Part shown: positions 1-55,277 of the stretch, in pieces
How positions within the stretch are numbered: position 1 is the stretch's first letter
Layout: each line of letters opens with the position of its first letter
IMG/VR virus record: IMGVR_UViG_3300024999_000132
Span: 1 to 55,277 of that record
Source of the DNA: a virus
Length of the DNA stretch: 55,277 nucleotides
Reading direction: 5' to 3' (one strand)
Program-made: the position numbers and the translations under genes
The notes under the pieces: model-generated
Told to the model about the DNA's origin: nothing
Databases searched by the model: none
The model's input: the letters and a program-made list of their open reading frames with translations, nothing else

Positions 1-116
1 AAAAGCCATTGAATATTCCTCCTTAAATTTTATTAATAATCAACAAATAAAAAACCTATGCCAACATTATAGCACAGGTCAAATAGTTTTGGTAGTTAAT
101 AATTTTATTTTAGGAA

Positions 117-434
117 TTAATCCTCCAATAATCCAAGATCAATAATTTTATCATCTGTAATAATTTCTGGTGTACCATTACTATCCACTGAGCATTCGAA
201 CCATTTGTCTTTTACATTGTCTGTTGTGAGGACTGTAAAGGCATCGCCATTTTCATTTTGTAGGATTGTATGATAGACGGAATTTGAAGGATTATAGGTG
301 CTATTTGTGGCAAGTGCTATCATTGTGTAGGATGTATCGGAACCAGGTGTGATTGATGGATTTGCTGAAGTTGTTAGGATAGAGGATGTTAGGAGAGTTA
401 AGGAAAGGGTTAGAATTGATATTAGTTTTTTCAT
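117..434 (-). CDS. Small secreted protein
   Basis: A 105-aa protein with a clear N-terminal export signal: Met-Lys-Lys, a hydrophobic core rich in Leu, Ile and Thr to about residue 22, then a small-residue region ending near Ser23-Ala24 that fits signal peptidase I. The mature part is short, polar and acidic, without cysteines, a lipobox or a recognised domain. The start at 434 is preceded by a weakly purine-rich leader. It lies 26 bp downstream of the neighbouring minus-strand gene and may be co-transcribed with it. Its role is unknown; a phage-encoded secreted protein acting on the host surface or as a lysogenic conversion product is possible but only inferred. Confidence 0.6.
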   Translation of the reverse strand: MKKLISILTLSLTLLTSSILTTSANPSITPGSDTSYTMIALATNSTYNPSNSVYHTILQNENGDAFTVLTTDNVKDKWFECSVDSNGTPEIITDDKIIDLGLLED

Positions 435-460
435 GAGAGTGTACCTACTTTCTTTAATTC

Positions 461-775
461 TTAATTATATTTTGGGTTAAGCAACTCGCCATGTTTGGAT
501 ATTCTCTTTTCAATAATACTAGGAATTTTATCAATGTATTTTACAATATTTTCTTTCGCCAATTTAAAAATCTCTTTTTGATTGGCGCAAGGTGTACAAA
601 TTTCCAAGCCGGAAGTTACTTCGGCAATATAATAGAGTGATCCGCTTTTATAGATGTAAAATGTGAATTTTGCAAATTGTTCAAAATTTAGCATCCATAA
701 AGGTTTTACATAGTATACACTATTCATATAAAATTGAGGGTAGGAAATTCCTTCGACTGGTTTTAATTTTTTCAT
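461..775 (-). CDS. Hypothetical protein, 104 aa
   Basis: A 104-aa basic protein without signal peptide. It contains several aromatic residues in the first half, a central Cys-Thr-Pro-Cys pair (about residues 60-63) and a lysine-rich C-terminal helix. The start ATG at 775 has an AGGAGG-like sequence a short distance upstream on the minus strand (the reverse complement of the cctcctt near 790), which supports translation. I do not recognise the family. It sits between the small secreted protein and a long non-coding stretch with strong hairpins. Confidence 0.55.
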   Translation of the reverse strand: MKKLKPVEGISYPQFYMNSVYYVKPLWMLNFEQFAKFTFYIYKSGSLYYIAEVTSGLEICTPCANQKEIFKLAKENIVKYIDKIPSIIEKRISKHGELLNPKYN

Positions 776-912
776 TTATGTATTTTCCTCCTTTAAGTAT
801 TAGAATTAGTAGATATTGATATTGTAACATTTATGAATATTAGTTGTAAAGTATTTATTTTATATTTTGCTTCTATGGAGATAAGAAAAGAAAATTAATA
901 AGAGAATATAAC

Positions 913-943
913 CAGAATTTCCGCACACTTGCCGGAAATTCTG
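913..943. terminator. Strong inverted repeat, possible terminator
   Basis: A perfect 11-bp inverted repeat (913-923 and 933-943, arm CAGAATTTCCG) encloses a 9-nt loop. It lies in the 373-bp gap between two minus-strand genes. No clear T-run follows on either strand, so it may be a factor-assisted terminator, an RNA processing signal or a protein-binding palindrome. Confidence 0.45.
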
Positions 944-1001
944 CTCCGTTCCCTTGTTTGATGTATTTATAGGATTATTAGAATAAATCTAATAAAGAGT
1001 T

Positions 1002-1050
1002 GATAAATCCTATTTTGAGCTTGTCTCAAAATTGAAAGGCTGCTGCCAGC
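1002..1050 (-). repeat. Dispersed structured element, copy 1
   Basis: Read on the minus strand this 49-bp element starts GCTGGCAGC, then has a TTTTGAG/CTCAAAA hairpin and ends in AATAGGATTT. A second copy lies on the plus strand at 33039-33088. The hairpin arms differ between copies in a compensatory way (GAG/CTC here, GAA/TTC there), so pairing is conserved while sequence is not. Both copies are in the sense orientation of the adjoining genes. Confidence 0.6.
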
Positions 1051-1077
1051 TATTGTTAGTTGATTGATTTTATAAAT

Positions 1078-1142
1078 AATCGACCATAATTGAAGTCCCC
1101 ATAATAACTATAGTATAAAGGGCATGTCAATTTTGGTCGATT
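1078..1142. terminator. Interrupted inverted repeat behind the 1149-2396 gene
   Basis: Arms 1078-1093 and 1127-1142 pair over 9+6 bp with one central mismatch (AATCGACCA against TGGTCGATT, AATTGA against TCAATT). The structure begins 7 bp after the stop codon of the minus-strand gene and probably ends its transcript, though a canonical T-run is not visible on that strand. Confidence 0.5.
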
Positions 1143-1148
1143 TTATTT

Positions 1149-2396
1149 TTATTCTAATTCATCTAATAATTTGTCTAATATTTCATCCATATTCATATCA
1201 GCAATAACATCTAATTTGGTTTTCTTGACTGAATCTTTAATATTTGTGGCATTTATAAATATTAAACTATTTCCTAATTCAATATTATCATCTATATAAT
1301 TTCCTTCAGCCCTTCTTTTAGTTCTTTTACCTTCTTTATCATTTTTCATTCTGCCAATGATTTTAGACTTTTCTTTTACTGCTTTTTCATGTCTATTTTC
1401 TGCATTTGTGATAGTTCTATCAATTACATCATTATTAATAAGATATTTACTATCTTTTTTCTCTTCCTCGGTTAATTCACATTTGCCATAAATATCATCT
1501 ACTGCCTCTTTTATGTGTTTTTCATTAAATAATATCTTATACGACTTATAGTAGAACGCAATATTTAACTCTTTTAGAACTATATCATCTACTTTATTCT
1601 TAAATGTTTCCCACATACCAAACTTAATTACTTTTTGTTTACTATCACAGCCTAATTCATTCATTGTATCTTTTTCTATCTTTTTTATAAATGCTTTTTC
1701 CTTATCAGTCCCTTCTCTATAATTTAATTGTATTTCATCATCAGCACGATATTTATAGTCAATTTGCTCCTCATTGTATTGATCTATGTATTTTCTTTTT
1801 ACTATTTCAGTGCCATCTTTTGTGACTTGTGCCATTGGTATTGCTTCAGCTACAGTTAACTCCTTATGCCATGATATAAGAGATTGATTCTCTAAACTAT
1901 TTAATGCTTGTTGGAGATTTCTTTCTAACATATCATCGTTTAAATCATACCATTCTTCTACAGTTTCTTTGTTAATATTCATAAATTTAGATAATTTTAA
2001 TATTCTGCGCTTGCAATATACATAATTATCATTAATCATATTAAATTCCTTGAATAATTGATTTTTGCTGAGGAATACTCTCCCAAATCCCTGCTTATTG
2101 TTTCCTCCTTGTACTAATAAATCTAATATTAAGTTTTCTATGTATTTAGTGTATTCCGTTACGTTGTTTGCTCCTCCTTTATTAAATATTCTATTATCAA
2201 TTTTAGGTAATACTTCAAGGTATATTTCATCTATTATAAATTTATTTCCCTCTTTGTGATATTTAAAGTATCTATCCATTTCCTTATACTGTGCTTGTTT
2301 GCTGTTTGTGCTTGCTTTTACGGGTATCCCTAAGATAGCACAGAGTTCTTTATAGTTTTTAATAATTAAACCAACGTATAATTTAGATATATCCAT
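1149..2396 (-). CDS. Phage DNA-binding/replication-like protein, 415 aa
   Basis: A 415-aa, highly charged protein. Its N-terminus (about residues 1-65) has the pattern LYVGLIIKNYKELCAILG followed by a region ending in YFKYHKEGNKF. I remember this arrangement from uncharacterised Firmicute phage and plasmid proteins, where it looks like a winged-helix DNA-binding domain. The rest is helical and lysine/glutamate rich, with a basic stretch (GKRTKRRAEG) near residue 355. The start at 2396 overlaps the stop of the broken upstream gene (2398), so the two were probably translationally coupled. A strong minus-strand promoter lies at 2892-2921. A role in replication, partition or regulation is an inference. 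Confidence 0.65.
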   Translation of the reverse strand: MDISKLYVGLIIKNYKELCAILGIPVKASTNSKQAQYKEMDRYFKYHKEGNKFIIDEIYLEVLPKIDNRIFNKGGANNVTEYTKYIENLILDLLVQGGNNKQGFGRVFLSKNQLFKEFNMINDNYVYCKRRILKLSKFMNINKETVEEWYDLNDDMLERNLQQALNSLENQSLISWHKELTVAEAIPMAQVTKDGTEIVKRKYIDQYNEEQIDYKYRADDEIQLNYREGTDKEKAFIKKIEKDTMNELGCDSKQKVIKFGMWETFKNKVDDIVLKELNIAFYYKSYKILFNEKHIKEAVDDIYGKCELTEEEKKDSKYLINNDVIDRTITNAENRHEKAVKEKSKIIGRMKNDKEGKRTKRRAEGNYIDDNIELGNSLIFINATNIKDSVKKTKLDVIADMNMDEILDKLLDELE

Positions 2397-2397
2397 T

Positions 2398-2717
2398 TTA
2401 TTTTACTCCTTCTAGATTAATAAATTTTCTTTGTTTTGGATGTCTGATTATTACTTTGCCAGTGCTTCTTTCAATAATACGCATGTATTCTTCCATAATC
2501 ATTTCTAGTATGATTGCATCATTACCCTCATATAATTGTAACCATTCATGATATATTATGTCTAGATTAGATTCTAAGGAATATTCGTTGCAATATTCAA
2601 GGATGTATTTTAGGTTTAGTATTTGTGGCTCTTGCTCTTTTTCTAATCCATTAGGGCCATGCCATAAGGATTATAGAGCATATCTAATATAGTTAATTCA
2701 AAGTCATTATATTTCAT
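2398..2717 (-). pseudogene. Frameshifted small gene
   Basis: From an ATG at 2717, with GAGG upstream, a frame runs about 24 codons and stops. A second frame then continues without interruption for about 80 codons to a stop at 2398, ending in KFINLEGVK. The switch falls around 2650-2670, where an out-of-frame Gly-Pro-Asn-Gly reading joins into a charged helical stretch (LEKEQEPQILNLKYILEY). The two parts look like one gene of about 105 codons broken by a single indel. It may be a real pseudogene or an assembly error. The downstream frame overlaps the next gene's start, as in an intact operon. No family recognised. Confidence 0.6.
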
Positions 2718-2891
2718 TTTTATATTACCTCTTTCATAATTTTATTTATATTTATTAGATGACTGAATGATAATAAATAGGATAAATATAGTTACGTGTT
2801 GTCAGTGCTATGTATTTGTACAATTTGTATAATTAGTATAGTTCGCTCAACTCCTTTCCTTAAATTTATTTTGTATAATTGGGTAAAATTA

Positions 2892-2921
2892 ATTATAACA
2901 TGATGGGATATAATATGTCAA
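2892..2921 (-). promoter_or_regulatory. Sigma-70/A-type promoter on the minus strand
   Basis: On the minus strand a perfect TTGACA (2916-2921) is followed after 18 bp by a perfect TATAAT (2892-2897). It points at the operon 2717 to 1149. The roughly 170-nt leader between promoter and first ATG has an AAAGGAG box near 2850 without a convincing ORF behind it. Confidence 0.75.
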
Positions 2922-3184
2922 TAATTATTTTATGATTTGTTTGTGGTGTGATCGGGAATATGGGAATTGATAAGGATAATAGATAATTTTTAGGATTATT
3001 AGGATTTTAGGATTTGAGATTGTAGCAGAATGTGGATGATATGCGCTAGGATTGATTGTAAGAGGGTTTATGTGTTTAGGTGAAGGATTATAAGGGGAAT
3101 AGAAAAGAGACTCGTTAGAGCCTCTAGGTTTAACACTCATGAATTGTTATACCAATTCTGTTATAGACAAAATGACAAAAAGAA

Positions 3185-3208
3185 AAGGACTTAAATTAAT
3201 AAGTCCTT
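3185..3208 (-). terminator. Intrinsic terminator
   Basis: A 9-bp stem (AAGGACTTA / TAAGTCCTT, 6-nt loop) is followed on the minus strand by TTTTCTTTTT. It overlaps the stop codon of the 3207-3449 gene and ends the minus-strand amidotransferase transcript. Confidence 0.8.
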
Positions 3209-3449
3209 AAACAATCTGATATGATTTCCAATTATTGTCCCAAGGTTTAATTTCCTCCTGCAAAAAATCACGTTCGCTGTTATGGAAGATTAAGGGATTG
3301 TTTAGAATTACTTCTAAAGCTCGGAAACTACCTTTAAATTGCCCAAAGAATCTGATCATGGTCTGAGATATTATAAAGAATCTTTCTGCTATGAAGTCTC
3401 CTTCAGGTAGAGAAAATATTTGAGATCCTTTTATTTCGAATGTAGCCAT
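3207..3449 (-). CDS. Hypothetical protein, 80 aa
   Basis: An 80-aa protein whose start overlaps the end of the glutamine amidotransferase-like gene by 19 bp, so the two are translationally coupled and probably functionally linked. A Phe-rich middle (residues 20-45) is followed by an acidic tail with two Trp residues. There are no signal peptide, cysteines or motifs that I recognise. It could be a small partner of the amidotransferase or an immunity/adaptor protein; the sequence does not decide. One copy of the GCTGTTAT repeat lies inside it. Confidence 0.6.
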   Translation of the reverse strand: MATFEIKGSQIFSLPEGDFIAERFFIISQTMIRFFGQFKGSFRALEVILNNPLIFHNSERDFLQEEIKPWDNNWKSYQIV

Positions 3450-4183
3450 AAATTTTCTAATTCCTCCTTTGTGTAATCATTATAATAATAATTTTGTTCC
3501 TCGTCAATGTAAGAATCGTTGCTGTTATATTCCCATGCTGTTATAGCGTATTTGTTATGAGTAGTACCACGTTTGATATAGGGTTTATAATGTCTGCTGG
3601 TGTAGGTGTATTCATATGGAATATAAGAAGTATTTGAATAAAATATACCATCATCTTCGATGAAATCTCCTATTAGGGAAAACCCATCTTTGTCTAGTAT
3701 AGTAAATTTAGAATAAGTTTTTTCGTAGGGATAATTGTCTTTTAATTGATCTTGTGGCACTTGAGAAAGAATATCTTTAATGAATATTTGGGTATCAGAT
3801 AAGTCATGTTTGTTTGGAATACTACAAAAGGATATAACTCCATTATGGGCTATACCTGTTGTTGTTATACAGGAAATGGCCTGCAAATCTTTTATTTTTT
3901 TAGATACAGGAAATGGATGGCAATTCTTGGAATTAATAGATCCTTGTGTAGCATAGCGAAAATGTATCACTAGGTCGCTGTTATAGAAGTTATCGGCTGT
4001 TATAGAGGTTATGGCATAATAGAATGATTCGAAATCCATGAAACCCTTGGCAATGGTGACATGGTGGCTGTTATGGTTGTTATACATAAATCCTGCTCCA
4101 TGAGGATTTGAGTTAAAACATTTAGATAAGATTTGCTCTGATGGTAATTGTTGACATTTTGGTTTAACTACAATGATACACAT
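3431..4183 (-). CDS. Class-II glutamine amidotransferase-like (Ntn-hydrolase) protein
   Basis: A 250-aa protein starting MCIIVVKP: Cys2 would be the N-terminal nucleophile exposed by Met removal, as in class-II glutamine amidotransferases. Other class signatures follow in order: NPHGAGFMY (about residues 27-35), HFRYATQG (about 74-81) and a His-Asn-Gly (about 113-115). Enzymes of this fold release ammonia from glutamine or hydrolyse amide bonds. The C-terminal third is Tyr/Asn-rich and unlike synthetase domains, so this is a stand-alone domain. It is preceded by TAGGAGGA and a palindrome (4219-4252). The amidoligase gene upstream (4574-5758) suggests that the pair makes or breaks amide linkages on a peptide or small molecule. 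Confidence 0.75.
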   Translation of the reverse strand: MCIIVVKPKCQQLPSEQILSKCFNSNPHGAGFMYNNHNSHHVTIAKGFMDFESFYYAITSITADNFYNSDLVIHFRYATQGSINSKNCHPFPVSKKIKDLQAISCITTTGIAHNGVISFCSIPNKHDLSDTQIFIKDILSQVPQDQLKDNYPYEKTYSKFTILDKDGFSLIGDFIEDDGIFYSNTSYIPYEYTYTSRHYKPYIKRGTTHNKYAITAWEYNSNDSYIDEEQNYYYNDYTKEELENLWLHSK

Positions 4184-4218
4184 AATAAATTCCTCCTATT
4201 AATTAATAATTATTACAA

Positions 4219-4252
4219 GTTCATGATAAATTAAAATATTAAAGTCATGAAC
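4219..4252. promoter_or_regulatory. Operator-like palindrome before the amidotransferase gene
   Basis: An 8-bp inverted repeat, GTTCATGA (4219-4226) and TCATGAAC (4245-4252), lies about 36 bp upstream of the minus-strand start at 4183. It may be an operator or a 5'-UTR hairpin. No clear promoter could be placed. The rest of 4253-4537 holds two GCTGTTAT repeats and nothing else I can support. Confidence 0.4.
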
Positions 4253-4537
4253 AAAATATGCTTCGCTGTTATAGGGAATTTCAGAAAAAGTCCATGTACT
4301 ATTTAGAGGTCGCTGTTATAATAGATTTAGGATAATGGGATTTAGAATAGGGAAATATTTTGAGCGAATTATGGGCCGTAATGACTAACAGGTATCTAGG
4401 CAAAGACTGGAATATGATCATATCTATATTAGTTTATTGGGTTAATTGTGGCATAAGATGATAAATTGTACTATTTTACCTATTAGTAATTGTAAGTTAA
4501 TTAATGTTAGAATAATTCTAAGGTATATAGTAAAAAG

Positions 4538-4565
4538 AAAAGAGTAAATTTTATTTTACTCTTTT
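4538..4565 (-). terminator. Intrinsic terminator of the amidoligase gene
   Basis: An 11-bp stem (AAAAGAGTAAA / TTTACTCTTTT) with a 6-nt loop, followed on the minus strand by TTTTCTTTTT-like sequence, starts 9 bp after the amidoligase stop. Together with the terminator at 3185-3208 it implies separate transcripts for amidoligase and amidotransferase. Confidence 0.8.
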
Positions 4566-4573
4566 ATGATATT

Positions 4574-5758
4574 TTATGCTGCAGGATTAATTATTTTACG
4601 AACGGCGCAGTATTCTTTAAGGTATGTATAGTTTGTGCTGGCTTCTATTAGTTCTGACAATCTAGACTGATATAAATCAGCTATGGAAATGTTAACAGAA
4701 GACTTTACAATAAGATCGACTAGTTCTAACGTTGCGTATAGTGTTTCTACTTTTAAAGTTCCTCTAAATAGTCTAAATTCGACTGTATTGGAATTCTGCA
4801 AGTTAATTGCCATATAACGTCCTGACATTTTACCTTCTTCTAATAATTCAGTCATATTTTTTTGTGAGTAACGTGAAGCCCATCTTGATAGTTGTGTTTC
4901 AGTTCTACGGGAGAATTGCACCATGTCCTCCCAGTTATTGTTTACTAAGAATAAAAGTTTTGCGATATTTTTTTCTTGTTCATCGAAGGAAAGTCCGAAA
5001 GCCTTTCTTGATACGTGGATATGCAATCCGCAAGTTATGGCATCGTGTGATTTAAAGTCGTGATTTTTTGCAGTATCCATAACTTCTGACCATGGAAAAT
5101 GATTTAAATGATAATCTAAACTGCATGGATGTGTAACTATTTCTACTCCATCATCTAGACTACCATCTTCTTTAAGATAAAAAATGTCTTCGTCATCGGA
5201 TAATTCATATAAGTCGTTAGCGTAGTCTTCTTTGTCATCACCTTTGTCTGTTTCAACTTCTAATCCATATTGGATTAAAGATTTTCCGTGAAATATTGCT
5301 TCTGGCTTGTAGCCGTAACCATGTATAACTTCGTTGTCTGGTTTGTTGTCCTCATAACATGATTCGCAATAAATGTTGTCTTCGCCATAAATTTCGTCAC
5401 CTGAAATATAAATTCCACAGTCTTCGCAAATGTAATAGTTTTCTCTGCATGATTCGCAATATCCCGTATTATTTGAGTCAGTATAGATTGCATTGTCTTC
5501 AAAATAGTCTCCACAATCGTCGCATTTAGTTAGATATTTTCGTGTGCAGGAAGGACAAGCGAAATCAGTATTTCTGTATCTGTCTGTATATTCTTGCATG
5601 TCATTGTTTTCGTGGTATTCATCACAGAAGCCACAAAGGGTAAAAAGATCATCCTTGCATTCGTCGCAGTAAAATTGATCATCGATTTCGTTGGCGTCCG
5701 GTAATTCAACTTCACAATCACAATTGCAACATTTTACCGTTAGTTCTAAGTTTTCCAT
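4574..5758 (-). CDS. Zinc-ribbon amidoligase
   Basis: A 394-aa, two-part protein. Residues 1-140 carry a series of Cys-x2-Cys pairs, about seven in all, as in tandem zinc ribbons. Residues about 165-394 look like the amidoligase fold (glutamine-synthetase/COOH-NH2 ligase superfamily): GLEVETDKGD near 167-176, EDGSLDDGVEIV near 195-210, then CGLHIHVSR and a late VEFRLFRGTL strand carrying a conserved-type Arg. Family members are predicted to form ATP-dependent amide bonds. A class-II amidotransferase lies downstream, a pairing reported for this superfamily. The leader (5759-6000) has a terminator-like hairpin and a GC-rich structured segment, suggesting attenuation. Substrate unknown; the zinc ribbons may hold a nucleic acid or protein partner. 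Confidence 0.75.
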   Translation of the reverse strand: MENLELTVKCCNCDCEVELPDANEIDDQFYCDECKDDLFTLCGFCDEYHENNDMQEYTDRYRNTDFACPSCTRKYLTKCDDCGDYFEDNAIYTDSNNTGYCESCRENYYICEDCGIYISGDEIYGEDNIYCESCYEDNKPDNEVIHGYGYKPEAIFHGKSLIQYGLEVETDKGDDKEDYANDLYELSDDEDIFYLKEDGSLDDGVEIVTHPCSLDYHLNHFPWSEVMDTAKNHDFKSHDAITCGLHIHVSRKAFGLSFDEQEKNIAKLLFLVNNNWEDMVQFSRRTETQLSRWASRYSQKNMTELLEEGKMSGRYMAINLQNSNTVEFRLFRGTLKVETLYATLELVDLIVKSSVNISIADLYQSRLSELIEASTNYTYLKEYCAVRKIINPAA

Positions 5759-5791
5759 TTTTATTTCCTTCTTTCCTTTAATTAAATTTAA

Positions 5792-5818
5792 TAAAAACTT
5801 AAAGGATTTATATCCTTT
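5792..5818 (-). terminator. Terminator-like hairpin in the amidoligase leader
   Basis: On the minus strand a 7-bp stem AAAGGAT/ATCCTTT with a 4-nt loop is followed by AAGTTTTTAT. It lies 34 bp upstream of the amidoligase start, downstream of a structured GC-rich segment. This is where an attenuator would be expected. Confidence 0.5.
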
Positions 5819-5899
5819 ACAAAATATTCTACAAATGGAATACTTAGCAAAGCATACAATCAGAAGGTATTCTCTCAGTTCTAGAAAAATATGAAGTTA

Positions 5900-6000
5900 T
5901 CAAAGAACGTTGTGTTAGCTTTCAGCAGGATATCCAGTCAATACCGGACAATCGCGTAGTCGCTTTCGGCGATAAGCCACGATGAAGAGTAAGGATGTTA
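5900..6000 (-). other. GC-rich structured leader segment, unknown
   Basis: A short segment of much higher GC than its surroundings, with nested self-complementarity (TCGC/GCGA flanked by ATCG/CGAT at about 5951-5984, and a nearby ACTGG/CCAGT-type pairing). There is no ORF. It would be transcribed as the 5' leader of the amidoligase if the promoter lies beyond 6000. I could not match it to a riboswitch or ribozyme class that I know. 6000-6640 is AT-rich, with no gene or structure that I can support. Confidence 0.35.
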
Positions 6001-6642
6001 AGTAAAATTGAATAGATTCCTACTAATAGTATACTAAAATATAGGGTTTTTGTCACGTTAATATAATTATTTATGGCCTTATATAGCGTGTATTTGTTAG
6101 GATTTTAGGATATTTACTATGAGTATTTATAATTGTATGTTGTTTGTTTGATTATGGTTAGATCGTAGGATATTGGGATTGTGTATTAATACAGATATAG
6201 TTTATGTATTACTGTATTATACTAGCAAAACTTATGCCAACGTGAAATAAGAGTTGATATAATGCGTTGAAGCAAGAAATAAAATGTATGGGTTAGGCGC
6301 ACAGAAAGGGGCTTTTAAGCGGTTTGAGGATTTGAGGGTTATATTGGTATGTAGAATTTTATTTTGTGTCTTATACTAAAATTTTTCTACACGGTATCGG
6401 GTGTGTCGAGATTTTAGGGTATTTGGCATTAGAATTGATTAGAGATGTTTTAAGGTTTGATTGTTAGGTTTGTGATAAGTGTCAAGTATTTTTGCTTTAC
6501 ATTTGATTTTATATAGTTGGAATTGATGATGGTATATGTTTTATATATGTGATCATTGTGATCATGTAATAAAGTATTGGTAATATTATAATACTGTAAT
6601 TGTTAGTTGGTATATAAACTATACTTAGTATAATATTTGTTG

Positions 6643-6810
6643 TTAGTATGAATATAATAGTTGGTATCTTTTGTATACTAGGTATGTTTTTGATACTGTA
6701 AAGTGTTCAAACATTTCGGCCATGTTATTACCCTCGACTATTTGGACGTTATAACGCACAACGCAATCAAGGCCCAATAATTTCCTCATTATCTCTACAT
6801 TCATATCCAT
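6643..6810 (-). CDS. Possible small protein, 55 aa
   Basis: An ATG at 6810 opens a 55-codon frame with acceptable phage-like composition (MDMNVEIMRKLLGL at the N-terminus, a Tyr-rich C-terminus). There is no strong ribosome binding site. The stretch between it and the 6957 gene contains stop-broken fragments in different frames (a 26-codon frame overlapping the upstream stop as ATGA at 6957-6960, and a Gly/Ala/Leu-rich fragment). The segment may therefore be the 3' remains of a decayed gene. Confidence 0.3.
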   Translation of the reverse strand: MDMNVEIMRKLLGLDCVVRYNVQIVEGNNMAEMFEHFTVSKTYLVYKRYQLLYSY

Positions 6811-6956
6811 TTCAGCCGATCATAATCAATTCGACATTATCACTACCGAGTGCAGCCAATGCAAGGCCAGGATAAAATCCTATTCTATTTCATGCCACAA
6901 AACAGCCCTTCTAACCTCTTCAAACATCCCGACCCATACAATTCTACCCTCAATTT

Positions 6957-7163
6957 TCATCCAATGTTACACATTCCCATTGTGTAATATTCAGATAATT
7001 CAACAAATCGGCTTATAGCAAGGGTTTCAGGGTTCGCATCATATCCAGCCCATACTATTTTCAGTTTGTCATAGTCAAAGCTTATACCAAAAACCTGTGT
7101 TAACATTCCATTACATAAACCATGCCAACTATACCCATATACCCGGCGTACCTTTACAAACAT
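6957..7163 (-). CDS. Hypothetical protein, 68 aa, possibly remnant
   Basis: A 68-aa frame from ATG at 7163, with a VRRVYGYSWHG segment and a KIVWAGYDANPE segment. The fragmentary frames just downstream repeat the same layout (VRR, then Gly-rich, then a strand ending GYE). This and the following sequence may thus be two diverged copies of one domain. The stop overlaps the next ATG. Tandem repeats and palindromes at 7174-7251 lie directly upstream and may control it. Family not recognised. Confidence 0.4.
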   Translation of the reverse strand: MFVKVRRVYGYSWHGLCNGMLTQVFGISFDYDKLKIVWAGYDANPETLAISRFVELSEYYTMGMCNIG

Positions 7164-7173
7164 TAACCGATAT

Positions 7174-7251
7174 TATTCGACAGTATTCGACAGAGTACTT
7201 GTTTACACATCGAAATTTTAGAAATCGATTTCGAGATAAAAATTTGTAAAC
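7174..7251. promoter_or_regulatory. Direct repeats and nested palindromes, putative operator
   Basis: TATTCGACAG occurs twice in tandem (7174-7183, 7184-7193). It is followed by an outer inverted repeat GTTTACA/TGTAAAC (7201-7207, 7245-7251) enclosing an inner CGAAAT/ATTTCG repeat. The position between the last minus-strand gene and the plus-strand transcripts fits a regulatory switch region. 7252-7803 is AT-rich with no further feature. Confidence 0.4.
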
Positions 7252-7803
7252 TTACCCCTCTAACTTAATTATTCCCCTTCGTACATTCATCGCAAAAACA
7301 TAATCATCACAACAATTTCCAGCCCCAATAAATCCATTTTCCAAATCATAAAACTTCTCAAAAGTCAAATATATTTAACAAATAAATCATAATAATTTAA
7401 TAAAATCTATCTATTTTTCTATAATAATAAATAAATCCTTAACATCATACAAACCCTAATCTACAACAATTTCTGGCACATTCCATTACATAAAATACCA
7501 TCTTATGATCTATAAAATACACTCGAATATTAACCTCAAAATAACTATAAAAATCAATTTATTATAAATCATATCGAACAAATTATAAAAACAATAATCA
7601 CAATAAATGCATCTATAAAAATCAAAATATCCATCTAATAAACCCTCCATAAAATCCTTATACAACAGCACTTACATCTATTATACTATATCCTTTCTAT
7701 ATAAGGGGGCGTATATTTAACAAACTTGACCGAATCAAATTTTGGGAGTAAACAACAATATAAATTACTAAAAATAAATTTTATAAATCTATAAATAAAT
7801 ATG

Positions 7804-7832
7804 TTGACATATATCTTGTAATTTGATATACT
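7804..7832 (+). promoter_or_regulatory. Sigma-70/A-type promoter, first plus-strand operon
   Basis: TTGACA (7804-7809), a 17-bp spacer and TATACT (7827-7832), close to consensus. A 13-bp palindrome follows at once (7834-7865). An AAGGGGGA box near 7870 precedes an ATG-GAT-TAG mini-ORF that has no evident function. Confidence 0.75.
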
Positions 7833-7833
7833 A

Positions 7834-7865
7834 TATATAGATATAAAATAAATTATATCTATATA
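7834..7865. promoter_or_regulatory. 13-bp palindrome downstream of the promoter
   Basis: TATATAGATATAA (7834-7846) and its exact reverse complement (7853-7865) are separated by 6 bp. It starts directly after the -10 box, so it is either an operator or a hairpin at the 5' end of the transcript. Confidence 0.5.
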
Positions 7866-7958
7866 GATAAGGGGGAATATATTATGGATTAGGAAAATTT
7901 AAATTATCTTTTATGGTTAGAAAAATATTGAGTTAAAATAGAAAGGATTGATTGATAA

Positions 7959-8735
7959 TTGGCATATGCAAAAATAAATGAATCTGTAAAAGTTGCTGAT
8001 AGAGTAGGACAAATTGGAGTAAATAATTTTGGTAGCAAAATGATGATAATAAAATATAATAATACAAAAGATATTGACATATATTTTCCTGATACAAATT
8101 ATACAGTTTACAATCGTGAATATAAAGATTTTATGAAAGGAATGGCAAATTCGTTATATGATAAAACAGTTTGTGGAGTTGGTTATTTGGGAGTAGGAAA
8201 ATATAAAAGTGGTAGAAATTCTAAAACAACTAGTCAATATCGTTGTTGGACGAATATGTTGCATAGATGCTATGATGAAAAATTACATAAAAAACGTCCT
8301 ACATACATAGGTTGCACTGTCTGTAATGAGTGGTTAAACTTTCAAAACTTTGGTCAATGGTATGATGAAAACTATTATGAAATAGATGGAGAAGAAATGC
8401 ATTTAGACAAAGATATATTAATTAAAGGTAATAAAATTTATTCTCCAGAGACATGTGTATTCGTCCCTGTTAGAATTAATTCTTTGTTAAAAACACACAG
8501 ACATAACAATATACTAGTAGGTGTATCCGCACATCATAGAAAATATAATGCAGTTTGTCGCGACAATGATTCAAGTATATATTTAGGAAGTTTTAATACA
8601 CCCGAAGAAGCCTTTAATGCATATAAAGAATATAAAGAAAAATACATAAAACAGGTAGCATATGAATATAAAAATAATATTCCTCAGACATTATATGATG
8701 CTATGTGTAGATATGAAGTGGAAATTACTGATTAA
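7959..8735 (+). CDS. HNH-type homing endonuclease with AP2 domain
   Basis: A 258-aa protein starting at TTG 7959 with AAAGGA 12 bp upstream. The centre (about residues 90-170) has the phage HNH-like layout: YRCWTNMLHRCYDE, then GCTVCNEWLNFQNF, then a PETCVFVP-like strand after LDKDIL. The C-terminus (about 185-230) resembles a DNA-binding AP2 domain (GVSAHHRKYNAVCRDN, then YLGSFNTPEEAFNAY). Such proteins are free-standing homing endonucleases that cut intron- or gene-free alleles. It is the first gene of the plus-strand transcript and has no obvious role in phage biology. Confidence 0.8.
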   Translation: MAYAKINESVKVADRVGQIGVNNFGSKMMIIKYNNTKDIDIYFPDTNYTVYNREYKDFMKGMANSLYDKTVCGVGYLGVGKYKSGRNSKTTSQYRCWTNMLHRCYDEKLHKKRPTYIGCTVCNEWLNFQNFGQWYDENYYEIDGEEMHLDKDILIKGNKIYSPETCVFVPVRINSLLKTHRHNNILVGVSAHHRKYNAVCRDNDSSIYLGSFNTPEEAFNAYKEYKEKYIKQVAYEYKNNIPQTLYDAMCRYEVEITD

Positions 8736-8760
8736 AACAATAAAGGAGTAATAAAAATAT

Positions 8761-8955
8761 ATGAATAATACAAATAATTCTAATTCCAACAAACAAAACA
8801 ATCTTAACCAATTCTCTAACTATAAATCACAACTAAAATCCATATCCAATGTCTATTCCATTGCTCAAGATTTTGATTACATCCTAAACAATATATTCTG
8901 TACATATTCCTTCTCAAAAGGTAAAACTAAATGGAAAAGTATATTGAGTATTTGA
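8761..8955 (+). CDS. Hypothetical protein, 64 aa
   Basis: A 64-aa Asn/Ser/Gln-rich protein starting at ATG 8761 with a ribosome binding site (AAAGGAG) upstream. The N-terminal 25 residues are mostly Asn, Ser and Gln. The rest has a hydrophobic helix and a basic end. Not recognised. It follows the endonuclease gene by 25 bp, with the next promoter at 9029. Confidence 0.45.
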   Translation: MNNTNNSNSNKQNNLNQFSNYKSQLKSISNVYSIAQDFDYILNNIFCTYSFSKGKTKWKSILSI

Positions 8956-9028
8956 TAGAGAATAGCAATAATTGATGAATTGGTGTTTAAATTGTTTAAA
9001 TGTTTATTAAAGTAATAAATAAAATAGT

Positions 9029-9057
9029 TTGACATGCTATTCTACTTATGACATAAT
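9029..9057 (+). promoter_or_regulatory. Sigma-70/A-type promoter
   Basis: TTGACA (9029-9034), a 17-bp spacer and CATAAT (9052-9057). The -10 box is overlapped by a palindrome (9053-9076), suggesting repression by a dimeric regulator. Confidence 0.65.
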
Positions 9058-9076
9058 TATCTCAAGGGATAATTAT
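9053..9076. promoter_or_regulatory. Palindromic operator over the -10 box
   Basis: ATAATTATC (9053-9061) and GATAATTAT (9068-9076) form a perfect 9-bp inverted repeat around a 6-bp centre. Because it covers the -10 element and the expected start site, repressor binding is a better explanation than an RNA hairpin. Confidence 0.5.
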
Positions 9077-9106
9077 GAAATAAATTCAGAAGGAGGAAAT
9101 ATATTG

Positions 9107-9175
9107 ATGATTATATTACATATACATTTTTCATTACAATTACAAATTGATATTATTGCTAGTGGTTTTGCATAA
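9107..9175 (+). CDS. Possible leader peptide, 22 aa
   Basis: An ATG (9107, or TTG at 9104) with AGAAGGAGG 9-12 bp upstream opens a 22-codon frame of mostly hydrophobic residues, ending at 9175. The ribosome binding site is among the strongest in this part of the window, which argues that the frame is translated. Function unknown. Confidence 0.35.
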   Translation: MIILHIHFSLQLQIDIIASGFA

Positions 9176-9223
9176 GTAAAATATAAAATTGCATAATTAT
9201 TATTATTGAAAGGAGAAAATTTA

Positions 9224-9415
9224 ATGCCAAATTCTATTGTTTCACAATTAGGATATAAATCCATAGAAGAACTTAGGCAAAAATATAATGGTATATTTGA
9301 ATTATCAAATAAAATGGAAGTACATGATGTAATATACATATTCATACGTAGAAAAATAATATTCTCTATTGATTATGATCTTGCTAATCCAAATATAGTA
9401 ATAATAAAATTCTAA
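9224..9415 (+). CDS. Hypothetical protein, 63 aa
   Basis: The start is taken at ATG 9224 because AAAGGAG lies 9 bp upstream. The 63-aa product has a predicted helix-strand pattern and no cysteines. It is followed closely by the 9438 gene and probably co-transcribed from 9029. Not recognised. Confidence 0.55.
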   Translation: MPNSIVSQLGYKSIEELRQKYNGIFELSNKMEVHDVIYIFIRRKIIFSIDYDLANPNIVIIKF

Positions 9416-9437
9416 TCAAAGGTGGTAAATAAACTAA

Positions 9438-9662
9438 ATGCAAACAATAACTAATCCATACATAAATATAAAAACTCAAAAATTAGCTGGTTATCTTATG
9501 ATGAGAGGATTTGTATTAAAAGGGTTAATACCAGATGATACTATTAATACAAATACAAAAAGAAATATATTTATGTTCAATAATACATATGAATTGAATA
9601 ATGCAATAAATGATTATAAGCAAATTAATAAGATAAAGAATAATAAAATAGAAATAAAATAA
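9438..9662 (+). CDS. DUF5659-like small phage protein
   Basis: A 74-aa protein with TQKLAGYLMMRGFVLKG near residues 13-29, then a strand with FMFNNTYELNNAI and a C-terminal basic helix. This 'AxYL-x-RGF ... F-F-x-T/S-xEL' arrangement resembles the small DUF5659 family; two more probable members are at 30998 and 35674. The role of the family is unknown. A GGTGG box lies upstream. It is the last gene before the repeat-rich gap 9663-9956. Confidence 0.5.
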   Translation: MQTITNPYINIKTQKLAGYLMMRGFVLKGLIPDDTINTNTKRNIFMFNNTYELNNAINDYKQINKIKNNKIEIK

Positions 9663-9708
9663 TTGTGATAAAAATTAAATCATTCGATTTATCGGTGATT
9701 TACAATAC

Positions 9709-9884
9709 TTAGTATACTCTTATTATTTATTATTCTTCTCTTATTATAATATTAGTATACTCTTATTACACTTATATTGAGTACCCACATTGGGACACTT
9801 AGTCTAATTTTCACTTGTACTTACTGTCCCTAAATGGCACACTAAGTCACTATTACACTCCAAGTTAGTGTCCCTAATTGGCAC
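9709..9884. repeat. Direct and inverted repeats, candidate replication origin or operator
   Basis: A 17-bp direct repeat TTAGTATACTCTTATTA occurs at 9709-9725 and 9752-9768. Three copies of a second motif follow: ACTGTCCCTAAATGGCAC (9823-9840), AGTGTCCCTAATTGGCAC (9867-9884), and one in opposite orientation around 9788-9803 (TGGGACACTTAGT). The array sits immediately upstream of the initiator-like gene at 9957, the usual place for iterons or for an autoregulatory site. A small AGGGTTTTACCCT hairpin follows at about 9919. Confidence 0.5.
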
Positions 9885-9956
9885 AGTTGCTCATACACTC
9901 CCATCTAATGCAGGTTTCAGGGTTTTACCCTAACAAATGAAAGAGGTTATTGACAA

Positions 9957-11351
9957 ATGAATAATAATTCCAATGAAAATTATATAATAATTCCTAATAA
10001 TGTAGTTCAAAATATTACAGTTGATACAATAAATAAAAATAGTTACATACAATTGTTTGGTAAAAGAACAGTGGCGTACCTTAAACAATTAATTGAGTTA
10101 CAAAATCATAGAGAAGATATTCATGTTTCTGTAGATATGATTATGTGGTTGTTGAATGTTGAAAACAATATTAAACGTGAAAAAGTATATTTTAAAGATT
10201 TCTTATCTGAATTAAGTAAAAACTCATTGATTAGTTTAGTTAATGAAATTAATCTCTTATCTTTAAGTGCAAGTGATTTCATTATTGTAAAACTAAATAT
10301 ATATGATTATAAGGAAGATAAAGATGGCAATAAATACAAAACAAGTTTCTTTATACTTAAAGATTCTGAATATAATTCAATCATGTCTTATTCAGGTAAT
10401 TTAGATAAGTATAACTTACTTAACCTATTTTGTAATCTTAAAAGTAGAATGTGGAAAAATGATAAAGACGCTTCTCCTGCTGAAAGAATACCAGAGGTAG
10501 CATATCCTTCTTATGATACTATAATGAGAGATATATTTATTGAAAGTGATAAAACACTTAAACAATATATAGATACATTGGTTGAATTGGATTTAATACG
10601 TTTTGATTGTGCAGGAGATATGATTTTTAATATTAATGGATCGCAACCTATTAGAAGAAAATCTAATTTTACATATGCTTTATTTAAACCACAGTGGGAA
10701 TTAGAGTTAGAACATGCAATATCTTTATTTAAAAGTAGGAAAAGAGCTAATGGATGGGAGTTTTTAACTAAGGATAAAGAAATATCAGCAAATGAGAAAA
10801 GATCAGTTACGCAGAAAATAAATATGTTGGATAAATTATCTATAGATTCTACATTAACTCAAATACAAAAGAAAGAATTGGTAAAACTAAAACGTCAACA
10901 AGAGAAATGGAAGTTAGAATATGATAATAAAGTAGATATTAGAAAACTTGAGGAAGATAAACTATTAGCAAATAATCCAAATCAAGAGTTATCGGAAATA
11001 TATGAAGAAATGGGATGTGAGAGAAAAGCAGATAGAGCAGAAGCAATTGAAGAATCTATTATCTATGATACTCGTTCAGCCACAGAAATTAAAGGTATAG
11101 GACTTCAGAATAAGAAACAAAAACCATTACCTATACCAAAAATATATAATGAAGATAACGAAGAACCTGATATATTTGAAGATTTATTTGGAGATGAGGA
11201 AGAAAATGATTATTGGGATATAAGTAATCTTACAATTGAAGAACAGAAAGCTATGCAAGAAATAGAAGATTTAAACCATGATCAAATACCTTTAGATGTA
11301 TTACAAATGATTGAGAATGAATTGAATGAAAGAAATGAGGATGAAGAATAA
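9957..11351 (+). CDS. Putative replication initiator protein, 464 aa
   Basis: A 464-aa protein. Residues 1-240 form alternating helix/strand segments, with FGKRTVAYLKQLIELQNH near 30 and a second winged-helix-like stretch (TIMRDIFIESDKTLKQYIDT) near 195-215. This two-winged-helix layout is seen in plasmid and phage replication initiators. The C-terminal half is a long charged coiled coil, then a strongly acidic tail (about 390-464) of the sort that contacts helicase or SSB partners. The gene lies directly after a repeat array and one base before the helicase gene. The function is inferred from layout and context; I see no catalytic motif. Confidence 0.55.
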   Translation: MNNNSNENYIIIPNNVVQNITVDTINKNSYIQLFGKRTVAYLKQLIELQNHREDIHVSVDMIMWLLNVENNIKREKVYFKDFLSELSKNSLISLVNEINLLSLSASDFIIVKLNIYDYKEDKDGNKYKTSFFILKDSEYNSIMSYSGNLDKYNLLNLFCNLKSRMWKNDKDASPAERIPEVAYPSYDTIMRDIFIESDKTLKQYIDTLVELDLIRFDCAGDMIFNINGSQPIRRKSNFTYALFKPQWELELEHAISLFKSRKRANGWEFLTKDKEISANEKRSVTQKINMLDKLSIDSTLTQIQKKELVKLKRQQEKWKLEYDNKVDIRKLEEDKLLANNPNQELSEIYEEMGCERKADRAEAIEESIIYDTRSATEIKGIGLQNKKQKPLPIPKIYNEDNEEPDIFEDLFGDEEENDYWDISNLTIEEQKAMQEIEDLNHDQIPLDVLQMIENELNERNEDEE

Positions 11352-13172
11352 ATGAAAAAAGCTTTAGATCAGAATAATAAAATGGTAGATATTATTGAGT
11401 CAACATCTAATAATACATATCATTGCCCAGTTTGTAAAAAAGAATTAATAAGAAATTTTGGTGCAGTCAAACAATTCTATAGTCATCAAAAAGATGTTGA
11501 TGCTACAGACTGTGAGATTAAAATGAAACTCATAATAAAAGAAGATAAATCAATCTTCCAACAATCAGAATCAAATATATTATCTACAGAATTTTATAAT
11601 AAACAATTTGATGATGTAGAAGTAGAAATGTCTGATTATATGTCAGAAGAGGGGTATTGGTTAACGAAGGAGCAGAAGGATATTATCTTTAGTACAGAGA
11701 ATAGGGTTAAGGTATCAGCATTGGCTGGCAGTGCTAAGACAAGCACAATTTATTATTACTGTAAAGAACGCCCCTTTAGTAAAATTCTCTATCTAGTTTA
11801 TAACAAATCTCAAAAGGATTCTGCCATGTTAACCTTCGGAAAGCTAAAAGGAGTTTCAGTGATGACCGTTCACGGATTGGCATTTGGTATAGTGGGTAGA
11901 TTCTATAAGGACAAATTAACATTTAATTATGGTGTTGTAGACATTATTAAGGATCTTAATCTTAATTGGAATAAAGATATGGAGCTTGCAAATAAAGTCA
12001 ATGAATTAATGAAGCAATATATGCTATCTAACGTTCAAGAATTTGAAGAATTAGAAATATTTAAAGAAGATGATATGAGAAGTAAGATACTATCATGTGC
12101 TCATAGATTGTGGGAATTAAAAAAATCATATAAGAACTCCGTAAAGATTGAGCACGATTTCTATCTTAAGCTCTATCAGCTCGAAAAGAAAGATTTATCG
12201 TCGAAATATGACATAATTTGTCAGGATGAGGCACAGGATCAGAATCTTATGATGCTTGATATAATTATAAATTCTAATGTTAAATCTGTCGTAATGATTG
12301 GAGACAAATTTCAGTCTATATACGGTTTTCGCAATGCTATTAATATTATGCCATTATTTGAAGCCACAGAATATAAATTAACAACATCGTTTCGAGTATC
12401 ACAAAATATTGCACATATATCTAATTTGATCATTTCAGATTTTGTTGGTGATGATATTAAGATGAAAGGATTTAATTCTAAACAGACTATTGTAGACAAA
12501 ATTGATAAATCCAAACCTTATGCTTGCCTATGTCGCACTAACGCATATATCTTTTCTGAGATTGCTGATGCTTTAAGTGAAGATAAGAATAAGAGATTAT
12601 TCTTCGAGGGTGGATATCAATCTTATAATTTTACTAATTTAGTCGATATGTATTGGTACAGCCAAGGTCATCCAACAAAAAATAAAATATTGTCTAAATT
12701 TAAAGACTATAATGCTATGTGCGAGTATAGTAAAAAGACAGAGGATATTGAGTTATTGTCTTTAATACGAATGGTAGATAAATATGGTAGTAATATTGTG
12801 AGTATTGTAGAAGGAATTAAAAACAATGCGACAACTAATAAAGATAAAGCAGATATTATATTTTCTACATGTCATAGGGCGAAGGGTGCTACTTATTCTA
12901 TTCCGGTATACATAAGTGGAGATCATTTAGATATAGAAAGTTTGTATAGGAGAAAATATATTACTCCAAGAGAAGAACTTAGCAAGGCAGATATAGAAAA
13001 TTTGGAAAAGGATATCAGTCAAGAAATTTATATCATTTATGTCGCCATAACTCGTGCCAGTAGGAGTGTAGAAATTTCAGATAGCATTAAAAGATATTTA
13101 TTAATGAGATATAATCATATTGGACATGAATTACATAATGTAATAAATAAAAATAATAAAGAGGAGGTATAA
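11352..13172 (+). CDS. UvrD/FBH1-like superfamily 1 DNA helicase with N-terminal zinc finger
   Basis: A 606-aa helicase. Residues 25-54 contain Cys25, Cys28, His45 and Cys54, a zinc finger like that at the N-terminus of CoiA-type proteins. The motor motifs follow in order: Walker A AGSAKTST (about 125-132), Walker B QDEAQDQ, motif III GDKFQSIYGFR, motif IV TSFRVSQNIA, motif V CHRAKGATY and motif VI YVAITRASRS. The Walker A has Ser-Ala in place of the usual Gly-x-Gly spacing, as in the FBH1 subgroup. It would unwind DNA 3'-5' in replication or recombination. It starts immediately after the initiator stop, so the two are coupled. Confidence 0.85.
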   Translation: MKKALDQNNKMVDIIESTSNNTYHCPVCKKELIRNFGAVKQFYSHQKDVDATDCEIKMKLIIKEDKSIFQQSESNILSTEFYNKQFDDVEVEMSDYMSEEGYWLTKEQKDIIFSTENRVKVSALAGSAKTSTIYYYCKERPFSKILYLVYNKSQKDSAMLTFGKLKGVSVMTVHGLAFGIVGRFYKDKLTFNYGVVDIIKDLNLNWNKDMELANKVNELMKQYMLSNVQEFEELEIFKEDDMRSKILSCAHRLWELKKSYKNSVKIEHDFYLKLYQLEKKDLSSKYDIICQDEAQDQNLMMLDIIINSNVKSVVMIGDKFQSIYGFRNAINIMPLFEATEYKLTTSFRVSQNIAHISNLIISDFVGDDIKMKGFNSKQTIVDKIDKSKPYACLCRTNAYIFSEIADALSEDKNKRLFFEGGYQSYNFTNLVDMYWYSQGHPTKNKILSKFKDYNAMCEYSKKTEDIELLSLIRMVDKYGSNIVSIVEGIKNNATTNKDKADIIFSTCHRAKGATYSIPVYISGDHLDIESLYRRKYITPREELSKADIENLEKDISQEIYIIYVAITRASRSVEISDSIKRYLLMRYNHIGHELHNVINKNNKEEV

Positions 13173-13173
13173 A

Positions 13174-14607
13174 ATGATAAGAAAAGTATTTTTAGAAGAA
13201 CTACCAAAACTTAAAGGGAGAGGTAAAAGTAGTGGTAAAACAATAAACGATTGGTTGTCTAGTGTTGGTCATAGTTTTAAATTTATATATGATAATATTA
13301 AAGGAGTTGTTGAAATAGTAGATTATAATAAAAAATCACATGAATTAAGTGTTAAATATTTAAATAAAATCTTTAAAATAAATACAAGTTTAGTTATAAA
13401 TGCTCAATTGGGAACTGTAATAGGAATATCTAGAATATACTTCAAATATAATATAGGAGATATAGTCAATACTGATTTTGGAAGGTTGAAAATAATTAAC
13501 AGTTATAGACATAATGATAATAATTCAAAAAGATATGATTATTTATGTTTAAATTGTTCAAATACGGATAGTATGACTGAATCAGAATTAATTAGTGGAA
13601 CAGGTTGTAATGTTTGTTGTCCAACGCCTAGAAAAATATTAATAGGATATAATGATATAGGTACTACAAATCCGTGGATGGTTGAATCTATGATAGATAA
13701 AACAAATGCTACCAAATATACGTATGGAAGTAACCAAAGAATATTATTCAAATGTTTAGAATGTGGTGAACCAAAACTTATGAAAATATGCGACTTCTTT
13801 AGTAGAGGAATATGTTGCAATAAATGTGGAGACGGAGTTAGTTTTCCAAATAAAATTGGATATAATTTATTATCACAAGTAAAAATAGATTTTGATATAG
13901 AAAAAATGTTTGAATGGTGCATATACATAGATCCTAAAAAGAATAAACAATGTAAAGGAAGATACGACTTCTATTTCAAATTTGATAATAAGGAATATAT
14001 TGTCGAAATGGATGGAGAATTTCACACAAAAGATAATGGTATGAGTGGTCAAAAAGCAGAAGACGCAAAATATATAGATGATATGAAGGATGAATTAGCA
14101 AAGCAAAATAATATTAAAGTTATAAGGATTGATTGTTGTCCTAGTAGTTTTGAACATATAAAAGAGAGTATATTAAATAGCGAATTAAATACTTTATTTG
14201 ATTTATCTAATATAGATTGGGAAGAATGTAATAAATACGCATTATCAACTAAGGTTAGAGAAGTTTGTGATCTATGGAACAGTGGTATAAAAAATGTTAC
14301 AGAGTTATATGCTCTTGTTAAATCAAGCAAACCAACAATTGCTACATATTTGACAAGAGGGGCAGAGTTAGGATGGTGTGATTATAATGGACAAGAAGAA
14401 TTAACTAAACGCACTATTAGAAATAATAAGAAAAATTTATCAAAGCCATTGATATGTATAGAGACTAGTGAAATATTTGAATCCACTTCTGAATGTGCTA
14501 GAGTTAGCGAAGAAGTATTTGGTATGAAATTGTTCCAACCCAATATATCTGCTGTATGTAGAAAAGTTTTACCGTCATATAAAGGATTACATTTTGAGTA
14601 TATATAA
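13174..14607 (+). CDS. Homing endonuclease, zinc-ribbon plus PD-(D/E)xK-like nuclease plus NUMOD1
   Basis: A 477-aa protein with three parts. A Cys-rich middle (pairs of CxxC near residues 125, 145, 190 and 215) forms zinc ribbons. A nuclease-like core follows (about 260-325), with GRYDFYFKFDNKEYIVEMDG, then a His in EFHTKD, and KVIRIDCC, matching the Asp-Glu-x-His layout of Vsr/EDxHD nucleases. The C-terminal 60 residues (ICIETSEIFESTSECARVS) look like a NUMOD1 DNA-binding motif. The start has AGGAGG. It is wedged between helicase and methyltransferase genes, typical for a free-standing homing endonuclease. Confidence 0.75.
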   Translation: MIRKVFLEELPKLKGRGKSSGKTINDWLSSVGHSFKFIYDNIKGVVEIVDYNKKSHELSVKYLNKIFKINTSLVINAQLGTVIGISRIYFKYNIGDIVNTDFGRLKIINSYRHNDNNSKRYDYLCLNCSNTDSMTESELISGTGCNVCCPTPRKILIGYNDIGTTNPWMVESMIDKTNATKYTYGSNQRILFKCLECGEPKLMKICDFFSRGICCNKCGDGVSFPNKIGYNLLSQVKIDFDIEKMFEWCIYIDPKKNKQCKGRYDFYFKFDNKEYIVEMDGEFHTKDNGMSGQKAEDAKYIDDMKDELAKQNNIKVIRIDCCPSSFEHIKESILNSELNTLFDLSNIDWEECNKYALSTKVREVCDLWNSGIKNVTELYALVKSSKPTIATYLTRGAELGWCDYNGQEELTKRTIRNNKKNLSKPLICIETSEIFESTSECARVSEEVFGMKLFQPNISAVCRKVLPSYKGLHFEYI

Positions 14608-14635
14608 ACTATAAAATAACATAATCAAATTAATA

Positions 14636-14684
14636 GTAGGAGGGGCATACAATAAACATATTAATCACAAATCTTCCCTCCTAC
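14636..14684 (+). promoter_or_regulatory. Leader hairpin before the methyltransferase gene
   Basis: GTAGGAGGG (14636-14644) pairs perfectly with CCCTCCTAC (14676-14684) around a 31-nt A-rich loop containing ACATATTAATCACAA. The hairpin at 16390-16453 has the same architecture and a related loop. The 5' arm contains a Shine-Dalgarno-like AGGAGG that would be masked when folded. Confidence 0.6.
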
Positions 14685-14718
14685 ATACCTTATATATAAA
14701 AAGGAGATGCCATAATAA

Positions 14719-16317
14719 ATGTTCAATAATAACCCAGACTTCTACCCAACACCTCATGCCCTAATCACAAAAATGCTAGATAAAATTGACTTCAAATATA
14801 TCTCCAGTATTCTTGAAAATTCAGCAGGGAAAGGGGATTTAGCAGACGCTATAATTGAAAAATTAAAAAATGCTCATAGTTCCTATTACAATCGCGAAGC
14901 AAAGTGGGATTTGGATTGTATTGAGATTGATGAAAATTTAAGACATATCCTCAAAGGTAAAGGGTATAGAGTTATTCATGATGACTACTTAACTTACAAC
15001 ACATATAAACATTATGATGCAATTATTTCTAATCCACCGTTCAGTATTGGAGATAAATTTTTATTGAAAATGATTGAGATGCAAGAATCTCAAGGTGGAG
15101 TGATAGTTTCATTATTAGGAGCAGAAACCCTCCGCAATCCATACAGCAACACCAGAAAAGAATTACTAGATAAATTAGAACATTACAATGCAGAAATCGA
15201 ATATATACAAAATGCTTTTATTGATGCTGAAAGATCAACAAATGTAGAGGTTGCTCTCATATACATCTCAATTCCTAAGCCAGAACATTCCTCTATAATT
15301 CTAGATGATTTAATGAAACAAGAGCAATTCAGAGAAGAAGTTCATTATAATAATGAAATTGTAAATGCTGATTTTCTCAAAGGAATTGTTCAGAAATATA
15401 ATTTCGAAGTTAAAACAGGATTAAGATTAATTGCTGAATTTAATGCAATGAAACCTTATATATTATCTTCTTTTAAAGATGATAGTAGTAATACTATATT
15501 AAATCTAACTGTTACTGATAAAGATCAAAATTCTTCAATTGAAAATGCTTATATTAAAAATGTCAGAATGAAGTATTGGTTGGCACTCTTCACAAATGAA
15601 GACTTTATGGGACTATTCACATCTAATTTGAGGGAAAAGTATCAATCTAAGATTAGTGAATTGAAAAATTATGATTTTAGTCTTTATAACATCCACACAA
15701 TCAAAATCCAATTAAACAATGAAATGGTAAAAGGCGTAGAGGATACTATACTTAAATTGTTTGATGAATTTTCTTATCAGTCATCATGGGATAAGGAGTT
15801 TAGTAAAAATATTCATTACTATAATGGGTGGAAAACTAATTCTTGTTGGAAGGTAAATCCTAGAATAATTATTAGACTGAATGGTTTTAATACTTATGAC
15901 GGTTCAATAGAATATGATTATAAAGTTAAGAATAAATTAGGAGATATTCAGAAGACTTTTGATTATTTAGATAATGGATTAACCGATGATATTAATATTA
16001 AAGACACTTTAGAATCTGCTAGAGGGTATGGGAATACAAAAAAGATTAAGTTAAAACATTTCACTGTCACTTTCTATAAGAAAGGAACTTGTCATATTGA
16101 ATTTAGCAATTTAGATTTATTAGGGAAATTTAATATTTTTGGGTCACAGAGACACAATTGGCTTCCACCATCTTATGGGAAGAAGAATTATAATGATATG
16201 ACTCAAGAAGAAAAGATTATAATTGATGAATTTGAAGGAAAAGATTCTTATGATAATGTCATGAGCAACAAAGAGTATTTTATAGTTGAAACTTCTAAAT
16301 TATTAATGTTGACATAA
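14719..16317 (+). CDS. DNA adenine N6-methyltransferase with DUF4942-like C-terminus
   Basis: A 532-aa protein. Residues 33-41 (ENSAGKGDL) give the S-adenosylmethionine loop, IEID (69-72) the acidic ribose contact, and SNPPF (104-108) the catalytic motif of N6-adenine amino-methyltransferases. The C-terminal 300 residues, with paired Trp motifs (NGWKTNSCWKVN) and HFTVTFYKKGTCHIEF, resemble DUF4942, which often follows such methyltransferase domains in phages. It probably modifies phage DNA against host restriction. No restriction partner is encoded nearby, so it acts as an orphan. An AAAGGAGA box precedes the start. Confidence 0.85.
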   Translation: MFNNNPDFYPTPHALITKMLDKIDFKYISSILENSAGKGDLADAIIEKLKNAHSSYYNREAKWDLDCIEIDENLRHILKGKGYRVIHDDYLTYNTYKHYDAIISNPPFSIGDKFLLKMIEMQESQGGVIVSLLGAETLRNPYSNTRKELLDKLEHYNAEIEYIQNAFIDAERSTNVEVALIYISIPKPEHSSIILDDLMKQEQFREEVHYNNEIVNADFLKGIVQKYNFEVKTGLRLIAEFNAMKPYILSSFKDDSSNTILNLTVTDKDQNSSIENAYIKNVRMKYWLALFTNEDFMGLFTSNLREKYQSKISELKNYDFSLYNIHTIKIQLNNEMVKGVEDTILKLFDEFSYQSSWDKEFSKNIHYYNGWKTNSCWKVNPRIIIRLNGFNTYDGSIEYDYKVKNKLGDIQKTFDYLDNGLTDDINIKDTLESARGYGNTKKIKLKHFTVTFYKKGTCHIEFSNLDLLGKFNIFGSQRHNWLPPSYGKKNYNDMTQEEKIIIDEFEGKDSYDNVMSNKEYFIVETSKLLMLT

Positions 16318-16352
16318 TTAAATTTTCTTAAACCATAAAATAAAATTAATCC

Positions 16353-16381
16353 TTGACACACAAATAAATCCATGCTATAAT
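16353..16381 (+). promoter_or_regulatory. Consensus sigma-70/A promoter
   Basis: Perfect TTGACA (16353-16358), a 17-bp spacer and perfect TATAAT (16376-16381). Initiation would start at or just before the hairpin 16390-16453, so that stem-loop would form the very 5' end of the transcript. Confidence 0.85.
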
Positions 16382-16389
16382 TATCACAT

Positions 16390-16453
16390 AGGCAAGGGGG
16401 CGGTATGGTTTACATATTCATCATCACAATACTCACCAACCTACCCCTTGCCT
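16390..16453 (+). ncRNA. 5'-terminal stem-loop or small RNA
   Basis: AGGCAAGGGG (16390-16399) pairs perfectly with CCCCTTGCCT (16444-16453) around a loop of about 44 nt. The loop holds TTACATATTCATC and ATCACAATACTC, related to the loop of the 14636 hairpin. It directly follows a consensus promoter. It could be a regulatory leader for the genes from 16499 or an independent small RNA ending at the stem; the A-rich sequence after it is not a T-run, so a leader is more likely. Confidence 0.55.
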
Positions 16454-16498
16454 AAAAATCAAATAAATAAAATATAACAAAGAAAGGAGGTGAATAAT

Positions 16499-16765
16499 AT
16501 CACTACAGTAAATGAATATATTGATTGTCAACATTGTGGCAACAGAATCGCTAATAAACATACTCTAGAAGAAGGAGATTACTCAAAACCTATAATAATT
16601 GTTCCAATATGTTCTCAAATTGTAAAAGTAGAAATACAAGGGTGTGAATCTCGTGCAATGGATTTTTGGGATAGTGATAGTACAGGATATTTTCTTAAAA
16701 CTAAATTAAAATGCAATTGTTGCAAAAGACATACTACAATTAAAACATTTTGTTGGGCAAGGTAA
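16499..16765 (+). CDS. Small zinc-ribbon protein, AUC start
   Basis: An 89-aa protein with two Cys pairs: CQHCGNR near the N-terminus and CNCCKRHT near the C-terminus, the layout of a zinc ribbon. The frame reaches back only to a GTG at 16490 that lies inside the ribosome binding site itself (AAAGGAGGTG, 16483-16492). The first codon at normal distance (6-8 bp after GGAGG) is ATC at 16499, so I propose a non-AUG start there. No ATG occurs early in this frame. Function unknown. Confidence 0.6.
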   Translation: MTTVNEYIDCQHCGNRIANKHTLEEGDYSKPIIIVPICSQIVKVEIQGCESRAMDFWDSDSTGYFLKTKLKCNCCKRHTTIKTFCWAR

Positions 16766-16795
16766 ATAAAAATAGAAAAGAAGAGGTGAAAACAA

Positions 16796-17038
16796 ATGAT
16801 ACTAACCACAAATCAACTAACAAAACTAAAACAATTACTATTCTCTCAAAACCTAGAAGATGAAGAAAACCCTAATAAATGCATGGAATGTAAATAAAAT
16901 GATCCAACGTACTGTGAATTCTCTGATATATGTAATAAATATGGTTATATTTTGGTTAATACAGAGAATGGGAATATATTAGAGGATTTATTTGATACTA
17001 TTGAGTATTTGGATAAATTACTTAGAGAAGGAAGATAA
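16796..17038 (+). pseudogene. Small Cys-rich gene with an in-frame stop
   Basis: An ATG at 16796, preceded by GAGGTGA, opens a frame of 81 codons to 17038 that contains one TAA at 16895-16897. The stop falls inside what would be a zinc-finger-like CMEC ... C ... C arrangement. The remaining 47 codons keep good phage codon use (ending LDKLLREGR), and no restart codon is available. All neighbouring genes use TAA as a stop, so recoding is unlikely. A recent nonsense mutation or an assembly error are the options. Confidence 0.5.
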
Positions 17039-17067
17039 ATTGATTAAATTAATTAATAAATAATTAT

Positions 17068-17097
17068 TTGACACATTGTGAAAACTAATGTTATAAT
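17068..17097 (+). promoter_or_regulatory. Sigma-70/A-type promoter
   Basis: TTGACA (17068-17073), an 18-bp spacer and TATAAT (17092-17097). It lies about 29 bp upstream of the 17126 gene's proposed start, giving a short leader with an AAAGGATGTG ribosome binding site. Confidence 0.75.
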
Positions 17098-17125
17098 AAT
17101 TAAGTAACAAAGGATGTGAAAAGGA

Positions 17126-17530
17126 ATTCTAAAATACATTGGTGTTTATACAATCTTCCATCAAGAAAACAGTGACGGAAAACCTAGTAAAAACAAAGAT
17201 GACAATTATATTAAATCAAAAAACAATCAAGTTTACAGATATTCAGATGATACCTTGGCTATCCTTCTTCCAAGTGGTTCTAGTACAGTAAATAATTTGC
17301 TCCCAAAGTTTGAAGCAGAAGGAATAAAAGTATGGAATATAATAAGTCCAGAGGTGTGCGAGGAAGCAATTCTAGGTGTGGAAGAAAAGGATATTCATAA
17401 GATACATAATATCATGAAATTTATGAAGATGGGTAGCAAAGATCAGTTAAAAACCTACAATGAAAAACAAAAAGCAAAAGAAGAAAAGTTAAAACTCAAA
17501 GAATCAATAAATAATATTTCTAATACATAA
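17126..17530 (+). CDS. Hypothetical protein, 134 aa, AUU start
   Basis: The open frame has no ATG, GTG or TTG until 17255, yet it is open and plausibly coding back to 17120 (an in-frame TGA lies at 17117). With AAAGGA at 17109-17114, ATT at 17126 is the natural start, giving a product beginning I/M-LKYIGVYTIFHQENSDGK. The protein has a Ser-Gly-Ser-Ser-Thr segment in the middle (LLPSGSSTVNNLLPKFE) and a Lys-rich helical end. It follows a promoter at 17068. Family not recognised. A start at TTG 17255 is possible but would lack a ribosome binding site. Confidence 0.55.
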   Translation: MLKYIGVYTIFHQENSDGKPSKNKDDNYIKSKNNQVYRYSDDTLAILLPSGSSTVNNLLPKFEAEGIKVWNIISPEVCEEAILGVEEKDIHKIHNIMKFMKMGSKDQLKTYNEKQKAKEEKLKLKESINNISNT

Positions 17531-17631
17531 TATAAAGTATAAAATTTAATTATAAACTACTTCTAAGGCTTCGCATTTTTGATTTGACATAATCTTACCT
17601 GACAAAAAATCTGATTGATTCTAGGCCCAAA

Positions 17632-17718
17632 TATGTGAATTATGGATAATTACAGAGTCTTGAATCCTTACTCTCACAAGGGTTACAAGGTTATGGTAAA
17701 TATTAGGATAATCACATA
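17632..17718 (+). other. Possible structured leader
   Basis: TATGTGA (17632-17638) and TCACATA (17712-17718) can close a domain holding a GAGT/ACTC hairpin, in the 253-bp gap before the 17784 gene. I see no promoter or terminator here and could not match the fold to a known RNA. Confidence 0.25.
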
Positions 17719-17783
17719 AATTAGAGACATATATCTAAGGATATAATAATACAAAAAATAAAATAAGAAAGAGGTAATAAAAT

Positions 17784-18179
17784 TTGAAAACATATTATTT
17801 TAATGGAAAACTCCTACTAGATGAAACAAATAAAAAAATGAATTACATAATTGAGGACAAATTAACAAAAGAACAAACATCTATAACCAGCATCTTAGAT
17901 AATATTTTTAACTCATCAAAATTTGATAATAAATTAGTAAGAGTTTTGGGTAGAGTTTATAATCATGATTCAATTAAAGATTTAAATGGCATGGGAAATT
18001 TATTAATGTGTAGAAGCAATTCTTCTCGCGTAGAGGGATATTGCATTGGGTCATTACAACTTGAAAACAAATTATTTGATGCTGTAAATTTTGATGTAGA
18101 AATTTATTTAGAGGACTATACTGACTTTGTATTTTCGGAGGCGATGATTCGTAATGAAGATGCAAAATCGATTTCATAG
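17784..18179 (+). CDS. Hypothetical protein, 131 aa
   Basis: A TTG start at 17784 with AAGAGGT upstream. The 131-aa product is mixed alpha/beta, with a central RVLGRVYNHDS segment and an acidic C-terminus. No recognisable family. It overlaps the next frame by 26 bp and belongs to a string of small genes from 17.8 to 19.9 kb, probably one early transcript. Confidence 0.55.
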   Translation: MKTYYFNGKLLLDETNKKMNYIIEDKLTKEQTSITSILDNIFNSSKFDNKLVRVLGRVYNHDSIKDLNGMGNLLMCRSNSSRVEGYCIGSLQLENKLFDAVNFDVEIYLEDYTDFVFSEAMIRNEDAKSIS

Positions 18180-18345
18180 AATTAAGGAGGAATTAGATAG
18201 TGATATTTCCGAGTCATGTTACTATTGTTCCAAGGAATTATCAAATATAAAATATATATTTGTCAGTGTAGATAAAGATAGATACATATGCGGTGAATGT
18301 TCGGAAAAAATGGATATAGAAGTTGTCAATTGTATGGATTATTAG
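18154..18345 (+). CDS. Small zinc-finger protein
   Basis: A 63-aa protein with two CxxC pairs (CYYCSKE near residue 22, ICGECSEK near residue 45), as in a treble-clef or zinc-ribbon fold. The start is uncertain. ATG 18154 or 18160 lies inside the upstream gene. A strong AAGGAGG occurs at 18182-18188 inside the frame but has no canonical start codon at good distance. Confidence 0.5.
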   Translation: MKMQNRFHRIKEELDSDISESCYYCSKELSNIKYIFVSVDKDRYICGECSEKMDIEVVNCMDY

Positions 18346-18375
18346 ATTAGATTAAGAAAGGAATAATAAATAATC

Positions 18376-18636
18376 ATGTATAGTAATTGTCTATTACAAT
18401 CAATAAAACAATACATATTAAATCCTACAAATATAAAAATACATAAACGAGGTTCATGGTTAGATATTTTCCAATTAAAATGGCCCCACTTCTATTGGTT
18501 AGATTTAAGAGATAATCATTATTATCATTACTGTGCTAAATTTTCTGATGAACCATTTTTGTGTGAGATATGGTTTAAAGGTGAGATTAAAAGATTCTTA
18601 TGGCATGATAAGAGTGAAAGGAGAGAAGAAATATAA
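18376..18636 (+). CDS. Hypothetical protein, 86 aa
   Basis: An 86-aa protein rich in His, Tyr and Trp (WPHFYWLDLRDNHYYHYC), suggesting a compact beta-rich fold or metal binding. ATG 18376 has GAAAGGA upstream. Its stop overlaps the ATG of the next small gene (TAATG at 18634-18638). Not recognised. Confidence 0.5.
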   Translation: MYSNCLLQSIKQYILNPTNIKIHKRGSWLDIFQLKWPHFYWLDLRDNHYYHYCAKFSDEPFLCEIWFKGEIKRFLWHDKSERREEI

Positions 18637-18746
18637 TGAAACAAACTATCATATTAAAATGGCACGTTACACCATTAGATAAATGGAAAGATGCAAGAAT
18701 TGATCAGATGTATTTTATGAAAAACCGTGAGACGAGTAGAAATTAA
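18636..18746 (+). CDS. Small protein, 36 aa
   Basis: A 36-codon frame starting at ATG 18636, overlapping the preceding stop, with GGAGAGAAG immediately upstream. The product is basic with two Trp residues. Overlap and ribosome binding site argue for translation. Function unknown. Confidence 0.45.
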   Translation: MKQTIILKWHVTPLDKWKDARIDQMYFMKNRETSRN

Positions 18747-18795
18747 TTAGATTGCTTTGATAAATTAAAAAAAATAATAAAGGAGATATAAAATA

Positions 18796-19158
18796 ATGGC
18801 ATTAAAAGATTATAAATATAATGATAATAAATGTATAGTCAATAATCATTCAGAATTTGTAAGATTATTAAAATGGTTTCTTAAACATGGAGCAGAAGAT
18901 TATGTAGGAAATGATATTCCTATGTTTGAAAATGTGTGGGACATTTGTGAAGAATTAGATGTTAAATATGAAGATTATGATTATGTTGATGATATTGAAG
19001 ATGCAGTAAAGAGATTTAGTTATGATTTAGATTATTTTATTGATGGAGCCAGAATTTCCTGTATTTGTAGAATTGAAGCAGGGCATGACGACGAGGGCGT
19101 TTATGAAGGAATTTTGAATGATTACTTTGATGAGGAATATGAGTGCAAGGAAGATTAG
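18796..19158 (+). CDS. Acidic hypothetical protein, 120 aa
   Basis: A 120-aa strongly acidic protein (many Asp, Glu and Tyr), starting at ATG 18796 with AAAGGAGA at good distance. The charge and Tyr content resemble phage DNA-mimic or host-takeover proteins, but this is only a compositional remark. A hairpin (19182-19203) follows. Family not recognised. Confidence 0.55.
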   Translation: MALKDYKYNDNKCIVNNHSEFVRLLKWFLKHGAEDYVGNDIPMFENVWDICEELDVKYEDYDYVDDIEDAVKRFSYDLDYFIDGARISCICRIEAGHDDEGVYEGILNDYFDEEYECKED

Positions 19159-19181
19159 ATTTAGAATGTAGATAGTGTATA

Positions 19182-19203
19182 AGGAGAGTTTTAATACTCT
19201 CCT
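19182..19203 (+). terminator. Hairpin, possible terminator
   Basis: AGGAGAGT (19182-19189) pairs with ACTCTCCT (19196-19203) around a 6-nt loop. A pyrimidine-rich tract (atccctatt) rather than a T-run follows, so termination would be partial. Confidence 0.45.
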
Positions 19204-19241
19204 ATCCCTATTACAATAATCAAAGATTAGGAGTGATAAAT

Positions 19242-19391
19242 ATGAATAGTATGAATAATAAAATTGGAAGTCCTAAAGATTGGTACATTTATAGCAGACT
19301 TGACTATTTTAATAAAATTGTTAAAAATACTGGAGAATGTATTACTAGGAAGATGACTGATGAAGAGAAGATTAAGTATTGTTGTAAGTGA
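19242..19391 (+). CDS. Small protein, 49 aa
   Basis: A 49-codon frame from ATG 19242 (GGAGTGA upstream) to TGA 19389-19391, ending in a Cys-Cys-Lys. It contains one short aromatic segment (WYIYSRLDYF). Codon use matches its neighbours. Function unknown. Confidence 0.4.
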   Translation: MNSMNNKIGSPKDWYIYSRLDYFNKIVKNTGECITRKMTDEEKIKYCCK

Positions 19392-19430
19392 TAAAATTAA
19401 TATTGAAAAATACGAGAGGTGGAATAGAAA

Positions 19431-19856
19431 ATGCTTTTATGTTTAAATTGCTACAAAATATATAATCAGAAAACTATAAAGAACAATATGTGTAAGATTA
19501 AAGAGTGCTATGGTGATGTAGTAGAAATTGATGAATTATTTGTTCCAGTGATTGCTGAATTAAATAGGAAGGGTTATAGGACTAGGTATTGCTGTAGTGG
19601 TCATTATACTAAGGATTCAATAACAACTTATATTATGTTTGAAGATTTTATTGAATTACCTTCTTTACCTGAAGGATATAATTATGATGTAGATTGGACA
19701 ATTAGAAATGGTAATACTGATATTGAGAAGTATATTGATAAAAATAAAAGCTTCAATGAATTAAGTAAAGATATTTTTAATAATGCGGTTAGTGTGTTGG
19801 AATGGGCAGAGGGGCTGAAAGAGTTAAATGAAAAAGTAGGAGGAATTATTAATTGA
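19431..19856 (+). CDS. Conserved phage protein with CCSGH motif
   Basis: A 141-aa protein. The N-terminus has Cys residues (CLNCYKIY), then IAELNRKGYRTRYCCSGHY near residues 43-61, a signature I know from uncharacterised Firmicute phage proteins; its Cys-Cys-x-Gly-His looks like a metal or active site. The acidic middle is followed by a Trp-containing helix. It overlaps the start of the next gene by 4 bp, so it is coupled to the CoiA-like gene. Biochemical role unknown. Confidence 0.55.
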   Translation: MLLCLNCYKIYNQKTIKNNMCKIKECYGDVVEIDELFVPVIAELNRKGYRTRYCCSGHYTKDSITTYIMFEDFIELPSLPEGYNYDVDWTIRNGNTDIEKYIDKNKSFNELSKDIFNNAVSVLEWAEGLKELNEKVGGIIN

Positions 19857-21280
19857 TTAATAGCGATGTACAATTATTTTGGGCAAATGATGAGAATGGT
19901 AATATTGCAATTATATTTGATATGGTTGAAGAAGATAGGAATAAGAAATATACTTGTCCTGTTTGTGGATTTGAAGTAAGACCAGTAGCAATTGATAATA
20001 AAACTAAAACTGGAAAAGTAGCACAAGTGTCTTCGCATTTTTCTCATTTTGATGCTAGTAAATGTAGCAACGAATCAGCTATTCACTACTGGTTCAAAAA
20101 CAAGATTCTAGTGAATGGAGATAGTTTTATTATTAAGACAGATGTTGAAAATGAATACAAATGCAAAGAATTATTGGTTGAACAATTTTACAGAACTGAA
20201 TTTGGTATCTATAGACCAGACATAACTATAATTACTGAATGTGATAAGACAATTTACTTTGAGATGAATTATACTAACAAGAAGAAAATAGAAGATTATA
20301 TGGACAAGTGGTTAGAGTTAGGTAATCCAGTAGTAGAGGTAGATTTAAAAGCATTAATGAGTGCTAGTCTTAATAAGACAAAATATGAGTTTAAAGCTTT
20401 ATTTTATGAAGGAAAATGTTTTAATACAAAGAAGAATGATTTGTATTATGATACTATCGGGAAACATAAAGAGAAAACATTCAATACTATTAACATTGAT
20501 GACAAAATGAGAGAAAGAATTAGTAAATTAGATTGGTTTTGGAAAGATGTGCAAAAGTATAAGAAATATAAATTGACTATTGATTACATGATTAATATTA
20601 TAGATAGTATTGATGAGACAGAAGATAAAATTCTTTTAGTAGATATATTAAAAAAATTAAAATGTAGTGATTTAATTGAAAATTATTTAAAAATAACAAA
20701 AGATAAAACAAGTACATATTTAAGAAACGAATTATCATTTATTGACGAAAGAATTACTTTTAACACTTCGAATGGATTTACTCAATTTGCAAATATAATT
20801 TATGGAACAACTTATAATCTGACATTTAATAACCATAACATAAAGACAATCACATTGAAACTAAACGAACAATTAGATTATGATTTAAAAGAAAATATTA
20901 AATTGAATGTTTTAAATATTATTAATGATGAAAATGCAGAAATTACGATTGATAATATTATAAATAATATTATGTTGAAGTTTAATAATTATAATCTCGA
21001 CATAACAAAAGGACACAGAAACATTAGAATTAAGGGATTGTACAAAACCAGAACAATTTTTATAGAAATTGAAAAAGATAAGGTTTTATTTAATAAAGAA
21101 TATTGGGAAGAGGTGAAGAGTGTACATTGGAGAGGAGGAAAATATAGACAATATTTAAAAAATGAATTCATTAAGAAAAATTATATAACTTTTGATTTCA
21201 ACGATTATAATTCAGTACAAGAATCCATAGAAAATCAAATATTAATTGAAATAAACAAAAGCAAAATATATAAAGCATAA
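19853..21280 (+). CDS. CoiA-like nuclease, 475 aa
   Basis: Residues 30-75 form a zinc-binding CoiA-type N-terminus (TCPVCGFEV, then SHFSHFDASKC). The nuclease-like core follows at about 75-165: an ESAIHYWFK helix, YRPDITII, then YFEMNYTNKKK, fitting the Asp...Glu-x-x of PD-(D/E)xK enzymes. CoiA acts on incoming DNA in transformable bacteria; phage relatives probably process DNA during replication or recombination. The C-terminal 300 residues are helical and not recognised. The TTG start has AGGAGG 10 bp upstream. It directly precedes the RNA polymerase gene. Confidence 0.65.
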   Translation: MINSDVQLFWANDENGNIAIIFDMVEEDRNKKYTCPVCGFEVRPVAIDNKTKTGKVAQVSSHFSHFDASKCSNESAIHYWFKNKILVNGDSFIIKTDVENEYKCKELLVEQFYRTEFGIYRPDITIITECDKTIYFEMNYTNKKKIEDYMDKWLELGNPVVEVDLKALMSASLNKTKYEFKALFYEGKCFNTKKNDLYYDTIGKHKEKTFNTINIDDKMRERISKLDWFWKDVQKYKKYKLTIDYMINIIDSIDETEDKILLVDILKKLKCSDLIENYLKITKDKTSTYLRNELSFIDERITFNTSNGFTQFANIIYGTTYNLTFNNHNIKTITLKLNEQLDYDLKENIKLNVLNIINDENAEITIDNIINNIMLKFNNYNLDITKGHRNIRIKGLYKTRTIFIEIEKDKVLFNKEYWEEVKSVHWRGGKYRQYLKNEFIKKNYITFDFNDYNSVQESIENQILIEINKSKIYKA

Positions 21281-21295
21281 AGGAGAGAATCAATA

Positions 21296-24049
21296 TTGGC
21301 AAAGCAAAAAACTAATCTAAGATACATATATAAGATACATTCATCTAGATTAAGCAAATCAAATTGGAATTTATCGCTTACAATTCCAGAAGCAATAGAC
21401 AATGAAGAATTAGTATCCCTTGCTGATAGCACAACTCTTCGATTTATCAATAAAGATAAGAATATTGAAGGTGATGCGAATAAAATTAGAAAACAAATAA
21501 AAGACTTGAAAAAACAAGATACCAATATGGAGAATAGGAATAAAATTAAAAAACTATATGCACTATTATACAATACTTTGTTTGTGAAAGACTATATCTG
21601 TATTATTATTGATAAAAACAAGCATTTTGACAGAATGAATAATACTAAAAAGTTCTATATCAATGGAATTAAATTTAAAAGATTACTTGCTACAAATGGA
21701 GGAGCAAAAAAAAGCACTGTCATATATGTTAATGAACAAATTTATGACAATTTACATAAGAGAATTGAGAATGGTAGGGATGAGAGTAAAGAACTCGTCC
21801 CTGCTAAACTAGAAAGTTATAAATCATTAACATGTAGTGCCAGTATTCCAGTTTCAGATCCTAAAGGCATCCTAGTTGTAAATGATTGCGAAACGGAATT
21901 TTATAGTGATGTGATATTATTAGATGATTCTAAAACAGAATATCCTTCTATGACTTATGAGAAAAACTATCCTATAAAATTAATTGAAAACGATGGATAT
22001 GGCATGATTTGTCCAGAATTAAGTTTAGCATGGGGAAAAGAAATTGATAAAGATTGTAATAGTATTGCATCTGGTTTCTGTTTGAGAAATAGTTTTTGTA
22101 AGGGCATGGTTTTTTCCTTTGATTATGTAGATCATGCATATCATTTTGCAGAATCCTATATGGTTAAAGATATTTGGGGAGAAGAAAGAGATATCCGAAG
22201 TGTTCAATTAGTGCTTACTGCCTCAATGTTAAAATTATGGGACTCATATAAAAGCCTAGAAGACTATATGAAATGCTACAAGGAAAATGATTATACATTT
22301 AGTGTAACAAAAGTAACTCCTGAAAAATTAGAAAATGAACGCTATCTAAATTATCAATTTGCACAGTCATATGAATTATCTGATGATGACATAGATGAAC
22401 TAATAAAACCAACTGTACAAGAAATACATGATGTATTAGGAAATGATCCAATTAAAAGTATTCTATTTCTAAGGGGAATGCACTTATCTGAAAATAGTTA
22501 TGATACACAAGAGACAGATTTTATCAAGGCATTAATGATTGATAAGGAAATGATAAAAGACCCATTTGTGAAAAATAAAATACATAATTCTATAAAGAAA
22601 CGTATTAACGATGCAAAAATTGGGGTACTTAAGGTTTCAGCCAACTACTCTATAATCTCTGGAGATCCATTTTCCCTTGCTCAAAGTATATTTAAATTAC
22701 CTGTGACTGGATTATTGAAAGCGGGAGAATTTTATTCTAAGTATTGGAATGATAAAAATGTTGATAAAGTTGTATGCTATCGTGCTCCTATGACTTGTCA
22801 TAATAATATTAGAATACTTAATTTAAAAAATACTCCAGAAATGCAGTATTGGTATAAACATATAAATACAGTAACCATATTTAATTCATGGGATACAACT
22901 ACACATGCTTTAAACGGGGCAGATAAGGATTCGGATCAGGTACTTACAACTAATAATCCAGTTCTTTTAAATAATACTAGAGAATTGGATGCAGTATTAT
23001 GTATTCAAAAATCTGCTCCAAAGAAAGTTGTAAAAGAGAATGATTTAGTTAGAGCAAATAAAAATGGATTTGGAGATGCAATAGGTTCAACTACAAATAA
23101 GGTTACTGGTATGATTGATGTTGCTAGTAGTTTTGATAAAGAAAGCGAGGAATATAAGGAATTACAGTATAGAATAATTTGTGGTCAGAATTATCAACAA
23201 AATGCAATTGATCGTATTAAAGGATGCATAAGTAAACCAATGCCTAAAGAATGGTATGATTATCGTTTTGCTAAAAATACTGATAAAAGTGAATTTAATA
23301 TTAGGATTTTAGCAGATAAAAAACCATATTTCTTTATTTACAATTATCCATATTTAATGAGAAGATACAAGAAATATATGTCTGATGTAAATAAAAATTG
23401 CTTGATTAGATTCGGATTAGATGTTAAAGAATTAATTAAAAAAGAAGATAGGAACGAATATGAAGAGCAATTTTTGAAATATTATTACATAAAAATGCCT
23501 ATTTTTAATAATAATTCGGTAATGAACAGAATTTGTTGGAAAATAGAAAAGGAATTTGATGGATTTAAAAGTGTTGGTACTAAGGAACAAGATTTGTTTG
23601 ATTGCTCAATACTAAAAAGTCTTACTAAGTATTCAAAGAAAAGATTCGCTGACATAAAAATTGTATATGAAGACTACAATATTAAACTTAGAGAACATGC
23701 ACAAAGTTCATCTAAAAGCAAGATAGATAAAGATGAAGAAAAGACAAAAAGAATTGTATTTAAGGAGAATTTTAAGAAGCAAGCACAAGAAATATGTAAT
23801 AATGAGGATGAATTATGTAATATTGTTGTTGATTTATGCTATAAAAACAATTATTCTAAGCAATTTGCATGGGATATCTGTGGAGATGTAATTATTAAGA
23901 ATTTATTAATAAGGAATAATAACATAGTACAATATCCCATTGCAGATGATAAAGGTAATATAGAATTTGGTGGAGAAAAGTTTTCTATGTTTGTCAAAGA
24001 TTTAAATGATTTAGATGTGGAGGAAGAATATGATATTGATATTAAATGA
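21296..24049 (+). CDS. Single-subunit DPBB RNA polymerase, YonO/RdRP-like
   Basis: A 917-aa protein. In order it shows DGYGMICPEL (from residue 233), FCLRNSFCKGM (Arg264, Lys269-Gly270), ASMLKLW (about 309-315), YRAPMTCHNNIRIL (Arg496) and GADKDSDQ (Asp543, Asp545, Asp547). This order matches the double-psi-beta-barrel polymerases related to eukaryotic RdRPs and phage SP-beta YonO, where an R-x-P block precedes the metal-binding DxDGD; here the Gly is replaced by Ser (DKDSD). YonO is a DNA-dependent RNA polymerase, so late phage transcription is the likely role. The TTG start has AAGGAGAG upstream. The divergence is large enough that it may be a new branch. Confidence 0.8.
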   Translation: MAKQKTNLRYIYKIHSSRLSKSNWNLSLTIPEAIDNEELVSLADSTTLRFINKDKNIEGDANKIRKQIKDLKKQDTNMENRNKIKKLYALLYNTLFVKDYICIIIDKNKHFDRMNNTKKFYINGIKFKRLLATNGGAKKSTVIYVNEQIYDNLHKRIENGRDESKELVPAKLESYKSLTCSASIPVSDPKGILVVNDCETEFYSDVILLDDSKTEYPSMTYEKNYPIKLIENDGYGMICPELSLAWGKEIDKDCNSIASGFCLRNSFCKGMVFSFDYVDHAYHFAESYMVKDIWGEERDIRSVQLVLTASMLKLWDSYKSLEDYMKCYKENDYTFSVTKVTPEKLENERYLNYQFAQSYELSDDDIDELIKPTVQEIHDVLGNDPIKSILFLRGMHLSENSYDTQETDFIKALMIDKEMIKDPFVKNKIHNSIKKRINDAKIGVLKVSANYSIISGDPFSLAQSIFKLPVTGLLKAGEFYSKYWNDKNVDKVVCYRAPMTCHNNIRILNLKNTPEMQYWYKHINTVTIFNSWDTTTHALNGADKDSDQVLTTNNPVLLNNTRELDAVLCIQKSAPKKVVKENDLVRANKNGFGDAIGSTTNKVTGMIDVASSFDKESEEYKELQYRIICGQNYQQNAIDRIKGCISKPMPKEWYDYRFAKNTDKSEFNIRILADKKPYFFIYNYPYLMRRYKKYMSDVNKNCLIRFGLDVKELIKKEDRNEYEEQFLKYYYIKMPIFNNNSVMNRICWKIEKEFDGFKSVGTKEQDLFDCSILKSLTKYSKKRFADIKIVYEDYNIKLREHAQSSSKSKIDKDEEKTKRIVFKENFKKQAQEICNNEDELCNIVVDLCYKNNYSKQFAWDICGDVIIKNLLIRNNNIVQYPIADDKGNIEFGGEKFSMFVKDLNDLDVEEEYDIDIK

Positions 24050-24851
24050 GAAAGAATTATTAAGAAAATCATTAGAAGAAGGTTATATTGATGAGAAAAA
24101 AACTTCAAATACAATAAGAATTTTAGCAAAGCATTATTTTTCTATAGATATGACTAAGGAACAAGTTTATGATTCAATTGATAATTTTTTTAAGAAGAAT
24201 TATAAAAAATACAATTCAGTCAAGTGGCAGAATAGTTTTGATAAAATAATTAGTGCAGTATATAAATACAAAGACTACAAATTGTTTGATATTAATAGTA
24301 TAGAAATAACAGAAAATGAATTAGTGAGAATTAAAAGTTTGAATAATATAAAGTACGAAAAAGTAGTTTTTATATTGTTAGTTTACGCTAAAATTTATAA
24401 TAAAATGAAGAACAATGAATTAGGAATTGTAAAAATTGATCAAAAATATATATTTAGTGATGCAAAAGTTAAAGAAAATACTCATAGTCAAGGTACTATA
24501 TTACATACTTTTGAAGAAATGGGTTTAATAACACCATATAGAATTGTTAATTGTACGGATATTAAAATTAATTTTATAGATAAGAATAGTCAGGTTGTTT
24601 TAAAAATAACTGATTTCAGAAATTATGTTTATGAGTATTTAAGATGGAAAGGAGAAAATATTATAAATTGTCAGAATTGTAATATATTATTTTATCCATC
24701 TAATCATACTCACAAATTCTGCAAAGTTTGTGCGAAAGAAATACATAGCGAACAAGAAAGAGAAAATTCTAAATTAAGAATGAGAAAAATGAGAAATAAT
24801 CATGTTACGCAAACAGAAAAACTCTGTAACCCTACTACCACAATGGTTTGA
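24030..24851 (+). CDS. Hypothetical protein with C-terminal zinc finger, 273 aa
   Basis: The start is set at ATG 24030 because GGAGG lies 6 bp upstream, inside the end of the polymerase gene (20-bp overlap, coupled). The first 200 residues are helical; a middle segment (THSQGTILHTFEEMGLITPY) may be a winged helix. Near the C-terminus CQNC and CKVC (about residues 217-235) form a zinc finger, followed by a basic helix (RENSKLRMRKMR). Similar proteins with a wHTH and C-terminal zinc finger occur in Firmicute phages as predicted DNA-binding proteins. It is placed directly after the RNA polymerase and could be a transcription factor for it; this is inference. Confidence 0.5.
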   Translation: MILILNEKELLRKSLEEGYIDEKKTSNTIRILAKHYFSIDMTKEQVYDSIDNFFKKNYKKYNSVKWQNSFDKIISAVYKYKDYKLFDINSIEITENELVRIKSLNNIKYEKVVFILLVYAKIYNKMKNNELGIVKIDQKYIFSDAKVKENTHSQGTILHTFEEMGLITPYRIVNCTDIKINFIDKNSQVVLKITDFRNYVYEYLRWKGENIINCQNCNILFYPSNHTHKFCKVCAKEIHSEQERENSKLRMRKMRNNHVTQTEKLCNPTTTMV

Positions 24852-25334
24852 CGGTTTATCCTACTAGCATTAGTATGAGAGGTAAAAGCCTTATTACATA
24901 AGAGTTTGGTCGATACGCTAAAACAAAAAAGAAAAAGAAAAATTAAAGAGCATTAAGTTGTAAAATAACCAAAAATACAATCCAACTTTCCTTACTAACG
25001 AATCATACACAATTGGCTATGTTAGTAGAAAACTTTGCTTAAATTGTCTGTTAGTTTTGCCAATAGGACTTGAAGATAATTTAGCATGTATTATCGAAGC
25101 TTTGCTGAAAGATGCACTAAAGGGTTATAGATAATACAAAGTCTCAACAATTCAACGTCAAATATGAGTAGTCTTTGGTCGGATGAAAGTAATGAGACAA
25201 ATATGCTGTTAGTATAATGAATTAAATTCCTCTAAACGAGGCTTATACTAGACCACAGCATATTCTGAACTAAACAGAGGGTAAAGAGTAGATAGGCAGA
25301 TGCCGACAATTTAAGTCTACTCTCCCTACTAAAA
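24852..25334 (+). ncRNA. Candidate structured noncoding RNA, about 480 nt
   Basis: A gene-free stretch with strong nested pairings: GTATTATC/GATAATAC (25088-25095, 25130-25137); ATATGCTG/CAGCATAT (25201-25208, 25256-25263) enclosing TAGTATAA/TTATACTA (25210-25217, 25243-25250) and a CCTC/GAGG hairpin; AGGG+GAGTAGA with TCTACTC+CCCT (25278-25292, 25316-25327) enclosing a GGC-AGAT-GCC hairpin (25295-25304). TACTAAC/GTTAGTA and TTGGC/GCCAA offer competing pairings around 25000-25070. No coding frame covers it on either strand. The size and number of helices exceed a simple leader. No T-run terminator was found. Confidence 0.55.
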
Positions 25335-25439
25335 TTGCTATTAAACTGTATTGGTCGATTGCAGTTTAAATATAAAATATTCCATAATAACAAAAACAAT
25401 ATAAAACTCCAAACTAAAAGGAGCATCAAACAACAAACA

Positions 25440-25817
25440 TTGGAAAAAATCACAAAACAAGAAATGTCATACCTAATTTCCAAAAACATCATCAAGCAAA
25501 CACACGGATCATTCGGAGATAATCTAGTAGTAATAGGAAAATTCAGTAGTAAATCTCGCAAACAACGTTATATTACAGATCCCTACTATAATTATCTACT
25601 CAGATTAAAGCAAAATGATAAAAATAAACAAACTATTGATGATGTAAAAGATAATCAGAGATATATGTTTAGTAGTGGTATGGATAGTGGTATGGATAGT
25701 GGTATGGATAGTGGTATGGATAGTGGTATGGATAGTGGTATGGATAGTGGTATGGATAGTGGTATGGATAGTGGTAACAGTAATAGTGGAATTAGTAACA
25801 GTGAATGTGTCTCATAA
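25440..25817 (+). CDS. Small phage protein with Gly-Met-Asp-Ser repeats
   Basis: I place the start at TTG 25440 (AAAGGAG lies 16 bp upstream, rather far). The frame is open back to 25335, but that part reads as noncoding. The N-terminal 60 residues (EKITKQEMSYLISKNII ... KSRKQRYITDPYY) are basic and resemble small conserved Firmicute phage proteins of unknown role. The C-terminus carries eight exact Gly-Met-Asp-Ser repeats, then a Ser/Asn-rich tail ending in Cys-Val-Ser. Confidence 0.5.
   Translation: MEKITKQEMSYLISKNIIKQTHGSFGDNLVVIGKFSSKSRKQRYITDPYYNYLLRLKQNDKNKQTIDDVKDNQRYMFSSGMDSGMDSGMDSGMDSGMDSGMDSGMDSGMDSGNSNSGISNSECVS
25677..25772 (+). repeat. Eight tandem copies of a 12-bp unit
   Basis: The unit GGTATGGATAGT is repeated eight times without change and in frame inside the preceding gene, encoding Gly-Met-Asp-Ser each time. 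Perfect identity points to recent slippage expansion; copy number may vary between isolates or be misassembled. Confidence 0.95.
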
Positions 25818-25853
25818 TACATAGTAAAATAATTAGTAGAGGGATGATTCTTA

Positions 25854-27092
25854 TTGCCCAGTAAAGTATTTGTAGAAACAAATATAATGCTGAATCATAA
25901 CTTCGATCTAAATAACTATCTTCATGTTAAAATACCTATAATAACAATTGAGGAGTTAGATGGGTTAAAGAAAAGCGAAACTGTTGGTTATCAAGCCAGA
26001 AAAGCTCTTAGAGATATCAAAAAAGCAATGCAAGATAAAAGAGTGACAATAGTAAAAGATTATGAATTTAAATTAGAGAATAGGTTCTTGGATCACAAAA
26101 ATGATAACTTTATTTTAGGATTCGCGTATGAAACTTATGTTGATGACAATGAATATGTTTTTATTACAGATGATTTTAATCTATGGATAAAAGCAGAAGC
26201 ATACAATATTCCTTGTGAACTTTTTGGATTTAAAGACATTGAAGAAGAAAAATATAATGGAATTAGAGAAGTTTGGTTAACTGATAGAGAATACATAAAT
26301 ATAAGAGACAGTGAAATTAATCAATTAGATTGCTTGCTAAACGAGTATGTAATTGTTAATAACACAACAAAAAATGAACAATATTTGTATACATGGAATG
26401 GTGAGTATCTTGATGAAGTCAAAGTGAAGCCAATAACTAATAAATATCTTAATATAGGAGATGCGGTTCTTCACTTAGATATCTATCAGAAAGCATTAAT
26501 ACACATGTTACAAAATGAGAATGTAAGAATTTGTATTACAGACTCAATCTATGGTTCTGGAAAATCGTATATTATGTTACATTGGGCATTACAACAATTG
26601 GGAAGTGGTAATGGAAAATATAAAAAGATTTATTTTGTAAAAAGTGATTCACCGCCAAGAGGACGTAAGGAATTTCCTGCGATCCCTGGAAATGTAGCTG
26701 AGAAAACAGAACCGTTAATGGGAGTAATATTAGACACAACATCTGAAGATAGTATGTCTGATTTTTCTTCTGGAAATAGCAAAGTTGAAATACTTCCAAT
26801 TCAATTTTGTCGTGGTAGAAGTTTAAGAAAAGCAATCTTATATATCAATGAAGCTCAGAACTTTACTCCTTCGGAAATGGAATTGTTACTTTCTAGAGCT
26901 GGTGAAGATACTGTAGTTTTGATTGATGGATCTACTAAACAAATTGATAATAGGTATTGCGTTCATAGAAATGGACTTAGTATTGTAAGTGAAAACTTTA
27001 AAGATAAGTCCATAGCAGCACAAGTCAATATGGTAGAAGATTTCAGAAGTGAAATTAGCAAAATGGTTAGTGAAATGGATTGGCATGATTAG
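25854..27092 (+). CDS. phoH: PIN-PhoH fusion ATPase
   Basis: A 412-aa protein. Residues 1-125 form a PIN-type RNase domain (FVETNIMLNH at 6-15, ITIEELDGLKK, then FITDDFNLWIK at 103-113); the first acidic residue is Glu rather than the usual Asp. Residues about 205-400 form a PhoH ATPase: LDIYQKALIHML, Walker A YGSGKS (233-238), a Pro-rich RGRKEFPAIPG loop, and the DEAD-like NEAQNFTP. PIN-PhoH proteins are implicated in RNA unwinding and cleavage and are common in phages. The TTG start has GAGGGATGA upstream. Given three large RNAs nearby, an RNA-handling role would fit. Confidence 0.8.
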   Translation: MPSKVFVETNIMLNHNFDLNNYLHVKIPIITIEELDGLKKSETVGYQARKALRDIKKAMQDKRVTIVKDYEFKLENRFLDHKNDNFILGFAYETYVDDNEYVFITDDFNLWIKAEAYNIPCELFGFKDIEEEKYNGIREVWLTDREYINIRDSEINQLDCLLNEYVIVNNTTKNEQYLYTWNGEYLDEVKVKPITNKYLNIGDAVLHLDIYQKALIHMLQNENVRICITDSIYGSGKSYIMLHWALQQLGSGNGKYKKIYFVKSDSPPRGRKEFPAIPGNVAEKTEPLMGVILDTTSEDSMSDFSSGNSKVEILPIQFCRGRSLRKAILYINEAQNFTPSEMELLLSRAGEDTVVLIDGSTKQIDNRYCVHRNGLSIVSENFKDKSIAAQVNMVEDFRSEISKMVSEMDWHD

Positions 27093-27329
27093 TTAATAGT
27101 TGTTTTTACTCCCTCAGACTGTTTTTCTGTAAGGAGTTAAGGTATAGAGTGTTTTTCTATCACCTCTTTAAATATTAATTCAAGGAGGGAAGATTAATTT
27201 AATGGATTTTGGTTAGCGTAAATTAGATATTAGTAAAATATAAAATATAAAATATAAATAACAAAAACCACGGGTCTGGCATTAAGAAATGTGCAGATAC
27301 TATTAAAGAATAAAAGGGGATTAAAATAA

Positions 27330-27611
27330 ATGAATAAGCAACAACTCGTAGCAGAATTAAGTATTAAATCGGAGATCACAAAAAAGGAAGCCGAGAAGCA
27401 TGTTACAAATCTATTTGATATTATCATGGAAACTGTAGCTATTGGCGAAGATGTAAAGGTAGTGGGTTTTGGAAAATTCGAGAAGAAAGAAACAAAAGGT
27501 CGTGAAGGAGTATCAAAACTACAGGGTGTGGAAAAACCATGGAAAACTGAAGATTCTTTCAAACCATATTTTGATCCTTCTAAGGCATTTGAAGATAAAG
27601 TAAAAGCATAA
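27330..27611 (+). CDS. hup: HU-family DNA-binding protein
   Basis: A 93-aa protein of normal HU size and layout: N-terminal helices (MNKQQLVAELSIKSEITKK), then IMETVAIGEDVKVVGFGKFEKKE with the GFGKF strand turn typical of HU/IHF, and a C-terminal lysine-containing end. The DNA-contacting arm diverges from the bacterial consensus (no RNPQTG) and instead has GREGVSKLQGV, a phage-type arm. It bends and compacts DNA and may assist replication origins or packaging. AAAAGGGGA precedes the ATG. Confidence 0.85.
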   Translation: MNKQQLVAELSIKSEITKKEAEKHVTNLFDIIMETVAIGEDVKVVGFGKFEKKETKGREGVSKLQGVEKPWKTEDSFKPYFDPSKAFEDKVKA

Positions 27612-27629
27612 TAAACAACAATAATTTTG

Positions 27630-27688
27630 TGCTATCAGTGTAAGTCCTCATATTCAATAGATATCGTTGGGTATAGGGCAGGATAGCA
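27630..27688 (+). other. Hairpin domain just before tRNA-Thr
   Basis: TGCTATC (27630-27636) pairs with GATAGCA (27682-27688), enclosing about 45 nt that include a GATATCG segment. It ends 9 bp before the tRNA gene, so it may be a processing signal or the remnant of a larger RNA. Confidence 0.3.
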
Positions 27689-27696
27689 TATTACAT

Positions 27697-27772
27697 GCCA
27701 CTGTAACTCAATTGGTAGAGTACCTGACTTGTAATCAGGATGTTGCGGATTCAAGTTCTGCCAGTGGCTCCA
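27697..27772 (+). tRNA. tRNA-Thr (anticodon TGT)
   Basis: A 76-nt cloverleaf: acceptor GCCACTG/CAGTGGC, anticodon arm CCTGA-CTTGTAA-TCAGG with TGT at positions 34-36, T-arm with TTCAAGT, discriminator T, and an encoded CCA end (27770-27772). All stems pair well. Confidence 0.92.
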
Positions 27773-27811
27773 TATAAAAATAAAATAAATAAAAAGGTGG
27801 CAAACAAAAAT

Positions 27812-28018
27812 ATGTCAATAATCAACAATAAAAATTTCTGTCCAATTTGTGTAAAACGTGGAACCTGTATGTGGGAAGATAAATTATCTAAACTAGAAGG
27901 AACAAAGAACAATTATATTGGTCTTGATGTTACTGTAAATGGATGTGAAGCGTTTTTATTGGATGAAAATGTTGAGGTTGAGGATTTAACTGGAGAGAAA
28001 GAAGAACTAGAAGAATAA
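27812..28018 (+). CDS. Small Cys-containing protein, 68 aa
   Basis: The start ATG 27812 has AAAGGTGG upstream; longer frames would run into the tRNA. The N-terminus has CPICVKRGTC, with a fourth Cys near residue 49, so metal binding is plausible. The C-terminus is strongly acidic (Glu-rich). It lies between the tRNA and the first large RNA candidate. Unknown function. Confidence 0.5.
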   Translation: MSIINNKNFCPICVKRGTCMWEDKLSKLEGTKNNYIGLDVTVNGCEAFLLDENVEVEDLTGEKEELEE

Positions 28019-28079
28019 TAATTAAATAATACTAATTATTATATATTAATTAGTATAAGAGTAAGATAAAAAGTGATAT

Positions 28080-28830
28080 TACTAGAAAGGAATGATTAAA
28101 TTGCAAGAATCTAGTAAAGATTAAACATCTCTTACAGATATGGTGAATTTGGCGATTCATTGGCAGTTACCTTAACCAACCACAATAAGGTCAGAAATGG
28201 TTCCTGACGCACTCGAAAGAGTACCTGAGATGCAAGATACACCGACTTGCTATTGTGGTCTGATAATCATATTGATATGTCTAGTAGCATCTTAGTTGGC
28301 ATACTATAGAAGGTTGTAAGTCCAACAAAAATGTTTCCCTCACTCCCATGATTTTATTGGCGAAGGTTTGTAGTGGATAAGAGTGTAAAGAGAACCTTGT
28401 ACAAGTTAAGTATCGTTTGGGGAAATGATATTTAACAATATTATGAAGGAATTATAGAAGTGCAAACTTCCTCGAATTATTTATAATTCGGTTTCAAGTG
28501 TAATTCCTTCATAATAAAAATACAATATTGGCAGATGCCAAAGATAAAGAATAGGGAAGTGTAGCGAAATAAGTAATGATCAACCATGCTGTAAGGCATG
28601 TATGTGGGATGCTACATAGTCATCTTTAGATAAAGGGTTGGGATGACACAATGGCTTAATTGCCGACTAGATAATTTCCCCTCATCACTCATTGTTTGTT
28701 CTCTATGGCGTTAATCACAGTTTTATTTAAACTTAGTGATAGAGACAAATGGCATACTGCAATGATGTTGATGAATATAGAGTATGCCAAATTACAAATA
28801 AGGTGAATTTATAGGGGTAGATTCACCTTT
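28080..28830 (+). ncRNA. Large ornate noncoding RNA candidate A (ROOL/GOLLD-like)
   Basis: About 750 nt without a coding frame but full of paired elements. A cloverleaf-like domain at 28179-28259 is closed by ACCACAATA/TATTGTGGT and holds three hairpins, one capped by a GAAA tetraloop (28211-28222). A 14-bp perfect stem (28441-28454 with 28501-28514) closes a three-way junction. GGCATACT/AGTATGCC, TGTAGC/GCTACA, GTCATC/GATGAC, TTGGC-AGAT-GCCAA and TCTCT+ATCAC with GTGAT+AGAGA add more helices. A hairpin AAGGTGAAT/ATTCACCTT at about 28799-28829 closes the region. A tRNA gene lies 5' and another large RNA 3'. Size and setting fit giant phage RNAs such as ROOL; identity not proven. Confidence 0.65.
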
Positions 28831-28865
28831 ATAATAAATATATTATCGAAAGGATAGATATTTTT

Positions 28866-28997
28866 ATGGAAGAAATACTAGTGGCTATTTTAAATGAACT
28901 TAAAGAAATAAAAGAATTACTTGCACCACATGCATGTAGAACAAGTGAAGATGCTCAAACATATAAACTTATTCCTTATAAAAAAGAATTGAGTTAA
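28866..28997 (+). CDS. Small protein, 43 aa
   Basis: ATG 28866 with GAAAGGATAG upstream opens a 43-codon frame: a Glu/Leu-rich helix (MEEILVAILNELKEIKELL), then a His-Ala-Cys and a polar end. The amphipathic helix is of coiled-coil type. It lies between two large RNA candidates. Unknown function. Confidence 0.45.
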   Translation: MEEILVAILNELKEIKELLAPHACRTSEDAQTYKLIPYKKELS

Positions 28998-29044
28998 TTA
29001 CTCTAATAAAGAAGAAAATACAAATTGAAAGAAGGAAATAATAA

Positions 29045-29728
29045 ATGTCTAATTCACAAAACACTAATTCAACAATTTCACTAAAAGAGTCTTTTCGCAC
29101 ATTGGTTTATATTGATAAAACTATTTCATCTCTCACTTCATATCTTTCTAATAAAAATAACTCTATTTCTGTGATTGAACAACATTTGAAAGAAAAATCT
29201 AATCCAGAAGCAAAGAATGAGGAATTAGATACAACTACTATTAAAGAATATCCAGATGCTTCAACAATTAATATTATTAATCTTGTTCAAAACTTAATTG
29301 CAGAGAAAACAAAATTAGAAATTTCAGTAGAATTAGCTAAAAGAGATATAGTAATTCAAACTAAAGATAATAATAATCTAAGTTTAGATTCTGCCATATC
29401 AAATGCAAAACAATCTAGAAATTTAGCTAATGTATTAAATAATCTTATCAATATAAAAACGGATGAGAAAAAGACCGTTGCTCAAGGGTTTAAGTTTAAT
29501 ATCAACGGGGAAGAAGTGCCATATAGGTATGATGTAGTAATTACTAAAAACATTAATTTTGATAGAAATACTGTTAGTGATAATTATAAATCTCTCTTAG
29601 AAAAAGCTGATAAGCTCAGTATTTCTATTGAAAAAGCCATGATGGAAGAAATTGTAGAATACGAATTTCCTTATAGTATTCATGATTCGACAGCAGATAT
29701 TGTAGGGAAGTATTTAGATACTTTATAG
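29045..29728 (+). CDS. Hypothetical coiled-coil protein, 227 aa
   Basis: A 227-aa protein, mostly alpha-helical, with heptad-like stretches at about 10-50 and 75-150, then a small beta segment (QGFKFNINGEEVPYRYDVVI) and a C-terminal helix pair. ATG 29045 has GAAGGAA upstream. Its stop codon TAG is part of the first paired segment of the next large RNA candidate. It may be a structural or RNA-associated protein; no family recognised. Confidence 0.55.
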   Translation: MSNSQNTNSTISLKESFRTLVYIDKTISSLTSYLSNKNNSISVIEQHLKEKSNPEAKNEELDTTTIKEYPDASTINIINLVQNLIAEKTKLEISVELAKRDIVIQTKDNNNLSLDSAISNAKQSRNLANVLNNLINIKTDEKKTVAQGFKFNINGEEVPYRYDVVITKNINFDRNTVSDNYKSLLEKADKLSISIEKAMMEEIVEYEFPYSIHDSTADIVGKYLDTL

Positions 29729-30629
29729 GATTTAACCATGACAATTAATAAGGGGATTGCCTAACCATAGTCTCCTTATTAAAACAACTAACCAGAAGCA
29801 AAGCAAGATAGACTATTTATTTGGACATCTGAAATTAGATGTAAATTCAAGTTAAATCTTACCATATTCAAACATGGTACTAACACAGGTTATGTATATT
29901 AAATACATAAATATAAACAAAAATTGAGTTTGCTGTCACAAGCAAGAAGAATCACTAATCTATCACTAAGCGCAAAATCATCATTCGCAAATTCGATATG
30001 TCTCTAATTTCAATATTCATTAGTACGACAATCAATCGCTAATCACGCATAAATAAATTTTAGGATTAATAATCCTTAACTAGAAAAACAAATATAATAA
30101 AATTATAGTTTTTAAAAGATACTCTCTTAGAAATAAGAGGATGATTTTAATAATAAATGGATAATATAATTAATAAATAGTCTTATTTTGCTTGCTTTAC
30201 TGGTTAGATATATAATAAAAGTCATTTGTGTTTTAGACACGTTATATGGAGGCATTTGTCTCCCTTGGTATTTTTGATATGGGAGAGTTTAATTATCTCC
30301 CCTTCTCAATAAACTAAATAGGTTTTGCAAGTTGCAACCTAAATAAAAAACTTGCATTTATTAATAATTATAATCCAAGAAAAACTGTATTTTCTAGGAT
30401 TTTAAATCAGGAATATTATTAGTACTTAAATGGATGAATATAATTACCCTTGCTGAAAGGCATGAGGATTGCAAATGTATTTTTTTACATTTGCCATGAT
30501 AATTTTTGCTCAGATGAGTACGAGAGAATTGTTAAAAACTAAGGTAGGATGAGTTTTGTATATGACGCAATTGAAGGGATTGGTTTTAAAACTGTTCGAT
30601 AGCGTGCTATTTTTAGAATCCTACACTAT
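29729..30629 (+). ncRNA. Giant ornate noncoding RNA candidate B (GOLLD-like)
   Basis: About 900 nt with no coding frame. A long-range stem of 29 bp with small bulges joins 29788-29821 to 30172-30207 (CTAACCAG/CTGGTTAG, AAGCA/TGCTT, AGCAA/TTGCT, GACTATTTATT/AATAAATAGTC). Inside it are hairpins at 29825-29842, 29860-29879, 29890-29910, 30063-30075, 30084-30113 and 30124-30139 (GAAA loop). The 3' part holds more at 30248-30263, 30281-30301, 30319-30341, 30372-30401, 30471-30494 and 30599-30610, and a closing GTAGGAT/ATCCTAC (30543-30550, 30618-30624). Two tRNA genes follow directly. Length, tRNA adjacency and phage location are the hallmarks of GOLLD RNA. Confidence 0.7.
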
Positions 30630-30704
30630 TGGCGAGTAGTTCAGTGGTAGAACGCCTGACTGTTAATCAGGATGTCGAAGTTTCGAATACTTCCTTACCA
30701 GCCA
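30630..30704 (+). tRNA. tRNA-Asn (anticodon GTT)
   Basis: A 75-nt cloverleaf: acceptor TGGCGAG/CTTACCA with one C-A mismatch and one G-T pair, anticodon arm CCTGA-CTGTTAA-TCAGG with GTT, a TTCGAAT T-loop, discriminator G and encoded CCA. The gene starts directly at the 3' end of the large RNA candidate. Confidence 0.88.
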
Positions 30705-30707
30705 AAC

Positions 30708-30781
30708 GCCTGACTAGTTTAATGATAAAACTTCTGTTTTGTAATCAGAGATTCACAGTTTGATTCTGTGGTTAGGCTCCA
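30708..30781 (+). tRNA. tRNA-Thr (anticodon TGT), second copy
   Basis: A 74-nt cloverleaf: acceptor GCCTGAC/GTTAGGC, D-stem GTTT/AAAC, anticodon stem TCTGT/TCAGA with a T-T pair next to the loop TTTGTAA (TGT), T-arm CACAG/CTGTG and encoded CCA. It is a different sequence from the first tRNA-Thr (27697), so the phage carries two Thr-TGT isodecoders. Confidence 0.85.
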
Positions 30782-30819
30782 TAATTAATATCTATATTCT
30801 CTATAAGGAGGATTAAACA

Positions 30820-30960
30820 ATGAAAGAAACTAATATTTATGATTCAATAAATGAAAATACAATATGCCCTATATGCTTTAGAAATAGATTTTGGCTAAAG
30901 TTTTATTGTGGTAAGACAATATTATGGTGTGCTGATTGTGGGTATTGGATAGAGATTTGA
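30820..30960 (+). CDS. Small zinc-ribbon protein, 46 aa
   Basis: ATG 30820 with AAGGAGGA upstream opens a 46-codon frame. CPICFRNR and CADCGYW form two CxxC pairs separated by about 20 residues, with a further Cys between: a classic single zinc ribbon. It may bind nucleic acid. The next gene starts 37 bp later. Confidence 0.6.
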   Translation: MKETNIYDSINENTICPICFRNRFWLKFYCGKTILWCADCGYWIEI

Positions 30961-30997
30961 TTTATAAGAAAAAGTAAAGCCGAAAAGAGGTAATCGA

Positions 30998-31192
30998 ATG
31001 ATTAATAATAATGAAGTAGTGTTTATTTATAATTTACGTCAAGCAGATTTTTACTTTAGCAAAGGGATATTACCTTTGAATGTAGGGGTAGGTTCTAAAA
31101 AAGATACTTATGTTAAATTTGCTAAAAGTGATGAATTAATGTCTGCATTTAAAGAATGGTGTAATAGTAGAACTACGATAACTAAAAAATAA
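30998..31192 (+). CDS. DUF5659-like protein, 64 aa
   Basis: A 64-aa protein paralogous to the one at 35674: both read VFIYN/VYIYN, then a Gln-x2-x-Tyr/Phe-Tyr, a Gly-Ile-x-Pro-Leu, a Lys-x-Thr-Tyr/Val-Val-Lys/Trp-Phe strand, and end in a Trp-Cys segment. This matches the small DUF5659 type, in which a short strand-helix-strand unit recognises an unknown partner. GAGGTAATCG precedes the ATG. It is probably in one operon with the primase-helicase. Confidence 0.6.
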   Translation: MINNNEVVFIYNLRQADFYFSKGILPLNVGVGSKKDTYVKFAKSDELMSAFKEWCNSRTTITKK

Positions 31193-31234
31193 TAATATAC
31201 TTGATTTCAAAACGAAAGGACTAGGTGAATAATA

Positions 31235-32668
31235 ATGATAAACGATAATACAATTTTAGAAGTAATTGAGGAATACAAAAACAAGAATAAGGATTTTACT
31301 ATAATTATAAAAACAGAGAAACTAACTAAAAAATACCACTACAATGTTGATGGACAAATCAATGAAGTTATAGAGGGAAAATTTTACGAAGAGGGAAAGT
31401 TTATGGATAAAATGTTTGTTGATTATTTTATAACTAAATATGATGTTGTTTATAGTAAGGGAACAGGGTTTCTAATATTCAATGGAGAAATTTGGGAGAA
31501 TTGTTCTGACTTACATATACAACAATTAATTGCAACAATATTAGAATTAGAAGACCAATTAACAAACGCAAAAATAGCTTCTACTTGTAAAATGCTTATA
31601 AATCAAGTTAACAATGACAAATTAGCGGAATTACTTAATTCCAATAGAAATAGATTAATAATAAAGAATGGAACACTGGATATTACAGACATTGAGAATT
31701 TTGTTTTCTATGAGAATGAGTTTTTCAAAGAAGATTATAGTACAATTCAATTGAATGTTAATTATGATGTAAATGCAATTAAAAATAATGCCGTTAATTG
31801 GAAATATTATATGACTTTTACATTTGAAAATGATACTGAAAGAATGAAATTAATTGGAGAGATGCTTGGATATTGTTTAACACCAAATTGCAAGTTCCAT
31901 AAATCATTTATGCTAGTAGGAGAAGGGTCTAATGGTAAATCAGTATTATTAGATATAATGGATTATATATGGGGTAGTAAGAACATAAGTGACGTTGACA
32001 TCTGTGAGTTAGATAAACCATTTGCAAGAGTAAGTTTATTCGGAAAACTGATTAACAAATCATCAGAAATAGAAGGTAATCTAAAGACAACATCCTTCTT
32101 CAAAAAGATAGTTAGTGGTGATATGTTGGATGGAGAATTTAAAAACAAGGATAGATTCTCATTCCCTAGTACAGCAAAATTAATATTTGCTATGAACTCG
32201 TTACCAGTCACTAAGGATAAATCTGATGGATTGTATAGAAGACTGTGTATCATCCCTTTTAACAAACAATTCAAAGGCGATGAAATTGATATCGATCTGT
32301 CTGAAAAATTAAAATCAGAGGCAGATGGGATATTCTTTTTTGCGTTACAAGGTTTAAAAAGATTACATAAGCAAAAGAAATTTACTGAAAGTATTGAAGT
32401 TAATAATAAACTTGAAGAGTATAAATTAGATAGCAATCCAGTAAAACAGTATATGGAGGAAAAATATATTGTTGTAGAGGATGAAAACAAAGGTATAAAA
32501 AGTGGAGATTTATATGAATCATATACAGTTTGGTGTGGAGATAATGGTTTTATGAAAATGAACAATGTAAACTTTGGCAAAGAATTAAAGAGATTAAATT
32601 ATAATAAGAAACAAAAGAAAATAAGTGGTAAGGTGGTATGGGTTTTTGAAAAATTAGATAAAAGGTAA
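31235..32668 (+). CDS. P4/D5-type phage primase-helicase (SF3 ATPase)
   Basis: A 477-aa protein. About residues 180-380 form the D5-like superfamily-3 helicase: GEGSNGKS Walker A (229-236), DVDICELDKPFARVSLFGK, SSEIEG Walker B, KNKDRFSFPSTAKLIFAMNSLP sensor region (seen in part) and an RRLCIIPF arginine finger segment. The C-terminus (about 400-477) is a D5 winged helix. There is no archaeo-eukaryotic primase domain at the N-terminus, only about 180 residues of unknown fold, so priming may need another protein. The GGTGAATAATA leader holds the ribosome binding site. It is followed by a repeat array that may be the origin. Confidence 0.85.
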   Translation: MINDNTILEVIEEYKNKNKDFTIIIKTEKLTKKYHYNVDGQINEVIEGKFYEEGKFMDKMFVDYFITKYDVVYSKGTGFLIFNGEIWENCSDLHIQQLIATILELEDQLTNAKIASTCKMLINQVNNDKLAELLNSNRNRLIIKNGTLDITDIENFVFYENEFFKEDYSTIQLNVNYDVNAIKNNAVNWKYYMTFTFENDTERMKLIGEMLGYCLTPNCKFHKSFMLVGEGSNGKSVLLDIMDYIWGSKNISDVDICELDKPFARVSLFGKLINKSSEIEGNLKTTSFFKKIVSGDMLDGEFKNKDRFSFPSTAKLIFAMNSLPVTKDKSDGLYRRLCIIPFNKQFKGDEIDIDLSEKLKSEADGIFFFALQGLKRLHKQKKFTESIEVNNKLEEYKLDSNPVKQYMEEKYIVVEDENKGIKSGDLYESYTVWCGDNGFMKMNNVNFGKELKRLNYNKKQKKISGKVVWVFEKLDKR

Positions 32669-32670
32669 TA

Positions 32671-32936
32671 GGTTGTATGTTAGGTTGCATGTGAAACTAT
32701 TTTACATGCAACCTCTAAAAATACTACTGTTATAGTAATTATATGGTATAAGTTGTAGGTTGTATATTAAATTTATTATGATTAAAAAATAAATAATATA
32801 AAAAGTCACATGATGGGATAATGTCTATAGTAAATTTATAATTTTACATACAACCTATTACCTATTGATAAAACCATTATGGCAAAGGGATTTTAAAGGT
32901 TGTATGTGGTTGTATGTGAAAAATATACATGCAACC
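32671..32936. repeat. GGTTGYATRT repeat array, candidate origin
   Basis: Eight near-identical 10-mers lie in 266 bp: forward at 32671, 32683, 32758, 32898 and 32908 (the last two in perfect tandem), reverse complement at 32704, 32846 and 32927. Forward and reverse copies form two large inverted repeats, 32682-32714 (11-bp arms) and 32897-32938. The array directly follows the primase-helicase gene and is noncoding. It fits iterons of a replication origin or a multi-site operator. Confidence 0.7.
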
Positions 32937-33038
32937 TTTTCATTAATTATAATATAGCCATGAAGTAATTTTGGGACACCAAAATTGCGTAATGTTCCGT
33001 AGGACAAATATCAAATAAATAATTACAATTAATCTTGT

Positions 33039-33088
33039 GCTGACAGCGTCTTTTCAATTTTGAACAAGTTCAAAATAGGGTTTGTTAA
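33039..33088 (+). repeat. Dispersed structured element, copy 2
   Basis: GCTGACAGC, then TTTTGAA/TTCAAAA around a CAAG loop, then AATAGGGTTT. It is about 80% identical to the minus-strand copy at 1002-1050, with compensatory changes in the hairpin. It ends 44 bp upstream of the phosphoesterase start, so it may act in its leader. Confidence 0.6.
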
Positions 33089-33131
33089 ATAATAAAATAA
33101 AATAAATATATAGGGTGGTATTAACAACATA

Positions 33132-34475
33132 TTGGATAAAAAATTAATTGATATATGTTATCAGAAATATAATAAGAAAATATCGGATTCGTGGGATTCT
33201 TTAGCTAAATTGTATTACCCTCAAAGCACAGGTGAAGGTCTTAGGAGTAAATTTAAGAAATATCGTAAAGCAAATGGAACACTAAAAGCAAAAGATATTA
33301 TTAATGGTATTATTCTTGGCAATGGCGATAGAGAATTAATTATTCCTACTCCTACCCCATCTACTCCAAATTATAAAGAATCTTTGGAAATCAAGCAAGA
33401 TAATTCTCAAGTCTCTGATAAATTATTGGAAATGAGTTTGGAAGAATCTAAAGATCCTGAGTTTGTTTTGAGGAGTCATGGGTATTCGCCTGATGAGTTT
33501 ATTTTGCTTAGTGCTAAGAATAGTATGTGGCACATGAATACTAAGGAAGATGGATTGAAGATTCTCTATGCCAGTAAAATTAGTGTAAAGCCCAAAACAG
33601 AATACCAATGGAATGAAGAAGATGCTAGAAAGATATTCTCTAGTTTAGAAACATGTACAAGAACAATAAATAAATCAAATATTAAAACAACACAATATAA
33701 GAAAAATGGTAAATTACTTATAGTTCCTATTTCTGACTTCCATCTTAATTTATTATCAGATAAATTATCAACAGGAAATGAATATAATATGCAAATTGCA
33801 GAAGATATATTCTTTCATGTAATTAATGATGTAATAGATAGAGTTGAAGGTAAGGTATTTGAAAAAGTATTGTTTATAACAGGAAATGATTTTATAACAT
33901 CAGATAACACTAATGGAACTACAACTCGTGGGACTCCTCAAGATAATGCTGAATCATGGTTTAAAGCAGTCCATAAGGCCACAGAATTAATTGTTAAGGC
34001 AATTGATATGCTTACTGAAATTGCACCTGTAGACGTTATTCTAGTGCCTTCTAATCACGATCTACATACTATGTTTGGAGTAATACAGACAGTAAAAGCA
34101 TGGTATAGAGATGATAATAATGTAAATATTGATGACAGTCCTTTACCAAGAAAATATTATAAATTTGGTAAAATACTTGTTTCTTTATCTCATGATATCA
34201 AAGTAAAAGATGCTTTGCAAATTATTACTACAGAAGCAAAAAGTATGTGGAGTAATTGTGAACATATTATTCTTATGTTGGCTCATTTTCATCAAGCAAT
34301 GGTTTATGAGAAGCAAGGATATTTAGAAGTATTAAGATTACCTTGCGTTAGTGGATGGTCAAGGTGGAGTAATGAAAAAGGTTATATTCAATCAGAAAAG
34401 AAGAATCAAAGTTTTATTATTGATAGTAAGTTAGGTATTACTGATGTAATGAATACGGTGATTGTGGATTATTAA
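33132..34475 (+). CDS. Calcineurin-like metallophosphoesterase
   Basis: A 447-aa protein. The catalytic domain spans about residues 195-420: VPISDFHLNLL, then FITGNDFITS (GND block), VPSNHDLHTM (the GNHD-like block, here Ser-Asn-His-Asp) and LMLAHFHQ with the late His residues. These bind the two-metal centre of phosphoesterases acting on phosphodiesters. The N-terminal 100 residues look like a DNA-binding helix-turn-helix (SWDSLAKLYYPQSTGEGLRS). Phage relatives are thought to be DNA nucleases or phosphatases in replication. The TTG start has GGGTGG upstream. Confidence 0.8.
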   Translation: MDKKLIDICYQKYNKKISDSWDSLAKLYYPQSTGEGLRSKFKKYRKANGTLKAKDIINGIILGNGDRELIIPTPTPSTPNYKESLEIKQDNSQVSDKLLEMSLEESKDPEFVLRSHGYSPDEFILLSAKNSMWHMNTKEDGLKILYASKISVKPKTEYQWNEEDARKIFSSLETCTRTINKSNIKTTQYKKNGKLLIVPISDFHLNLLSDKLSTGNEYNMQIAEDIFFHVINDVIDRVEGKVFEKVLFITGNDFITSDNTNGTTTRGTPQDNAESWFKAVHKATELIVKAIDMLTEIAPVDVILVPSNHDLHTMFGVIQTVKAWYRDDNNVNIDDSPLPRKYYKFGKILVSLSHDIKVKDALQIITTEAKSMWSNCEHIILMLAHFHQAMVYEKQGYLEVLRLPCVSGWSRWSNEKGYIQSEKKNQSFIIDSKLGITDVMNTVIVDY

Positions 34476-34503
34476 AATAATTGAAAGATAATGAGGTATT
34501 ATT

Positions 34504-35106
34504 ATGTCAGAAGTTTTATCAAGCGGAGTAAATTTCTTTGATAAAGTATTTGAAGAAAATCTAAAGGATAGAAAATTAATATTTAATGATGAGGTTGACC
34601 AAGATGTTGTAGAAACAATTGTATTACAGATTTTTAAATACAACAAAGATGATAAAGATATTCCTGTTGAAAAACGTAAGCCAATTTATATTTATATAAA
34701 TTCTATGGGTGGAGAAATTGCAAATGGATATATAATTATCGATGCTATTGAGTGTAGTAAAACTCCAGTACATGCAGTTGTTTTAGGGTACGCATATTCG
34801 ATGGGTGGATTAATTTTGCTTGCAGCAAAAAAGAAATATGCGTTTAAGAACAGTACAATTCTTTTACATGATGGAAGTATGGGTGCAGTAACGAGTGGAA
34901 GTAAATTCAAGGACATTGCCAAATTCTACGATACTATGAATGAAAGAATTAAGGAATTTGTTTTATCTAAAACAAAAATGACTCCTGAATATTATGATTC
35001 AAAATATGAAAAAGAATTTTACATGTATGCAGATGCAGAAGCCAAAGAATTAGGTATTGTAGATTATATTATTGGTGAAGATTGTGAACTTGATGAGATT
35101 CTTTAA
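34504..35106 (+). CDS. ClpP-like serine protease
   Basis: A 200-aa protein of ClpP size. IYIYINSMGGEIANG (about 61-75) is the oxyanion region, YSMGG places the nucleophile at Ser99, and LLHDG gives His122; an Asp near residue 175 (ADAEAKELGIVDYI) completes the triad. Unlike capsid ClpP-type proteases it stands among replication genes, not beside the portal, so it may act with a host Clp ATPase to remove host or phage proteins. ATG 34504 has a weak AATGAGGT leader. Confidence 0.8.
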   Translation: MSEVLSSGVNFFDKVFEENLKDRKLIFNDEVDQDVVETIVLQIFKYNKDDKDIPVEKRKPIYIYINSMGGEIANGYIIIDAIECSKTPVHAVVLGYAYSMGGLILLAAKKKYAFKNSTILLHDGSMGAVTSGSKFKDIAKFYDTMNERIKEFVLSKTKMTPEYYDSKYEKEFYMYADAEAKELGIVDYIIGEDCELDEIL

Positions 35107-35155
35107 CTTAAACATAAAATAAACAACAAAATAAAAATAAAGGCAGGAAAAATTA

Positions 35156-35536
35156 ATGCGTGTATTTCAAACTCAATCTATGTGGGATAAAATTGAAGAA
35201 CAGTGGTATGAAGTATTTTCGGTTGATGGAGAACAATGTTCTCAGGAAGAATATTTCAGGGAATTAGAAGTAGAACAGTGTTTAGAAGATGACGAAGTGG
35301 AAGAGGAAATGAATATGGAAGAAATTCATGATGAAGATTGCACTTGTCAAGATTGTCAAGAAAATAGAAAAATGATTTATTTAGGTGAAGCAGTTAAATT
35401 TATGTTTGAGAATCAATTATGTCCTAAAGGTGTTTTTGAATTGCTTGGAGATATTTATGATAAGGGAAACTATGAAGGATATGAAGAGGGTTATGAGGAT
35501 GTAAAGAATGAGATGAGAGAATTTTTGGATGATTAG
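35156..35536 (+). CDS. Acidic hypothetical protein with CxxC, 126 aa
   Basis: A 126-aa protein of very high acidity, with a Glu-rich middle, a CTCQDC segment near residue 62 and a C-terminal Gly-Tyr-Glu repeat-like helix (YEGYEEGYEDVKNE). The start ATG 35156 has GGCAGGAAAA upstream. It may bind metal or act as a host-interacting acidic protein. Family not recognised. A terminator follows. Confidence 0.5.
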   Translation: MRVFQTQSMWDKIEEQWYEVFSVDGEQCSQEEYFRELEVEQCLEDDEVEEEMNMEEIHDEDCTCQDCQENRKMIYLGEAVKFMFENQLCPKGVFELLGDIYDKGNYEGYEEGYEDVKNEMREFLDD

Positions 35537-35592
35537 ATTATATAATTAGTCAATAAAATCTAAGTTTTAAATTAATATTTTTACAGTAGATA

Positions 35593-35622
35593 GAGGGCAT
35601 CAGTGAGTTGATGCTCTTTCTT
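35593..35622 (+). terminator. Intrinsic terminator
   Basis: A stem GAGGGCATCA / TGATGCTCTT with a short loop is followed by TCTTGTGTTG. It separates the ClpP-like transcript from the 35674 gene. Confidence 0.6.
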
Positions 35623-35673
35623 GTGTTGTAAAGGTACAATACAAATTAAGAATGAGAGGAAGTGAAATTAAGA

Positions 35674-35874
35674 ATGACCGAACAAAAACAAGAGTATAAA
35701 GAAAAGGAAAGATATGTTTATATTTATAACCCAGAACAATCTTCCTACTATTTATCACAAGGAATTCCATTGATTGATACGGGTATTCATCCTAAGACGA
35801 AGCATGTCTGGTTCAAGTTTTCTTGGGAAGCCACAGTAGAAGTTTACGGGAAATGGTGTACAAGAACTAGATGA
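35674..35874 (+). CDS. DUF5659-like protein, 66 aa
   Basis: The start is taken at ATG 35674, 13 bp after GAGAGGA; an upstream GTG at 35662 abuts the ribosome binding site and is less likely. The product is the closest relative in the window of the 30998 protein (VYIYNPEQSSYYLSQGIP, ending with a Lys-Trp-Cys). Function unknown. Confidence 0.55.
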   Translation: MTEQKQEYKEKERYVYIYNPEQSSYYLSQGIPLIDTGIHPKTKHVWFKFSWEATVEVYGKWCTRTR

Positions 35875-35902
35875 TTATTTATGTTGAAAATGGTTAGTTG
35901 GA

Positions 35903-37090
35903 ATGGTTAATAAAATAAGAATGAAAGCGAGTGATTTAATAATGGAAAATAATTTAACAGCATTTGAACAAGAATTTGGATTAACGGTTGATGAGAATGG
36001 CAAGGTTGTAACAAATAGCCTAAAAATTGCTGATTATTATAGTAAAGAGCATAAAGATGTTTTGAAGAAAATTAGAGGATTTATTGAGTTAATACCAGAA
36101 TTAGGAGAGGGAAATTTTTCGCTGTCCTCTTATACCAATGAACAAAACAAATCTCAACCTATGTATAAAATAGATAGAAGTGGTTTTGCAATGTTAGTGA
36201 ACAAGTTTACAGGTGATGATGCCACTATCTTTACATATAAATATACTAAGGCATTTGAAGAAATGGCAGAAGAATTAGAGCATAGGCGCGAACAAAGCGT
36301 AGAAGTATTAAATGCTTTAAACGAAAAAGATGTTAAACTGCAACGCAAAAAGACATTGGATTCTTATTTTGGTAAAAGAAAAACAGTAACTACATTTAAA
36401 TATTGTAGTTATGAAGAATTTGCTAATATGTTGTCTTTATTTGATGAGTATTTATTTACCATTAAAGACTCAGAGATTAAAAGAATTGAGTACAATAGAG
36501 TTGTTGACGGATTAACTCAAAATAGAAACTCAGTCTCGCCTAACGATAAGATGTATATGCCTAAAACAAGTATTTATAGTTATTATATACAAGAGTTTAC
36601 CAAGAAGAAAGGTTCCTCAGAGAATAAGTCTTATGGTCAACGTCTTAGACACAAAGATGGCATTATTAAAGAACAGCAAAATATAATATCTACTTTAAAT
36701 CCTCCTTTAGAAGATTATATGGTTTTAGATGCACATGGTTTGTCTGAAAATTACATGTATGAAACTGTAGAAAATGAAATGACAGGTAAAAATATTACAG
36801 TTAAGTCATATGTTTATAAGAATTGGATCAAGAAATTTCCATCGTTCCAATTGAAAGATAAAGAAGAATTAAATGTAGACTGGGATAGACCAATTACTGT
36901 ATTTCTAAAATTTGATTGTATGGATAAATTTGACGTTCAGAATTTCTCAAAAAGTGCAATTGATCAGGTTATAACAAGAGATTTTGGTGAAGATGATAAT
37001 ATAATTGATAAAGTTATTGTCGAAAGAAATAAGAGTGTAGAATCATTTGATGAGGGAAGGATTTACGTTTATATTCAGAATGTAGATTAA
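35903..37090 (+). CDS. Rha-domain protein fused to RusA-like Holliday junction resolvase
   Basis: A 395-aa, two-domain protein. Residues about 25-120 match the Rha phage-regulator fold: SLKIADYYSKEHKDVLKKI, FFS-like LSSYTNEQ, PMYKIDRSGFAML and YKYTKAFEEME-like helix. The C-terminal 100 residues resemble RusA resolvases: PITVFLKFDCMDKFDVQNFSK with Asp-x-x-Asn-x-x-Lys, then IDQVITRDFGEDDNIIDKV supplying the paired acidic residues, and a final YVYIQ strand. RusA resolves branched DNA during phage recombination and packaging. The central part is helical and unassigned. ATG at 35903 lacks a strong ribosome binding site; ATG 35921 or 35942 are alternatives. Confidence 0.65.
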   Translation: MVNKIRMKASDLIMENNLTAFEQEFGLTVDENGKVVTNSLKIADYYSKEHKDVLKKIRGFIELIPELGEGNFSLSSYTNEQNKSQPMYKIDRSGFAMLVNKFTGDDATIFTYKYTKAFEEMAEELEHRREQSVEVLNALNEKDVKLQRKKTLDSYFGKRKTVTTFKYCSYEEFANMLSLFDEYLFTIKDSEIKRIEYNRVVDGLTQNRNSVSPNDKMYMPKTSIYSYYIQEFTKKKGSSENKSYGQRLRHKDGIIKEQQNIISTLNPPLEDYMVLDAHGLSENYMYETVENEMTGKNITVKSYVYKNWIKKFPSFQLKDKEELNVDWDRPITVFLKFDCMDKFDVQNFSKSAIDQVITRDFGEDDNIIDKVIVERNKSVESFDEGRIYVYIQNVD

Positions 37091-37158
37091 TTGTATTAAA
37101 AATAAATAAATAATATTTTGTAAGTTATAAGACGCTTGAGCAATCAGGGGTTTTCTGT

Positions 37159-37194
37159 GTGGATGGTAATGTGGATGGTAATGTGGATGGTAAT
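37159..37194. repeat. Three tandem copies of GTGGATGGTAAT
   Basis: A perfect 12-bp unit is repeated three times in the noncoding gap after the Rha-RusA gene. No matching structure is seen; it may be a protein-binding cluster or a slippage product. Confidence 0.85.
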
Positions 37195-37222
37195 AATGAT
37201 ATAAAGTTTTGTGGGTAAGTCG

Positions 37223-37257
37223 ATAATCCAAGCAGAAATGTTTGGATTATTTGTTAT
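37223..37257 (+). terminator. Intrinsic terminator
   Basis: A 9-bp stem ATAATCCAA/TTGGATTAT (37223-37231, 37242-37250) is followed by TTGTTATT. It ends the replication-module transcript before the homing endonuclease gene. Confidence 0.6.
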
Positions 37258-37388
37258 TCACAGGAATAATGTGGATCAAAGTTGAGAGGTAATTTGGGAG
37301 TCATGACCCATCTCTACACGCCTCTCTTCTTTCTATTTTTAAGTTTTAGTGTAGAGAACAATAAATGTGTAGAAAGAAGGAATTGATT

Positions 37389-38516
37389 ATGTTGTTAACA
37401 AAAGAGGTGGAGATTAATTTAAAAGGTAGTAAACCTAAACACTATGAGAGTTTAGGATATGAAATACCTAAAAAGATTGGTGCAAAAGGTAAAGAAGTTT
37501 GTGATTATAGTAAGAGTATTTTAGTAAAAATCGAAGATTTGCCTCATAGTTCAGAAGTTATAATTAAACTACAATGTGACTACTGTGGAAAAGAAATCGA
37601 AAAACTATATAAGGATTATTATAAACAAACATTATCAGATGATAGTTCTCCGAATAAAAAGGATTGTTGCTACGAGTGTAGATATTTAAAGAAAAAAGAA
37701 AGTGATATGATAATACATGGAGTGGCACATACTACTCAATTAAAATCTACTCAAGACAAAATGAAGAAGTCAATGATGAATAAATTAGGAGTTGAATATG
37801 CTTCTCAAAGTCAAGAAGTAAAAGATAAAATTAAGTCAACTAATTTAGAAAGATATGGATTTGAAGTTTCCTCAAAATCTGAAATTGTAAAGGATAAATT
37901 TAAAAATACATGTCTTGATAGATATGGTGTTGATCATCCAGTTAAACTTAAAAGTATTCAACAAAAAATAATAGATACTTATAATTTTAAATATGGGTGC
38001 CATCCAATGCAAGTGGAAGAAATAAAAAATAAGGCAATTATTAAACAACGAATTGCATTTTATAATAACGAAACAGCACCTTGCTCAAGACAACAAAAAT
38101 ATATAAGTTTACTATTTAGAGGAAAATTAAATTATCCTGTAAACAAATGTAGTTTAGATATAGCTTTTCCAGAAGAAATGATTTATGTTGAGTATTTTGG
38201 AGGCGGCCATTATTTAGATGTTAAATTAGGAGAAATATCGTTAAATGATAAACAAAAGAATGATAGACGTAGATGGTATGCTTTAAAAAGCAAAGGTTGG
38301 AAGGAAATTAGGATACTATCAATAAAAGATTACTTACCACAAGATAATATTATTTTAGATTTACTTTTATATGCAAAAGATTACTTATCTACAGGTCATT
38401 CTTGGATTAAATTTGATATAGATAATTCTAAAATAATTACTTCGCAATATGAAATAAATGTTGATTATGGGATATTACGAAAAATTAAGCAAGCAGATTT
38501 AGAAGAAGTGAGTTAG
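37389..38516 (+). CDS. Homing endonuclease with YG-repeat and EDxHD-type nuclease domain
   Basis: The start is set at ATG 37389 (AAGAAGGAA upstream). The 375-aa product has an N-terminal zinc-ribbon (CDYCGKE, CCYECRY), then four DNA-binding repeats of the type KLGVEYASQSQEVKDKIK (each Tyr-Gly-Val/Phe-x-x-x-x-Q/K-S), and a C-terminal nuclease core (LDIAFPEEMIYVEYFGGGHY, then RRRWYALKSKGWKEIRILS), the Asp-Glu-x-His plus Arg-Trp layout of EDxHD homing nucleases. The last 150 residues closely match the protein at 48374. It sits between the replication and packaging modules. Confidence 0.75.
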   Translation: MLLTKEVEINLKGSKPKHYESLGYEIPKKIGAKGKEVCDYSKSILVKIEDLPHSSEVIIKLQCDYCGKEIEKLYKDYYKQTLSDDSSPNKKDCCYECRYLKKKESDMIIHGVAHTTQLKSTQDKMKKSMMNKLGVEYASQSQEVKDKIKSTNLERYGFEVSSKSEIVKDKFKNTCLDRYGVDHPVKLKSIQQKIIDTYNFKYGCHPMQVEEIKNKAIIKQRIAFYNNETAPCSRQQKYISLLFRGKLNYPVNKCSLDIAFPEEMIYVEYFGGGHYLDVKLGEISLNDKQKNDRRRWYALKSKGWKEIRILSIKDYLPQDNIILDLLLYAKDYLSTGHSWIKFDIDNSKIITSQYEINVDYGILRKIKQADLEEVS

Positions 38517-38561
38517 TTAAATATTAACTTCTCCTTTATTCAATTAAAAGAGGTGAGACCT

Positions 38562-39710
38562 ATACCTAGAGTTGGAAAAACAATAAAAGACCCAATAATA
38601 AAATCAAAAGATGAAGAAAGTAAAATAAAGTGTCCAATGTGTACAGATGAACCAAAAGCAAGATCAAATTTTTATAAAAGTTTATCTCCTTTGTATTTAG
38701 GGATAAACATTGATTATCCCAATGAATCGAGAATGGTATTTTGTAAGGAGTGCATATGTAATACTTATGACACCTATTATGGTATTTTAAAAGACATTAA
38801 AAAATCAATTCTTATAACTTGTATGAAATTTGATATTCCATTTAATGAAGGTGATTTTGATGGGGCAATGAAACAATGCACGAATAAACCAACAGCACAT
38901 CCATTAAAAATTTATATGACAAAATTAAATTCATTAGGTAATTTTAATAATACTTTAGCTGGTTTTGATCCTAAATTTTTATTTGATAAAGAAACTGGGA
39001 AAGACCTTATAACTAACGCTTTAGAATTAGAGGTAAAAGATTTAGATTATAATATTCAACTTACTGAAAAAGATTTACAAGTTAAAGATGATGTAATTAG
39101 GCTTATTGGATATGATCCATTTGCTGGATATTCTAATTTCGATCAGAAGTTTTTATACAATGAGTTAATTACTTATCTAGATGAGGATTTATTAGATGAT
39201 GCATTTAAGTTATCACAAATATTACAATTGGTTAATAACAATAATCAAATAAGAAAAATAGATTTAGTTATTGCTACTTTAAGCAATGATACCAAAACAT
39301 TAATTTCAAATCAAGGAGAAATAAAATCTCTGTCTTCCACAAAAAGTCAAATAGTTGGAAGTACAGATAAAATTGCTAAAGAAAACTCTATTTCTGTGAA
39401 AAATCGAGGAGATAAAAAAGCAGGAAAATCAACTTTGACTTATATGATGAAGAATTATAGAGAAATTGGTTTTGAAGATGCAGAAGTTGATTATTATGAT
39501 CAATTAAAAGGCATAGGAATGAAACATGCTGCTGACATTTCAAATAGTAGTATATTAGAACAACTTAGATTTGATGAAAATGATTTAGATAATATGATTA
39601 AAGAACAAAGAACGCTAATTCAAAGTTTACAAAGTGAACTTGATGAGTCATTGGAAGAAAATAGAAAATTAAGAATTAAAATAAAATCAGAAACTATTAC
39701 TGATAATTAA
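38562..39710 (+). CDS. terS: Putative terminase small subunit, AUA start
   Basis: A 382-aa protein immediately upstream of the large terminase. It has an N-terminal zinc finger (CPMCTDE ... CKECICNTY), a helical middle with DNA-binding-like segments, and a C-terminal coiled coil (LIQSLQSELDESLEENRKLRIK). Proteins of this layout are annotated as small terminase subunits in Firmicute phages. The frame reaches a GTG at 38553 that is part of AAGAGGTGAG, the ribosome binding site; the first codon at normal spacing is ATA 38562 (I/M-PRVGKTIKDP), so a non-AUG start is likely. It would recognise the packaging site. Confidence 0.6.
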   Translation: MPRVGKTIKDPIIKSKDEESKIKCPMCTDEPKARSNFYKSLSPLYLGINIDYPNESRMVFCKECICNTYDTYYGILKDIKKSILITCMKFDIPFNEGDFDGAMKQCTNKPTAHPLKIYMTKLNSLGNFNNTLAGFDPKFLFDKETGKDLITNALELEVKDLDYNIQLTEKDLQVKDDVIRLIGYDPFAGYSNFDQKFLYNELITYLDEDLLDDAFKLSQILQLVNNNNQIRKIDLVIATLSNDTKTLISNQGEIKSLSSTKSQIVGSTDKIAKENSISVKNRGDKKAGKSTLTYMMKNYREIGFEDAEVDYYDQLKGIGMKHAADISNSSILEQLRFDENDLDNMIKEQRTLIQSLQSELDESLEENRKLRIKIKSETITDN

Positions 39711-39727
39711 GGTGGTGAATATTTAAA

Positions 39728-41552
39728 ATGACAAATCTCAATCGTGATAAAAAATTACTAACAACAAGAAAAATAGAAATGTATAATGCAAACTCTAAGA
39801 TTATAAAGTTTTGGAGACGTAATCCAATTATTGCGGCTGAAGATTTGTTCGGTTAGTATAAGATTATTGGATTTTCAAAAATGGGTTCTTCAAATGAGTT
39901 GGAATACTCCGTATGTGTTGTGGTGTGAAAGTCGAAACGCAGGTAAAAGTTTTGAAGCAGCAGTATTAATGGGGTTAAAATCAATATTATATGAAGATCA
40001 AGATATTTACATAGTAAGCAATGTCGGAAGTCAAGCACAAGAATGTTTCACAAAAATTGAAGATATAGCTTTAGATAGAATTAATTCAATTAAATCGTTA
40101 AAAGATATATTTAGAAATGAAATAGTGCAAAGCCCTTCATGCAAGACTGGATTTTCACATAATCCTGTATCATTTCATGTTTCAACATATAATAATAGTG
40201 AAATATTTACACTTAATGGTAATCCGGATAATAACAGATCGAAAAGGGCAACGTGCGTATTTTTTGATGAGGCGGGGTATTCTGGTGAAGAACTGTTAGA
40301 AGCAATGGCAGCATTTGCAACACAAGATAGTGATTTTGCAACTTCTGTACAAAAAGACTTTGATGTTAAAGCGTCAAGAAGAAACGTACCTACACAATTA
40401 ATTTATGCATCTTCAGCATCTTCAGTTGATACTACATTCTTTAGAAAATATAAGGACTTTGCAATGAAAATGATGATGGGAAATAGAGATTATTTTTGTT
40501 GCGATATTCCTTGTAATATTCCTATTAATCCAATGATGGACGGGATAGAGCATCCTCCACTTTTACAAAAATCTAAAGTAGAAACAGCAATGACATCTAA
40601 TAGGGATAAAGCATTAAGAGAATACTATAATAAATTCGATTCGGATGGTGGAGAAACACAAATATATAAACGTGCTATGATAACAAGAAATAGCATATTC
40701 TCTTTACCTAAATTTTCTAATGAAACTGGAAAAGAAAAATTCGCAATTGCTTTTGACCCTGCAAGAGCAGGAGATGGTTCGATTGTTTCCGTAATGCAAA
40801 TTCTAAAAGATGATAACATTGGTTATTATGGAAAGATTGTAAATTGTACAAATATGATTGATTTAGCCAGTAAAAGAAAAATAAAAATGAAAACTCCAGA
40901 TCAGATCAAGTTTTTAAAACAAACAATATTAGATTACAATGGAAATAATCCTGACTATGAAAATATAGAAGCATTTTTGATCGACGCAGGAGCAGGTGGA
41001 GCTGGTGTTTCAGCATATGCTGATAATTTATTAGATGATTGGTTTGATGATAAAGGTATTAAGCATAAAGGATTTATTGATAAGGTTTCTGATATTTACG
41101 AAACGGAAAAATATAATTATCCTAATGCATGGGAAAAATTAGCATTAATATCTCCAAATAAATATAGAAATAAAATGTGTGAAGAATTATTAGAACTATT
41201 ACAATTAGATTTAATAAAATTTCCATATGAATATTCTGGTAAAGGATTTGTAACATTGGCATCTGATGATGGAAGTGAAAGAAATTTAAAAAACTATAAT
41301 CTTTCATTTGAAGAGGAATTAGCATTAATTAATATTGATATAATGAAAACTGAAACTATTAATATCCATAGAGTTGCTAATGCTGAAAAAACAAGTGTAA
41401 GATATATATTACCAAAAGATAAGGAAAGAATTATGTATGATGATAAATTTTATACATTGTTGCTTTTAGCTCATTATTTATATGAGAAAAGAAGAGGAGA
41501 TATAATCAACACGGATGATTCAGATCATGATTTCGTATTCTCTTATTCATAA
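39728..41552 (+). CDS. terL: Terminase large subunit, frame interrupted near the N-terminus
   Basis: ATPase and nuclease of the packaging motor. From ATG 39728 (GGTGGTGAA upstream) 42 codons read to NPIIAAEDLFG and then meet TAG at 39854-39856. The +1 frame continues at once as SIRLLDFQKW, the expected terminase sequence, and runs to 41552. Motifs follow: Walker A CESRNAGKS, Walker B CVFFDEAG, and nuclease acidic residues in AFDPARAGDGS and FLIDAGAGGAG. The extra T at 39853-39854 is either a programmed +1 shift at a stop codon, a real mutation or an assembly error. An internal start at ATG 39891 would lose the first 55 residues but leave the Walker A intact. Confidence 0.8.
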
Positions 41553-41592
41553 CACAAAAACAAATCCCTAAAGAAAGGAGGTATAACTTCTC

Positions 41593-43230
41593 TTGACAAA
41601 AAAAATAATTTCTCAAACAGAAACAAACACTCAAACTATCCCCTCTGATCCATTCCCTCAATTCTCAACATCGAATGAAATTGAATTAAATTCTTTATCC
41701 TATAATTCATATTCATTTTCAACAGGAAGATTAGATACTGATAATATCCCAATGAGCGATTTAAAACAATATGTCAAATATCCGATGATATATAATGAAA
41801 TATTGAGAACTATATCTGAGCAAGCTTATAATTCTGATGGACTGTACTCAAATATTTTGGAATATATGGTTGCTATACCTACTTTAGCAAATATTACAAC
41901 TATGAGAAACAACACTCCTGAATTGAAAGAGAAAAAGAAAAAGTTTAATCTTATATTAAAATTACTAAATCACGATAGGTCAACTAGAGACATATTAAGA
42001 AATTTATATATTTATGGCACATACATAGGTACGCTTAGAGAAACTTTTGCAAGTAATAAAAATATAGATACTGGTTCGATTACAGTAGAATCAATTGATA
42101 GAATTGAAGGACTATCATTAGATGATAATTTTATGATCCAACCTTTAGACTTAGATTATTGTAAAATAATTGGATTTCAAAATAATATATCCATTGCTGC
42201 TTTTGATATGATGTATTTTGATCAATTTAAATTTGGTGGACTAGTAAATGAAATAAAAAATTTCCCTAAAGAGTTTATGAAAGCATATATGTCGTATAAG
42301 AAAGATGCAAGTAAAAGATGGTTTATATTAGATTATAGAAAAACCATTGCATTAAAATCTAAATCAAAAGAGGATGAACCATATGGTAGACCTCTTGGAT
42401 TATCAGCTTTTAAAAATATGAAATCAAGTAGTGACTATGATGATAGTCAATATCAATTAGTTAGTGAATTAGCTAGTAGTATCTATTATTTGATCTTGCC
42501 TTCTGGGGAAAAGCAAGGATCTTGCTCATTAAATTCAACTCAGCAAAAAGAAGTTATTGAGGCTTTTAAAAACGCAGTAAAAGTTAATACAAGTGGAGAA
42601 AACGCCAAAATCTCAACCCTCAGTTTAGCACCTGGGACAGAAATAAGTAGGTTAAGTAAAGATTCATCTCTAGTAAAAGATACTTTAAGTGATGAAAACA
42701 TGAAGAAAATCAGTACAAGTTTAGGTTTTGCTAGTAGTGCTTTAAATGCTGAATCTAGTGGTGGAAGTTCATACGCAAATTTGGCTGTAAATTTAGATTT
42801 AGTATCATCCCAAGTATTTCAGTCTGTAAATGAGATAGCAAGAGAATATACAAGAGTAATTAATGAATTATTAGGCATAAAACCAAAGGATTATATTGAT
42901 ATCAATTATTTACCTATTTCTTGGTTAAATAAGGATGATATGTTTGAGAAAGTGTCTCAATTATATACATTAATAGGGGGTAGCAGAAGATATCTAGTGG
43001 CTTGTGCAGGAATCGATGTTAATAGTTACTTTAGTTGTCTAGATGAAGAAATTGAAGAAGGGTATGAAGAGAAGTACCCTGTTCATTTATCTGCATTCAA
43101 TTCAAATAGTGGAGATATAAAAGACAATGACGGTGGAAGACCATCAATGAAAACTAAGGATTTATCGCAAAATGGAATGGTCACTCGCAATAATAATAGC
43201 AATAATCAAGTAAAACCATCCACTAAATAA
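41593..43230 (+). CDS. Portal protein
   Basis: A 545-aa protein directly after the large terminase, the standard place and size for a portal (HK97/SPP1 type). It has an N-terminal low-complexity arm, a helix-rich stem region, a GTYIGTLRETFA segment and a C-terminal clip/crown with a long helix (SYANLAVNLDLVSSQVFQSVNEIAREY). It forms the dodecameric ring at the capsid vertex through which DNA enters. TTG start with AAAGGAGG. The terminator at 43278-43310 follows. Confidence 0.8.
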   Translation: MTKKIISQTETNTQTIPSDPFPQFSTSNEIELNSLSYNSYSFSTGRLDTDNIPMSDLKQYVKYPMIYNEILRTISEQAYNSDGLYSNILEYMVAIPTLANITTMRNNTPELKEKKKKFNLILKLLNHDRSTRDILRNLYIYGTYIGTLRETFASNKNIDTGSITVESIDRIEGLSLDDNFMIQPLDLDYCKIIGFQNNISIAAFDMMYFDQFKFGGLVNEIKNFPKEFMKAYMSYKKDASKRWFILDYRKTIALKSKSKEDEPYGRPLGLSAFKNMKSSSDYDDSQYQLVSELASSIYYLILPSGEKQGSCSLNSTQQKEVIEAFKNAVKVNTSGENAKISTLSLAPGTEISRLSKDSSLVKDTLSDENMKKISTSLGFASSALNAESSGGSSYANLAVNLDLVSSQVFQSVNEIAREYTRVINELLGIKPKDYIDINYLPISWLNKDDMFEKVSQLYTLIGGSRRYLVACAGIDVNSYFSCLDEEIEEGYEEKYPVHLSAFNSNSGDIKDNDGGRPSMKTKDLSQNGMVTRNNNSNNQVKPSTK

Positions 43231-43277
43231 TTGATAATTTTAATAAAAGATAGGTGAGGAGTAATTACCCTTACTGA

Positions 43278-43310
43278 GAAGATGAGTTCCTTTCACTCAT
43301 CTTCTTTTAT
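43278..43310 (+). terminator. Intrinsic terminator after the portal gene
   Basis: GAAGATGAG (43278-43286) pairs with CTCATCTTC (43296-43304) around a 9-nt loop and is followed by TTTTATTTG. It divides the packaging transcript from the homing endonuclease and head genes. Confidence 0.85.
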
Positions 43311-43359
43311 TTGTTTAAATTTAAGAAAGGAAGATTCTCATTAGAAAGGAATGATAAAA

Positions 43360-44277
43360 ATGGATAAAAACTTTATAGAAATTACTAATTTTTGCAGTAG
43401 TAGAATAATTGATATAAGCATAAGAGAATGTGGAATTTATGCATTATATAATATTGAAAATGGAAAGATTTATGTTGGAAGTAGTATAGACATGTACTCT
43501 AGAACAAGAAGGCATCTTTCCGATTTAAAAAATGGAAAACATTATAATAGATATTTAATTAGAGCATATAAAAAATATGGGAAGTCAATAATCCCCGTTG
43601 TTTTAGAAATTGTAAAGAATAGAGAAAATCTAATTGAACGTGAACAATATTGGATTGATCATTTTGAAAGCTATAATAATAAAGTTGGATACAATATCTG
43701 TATTATTGCGGATAGATTAACCGGCATTTTTAGAACAGACGAGGAAAAGAAACATTTAAGTATTATTAATACTGGCAGAAAACACACTGAAGAAACAAAG
43801 TTAAAAATGAGTAAATCTAGAATAGGAATTCAATATTCAGAAGAAACATTAAAAAGGATGAGCGAGTCTCATATTGGCAAAAATTTATCTGAAGAAGCAA
43901 AAGAAAAGTTAAGAAATAATATCAATATAATTCCAATATATCAATATTCGTTAGATGGTATGTTTATACAAGAATGGAAGAGTGCTGCTGAGGTGGTTAG
44001 AGTAAAAGGATTTGACTCGTCTGCTATAACAAAATGTTGCAGAGGAAAATTACATAAACATAAGGGATATATTTGGAAATATGAATATTTTGAAAAACTA
44101 GAAATAAAGTATAAAAAAATTATACAGAAAACCCTAGACAATGAAATAATAAAAATATGGGATTCTATGAGTGATGTTTGTAAAACTTTAGCATATAGTT
44201 CTAGTGCTATATGCCAATGTTGTCTGGGTCATTGGGAAAAATATAAAAATTATAAATGGGAATATATGTTTTGTTAA
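43360..44277 (+). CDS. GIY-YIG homing endonuclease with NUMOD motifs
   Basis: The start ATG 43360 is preferred over 43351 because GAAAGGA ends only one base before the latter. The N-terminal GIY-YIG nuclease has GIYALYNIENGKIYVGSS, then an Arg-x-x-x-His (RTRRHLSDL) and a Glu in EREQYWIDHF. Two NUMOD3 repeats follow (GRKHTEETKLKMSKSRIG, HIGKNLSEEAKEKL) and then two NUMOD1-like segments (QYSLDGMFIQEWKSAAEV and a second near the C-terminus). These bind DNA beside the cleavage site. It is a free-standing homing endonuclease between portal and protease genes. Confidence 0.9.
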   Translation: MDKNFIEITNFCSSRIIDISIRECGIYALYNIENGKIYVGSSIDMYSRTRRHLSDLKNGKHYNRYLIRAYKKYGKSIIPVVLEIVKNRENLIEREQYWIDHFESYNNKVGYNICIIADRLTGIFRTDEEKKHLSIINTGRKHTEETKLKMSKSRIGIQYSEETLKRMSESHIGKNLSEEAKEKLRNNINIIPIYQYSLDGMFIQEWKSAAEVVRVKGFDSSAITKCCRGKLHKHKGYIWKYEYFEKLEIKYKKIIQKTLDNEIIKIWDSMSDVCKTLAYSSSAICQCCLGHWEKYKNYKWEYMFC

Positions 44278-44336
44278 ACAATTGTTTTATTTAATAATAA
44301 ACCTAAATAAAAAGTTGAAAGGAGGTGATATATTTT

Positions 44337-45986
44337 GTGAATAAGCCAATTATAAACTCTGATAATACATACATAGAAATTTGTGAAATGTCCGAAGAAG
44401 ATGTTGCTGGAAGAGTAAAAATAAAAATGTCTAGTCATTTTATCCATCCAGAAGTAGGTCAATGGAATAAAAATGGGATTACATGGTTAGAACAATATAC
44501 TCAAGACAATATTAAATCTGCTATAGGAATGAATTATGTAGTATCTTGGGCAGATGAAGAAAATCAAATTCCTTCAGGACATGGAGAAATGAGTTTTGAT
44601 GAAGATGGAAATGTCAAATTTGAAGGAGTAGTTGTTGGAAGCGTATTAGATGCTTACATTTGTGATGTAGAAATTGATGGTCAAATAAAAAAGGTAATGA
44701 TGACCGAAGGGTATATTAATTCACAGCGATATAGTCTTTTTGTAAAATGGCTAAAGGAAGAAATTGAAAATGGGAAAGTTTATGGTTCAATTGAGATAAA
44801 TGGCAAAGGAAAAGCTAAAAATATTGTGTATCTTGATGGAAATAAGAATATTGATGGAACTTTAAAAATGGGCCGTTGTCCCACAGTTTTTGATTTTTCT
44901 GGATTAGCAATTTTATCTAATCTAGAAAATCAAGCAGATGATGATTCAATTGTTTTTGAGGTTAATTCTAAACAGGATGACCTTGATATAAATAATAATC
45001 TAACATTAGAAACAGGAAAGGAGGACAATATATTGGGAGAAAATAATAATATGAAATTAATTTCTAAAGGAAAAACAATAGAAATTAATAATTTGACTTC
45101 ATGGGAAATAGAAAAATTATTAGAAAAAGCTTTTAGGATTGCAATAGGAGATATTTTTGATTCAGAAGAACATGGTTATTATGTAGATAAATTATATCCT
45201 ATTAATGCAGAGTTTATTATTAGAAAATGGAGTCGTAATGAGGTTTCTACTTTCTATAAATCTTCTTATTCAGTGGATGATAATAATAATGTAACTTTAG
45301 GAGATATATATGAAGTTGAAGAAGCATGGACTCCAGTTAATAATGAAAAACCTATAGAAATGAATAATCAAGCGAAGGAGGAAAATAAAAAAATGGATGA
45401 AAAAATCGTATTAGAACTTAATCAAAAAATCGAAGACAAAATTAATGAAATTAATACTCTTACAAATTCCCTAGAACAAAAAGGAGTAGAAATTAATTCA
45501 TTAACTAAATCTTTAGAGGAAAAACAAGCTGAAATCAATAGTTTAACTGAAAAAGCAACAGAACTTGATAGTAAGGTAATTGAACTAAACACCAGTATTG
45601 TAGAGGTTAATAAATTACTTGAATCTGAAAAAGCAGAAAAAGAATCTCTTACAGTAGAAGTAAATTCTTTTAGAGAAGAAAAAATTAAAGCGGATTCAGA
45701 AGCAAAAATTACGGAAGTCAATGCTTATTTTGAAACAGAAATTACTAAGAATGGTTTTGAAGAAAGCGAAGTAAATTCTCTTAAATCTTTTGTTGAAGCT
45801 ATTGATTTGGAAGGACTAAAAAAAGCAGAAGCAGAATTATGTGCAAAGAAATTCAAAGAAATGATTGCTCAAAAAGATGTAGATTCTGATGTTGAAACAA
45901 ATACTGCAAATAATGTAATGTTTATTTCTATTAAAGAAAAAGAAATGAAGAAAGTCCCTGGTAGTATCCCATCTTTCTTTAACTAA
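44337..45986 (+). CDS. Capsid maturation protease fused to scaffold
   Basis: The start is placed at GTG 44337, about 10 bp after AAAGGAGG (44318-44325). The 549-aa product has an N-terminal protease-like domain (about 1-190; HFIHPEVGQWNKNGITW, a His-containing GHGEMSFDEDG, YGSIEINGKGKAKN), a middle of about 120 residues and a C-terminal coiled coil (about 360-470, Glu/Asn/Leu heptads) typical of capsid scaffolds. Two in-frame internal ribosome binding sites (45017, 45375) could make shorter scaffold forms. The place between portal and capsid genes fits. The catalytic residues are not certain. Confidence 0.7.
   Translation: MNKPIINSDNTYIEICEMSEEDVAGRVKIKMSSHFIHPEVGQWNKNGITWLEQYTQDNIKSAIGMNYVVSWADEENQIPSGHGEMSFDEDGNVKFEGVVVGSVLDAYICDVEIDGQIKKVMMTEGYINSQRYSLFVKWLKEEIENGKVYGSIEINGKGKAKNIVYLDGNKNIDGTLKMGRCPTVFDFSGLAILSNLENQADDDSIVFEVNSKQDDLDINNNLTLETGKEDNILGENNNMKLISKGKTIEINNLTSWEIEKLLEKAFRIAIGDIFDSEEHGYYVDKLYPINAEFIIRKWSRNEVSTFYKSSYSVDDNNNVTLGDIYEVEEAWTPVNNEKPIEMNNQAKEENKKMDEKIVLELNQKIEDKINEINTLTNSLEQKGVEINSLTKSLEEKQAEINSLTEKATELDSKVIELNTSIVEVNKLLESEKAEKESLTVEVNSFREEKIKADSEAKITEVNAYFETEITKNGFEESEVNSLKSFVEAIDLEGLKKAEAELCAKKFKEMIAQKDVDSDVETNTANNVMFISIKEKEMKKVPGSIPSFFN
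45017..45395 (+). promoter_or_regulatory. Internal ribosome binding sites for nested scaffold products
   Basis: AAAGGAGG at 45017-45024 is 8 nt before TTG 45033, and AAGGAGG at 45375-45381 is 11 nt before ATG 45393. Both starts are in frame with the protease-scaffold gene, giving products of 317 and 197 residues that end at 45984. Two near-perfect Shine-Dalgarno sequences with proper spacing inside one gene are unlikely by chance. Confidence 0.55.
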
Positions 45987-46092
45987 GTTTTAGAAAGTAA
46001 AGATAAATATATAATTAATGTTAGTAATAAGTAATGGTTAAATAGTAATGGTTAATTAATAACAAAAATAAAAAGAAATGAGGTAATTAATA

Positions 46093-46614
46093 ATGAGTTT
46101 ATTTAAGTTTCATGATTCAAATTTTCTTAATGTATCCAATAAACCTAATGTAAAGGCAATTGCAGATACATATAATGGTTATCAGTTCAATATTACATCT
46201 GATGTTCAGGTATTAGTTCCAGATTTAGCTACAGCAAAATTGGGTGATATTTATGTTATGTGTAATATTATTGATAAGCCTGAAATCATCAATACAGATT
46301 CTTATAAAGTTGTTGCTGATGAGTATATTCGTGCATTCAGACTTAAAGACATGGTAGGACTTCAACTTGATATGTCTGCTGATTTGCTTACTGATGCTTT
46401 TGCAGATGTTGCTGTTGGTAACTTTGTCATTGGACGTTCTGTAGCAGATGCTACAAATGTAATGAAATGGACTAAAACTGCTGATGTTTCTGCATATGAA
46501 ATTTATCTTAAAGTAATCAAGAAAACTACTTTTGGTGCGTTTACTATTGATGCAGGTGGTGGAACTGTTGCTGGTGGTTATGTTGTAGAAGTAATGGCAA
46601 ACGATAATCTGTAA
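46093..46614 (+). CDS. Head structural protein, probable decoration protein
   Basis: A 173-aa protein between scaffold and major capsid protein. It has a beta-rich, Ala/Val/Asp-rich composition, no signal peptide and a C-terminal Gly-rich segment (TIDAGGGTVAGGYVVEVM). This place in head operons is usually taken by capsid decoration or stabilising proteins. Codon use is relaxed and T-rich like the capsid gene, as for a strongly expressed protein. Start ATG 46093 with GAGGTAA upstream. Confidence 0.55.
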   Translation: MSLFKFHDSNFLNVSNKPNVKAIADTYNGYQFNITSDVQVLVPDLATAKLGDIYVMCNIIDKPEIINTDSYKVVADEYIRAFRLKDMVGLQLDMSADLLTDAFADVAVGNFVIGRSVADATNVMKWTKTADVSAYEIYLKVIKKTTFGAFTIDAGGGTVAGGYVVEVMANDNL

Positions 46615-46730
46615 GTTATGAGATTGTAGGTTATTGTATGTGTTGTTTGTAAGTAATATATAATATTTTTGGATTAATGTCAAATAGTAAGTTAATAAAT
46701 AAATAATAAGAAAGAAAAGAGGTATTAATA

Positions 46731-48230
46731 ATGAGTTTTGGAATAGATTTTACAAAATTACAAGAGAATGCAGAACAAGTTGAGATTAATAAAATTGTAA
46801 AGAATAAGTTGTCAACTATTAATCCTGCTCGTCCGAATGAAGATGTGGAGATTTTTACTAATATTGTTTATGGTAAAGATGTATCTAAATATGGTAAAAA
46901 AGTTGATACAGTAATGGATAAGATTAAATTATTGGCTACTGCTGCCAATGATGGTGATTATAGAGCTAAAGCTGAATTGAATGCTATTCGGACAGTTACT
47001 ATTCAACAACCTTTGGAAAAGAGATTGGCAATTAATAATGCTATGGGCCAAGTTACAAAAGTTGGTTATAACGAGGAAATGAGATATGAAGTATACCAAT
47101 TACAGGGAGATAAGTCAAGAGTTCAAGCTTCGTCTGGTTCTTTTGTATTTCCTACTGTAAAGAAAAGAACTGGTATTATGGAAACTAAAACTTCTACAGG
47201 TGGAGTTATTTTTGACGCAAGAGAATTATTGTCGGGGGCGACAGATGGTTTTGCACGAGCCAACGAACAAGTAATGACTGATATGACTAACCAAATGGTT
47301 CTTTCTCACATTAATGCTTTGAGAAGTGCCATTACTGCCGCTACTACATTAAAGAACTATGCTGAAGGGATTACGAAGACAAATGTCGAAAATACGAGAA
47401 AATTAGCAAGACGTTTCGGCTCATCTGTAACAATTATGGGAGATTACAGTGCAGTAAATAAACTTGGTGATCTTGCTAATTTCAGTGTTGTTGCGGCAGG
47501 AACGGAATTTAGATTCCCTGAGTCCGTGATGGAAGAAGTAATGAAAACTGGTCTTATTAAAGTTTATAAAGGGAGTATTGTAGTAGAATTGCCAAATTCT
47601 TACAATATGATTGATCTTAATACTGCTGGTGATTTTTATGCTCCACAACTTCCTACAACTGATTTGTGGTTTTTACCACAAGGAGCATCCAATGCCTTGC
47701 AAATTGGCCTTCGCGGAGGTATGACCACAATGACAACGACTGATATTAATTTAAGGGTAACTTTAGCCCCGTATGTACAGAAATGTGCATAGGACATTTC
47801 CTTAATTGCAGGTAATTCCTAAAGCTCTCATGCCACAACATAAGGATGAAATACGCCTAAGTGTGACGGAACGAAAGTAGAAAAAAGTTGAGAGATGGTA
47901 TAAGGTTAAATCCTAAGTGCTGTTACAATGGATGTTCATTGCAGGTAAGACTCGAATAGAGTAAACTTCAACGACTATGGCTGAAATGCCAGTACACTCA
48001 AGCGAGTGGAAAATGGAAGCCCTTAACAGGTAATGCTGAAGGTGAAGAAATAGTCTATTCTCATATGAAAATATGAGCAGTTATAAACGGTATAGAAGTT
48101 GCGATTCTATATGAATATAAATTTATAAAAAGCCGAAGTTACAAGATATGACTGGGAATTCGGAAATTACGTGGCTGTGGAGAATTTACCAGCAATCGGG
48201 ATGATATATGATGCTGCATTAGCCGAGTAA
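46731..48230 (+). CDS. Major capsid protein, split by a group I intron
   Basis: Exon 1 is 46731-47790 and exon 2 is 48133-48230. Joined they give 1158 nt, an open frame of 385 codons plus stop. Without splicing the product would stop one codon into the intron (353 aa). The splice joins ...LAPYVQKCA and EVTRYDWEFGNYVAVEN with one Ser codon across the junction; the exon 2 frame is open to TAA 48228. It follows scaffold and decoration genes, as in HK97-fold phages. The N-terminal arm is charged and the centre Ala/Val-rich. The exact junction bases follow the group I rule (exon ends in U, intron in G) but may be off by a few nucleotides. Confidence 0.8.
47791..48132 (+). mobile_element. Group I intron in the major capsid gene
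   Basis: About 342 nt with group I core elements in order: exon AAATGT pairing with ACATTT in the intron start (P1, 47781-47799), a P-like ATTGCAGGTAATTCC near 47804, an R-like TTCAACGACTA at 47967-47977 and an S-like AAGAAATAGTC near 48045-48055. P7 forms from GACTA and TAGTC. It holds no ORF. The intron ends AAAAAG (omega-G). A homing endonuclease gene at 48374, just behind exon 2, could mobilise it in trans. Confidence 0.8.
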
Positions 48231-48299
48231 TATATATTTTAAGTAAATTTTATAAGAGATAGGTATTAATTAAGATTGCAAGCTTAATTGATTACTGAT

Positions 48300-48335
48300 A
48301 AGAGTGGTTTTCCTAGACCACTCTTCTTTTATTTT
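48300..48335 (+). terminator. Intrinsic terminator after the capsid gene
   Basis: AAGAGTGGT (48300-48308) pairs with ACCACTCTT (48317-48325) around an 8-nt loop and is followed by CTTTTATTTT. Confidence 0.85.
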
Positions 48336-48373
48336 ATAAAAAATTAGGGAGTGATTCTAAGGAGGAATTAAAA

Positions 48374-49726
48374 TTGGCAACAAAACTTACATATCAAATC
48401 ATTAAAAACTATATAAATAGCGAAGAAACAGGAAATGGTTGTAGTCTAAAAACTACAGAAGAAGAATTTAATCAAGCGAAGATAGATCAAAACAAAAATA
48501 GTTCACATGTAGTAATATTTATGAAATGTAAATGTGGAAATAATATTGAGAAATCTTATGATAATTTTAAATACTCTAAGAAGCAATGTAATAAATGCTC
48601 TGGATTAGAAAGAAGGACTAATGAAGAAGTTAAATATTTCATAGAAATAGAATCTCAATCAAATTGCAAGTTATTATCAGAATATACTATTGCAACTGAT
48701 TTATTAGATTTAGAATGTGGTTGTGGAAGGCCATTTAAGAAAAGTTGGAATAAGTTTTATAGTTGTAATCAAAGAACATGTAATGAGTGTAGCAATAAAT
48801 TATCAGGAGAAAAACATAAAATCCCTTATAAAGATATAAAGCATTATATAGAGATCGAAAGTAATAGTGGTTGTGAGTTAATAACAACTGAAGATGAATA
48901 TATAAACACACATTTAAATATTAATATCAAATGTAAATGTGGAAATCCTTTTACCACAGCATTTCATCAGTTTAAAGGCGAATTATATAAAAAACAACAT
49001 TGTGATGAATGTGGAAACAAGGCAATAGGGTTAAAATTAAGTAAGCCATACATAGAAGTTAAAAATACTATAGATAACACTGGTTGTGAATTATTAACTA
49101 CTATTGAAAACTATGAAAATTCTACTTCTCTCTTGGAAATAAAATGCAATTGTGGAAAACCATTTAAGACAACTTACAGCATATTTAATAGAGGAGAAAA
49201 AGGGAAAAATAAATGTGATGACTGTGCAAAAGAAATAAGTAATACAAAAAGGATGAATACTCTTTATAAAAATGGTACTGCTCCTTGTAGTAGTCAACAA
49301 AGATATGTTCATAGTATTCTTGGAGGAGATTTGAATTATCCAGTAAAAACAGCTTCTCTAGATATAGCTTTCCTAGATGAAAAAATATATTTAGAGTGTG
49401 ATTTTAGTGGTCATTGGATGGCGGTAACATTAAAGAATATGACACAGGAGCAATTTGATCGAAGAGAATTAAGAAGATGGTATGCTCTTAATAAATCTAA
49501 TTGGAAAGAAATCCGTATAATCTCAACCAAAGACCTAATCCCATCAGACCAAAAACTTCTAGAAATCCTATCTTATGCACGTACATACCTAAATCAAAAT
49601 CATCATTATATTAAATTCGACATTGACAATTCAAAAATAATTAATTCTCAAGGTGAATTTGATTATGATTATGGTGAATTAAGAAAAATCAAACCAACAG
49701 ACATCCAAATTCAAGAAGCAATCTAA
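48374..49726 (+). CDS. Homing endonuclease with four zinc-finger repeats and EDxHD-type nuclease
   Basis: A 450-aa protein. Four repeats of about 70 residues each carry a CKCGN-type CxC and a distal CxxC (for example KCKCGNNIEK ... CNKCS, KCNCGKPFKT ... CDDCA), forming a row of zinc ribbons that would read DNA. The C-terminal 150 residues (PCSSQQRYVHSILGG, LDIAFLDEKIYLECDFSGHW, RRWYALNKSNWKEIRI) are the same nuclease module as in the protein at 37389. The TTG start has AAGGAGGAA upstream. It directly follows the intron-split capsid gene. Confidence 0.8.
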   Translation: MATKLTYQIIKNYINSEETGNGCSLKTTEEEFNQAKIDQNKNSSHVVIFMKCKCGNNIEKSYDNFKYSKKQCNKCSGLERRTNEEVKYFIEIESQSNCKLLSEYTIATDLLDLECGCGRPFKKSWNKFYSCNQRTCNECSNKLSGEKHKIPYKDIKHYIEIESNSGCELITTEDEYINTHLNINIKCKCGNPFTTAFHQFKGELYKKQHCDECGNKAIGLKLSKPYIEVKNTIDNTGCELLTTIENYENSTSLLEIKCNCGKPFKTTYSIFNRGEKGKNKCDDCAKEISNTKRMNTLYKNGTAPCSSQQRYVHSILGGDLNYPVKTASLDIAFLDEKIYLECDFSGHWMAVTLKNMTQEQFDRRELRRWYALNKSNWKEIRIISTKDLIPSDQKLLEILSYARTYLNQNHHYIKFDIDNSKIINSQGEFDYDYGELRKIKPTDIQIQEAI

Positions 49727-49786
49727 AAACTAAATAATCTAAACAAAAATAATAAAGGGTTAAAATAATGGAGGGAGTAAACTAAA

Positions 49787-50275
49787 ATGGCAATTGATAT
49801 GAATAGTAGGTCAAAGGTACAAAACTTATGTGATTGGAATGTTTCATGGGAGAGGTTTTCCATGGACGGAGATGAATTCATAAAAGCAAATCAGACAGTA
49901 TATATTCCAAATATGGAGATTGAAACACAGGTGCAAAACAACAATCTCTTCTTTTCCGGAAATGACAATATTGGATCGCACGCGAGAGTTTATATTCACA
50001 ATCCAGAAATGAGAGAACACCTTGGTTTCGATAACAAAGAAGAAAAAAGAACTCAACTAATTCTAAGTGATGAAAAATGTAAAGAAATATTTGATTATAA
50101 AACATTTAGCACTTTCAAAAAACATGTAAATGAAAATATTATTACAAATCAAGAAAAATCAAAAATAGTTAATTATGCTAAGAAAATGAAGATAAATGAT
50201 TATGACAAGATTCAGTATTTAACCGAGTACACAGGTCTTTCATTCAAAACTGACAAAACAGATGATAAAGAATAA
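49787..50275 (+). CDS. Head-associated hypothetical protein, 162 aa
   Basis: A 162-aa protein in the head module. The first 90 residues are beta-rich and hydrophilic (NWDVS-like SWERFSMDGDEF, TVYIPNMEIETQVQNNN, ARVYIHNPEMREHLGF); the C-terminal 60 form helices. This gene regularly follows the capsid gene in related phage layouts, suggesting a capsid vertex or connector protein, but I recognise no family. Start ATG 49787 with GGAGGGAG. Confidence 0.5.
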   Translation: MAIDMNSRSKVQNLCDWNVSWERFSMDGDEFIKANQTVYIPNMEIETQVQNNNLFFSGNDNIGSHARVYIHNPEMREHLGFDNKEEKRTQLILSDEKCKEIFDYKTFSTFKKHVNENIITNQEKSKIVNYAKKMKINDYDKIQYLTEYTGLSFKTDKTDDKE

Positions 50276-50304
50276 ATATAATAAATCATTGGAGGTGATA
50301 TAGT

Positions 50305-50988
50305 TTGGGAACTTTACTCCAAAAAATATATGATAAATTTTTCATAAAGGTATCTGATGTGGATTTCACTTACAAACAAGATTTAGTTTTTGAGTTTTTT
50401 GAAACTGCCATAGGGTACAGTTACAAAACTACACCACATGATTTAAGCTATACTTTGTATTCTGATAATGCAGTTTTGATAGTTTATGATGTAATAGAAA
50501 ATAGTGGTGATATAACTATTCAAATCAACTCTGATACATATACAATTGCTTTATTAAATACTGATACAAAATTGCAAATAGCAACAAAAATAAAGTCTGC
50601 TATTGAATTAAATTATACAGTAGTATTAGATGATATTGAAAATCCAATGTTAACAATCACTAAATCACTTACAGATAATATCACATTAACATTTACTGAT
50701 ACAGATAATACTAATTTAAATCTAATCATAAGTAAAACATATGATGGAATAATGCTTAATGACTTAGATATAGATGAGATTGAATTAATTTCATTAAATA
50801 TGAAAAAAGCATATTTAGATTATTTATTAAAACCATTATCTCGATTAAAAAAGCAAATTGGAACTAAAGATTTTAATCGTTTAGAAAGTAAAGTAGAAGA
50901 ATTAAAAGTTTATTCATTAATGTTAAGTAATTTAAAGGAAGAGATTAAAGATTTTAGACAAGAATTTAATTCTTATTCAAATTCTTAA
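50305..50988 (+). CDS. Head-tail connector-like protein with inserted beta domain, 227 aa
   Basis: The outer parts (about 1-50 and 150-227) are helical, with DFTYKQDLVFEFFETAIGYSY at the N-terminus and a Lys/Leu-rich coiled coil at the C-terminus, in the place of a head-completion adaptor. Between them a segment of about 90 residues (SGDITIQINSDTYTIALLN to ITLTFTDTDN) has the alternating pattern of a small beta-sandwich like those in tail and flagellar surface proteins. A related segment occurs in the protein at 51303. TTG start with GGAGGTGATA. Function inferred from place. Confidence 0.5.
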   Translation: MGTLLQKIYDKFFIKVSDVDFTYKQDLVFEFFETAIGYSYKTTPHDLSYTLYSDNAVLIVYDVIENSGDITIQINSDTYTIALLNTDTKLQIATKIKSAIELNYTVVLDDIENPMLTITKSLTDNITLTFTDTDNTNLNLIISKTYDGIMLNDLDIDEIELISLNMKKAYLDYLLKPLSRLKKQIGTKDFNRLESKVEELKVYSLMLSNLKEEIKDFRQEFNSYSNS

Positions 50989-51003
50989 TTAAGTTGGTGG
51001 AAA

Positions 51004-51240
51004 ATGAATAATAATATCAATAATATCAATAATAAGAAAATTCTTATTAAAACTCCAAATTGCGAAATGAGCTTAGAAGACTTATGTAAGAAAGAATATT
51101 TAAAAATAAACAATCTTATGCATATGATTGAGAAACAATTTGATATTTCTTTGCATGATTATCCTGAACTTAGAGGAGAAATCTTAAATATAAGCAATTT
51201 TATTAAGAGGATACCTTATTTACAGAGGGAGATTATGTAA
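51004..51240 (+). CDS. Hypothetical protein, 78 aa
   Basis: A 78-aa helical protein, 15 bp after the connector-like gene. It has an Asn-rich N-terminus, then KTPNCEMSLEDLCKKEYL and a Met/His-rich helix. ATG 51004 has GGTGGAAA upstream. Not recognised; probably a small neck or head-completion protein by position. Confidence 0.45.
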   Translation: MNNNINNINNKKILIKTPNCEMSLEDLCKKEYLKINNLMHMIEKQFDISLHDYPELRGEILNISNFIKRIPYLQREIM

Positions 51241-51302
51241 TTAAATAATATAAGTCATAATGATAAAAATCATAACAAATCAAGAAAAAGGAGGAAAGAA
51301 AA

Positions 51303-52109
51303 ATGGGATATAGTGATTCTGAATTTAGTAGAATATCTCAAAGTGAAGAAGCAACTATAGATGGCGTAACTGCTGGAACAGTATCAGCTTCAAAAGCAAT
51401 TGTTGCAGGGGCAAATAAAAATGTTGATGTGTTGGCAATTGCAGATTTAAAATTGGGAGCAGGAGCAGGAACTTCTGTAACTGCAACTGCTACACAAATT
51501 AATTCTTTGATTAATTTTCCTGGAACTATGTCAACAGCAGTAATTGATTTTAATGCGACTGGTGAACCTGCAATGAAAGTTACTATTAATGATGTTGATT
51601 ATCAAGAAGCAGATGTAGCTGTAGTAACAACTGGTGTCTGGACTAATGGTGCAAGTGCCGCAAACTCTGCTACAAGTTTGGTTGCTGCAATTAATGGTGA
51701 CACAAGAGCAACAGTTCCTTTTACAGCATTTTTATCTGCTGATGGTGCAAGTGTCGTACTAGCATGGGATGCAATTGGGACTGTTGGGAATGTTACTATT
51801 TCTACAACAAGTGCAGCGAATTGTACTGTGGAAAATTCAGTTGGGGGAACTGCCTCTGGTATAAAACAAATGGTTGTTGTAGATCGCATTGTTACTGCAC
51901 AAGATGTATTAGCACTTGAAACTAATATACCTTTGCCATTTGTGCCAACTAAAATATTAGTTAATTATTTTGATGCAGATGGAATTTTGCTTGGTACGAT
52001 TACAGATAAGGCATCCATCCAAGCAAATCCAAATCGTGTTCGTGTACTACAAGCTGGTGCAACTCATTTGGCTGCTACTAATGTAATTCAGGTAATGGCT
52101 GTAGAATAG
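51303..52109 (+). CDS. Head fibre/decoration-like protein, 268 aa
   Basis: A 268-aa Ala/Thr/Val-rich beta protein. The N-terminal 60 residues (GTVSASKAIVAGANKNVD, SVTATATQINSL) are a pattern I associate with phage head-fibre or structural proteins. Residues about 75-190 form a beta-sandwich with ITINDVDY-like strands, similar to the insert in the 50305 protein. The C-terminus ends in an Ala/Val-rich strand. It is probably displayed on the capsid. Start ATG 51303 with AAAAGGAGGAAAG. Confidence 0.6.
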   Translation: MGYSDSEFSRISQSEEATIDGVTAGTVSASKAIVAGANKNVDVLAIADLKLGAGAGTSVTATATQINSLINFPGTMSTAVIDFNATGEPAMKVTINDVDYQEADVAVVTTGVWTNGASAANSATSLVAAINGDTRATVPFTAFLSADGASVVLAWDAIGTVGNVTISTTSAANCTVENSVGGTASGIKQMVVVDRIVTAQDVLALETNIPLPFVPTKILVNYFDADGILLGTITDKASIQANPNRVRVLQAGATHLAATNVIQVMAVE

Positions 52110-52156
52110 TAGAATAATGGTTAATTATTAGGGTTCGAAACTTAATAATTGTAATT

Positions 52157-52186
52157 AAAAGACATGTGCCTATACACATGTCTTTT
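52157..52186 (+). terminator. Intrinsic terminator
   Basis: AAAAGACATGTG (52157-52168) pairs over 12 bp with CACATGTCTTTT (52175-52186) around a 6-nt loop; the T-run is part of the 3' arm. It is symmetric and may work in both directions. Confidence 0.85.
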
Positions 52187-52227
52187 CCCATTGGATAGTC
52201 TCTAATATAGGAAGGAGATTGATTAAA

Positions 52228-53376
52228 ATTAGTATTAAACTTACTTATATAGAAGTCAAAAAATATATTGAGAATTTAGGATATAAATTAATTAGCAAAG
52301 AATACATTAATAACAGAGAGAAATTAATTATTAAAGACAAATATGGTTATTATTACACAATTAAACTAAATAATTTAAAAGCAGGATATTTTCCATCTAT
52401 TGTAGAAAAAAGAAATCCTTATGCAATTCAAAATATAAAGTTATGGTGTAAAATTAATCAAAAGCCTTTTGAATTAATAAGTGAAATATATGAAGAAAAA
52501 GACAAAAAATTACAATGGAAATGTCTTAAAGAAGAATGTGGTGAAATATTTAAATCTAGTTGGAATGGAATTAGAAATAATTACGGTTGTGGATTTTGCG
52601 ATGGTAAACAGGTGGGTTTATCAAATTGTCTTGCAACTAAAAATCCTGAGTTAGCATTTGAATGGCATCCCACTAAGAATGGTGATCTGACTCCTTTTGA
52701 TGTTACACCTGGAAGTGATAAAAAGGTATGGTGGATATGCGAAAAAGGACACGAATGGCAAGCAGTAATTGCTAGTAGAAATCATAATGGAAGATATTGT
52801 CCTTATTGCACTCATAATTTACCGTCTGAAGATTATAATCTACTAATAATAAATCCTAAACTTTGTGAAGAGTGGAATTATAATAGAAATGATAAATTTC
52901 CACACGAATATTGCCCAAATAGCAATAAAAAAGCTTGGTGGAAGTGCTATAAAGGTAATCATGAATGGGAAGCAACAATTAATAGTAGGAATAATGGTAA
53001 TGGTTGTCCAGAATGCAATGAATCAAAAGGTGAAAAACAATTGGATTACATATTGTCCAAATATAATTTTCCTCATAGTTCTCAATATACTTTTGATGAT
53101 TTAAGAGGTATTGGCGGTGGTCTATTAAAATTTGATGTTCCTATATTTTGGGATGAAGAAAAAACTCAATTAAGACTGCTGATTGAATATGATGGTAGAC
53201 AACATTATGAATGGATTGAAGGTTGGATTACTAAAGATGGGTTTGAAACATTACAAATTCATGATGAGCGAAAAAATGTATATTGTGAAAATAATAATAT
53301 AAAATTAATTAGAATACCATATTGGCATTTTAATAATATTGAAGAAATATTAAATAGAGAGTTAAATATTATTTAA
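52228..53376 (+). CDS. Zinc-ribbon homing endonuclease, AUU start
   Basis: A 382-aa protein with three zinc-ribbon units (WKCLKEECGEIFKSSW ... CGFC, WWICEKGHEWQAVI ... CPYC, WWKCYKGNHEWEATI ... CPEC) and a C-terminal Vsr-like nuclease (LLIEYDGRQHYEW, then IHDERKNVYCENNNIKLIRI). The frame begins at TTG 52219, which touches the ribosome binding site GGAAGGAG. ATT 52228 has correct spacing, and from there MSIKLTYIEVKKYI aligns with the N-terminus of the 48374 protein (MATKLTYQIIKNYI), supporting an AUU start. It interrupts the neck module. Confidence 0.75.
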   Translation: MSIKLTYIEVKKYIENLGYKLISKEYINNREKLIIKDKYGYYYTIKLNNLKAGYFPSIVEKRNPYAIQNIKLWCKINQKPFELISEIYEEKDKKLQWKCLKEECGEIFKSSWNGIRNNYGCGFCDGKQVGLSNCLATKNPELAFEWHPTKNGDLTPFDVTPGSDKKVWWICEKGHEWQAVIASRNHNGRYCPYCTHNLPSEDYNLLIINPKLCEEWNYNRNDKFPHEYCPNSNKKAWWKCYKGNHEWEATINSRNNGNGCPECNESKGEKQLDYILSKYNFPHSSQYTFDDLRGIGGGLLKFDVPIFWDEEKTQLRLLIEYDGRQHYEWIEGWITKDGFETLQIHDERKNVYCENNNIKLIRIPYWHFNNIEEILNRELNII

Positions 53377-53429
53377 TGTTATTAAATATATTATAACAAA
53401 TAAAAATAATTAAGAGGAGTGATTTAATA

Positions 53430-53708
53430 ATGGCAACAAACTTCATCGGTAGATCGCTAGTAGCGAACATATTGGAACAAAATGTTACTTTGGATATGTC
53501 TTTTATTAATCTTATTGTAAATGATAGCACTTCAACAGTTACTTTATCCTTTGATGTGGCAAGTGCAAGTGCATCAGGAAACTTAATGGTTTTAAAAGCA
53601 GGAGAATCTAGAAAAAATATTGCAGTACCTTTTGGTAAATTGTATTACAAAGCTGCTGCAGATACTTCAGCATTAAGGATTGAAGGATTAGCAAAAGCAG
53701 AATTCTAA
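53430..53708 (+). CDS. Small structural protein, 92 aa
   Basis: A 92-aa beta-rich, Ser/Ala/Val-rich protein without cysteines (STSTVTLSFDVASASASGN, then FGKLYYKAAADTSALRIE). The composition and place among head/neck genes suggest a virion surface protein. Start ATG 53430 with AGAGGAGTGA. Not recognised as a named family. Confidence 0.5.
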   Translation: MATNFIGRSLVANILEQNVTLDMSFINLIVNDSTSTVTLSFDVASASASGNLMVLKAGESRKNIAVPFGKLYYKAAADTSALRIEGLAKAEF

Positions 53709-53736
53709 TATTATTAAAACAAATATAATGTAATTT

Positions 53737-53768
53737 GAGTAGAGAGTTATATAATTAATTCTCTACTC
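53737..53768 (+). terminator. Hairpin in the 53709-53786 gap
   Basis: GAGTAGAGA (53737-53745) pairs with TCTCTACTC (53760-53768) around a 14-nt AT-rich loop. No T-run follows; it may be a weak terminator or an RNA-stability element just before the next ribosome binding site. Confidence 0.45.
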
Positions 53769-53786
53769 TATATAAGGTTGTGAAAT

Positions 53787-54965
53787 ATGGATGTAAGAAA
53801 AAAATGGATAAGTAGTGACTCAAATTATTCTTCTAAAGAAGAAATTGTATCAGACGTAAAAGAAAATTTTGATATTCGTAGATATTATAGTGCAGAAGGT
53901 TTCAGTACAATAATTGACAATATTACAACACAAGTAATAATTCAATCACATTTAAACCCATTAAATGAAGGAAAATATGATAAGAAAATTCATATGCCTG
54001 TAGATACAATAGTCAATACTGGATCAATAGTAGAATGGGAAGGTAGTAAGTGGATTATAGTAAGCAATATTGATAATTTACAAGCATATAAAACTGCAAG
54101 CATGATTAAATGCAACAACAACACCCTTCAATTCTACGACTCAACCTCAACTTTCCACTCTATCCCCTGCATAATCTCAAAAGGTTCAATCAGTCTAGAT
54201 GAACAAAAAATAATATCAACATTAGATTCAGAAATTGCCGTTCAAATAAGCGATACATCTATCACAAGACAAATTCCAATGAGTTATGTGTTTAAAATTG
54301 GATTGAGGAATTATACCGTTACGGACATTAATGATATTACTGTAAATGGTTTATTGTTGATAAAGATGGTATATAGCGAAGTTGAACAAGTATTTCCATC
54401 ATATTCTCTTACTATCTTAAATGGAGATTCAATTCAAGCAGACATTAATACTCCTGTACAATTAAATATTCAAGTAAAAGACAGAGAAACAATAATTACA
54501 TCTCCTTTGCTTGTTTTTACATCAAGTAATAATCTAATTGCTACTGTATCAACTACAGGATTAGTAAGTTTCTTATCTGTAGGAAATGTAATGATTAGTT
54601 GCAAATTGGATAATGATAATTTGATTCAGGATAGTATTGGAATTGAAGTAGTTGAGGAAGAAAAGCATAATTATACTGCAGTAATTAATAATGGAAGCAT
54701 TTCGATAATTAAAACTTACTCTTCTACTTATACTTGTACATTCAAGGATAATGGAATTGCAATAAGTGATTCTTCTGTTTTCTATTTGACTGGTGATGAT
54801 GGAGTTTCGGCTACTGGTTTGGCGAGTATTGTTAGTCAAGATAGTGTTGGGAACAGTTGTGTTGTTAAGGGATTGAATTTGGGGTATGTTAGGTTATTCT
54901 GTAAAAATGTTGGAGAGACAGTAGTTAGTAGTGGATTTAGGATTCAGATTAAGAGTTTGTTTTAG
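53787..54965 (+). CDS. Head-closure/stopper-like protein with C-terminal Ig-like domains
   Basis: A 392-aa protein. The N-terminal 200 residues (RKKWISSDSNYSSKEE, KIHMPVDTIVNTGSIVEWEGSKWIIVS) have the beta-barrel pattern of head-closure or stopper proteins that plug the portal. From about residue 210 two Ig-like (BIG2-type) domains follow: LTILNGDSIQADINTPVQL ... SSNNLIATVSTTGLVSFLSVG, then a second with VFYLTGDDGVSATGLASIVS. Phages often append such domains to surface proteins for weak adhesion. GGTTGTGAAAT before ATG 53787 is a modest ribosome binding site. Confidence 0.6.
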   Translation: MDVRKKWISSDSNYSSKEEIVSDVKENFDIRRYYSAEGFSTIIDNITTQVIIQSHLNPLNEGKYDKKIHMPVDTIVNTGSIVEWEGSKWIIVSNIDNLQAYKTASMIKCNNNTLQFYDSTSTFHSIPCIISKGSISLDEQKIISTLDSEIAVQISDTSITRQIPMSYVFKIGLRNYTVTDINDITVNGLLLIKMVYSEVEQVFPSYSLTILNGDSIQADINTPVQLNIQVKDRETIITSPLLVFTSSNNLIATVSTTGLVSFLSVGNVMISCKLDNDNLIQDSIGIEVVEEEKHNYTAVINNGSISIIKTYSSTYTCTFKDNGIAISDSSVFYLTGDDGVSATGLASIVSQDSVGNSCVVKGLNLGYVRLFCKNVGETVVSSGFRIQIKSLF

Positions 54966-54976
54966 GGTGGTGAAAA

Positions 54977-55277
54977 ATGAGTAGATTTAGTGAACTTGGT
55001 ACAAATAAATTTACAATATTAATGAAATTAATTGAAAATGAAGAATTAGTTAAATGTTTAATAAATAATCAGCCTAATTTCTTAGATAATCCTTTGCCGG
55101 AAGGTTTTGATCCAAGTTCCTGCATTTATGATTCCATATATCCATACAAATACATACCAACAATTCAAACAGAACCAAAAACATTCATAACTATGTCATT
55201 TAGTTATAAACCAGATGGAAGTAAATTTAAAAATGCATCTGTTCGTTTCTATATAATGTGCCATAATTCATTATTAA
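54977..55277 (+). CDS. Neck or tail-completion protein, partial
   Basis: ATG 54977 with GGTGGTGAA upstream opens a frame that runs off the window after 100 codons. The visible part (MSRFSELGTNKFTILMKLIE, then CIYDSIYPYKYIPTIQTEPKTF and SFSYKPDGSKFKNASVRFYI) looks like neck or tail-terminator proteins that follow the head-closure gene. It overlaps nothing and is 11 bp from the preceding stop. Confidence 0.5.
   Translation, partial: MSRFSELGTNKFTILMKLIENEELVKCLINNQPNFLDNPLPEGFDPSSCIYDSIYPYKYIPTIQTEPKTFITMSFSYKPDGSKFKNASVRFYIMCHNSLL

Follow-up and report, generated by a model that had tools for sequence, protein, structure and literature searches.

We describe a functional plus-strand RNA of about 480 nt, here called M1, that lies directly downstream of the gene for a 227-aa orphan protein in a phage sequence that forms an IMG/VR virus record of 55,277 nt (the whole stretch of DNA that was analyzed, hereafter the window). 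M1 appears to be new, since no Rfam family covers it and we know of no described system composed of a small protein and a heptad-repeat RNA. Judging from sequence comparisons, we give roughly an even chance that M1 is the RNA half of a protein and RNA cassette whose other half would be the 227-aa gene. An initial annotation had taken the region under study (29729-30629) to be one giant RNA of about 900 nt beside two tRNA genes. That part was wrong: the region is made up of separable units, because M1 (29733-30212), a pseudoknot (30313-30356) and a further module, M2 (30366-30628), are distributed differently among the relatives. The features are as follows.

29045-29728, plus strand: gene for the 227-aa orphan protein, from the ORF and its relatives; directly upstream of M1
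29733-30212, plus strand: M1, large structured RNA domain of about 480 nt, found by nhmmer in all relatives with the 227-aa gene; covariation
29745-29782, plus strand: M1 5' hairpin, AACCA conserved in the loop; the stem varies and its pairing is kept
29788-29821, plus strand: M1 closing stem, 5' arm, 33 pairs with 30172-30207
29825-29842, plus strand: M1 internal hairpin, 93% paired
29929-29946, plus strand: M1 internal hairpin, UUUGCU/AGCAAG in the window and UUUUACU/AGUAAAA in relatives
29950-30046, plus strand: M1 centre, conserved, unpaired and G-poor, with a 7-8-nt quasi-period of TCRYWAA-like units
30062-30076, plus strand: M1 internal hairpin
30124-30139, plus strand: M1 internal hairpin with a GAAA loop, double changes at 3 pairs
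30172-30207, plus strand: M1 closing stem, 3' arm, pairing with 29788-29821; covariation
30213-30312, plus strand: variable hairpin zone, exchanged between relatives
30313-30356, plus strand: H-type pseudoknot with an A-rich third loop, covariation; part of the Zn-ribbon/tRNA unit
30366-30628, plus strand: M2, optional cassette; 30544-30550 pairs with 30618-30624 to close its 3' half
30630-30781, plus strand: tRNA-Asn and tRNA-Thr, optional cassette
30820-30960, plus strand: gene for a 46-aa Zn-ribbon protein, constant downstream neighbour

The window belongs to a low-GC tailed phage that encodes a YonO-like RNA polymerase, HU, a D5-type primase and an exonuclease. The polymerase is a 917-aa protein (21296-24049) related to YonO and the phage 'RNA-dependent RNA polymerase', matching Enterocloster phage PMBT24 at 39.8%, and its DKDSD is probably the catalytic motif. 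PMBT24, the nearest named relative by this polymerase, carries no such noncoding block from polymerase to terminase. By eye, a GIY-YIG homing-endonuclease-like protein is encoded at 43351-44277, and further frames of the window look homing-endonuclease-like too. A Skipping-rope RNA (RF02924, 69.4 bits) was found at 28180-28258, and also in L014.

From the stop of the 227-aa gene at 29728 up to the tRNAs, the ORF list holds no credible gene, which bears out the absence of a coding frame reported in the initial annotation. When folded, the region reached -214 kcal/mol, versus -164 +/- 6 kcal/mol for dinucleotide shuffles (z = -8.1), so the fold check suggested there gave a value well below the shuffles. 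Blastn of the region against named phages gave no match, nor did cmscan of the window region against all Rfam families for M1. A pattern search of bacterial genomes returned 20 matches, about the number expected by chance, and none with the 3' arm.

Relatives were gathered with the upstream 227-aa gene as bait and their DNA was then mapped. M1 lay directly downstream of this gene, and co-directional with it, in all 19 distinct relatives found, and a 20th (L207) was recognized by its fold. The loci comprise 16 of type A (window included) and three of a diverged type B (L091, L092 and L093), plus L207, seen by its stem. Nearly all of them derive from a single set of metagenome samples whose numbers lie close together, and the M1 family is thus narrowly sampled.

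The long-range stem noted earlier between 29788-29821 and 30172-30207 is present, with 33 pairs rather than the 29 bp first counted, and the local hairpins exist as well. This stem is the true closing element; TAGGATT at 29726-29732, formerly offered as a closing partner, shares bases with the stop codon that ends the 227-aa gene. Among 15 type A sequences, the 23 tested pairs of the closing stem were about 97% paired, and 34 tested pairs from the stem and two hairpins were 95% paired. Double-change cells numbered 17 in these sequences, versus 4.5 +/- 2.6 in shuffles and 0-5 when slid, counts that come from related sequences and are not p-values. The stronger argument for M1 is the type B closing stem, which has a quite different sequence and stands in the same place as that of type A. 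The cognate closing duplexes reached -36 and -31 kcal/mol for types A and B, versus -17 and -16 kcal/mol for the cross-type duplexes. The antisense strand pairs less well (-30 and -26 versus -36 and -31 kcal/mol), as G-U pairs predict, and the RNA is therefore assigned to the plus strand.

The most conserved part of M1 is the unpaired, G-poor centre between the hairpins. Within a region chosen by eye, type A gave a z of 6.6 at lag 7, 4.0 at lag 8 and 5.3 at lag 15 over rows that are related to one another, type B gave 4.7 at lag 8, and the M1 of the window taken alone gave 3.1 at lag 7. In L097 the M1 centre, including the array, is deleted, while the 227-aa gene and the stem remain.

The 227-aa protein had no family match in Pfam, PHROG or NCBIfam, and tblastn in named phages found none at E<=10. 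A first AF2 model from 13 sequences was poor (pLDDT 60), its fold matches were meaningless, and it was discarded. The model built with 18 sequences reached a pLDDT of 77, and its most probable PDB fold match was 3kdq (prob 0.97, E 0.28).

Downstream of M1 the units differ in distribution. The pseudoknot was present in 19 of 19 mapped M1 loci, and also upstream of the same Zn-ribbon gene in loci that lack M1 (L184/L192, L185, L188, L189, L190, L193 and others). It is listed upstream of the Zn-ribbon gene and phage tRNAs for the window and for L184, L185, L188, L189, L190, L193 and L215. Its pairs were 91% paired in 16 sequences in one register, with 33 double-change cells versus 10.5 +/- 3.1 in shuffles and 0-3 when slid, so that covariation in homologous loci, which the initial annotation had named as a check, exceeded the shuffles for M1 and the pseudoknot alike. 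By its behaviour this strongly covarying pseudoknot belongs with the Zn-ribbon/tRNA unit, and it appears to be a new and separate leader element. It shares the H-type form and A-rich third loop with the preQ1-I riboswitch (RF00522), but its P2 is mostly 6-8 bp and the sequence of its second loop varies across the 19 loci; identity with preQ1-I was rejected, the score being 15.8 bits against a gathering threshold of 39. A whole gene stands between M1 and the pseudoknot in L016, where it is inserted between the RNA modules at 7405-8295. L012 has a gene after the pseudoknot, and L020, by eye, an HNH-like frame in that position. Hairpins with an ACGAGUG loop and changing stems occur at L014 11328, L015 7680/7724, L016 8228/8272, L017 5496, L097 4702/4746 and L092 1139, with two copies in some RNAs; because ACGAGU is self-complementary around a tandem G-A, kissing between such loops is possible.

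M2 was rejected as a piece of one RNA with M1, its distribution in relatives being separate. Its identity remains about 90% even at loci where that of M1 has dropped to 70%, which indicates that the modules are exchanged. The pairing of GTAGGAT (30544-30550) with ATCCTAC (30618-30624), proposed earlier as a closing pair of the whole, is real and recurs in relatives, but closes only the 3' half of M2. The same M2 occurs without a following tRNA in L017, L018, L097, L025 and L196, so the tRNAs are optional, the junction of tRNA-Asn with the end of the pairing is not general, and the suggestion that tRNA processing sets the 3' end of the RNA fails, as relatives without tRNAs keep M2. The tRNAs themselves differ by locus: Asn and Thr in the window and L189, Phe in L098, and Ser, Leu and Thr in L190. 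Downstream tRNAs occur at just two of the 19 M1 loci, those of the window and L098, and L005 and L012 have tRNAs upstream.

A related layout was found in two sister contigs (L199 and L222), where a 213-aa gene, together with a different large RNA, takes the slot of M1 (type C). This RNA has its own long-range stem and repeats, its sequence is unlike M1 while the layout is shared, and downstream of the slot lie the same hairpins, pseudoknot and Zn-ribbon gene as at the M1 loci. The 213-aa protein is phrog_1491 (E 7e-54), which was found in 694 phage records. We sampled 17 named phages carrying phrog_1491; T5-like phages and Vequintavirinae are among the carriers. The hosts sampled were Escherichia, Salmonella, Pectobacterium, Raoultella, Serratia, Vibrio, Pseudomonas, Erwinia, Brevibacillus, Bacillus, Lactococcus and C. 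difficile, with Dulem virus 39 in addition, and the cassette thus spans phages of many Gram-positive and Gram-negative hosts. The gene is widely annotated 'tail fiber protein' in GenBank records, a label that looks doubtful, as the gene often sits among tRNAs and small early-type genes.

The gap after phrog_1491 measured 339-636 nt in 15 named phages, versus a median of 40 nt for 126 other nearby gaps. This count leaves out Jenst and Dulem virus 39, because doubtful small ORFs are annotated in their gaps, and ignores one doubtful small ORF in the Boevelstad gap. For 17 of 18 closing stems, all but that of Jenst, the cognate arms paired at lower energy than the mean of the non-cognate combinations. 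Nearly all of these RNAs share a core, AAAU-CCnnG and CnnGG-CUG separated by about 50 nt, of which Special G has no clear copy. A script found the core helix in 18 of the 19 cassette RNAs, and BM15 was then placed by hand at AAAACCCAC...GGTGGCTG. The helix was 97.6% paired, with 18 double-change cells versus 5.0 +/- 1.8 in shuffles (17 sequences). Just before the core lies an unpaired array of 7-nt repeats (in PVP-SE1, for example, CAAAGTT CAAAACT CAAAGAT TAAAGTT CAAAGGT), whose periodicity over the 19 RNAs gave a z of 14.4 at lag 7 and 12.3 at lag 14, with lags 8 and 15 weaker; taken singly, the period is weak in Jenst, BM15 and SE131. By eye, Boevelstad, pVp-1, AM12, BM15, phiPsa347 and Jenst each show a terminator-like hairpin and T-run right behind the closing stem.

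One Rfam family touches these RNAs. RAGATH-27 (RF03100) matched the 5' part of the phrog_1491-linked RNA of Dulem virus 39 at 77.2 bits (gathering 76.1), covering only 86 nt, and reached 56.3 and 55.1 bits, below threshold, in L199 and L222; the window region and M1 gave no match to it. In the open-access literature we found no description of RAGATH-27 or T5.085 and, for DIP1984, a mention only in a bacterial genome survey; we likewise met no earlier account there of the phrog_1491 RNA or M1, though one could exist elsewhere. Several observations were made in passing at these loci. The phrog_1491-linked RNA of Special G has a partial match to YrlA, a Y RNA-like RNA (L243 2553-2616, 44.5 bits against a gathering threshold of 69), in a sequence that resembles a permuted tRNA. 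In Brevibacillus phage Jenst a Skipping-rope RNA directly follows the phrog_1491 gene (L236 3134-3211), and a BsrG RNA (RF01412, 119 bits), a known type of toxin-antitoxin locus, lies just downstream of the phrog_1491 locus (L236 3669-3943). Long unannotated gaps near tRNAs were seen in Lactococcus phage AM12 (L241 836-1673, 838 nt) and PVP-SE1 (L235 3697-4670, 974 nt).

M1 resembles the phrog_1491 RNA in its order of gene then RNA, tentatively in its unpaired 7-8-nt array, and in its often tRNA-rich neighbourhood and its cognate long-range closing stem, a feature of the phrog_1491 cassette that was found both in M1 and in the named phages. The phrog_1491 cassette of L199 and L222 occupies the same slot as the 227-aa gene and M1, and the order in phiCDIF1296T (HU, tRNA, phrog_1491, RNA, phosphoesterase) is matched by that in the window (HU, tRNA, 227-aa gene, M1, exonuclease). 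The two differ in their repeats (TCRYWAA-type in M1, YARNNNU-type in the phrog_1491 RNAs), and the period is weaker in M1. Homology between the 227-aa and phrog_1491 proteins was not detected by hhalign (probability 0.4%), and by inspection the AAAU-CCnnG...CnnGG-CUG core was not seen in M1. 3kdq turned up for the phrog_1491 profile as well (E 0.25), and DUF6847 for one of its members (E 0.2), both of which we take to belong to the DIP1984 family; this shared pointer may link the two proteins, if faintly. We treat M1 as a counterpart of the phrog_1491 RNA and not as a member, since its protein is not phrog_1491 by sequence and the core is absent.

From these comparisons we infer that, in the widespread cassette, the protein coats the 7-nt array. 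M1 would be transcribed together with the 227-aa gene, and cleavage or trimming at the closing stem would release its domain. The neighbour protein, which is small and helix-rich, would then bind the array with about one protomer per 7-8-nt repeat, and the resulting RNA-protein particle may serve the phage in infection, most probably by helping it to take over RNA or translation, a role proposed because the cassette lies in tRNA regions. The downstream pseudoknot, M2 and tRNAs are separate cassettes of the Zn-ribbon/tRNA unit. On a broader scale, we tentatively put forward, at somewhat short of an even chance, an unrecognised phage ribonucleoprotein in several hundred phages of Gram-positive and Gram-negative hosts, in which a small coiled protein would assemble, with a protomer on each repeat, along a heptanucleotide-repeat RNA whose sequence lies just downstream of the protein's own gene, much as in a miniature nucleocapsid; the 227-aa gene and M1 would be a far-diverged or convergent version of it.

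Other explanations must be weighed against this one. The unpaired array, lying between hairpins as it does, might act as a sponge in the manner of CsrB-type RNAs, titrating some host or phage RNA-binding protein and not its neighbour, with the gene linked through co-expression only. We consider this unlikely, given that in each of two versions the RNA keeps strictly to a single protein gene, and that the repeat is not the GGA motif of CsrB. The same strict linkage speaks against a particle made of RNA alone, in which M1 would self-assemble like the GOLLD and ROOL cages. M1 is indeed large, ornate, phage-borne and near tRNAs, and the variable zone of relatives has the repeated, partly self-complementary ACGAGUG-loop hairpins; however, one third of M1 consists of unpaired repeats and neither GOLLD nor ROOL was matched, which leaves such a particle decidedly improbable.

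A role as a cis-acting untranslated region, in which the block would form the 3' end of the 227-aa mRNA as well as a leader for the Zn-ribbon/primase operon and regulate stability or translation, would account for the placement of all modules between two co-directional genes. It is plausible for the pseudoknot, which goes with the Zn-ribbon gene, and less so for M1. M1 and the pseudoknot separate in relatives, a gene stands between them in L016, and the corresponding RNA of several named phages finishes in a terminator-like hairpin; for the block as a whole we hold this reading to be quite unlikely. Least credible, and very improbable, is a DNA element whose repeats would be iterons of an origin or partition site, with the stems incidental. 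The repeats are A+T-rich and near the HU, primase and exonuclease genes, but the compensatory changes in long-range and local stems and the one-strand G-U pairs point to RNA.

The identification of the region as GOLLD, ROOL or a relative was partly borne out: the phage does have a large non-coding RNA here that is conserved and structured, in a part of the genome with tRNA genes, but the covariance models of both families found no match in the window RNA even at E = 10. For GOLLD (RF02032), cmscan of the window region gave nothing at E<=10 and the RNA loci of the window and 15 related records had no match, a single 8.7-bit chance match lying elsewhere. For ROOL (RF03087), none of 16 records matched at E<=10, in a search of unproven sensitivity because no control genome matched either, and cmscan of the window region was also negative.

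Of the large phage RNAs, the best known are GOLLD and ROOL, and we know of no protein partner for ROOL. M1 adds another class of large phage RNA, with a candidate protein partner encoded next door. The periodic array makes a concrete prediction of about 7 nt per protein, and the occurrence of the phrog_1491 pair in T5-like phages of laboratory E. coli makes a test of function possible. GOLLD and ROOL form RNA-only cages whose function is not known, and like M1 they are large structured phage RNAs often near tRNA islands (PMC12286853); M1 differs in being tied to one gene and in having a repeat array. The orphan RNA RAGATH-18, found with IS607 TnpB as its reRNA, resembles the cassette in being the partner of a protein encoded just upstream (PMC11061315). 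That partner is a nuclease, whereas the phrog_1491 and 227-aa proteins had no match to a nuclease family. The RAGATH-18 precedent (PMC11061315) makes it plausible that M1 and the protein of its upstream neighbour gene are partners.
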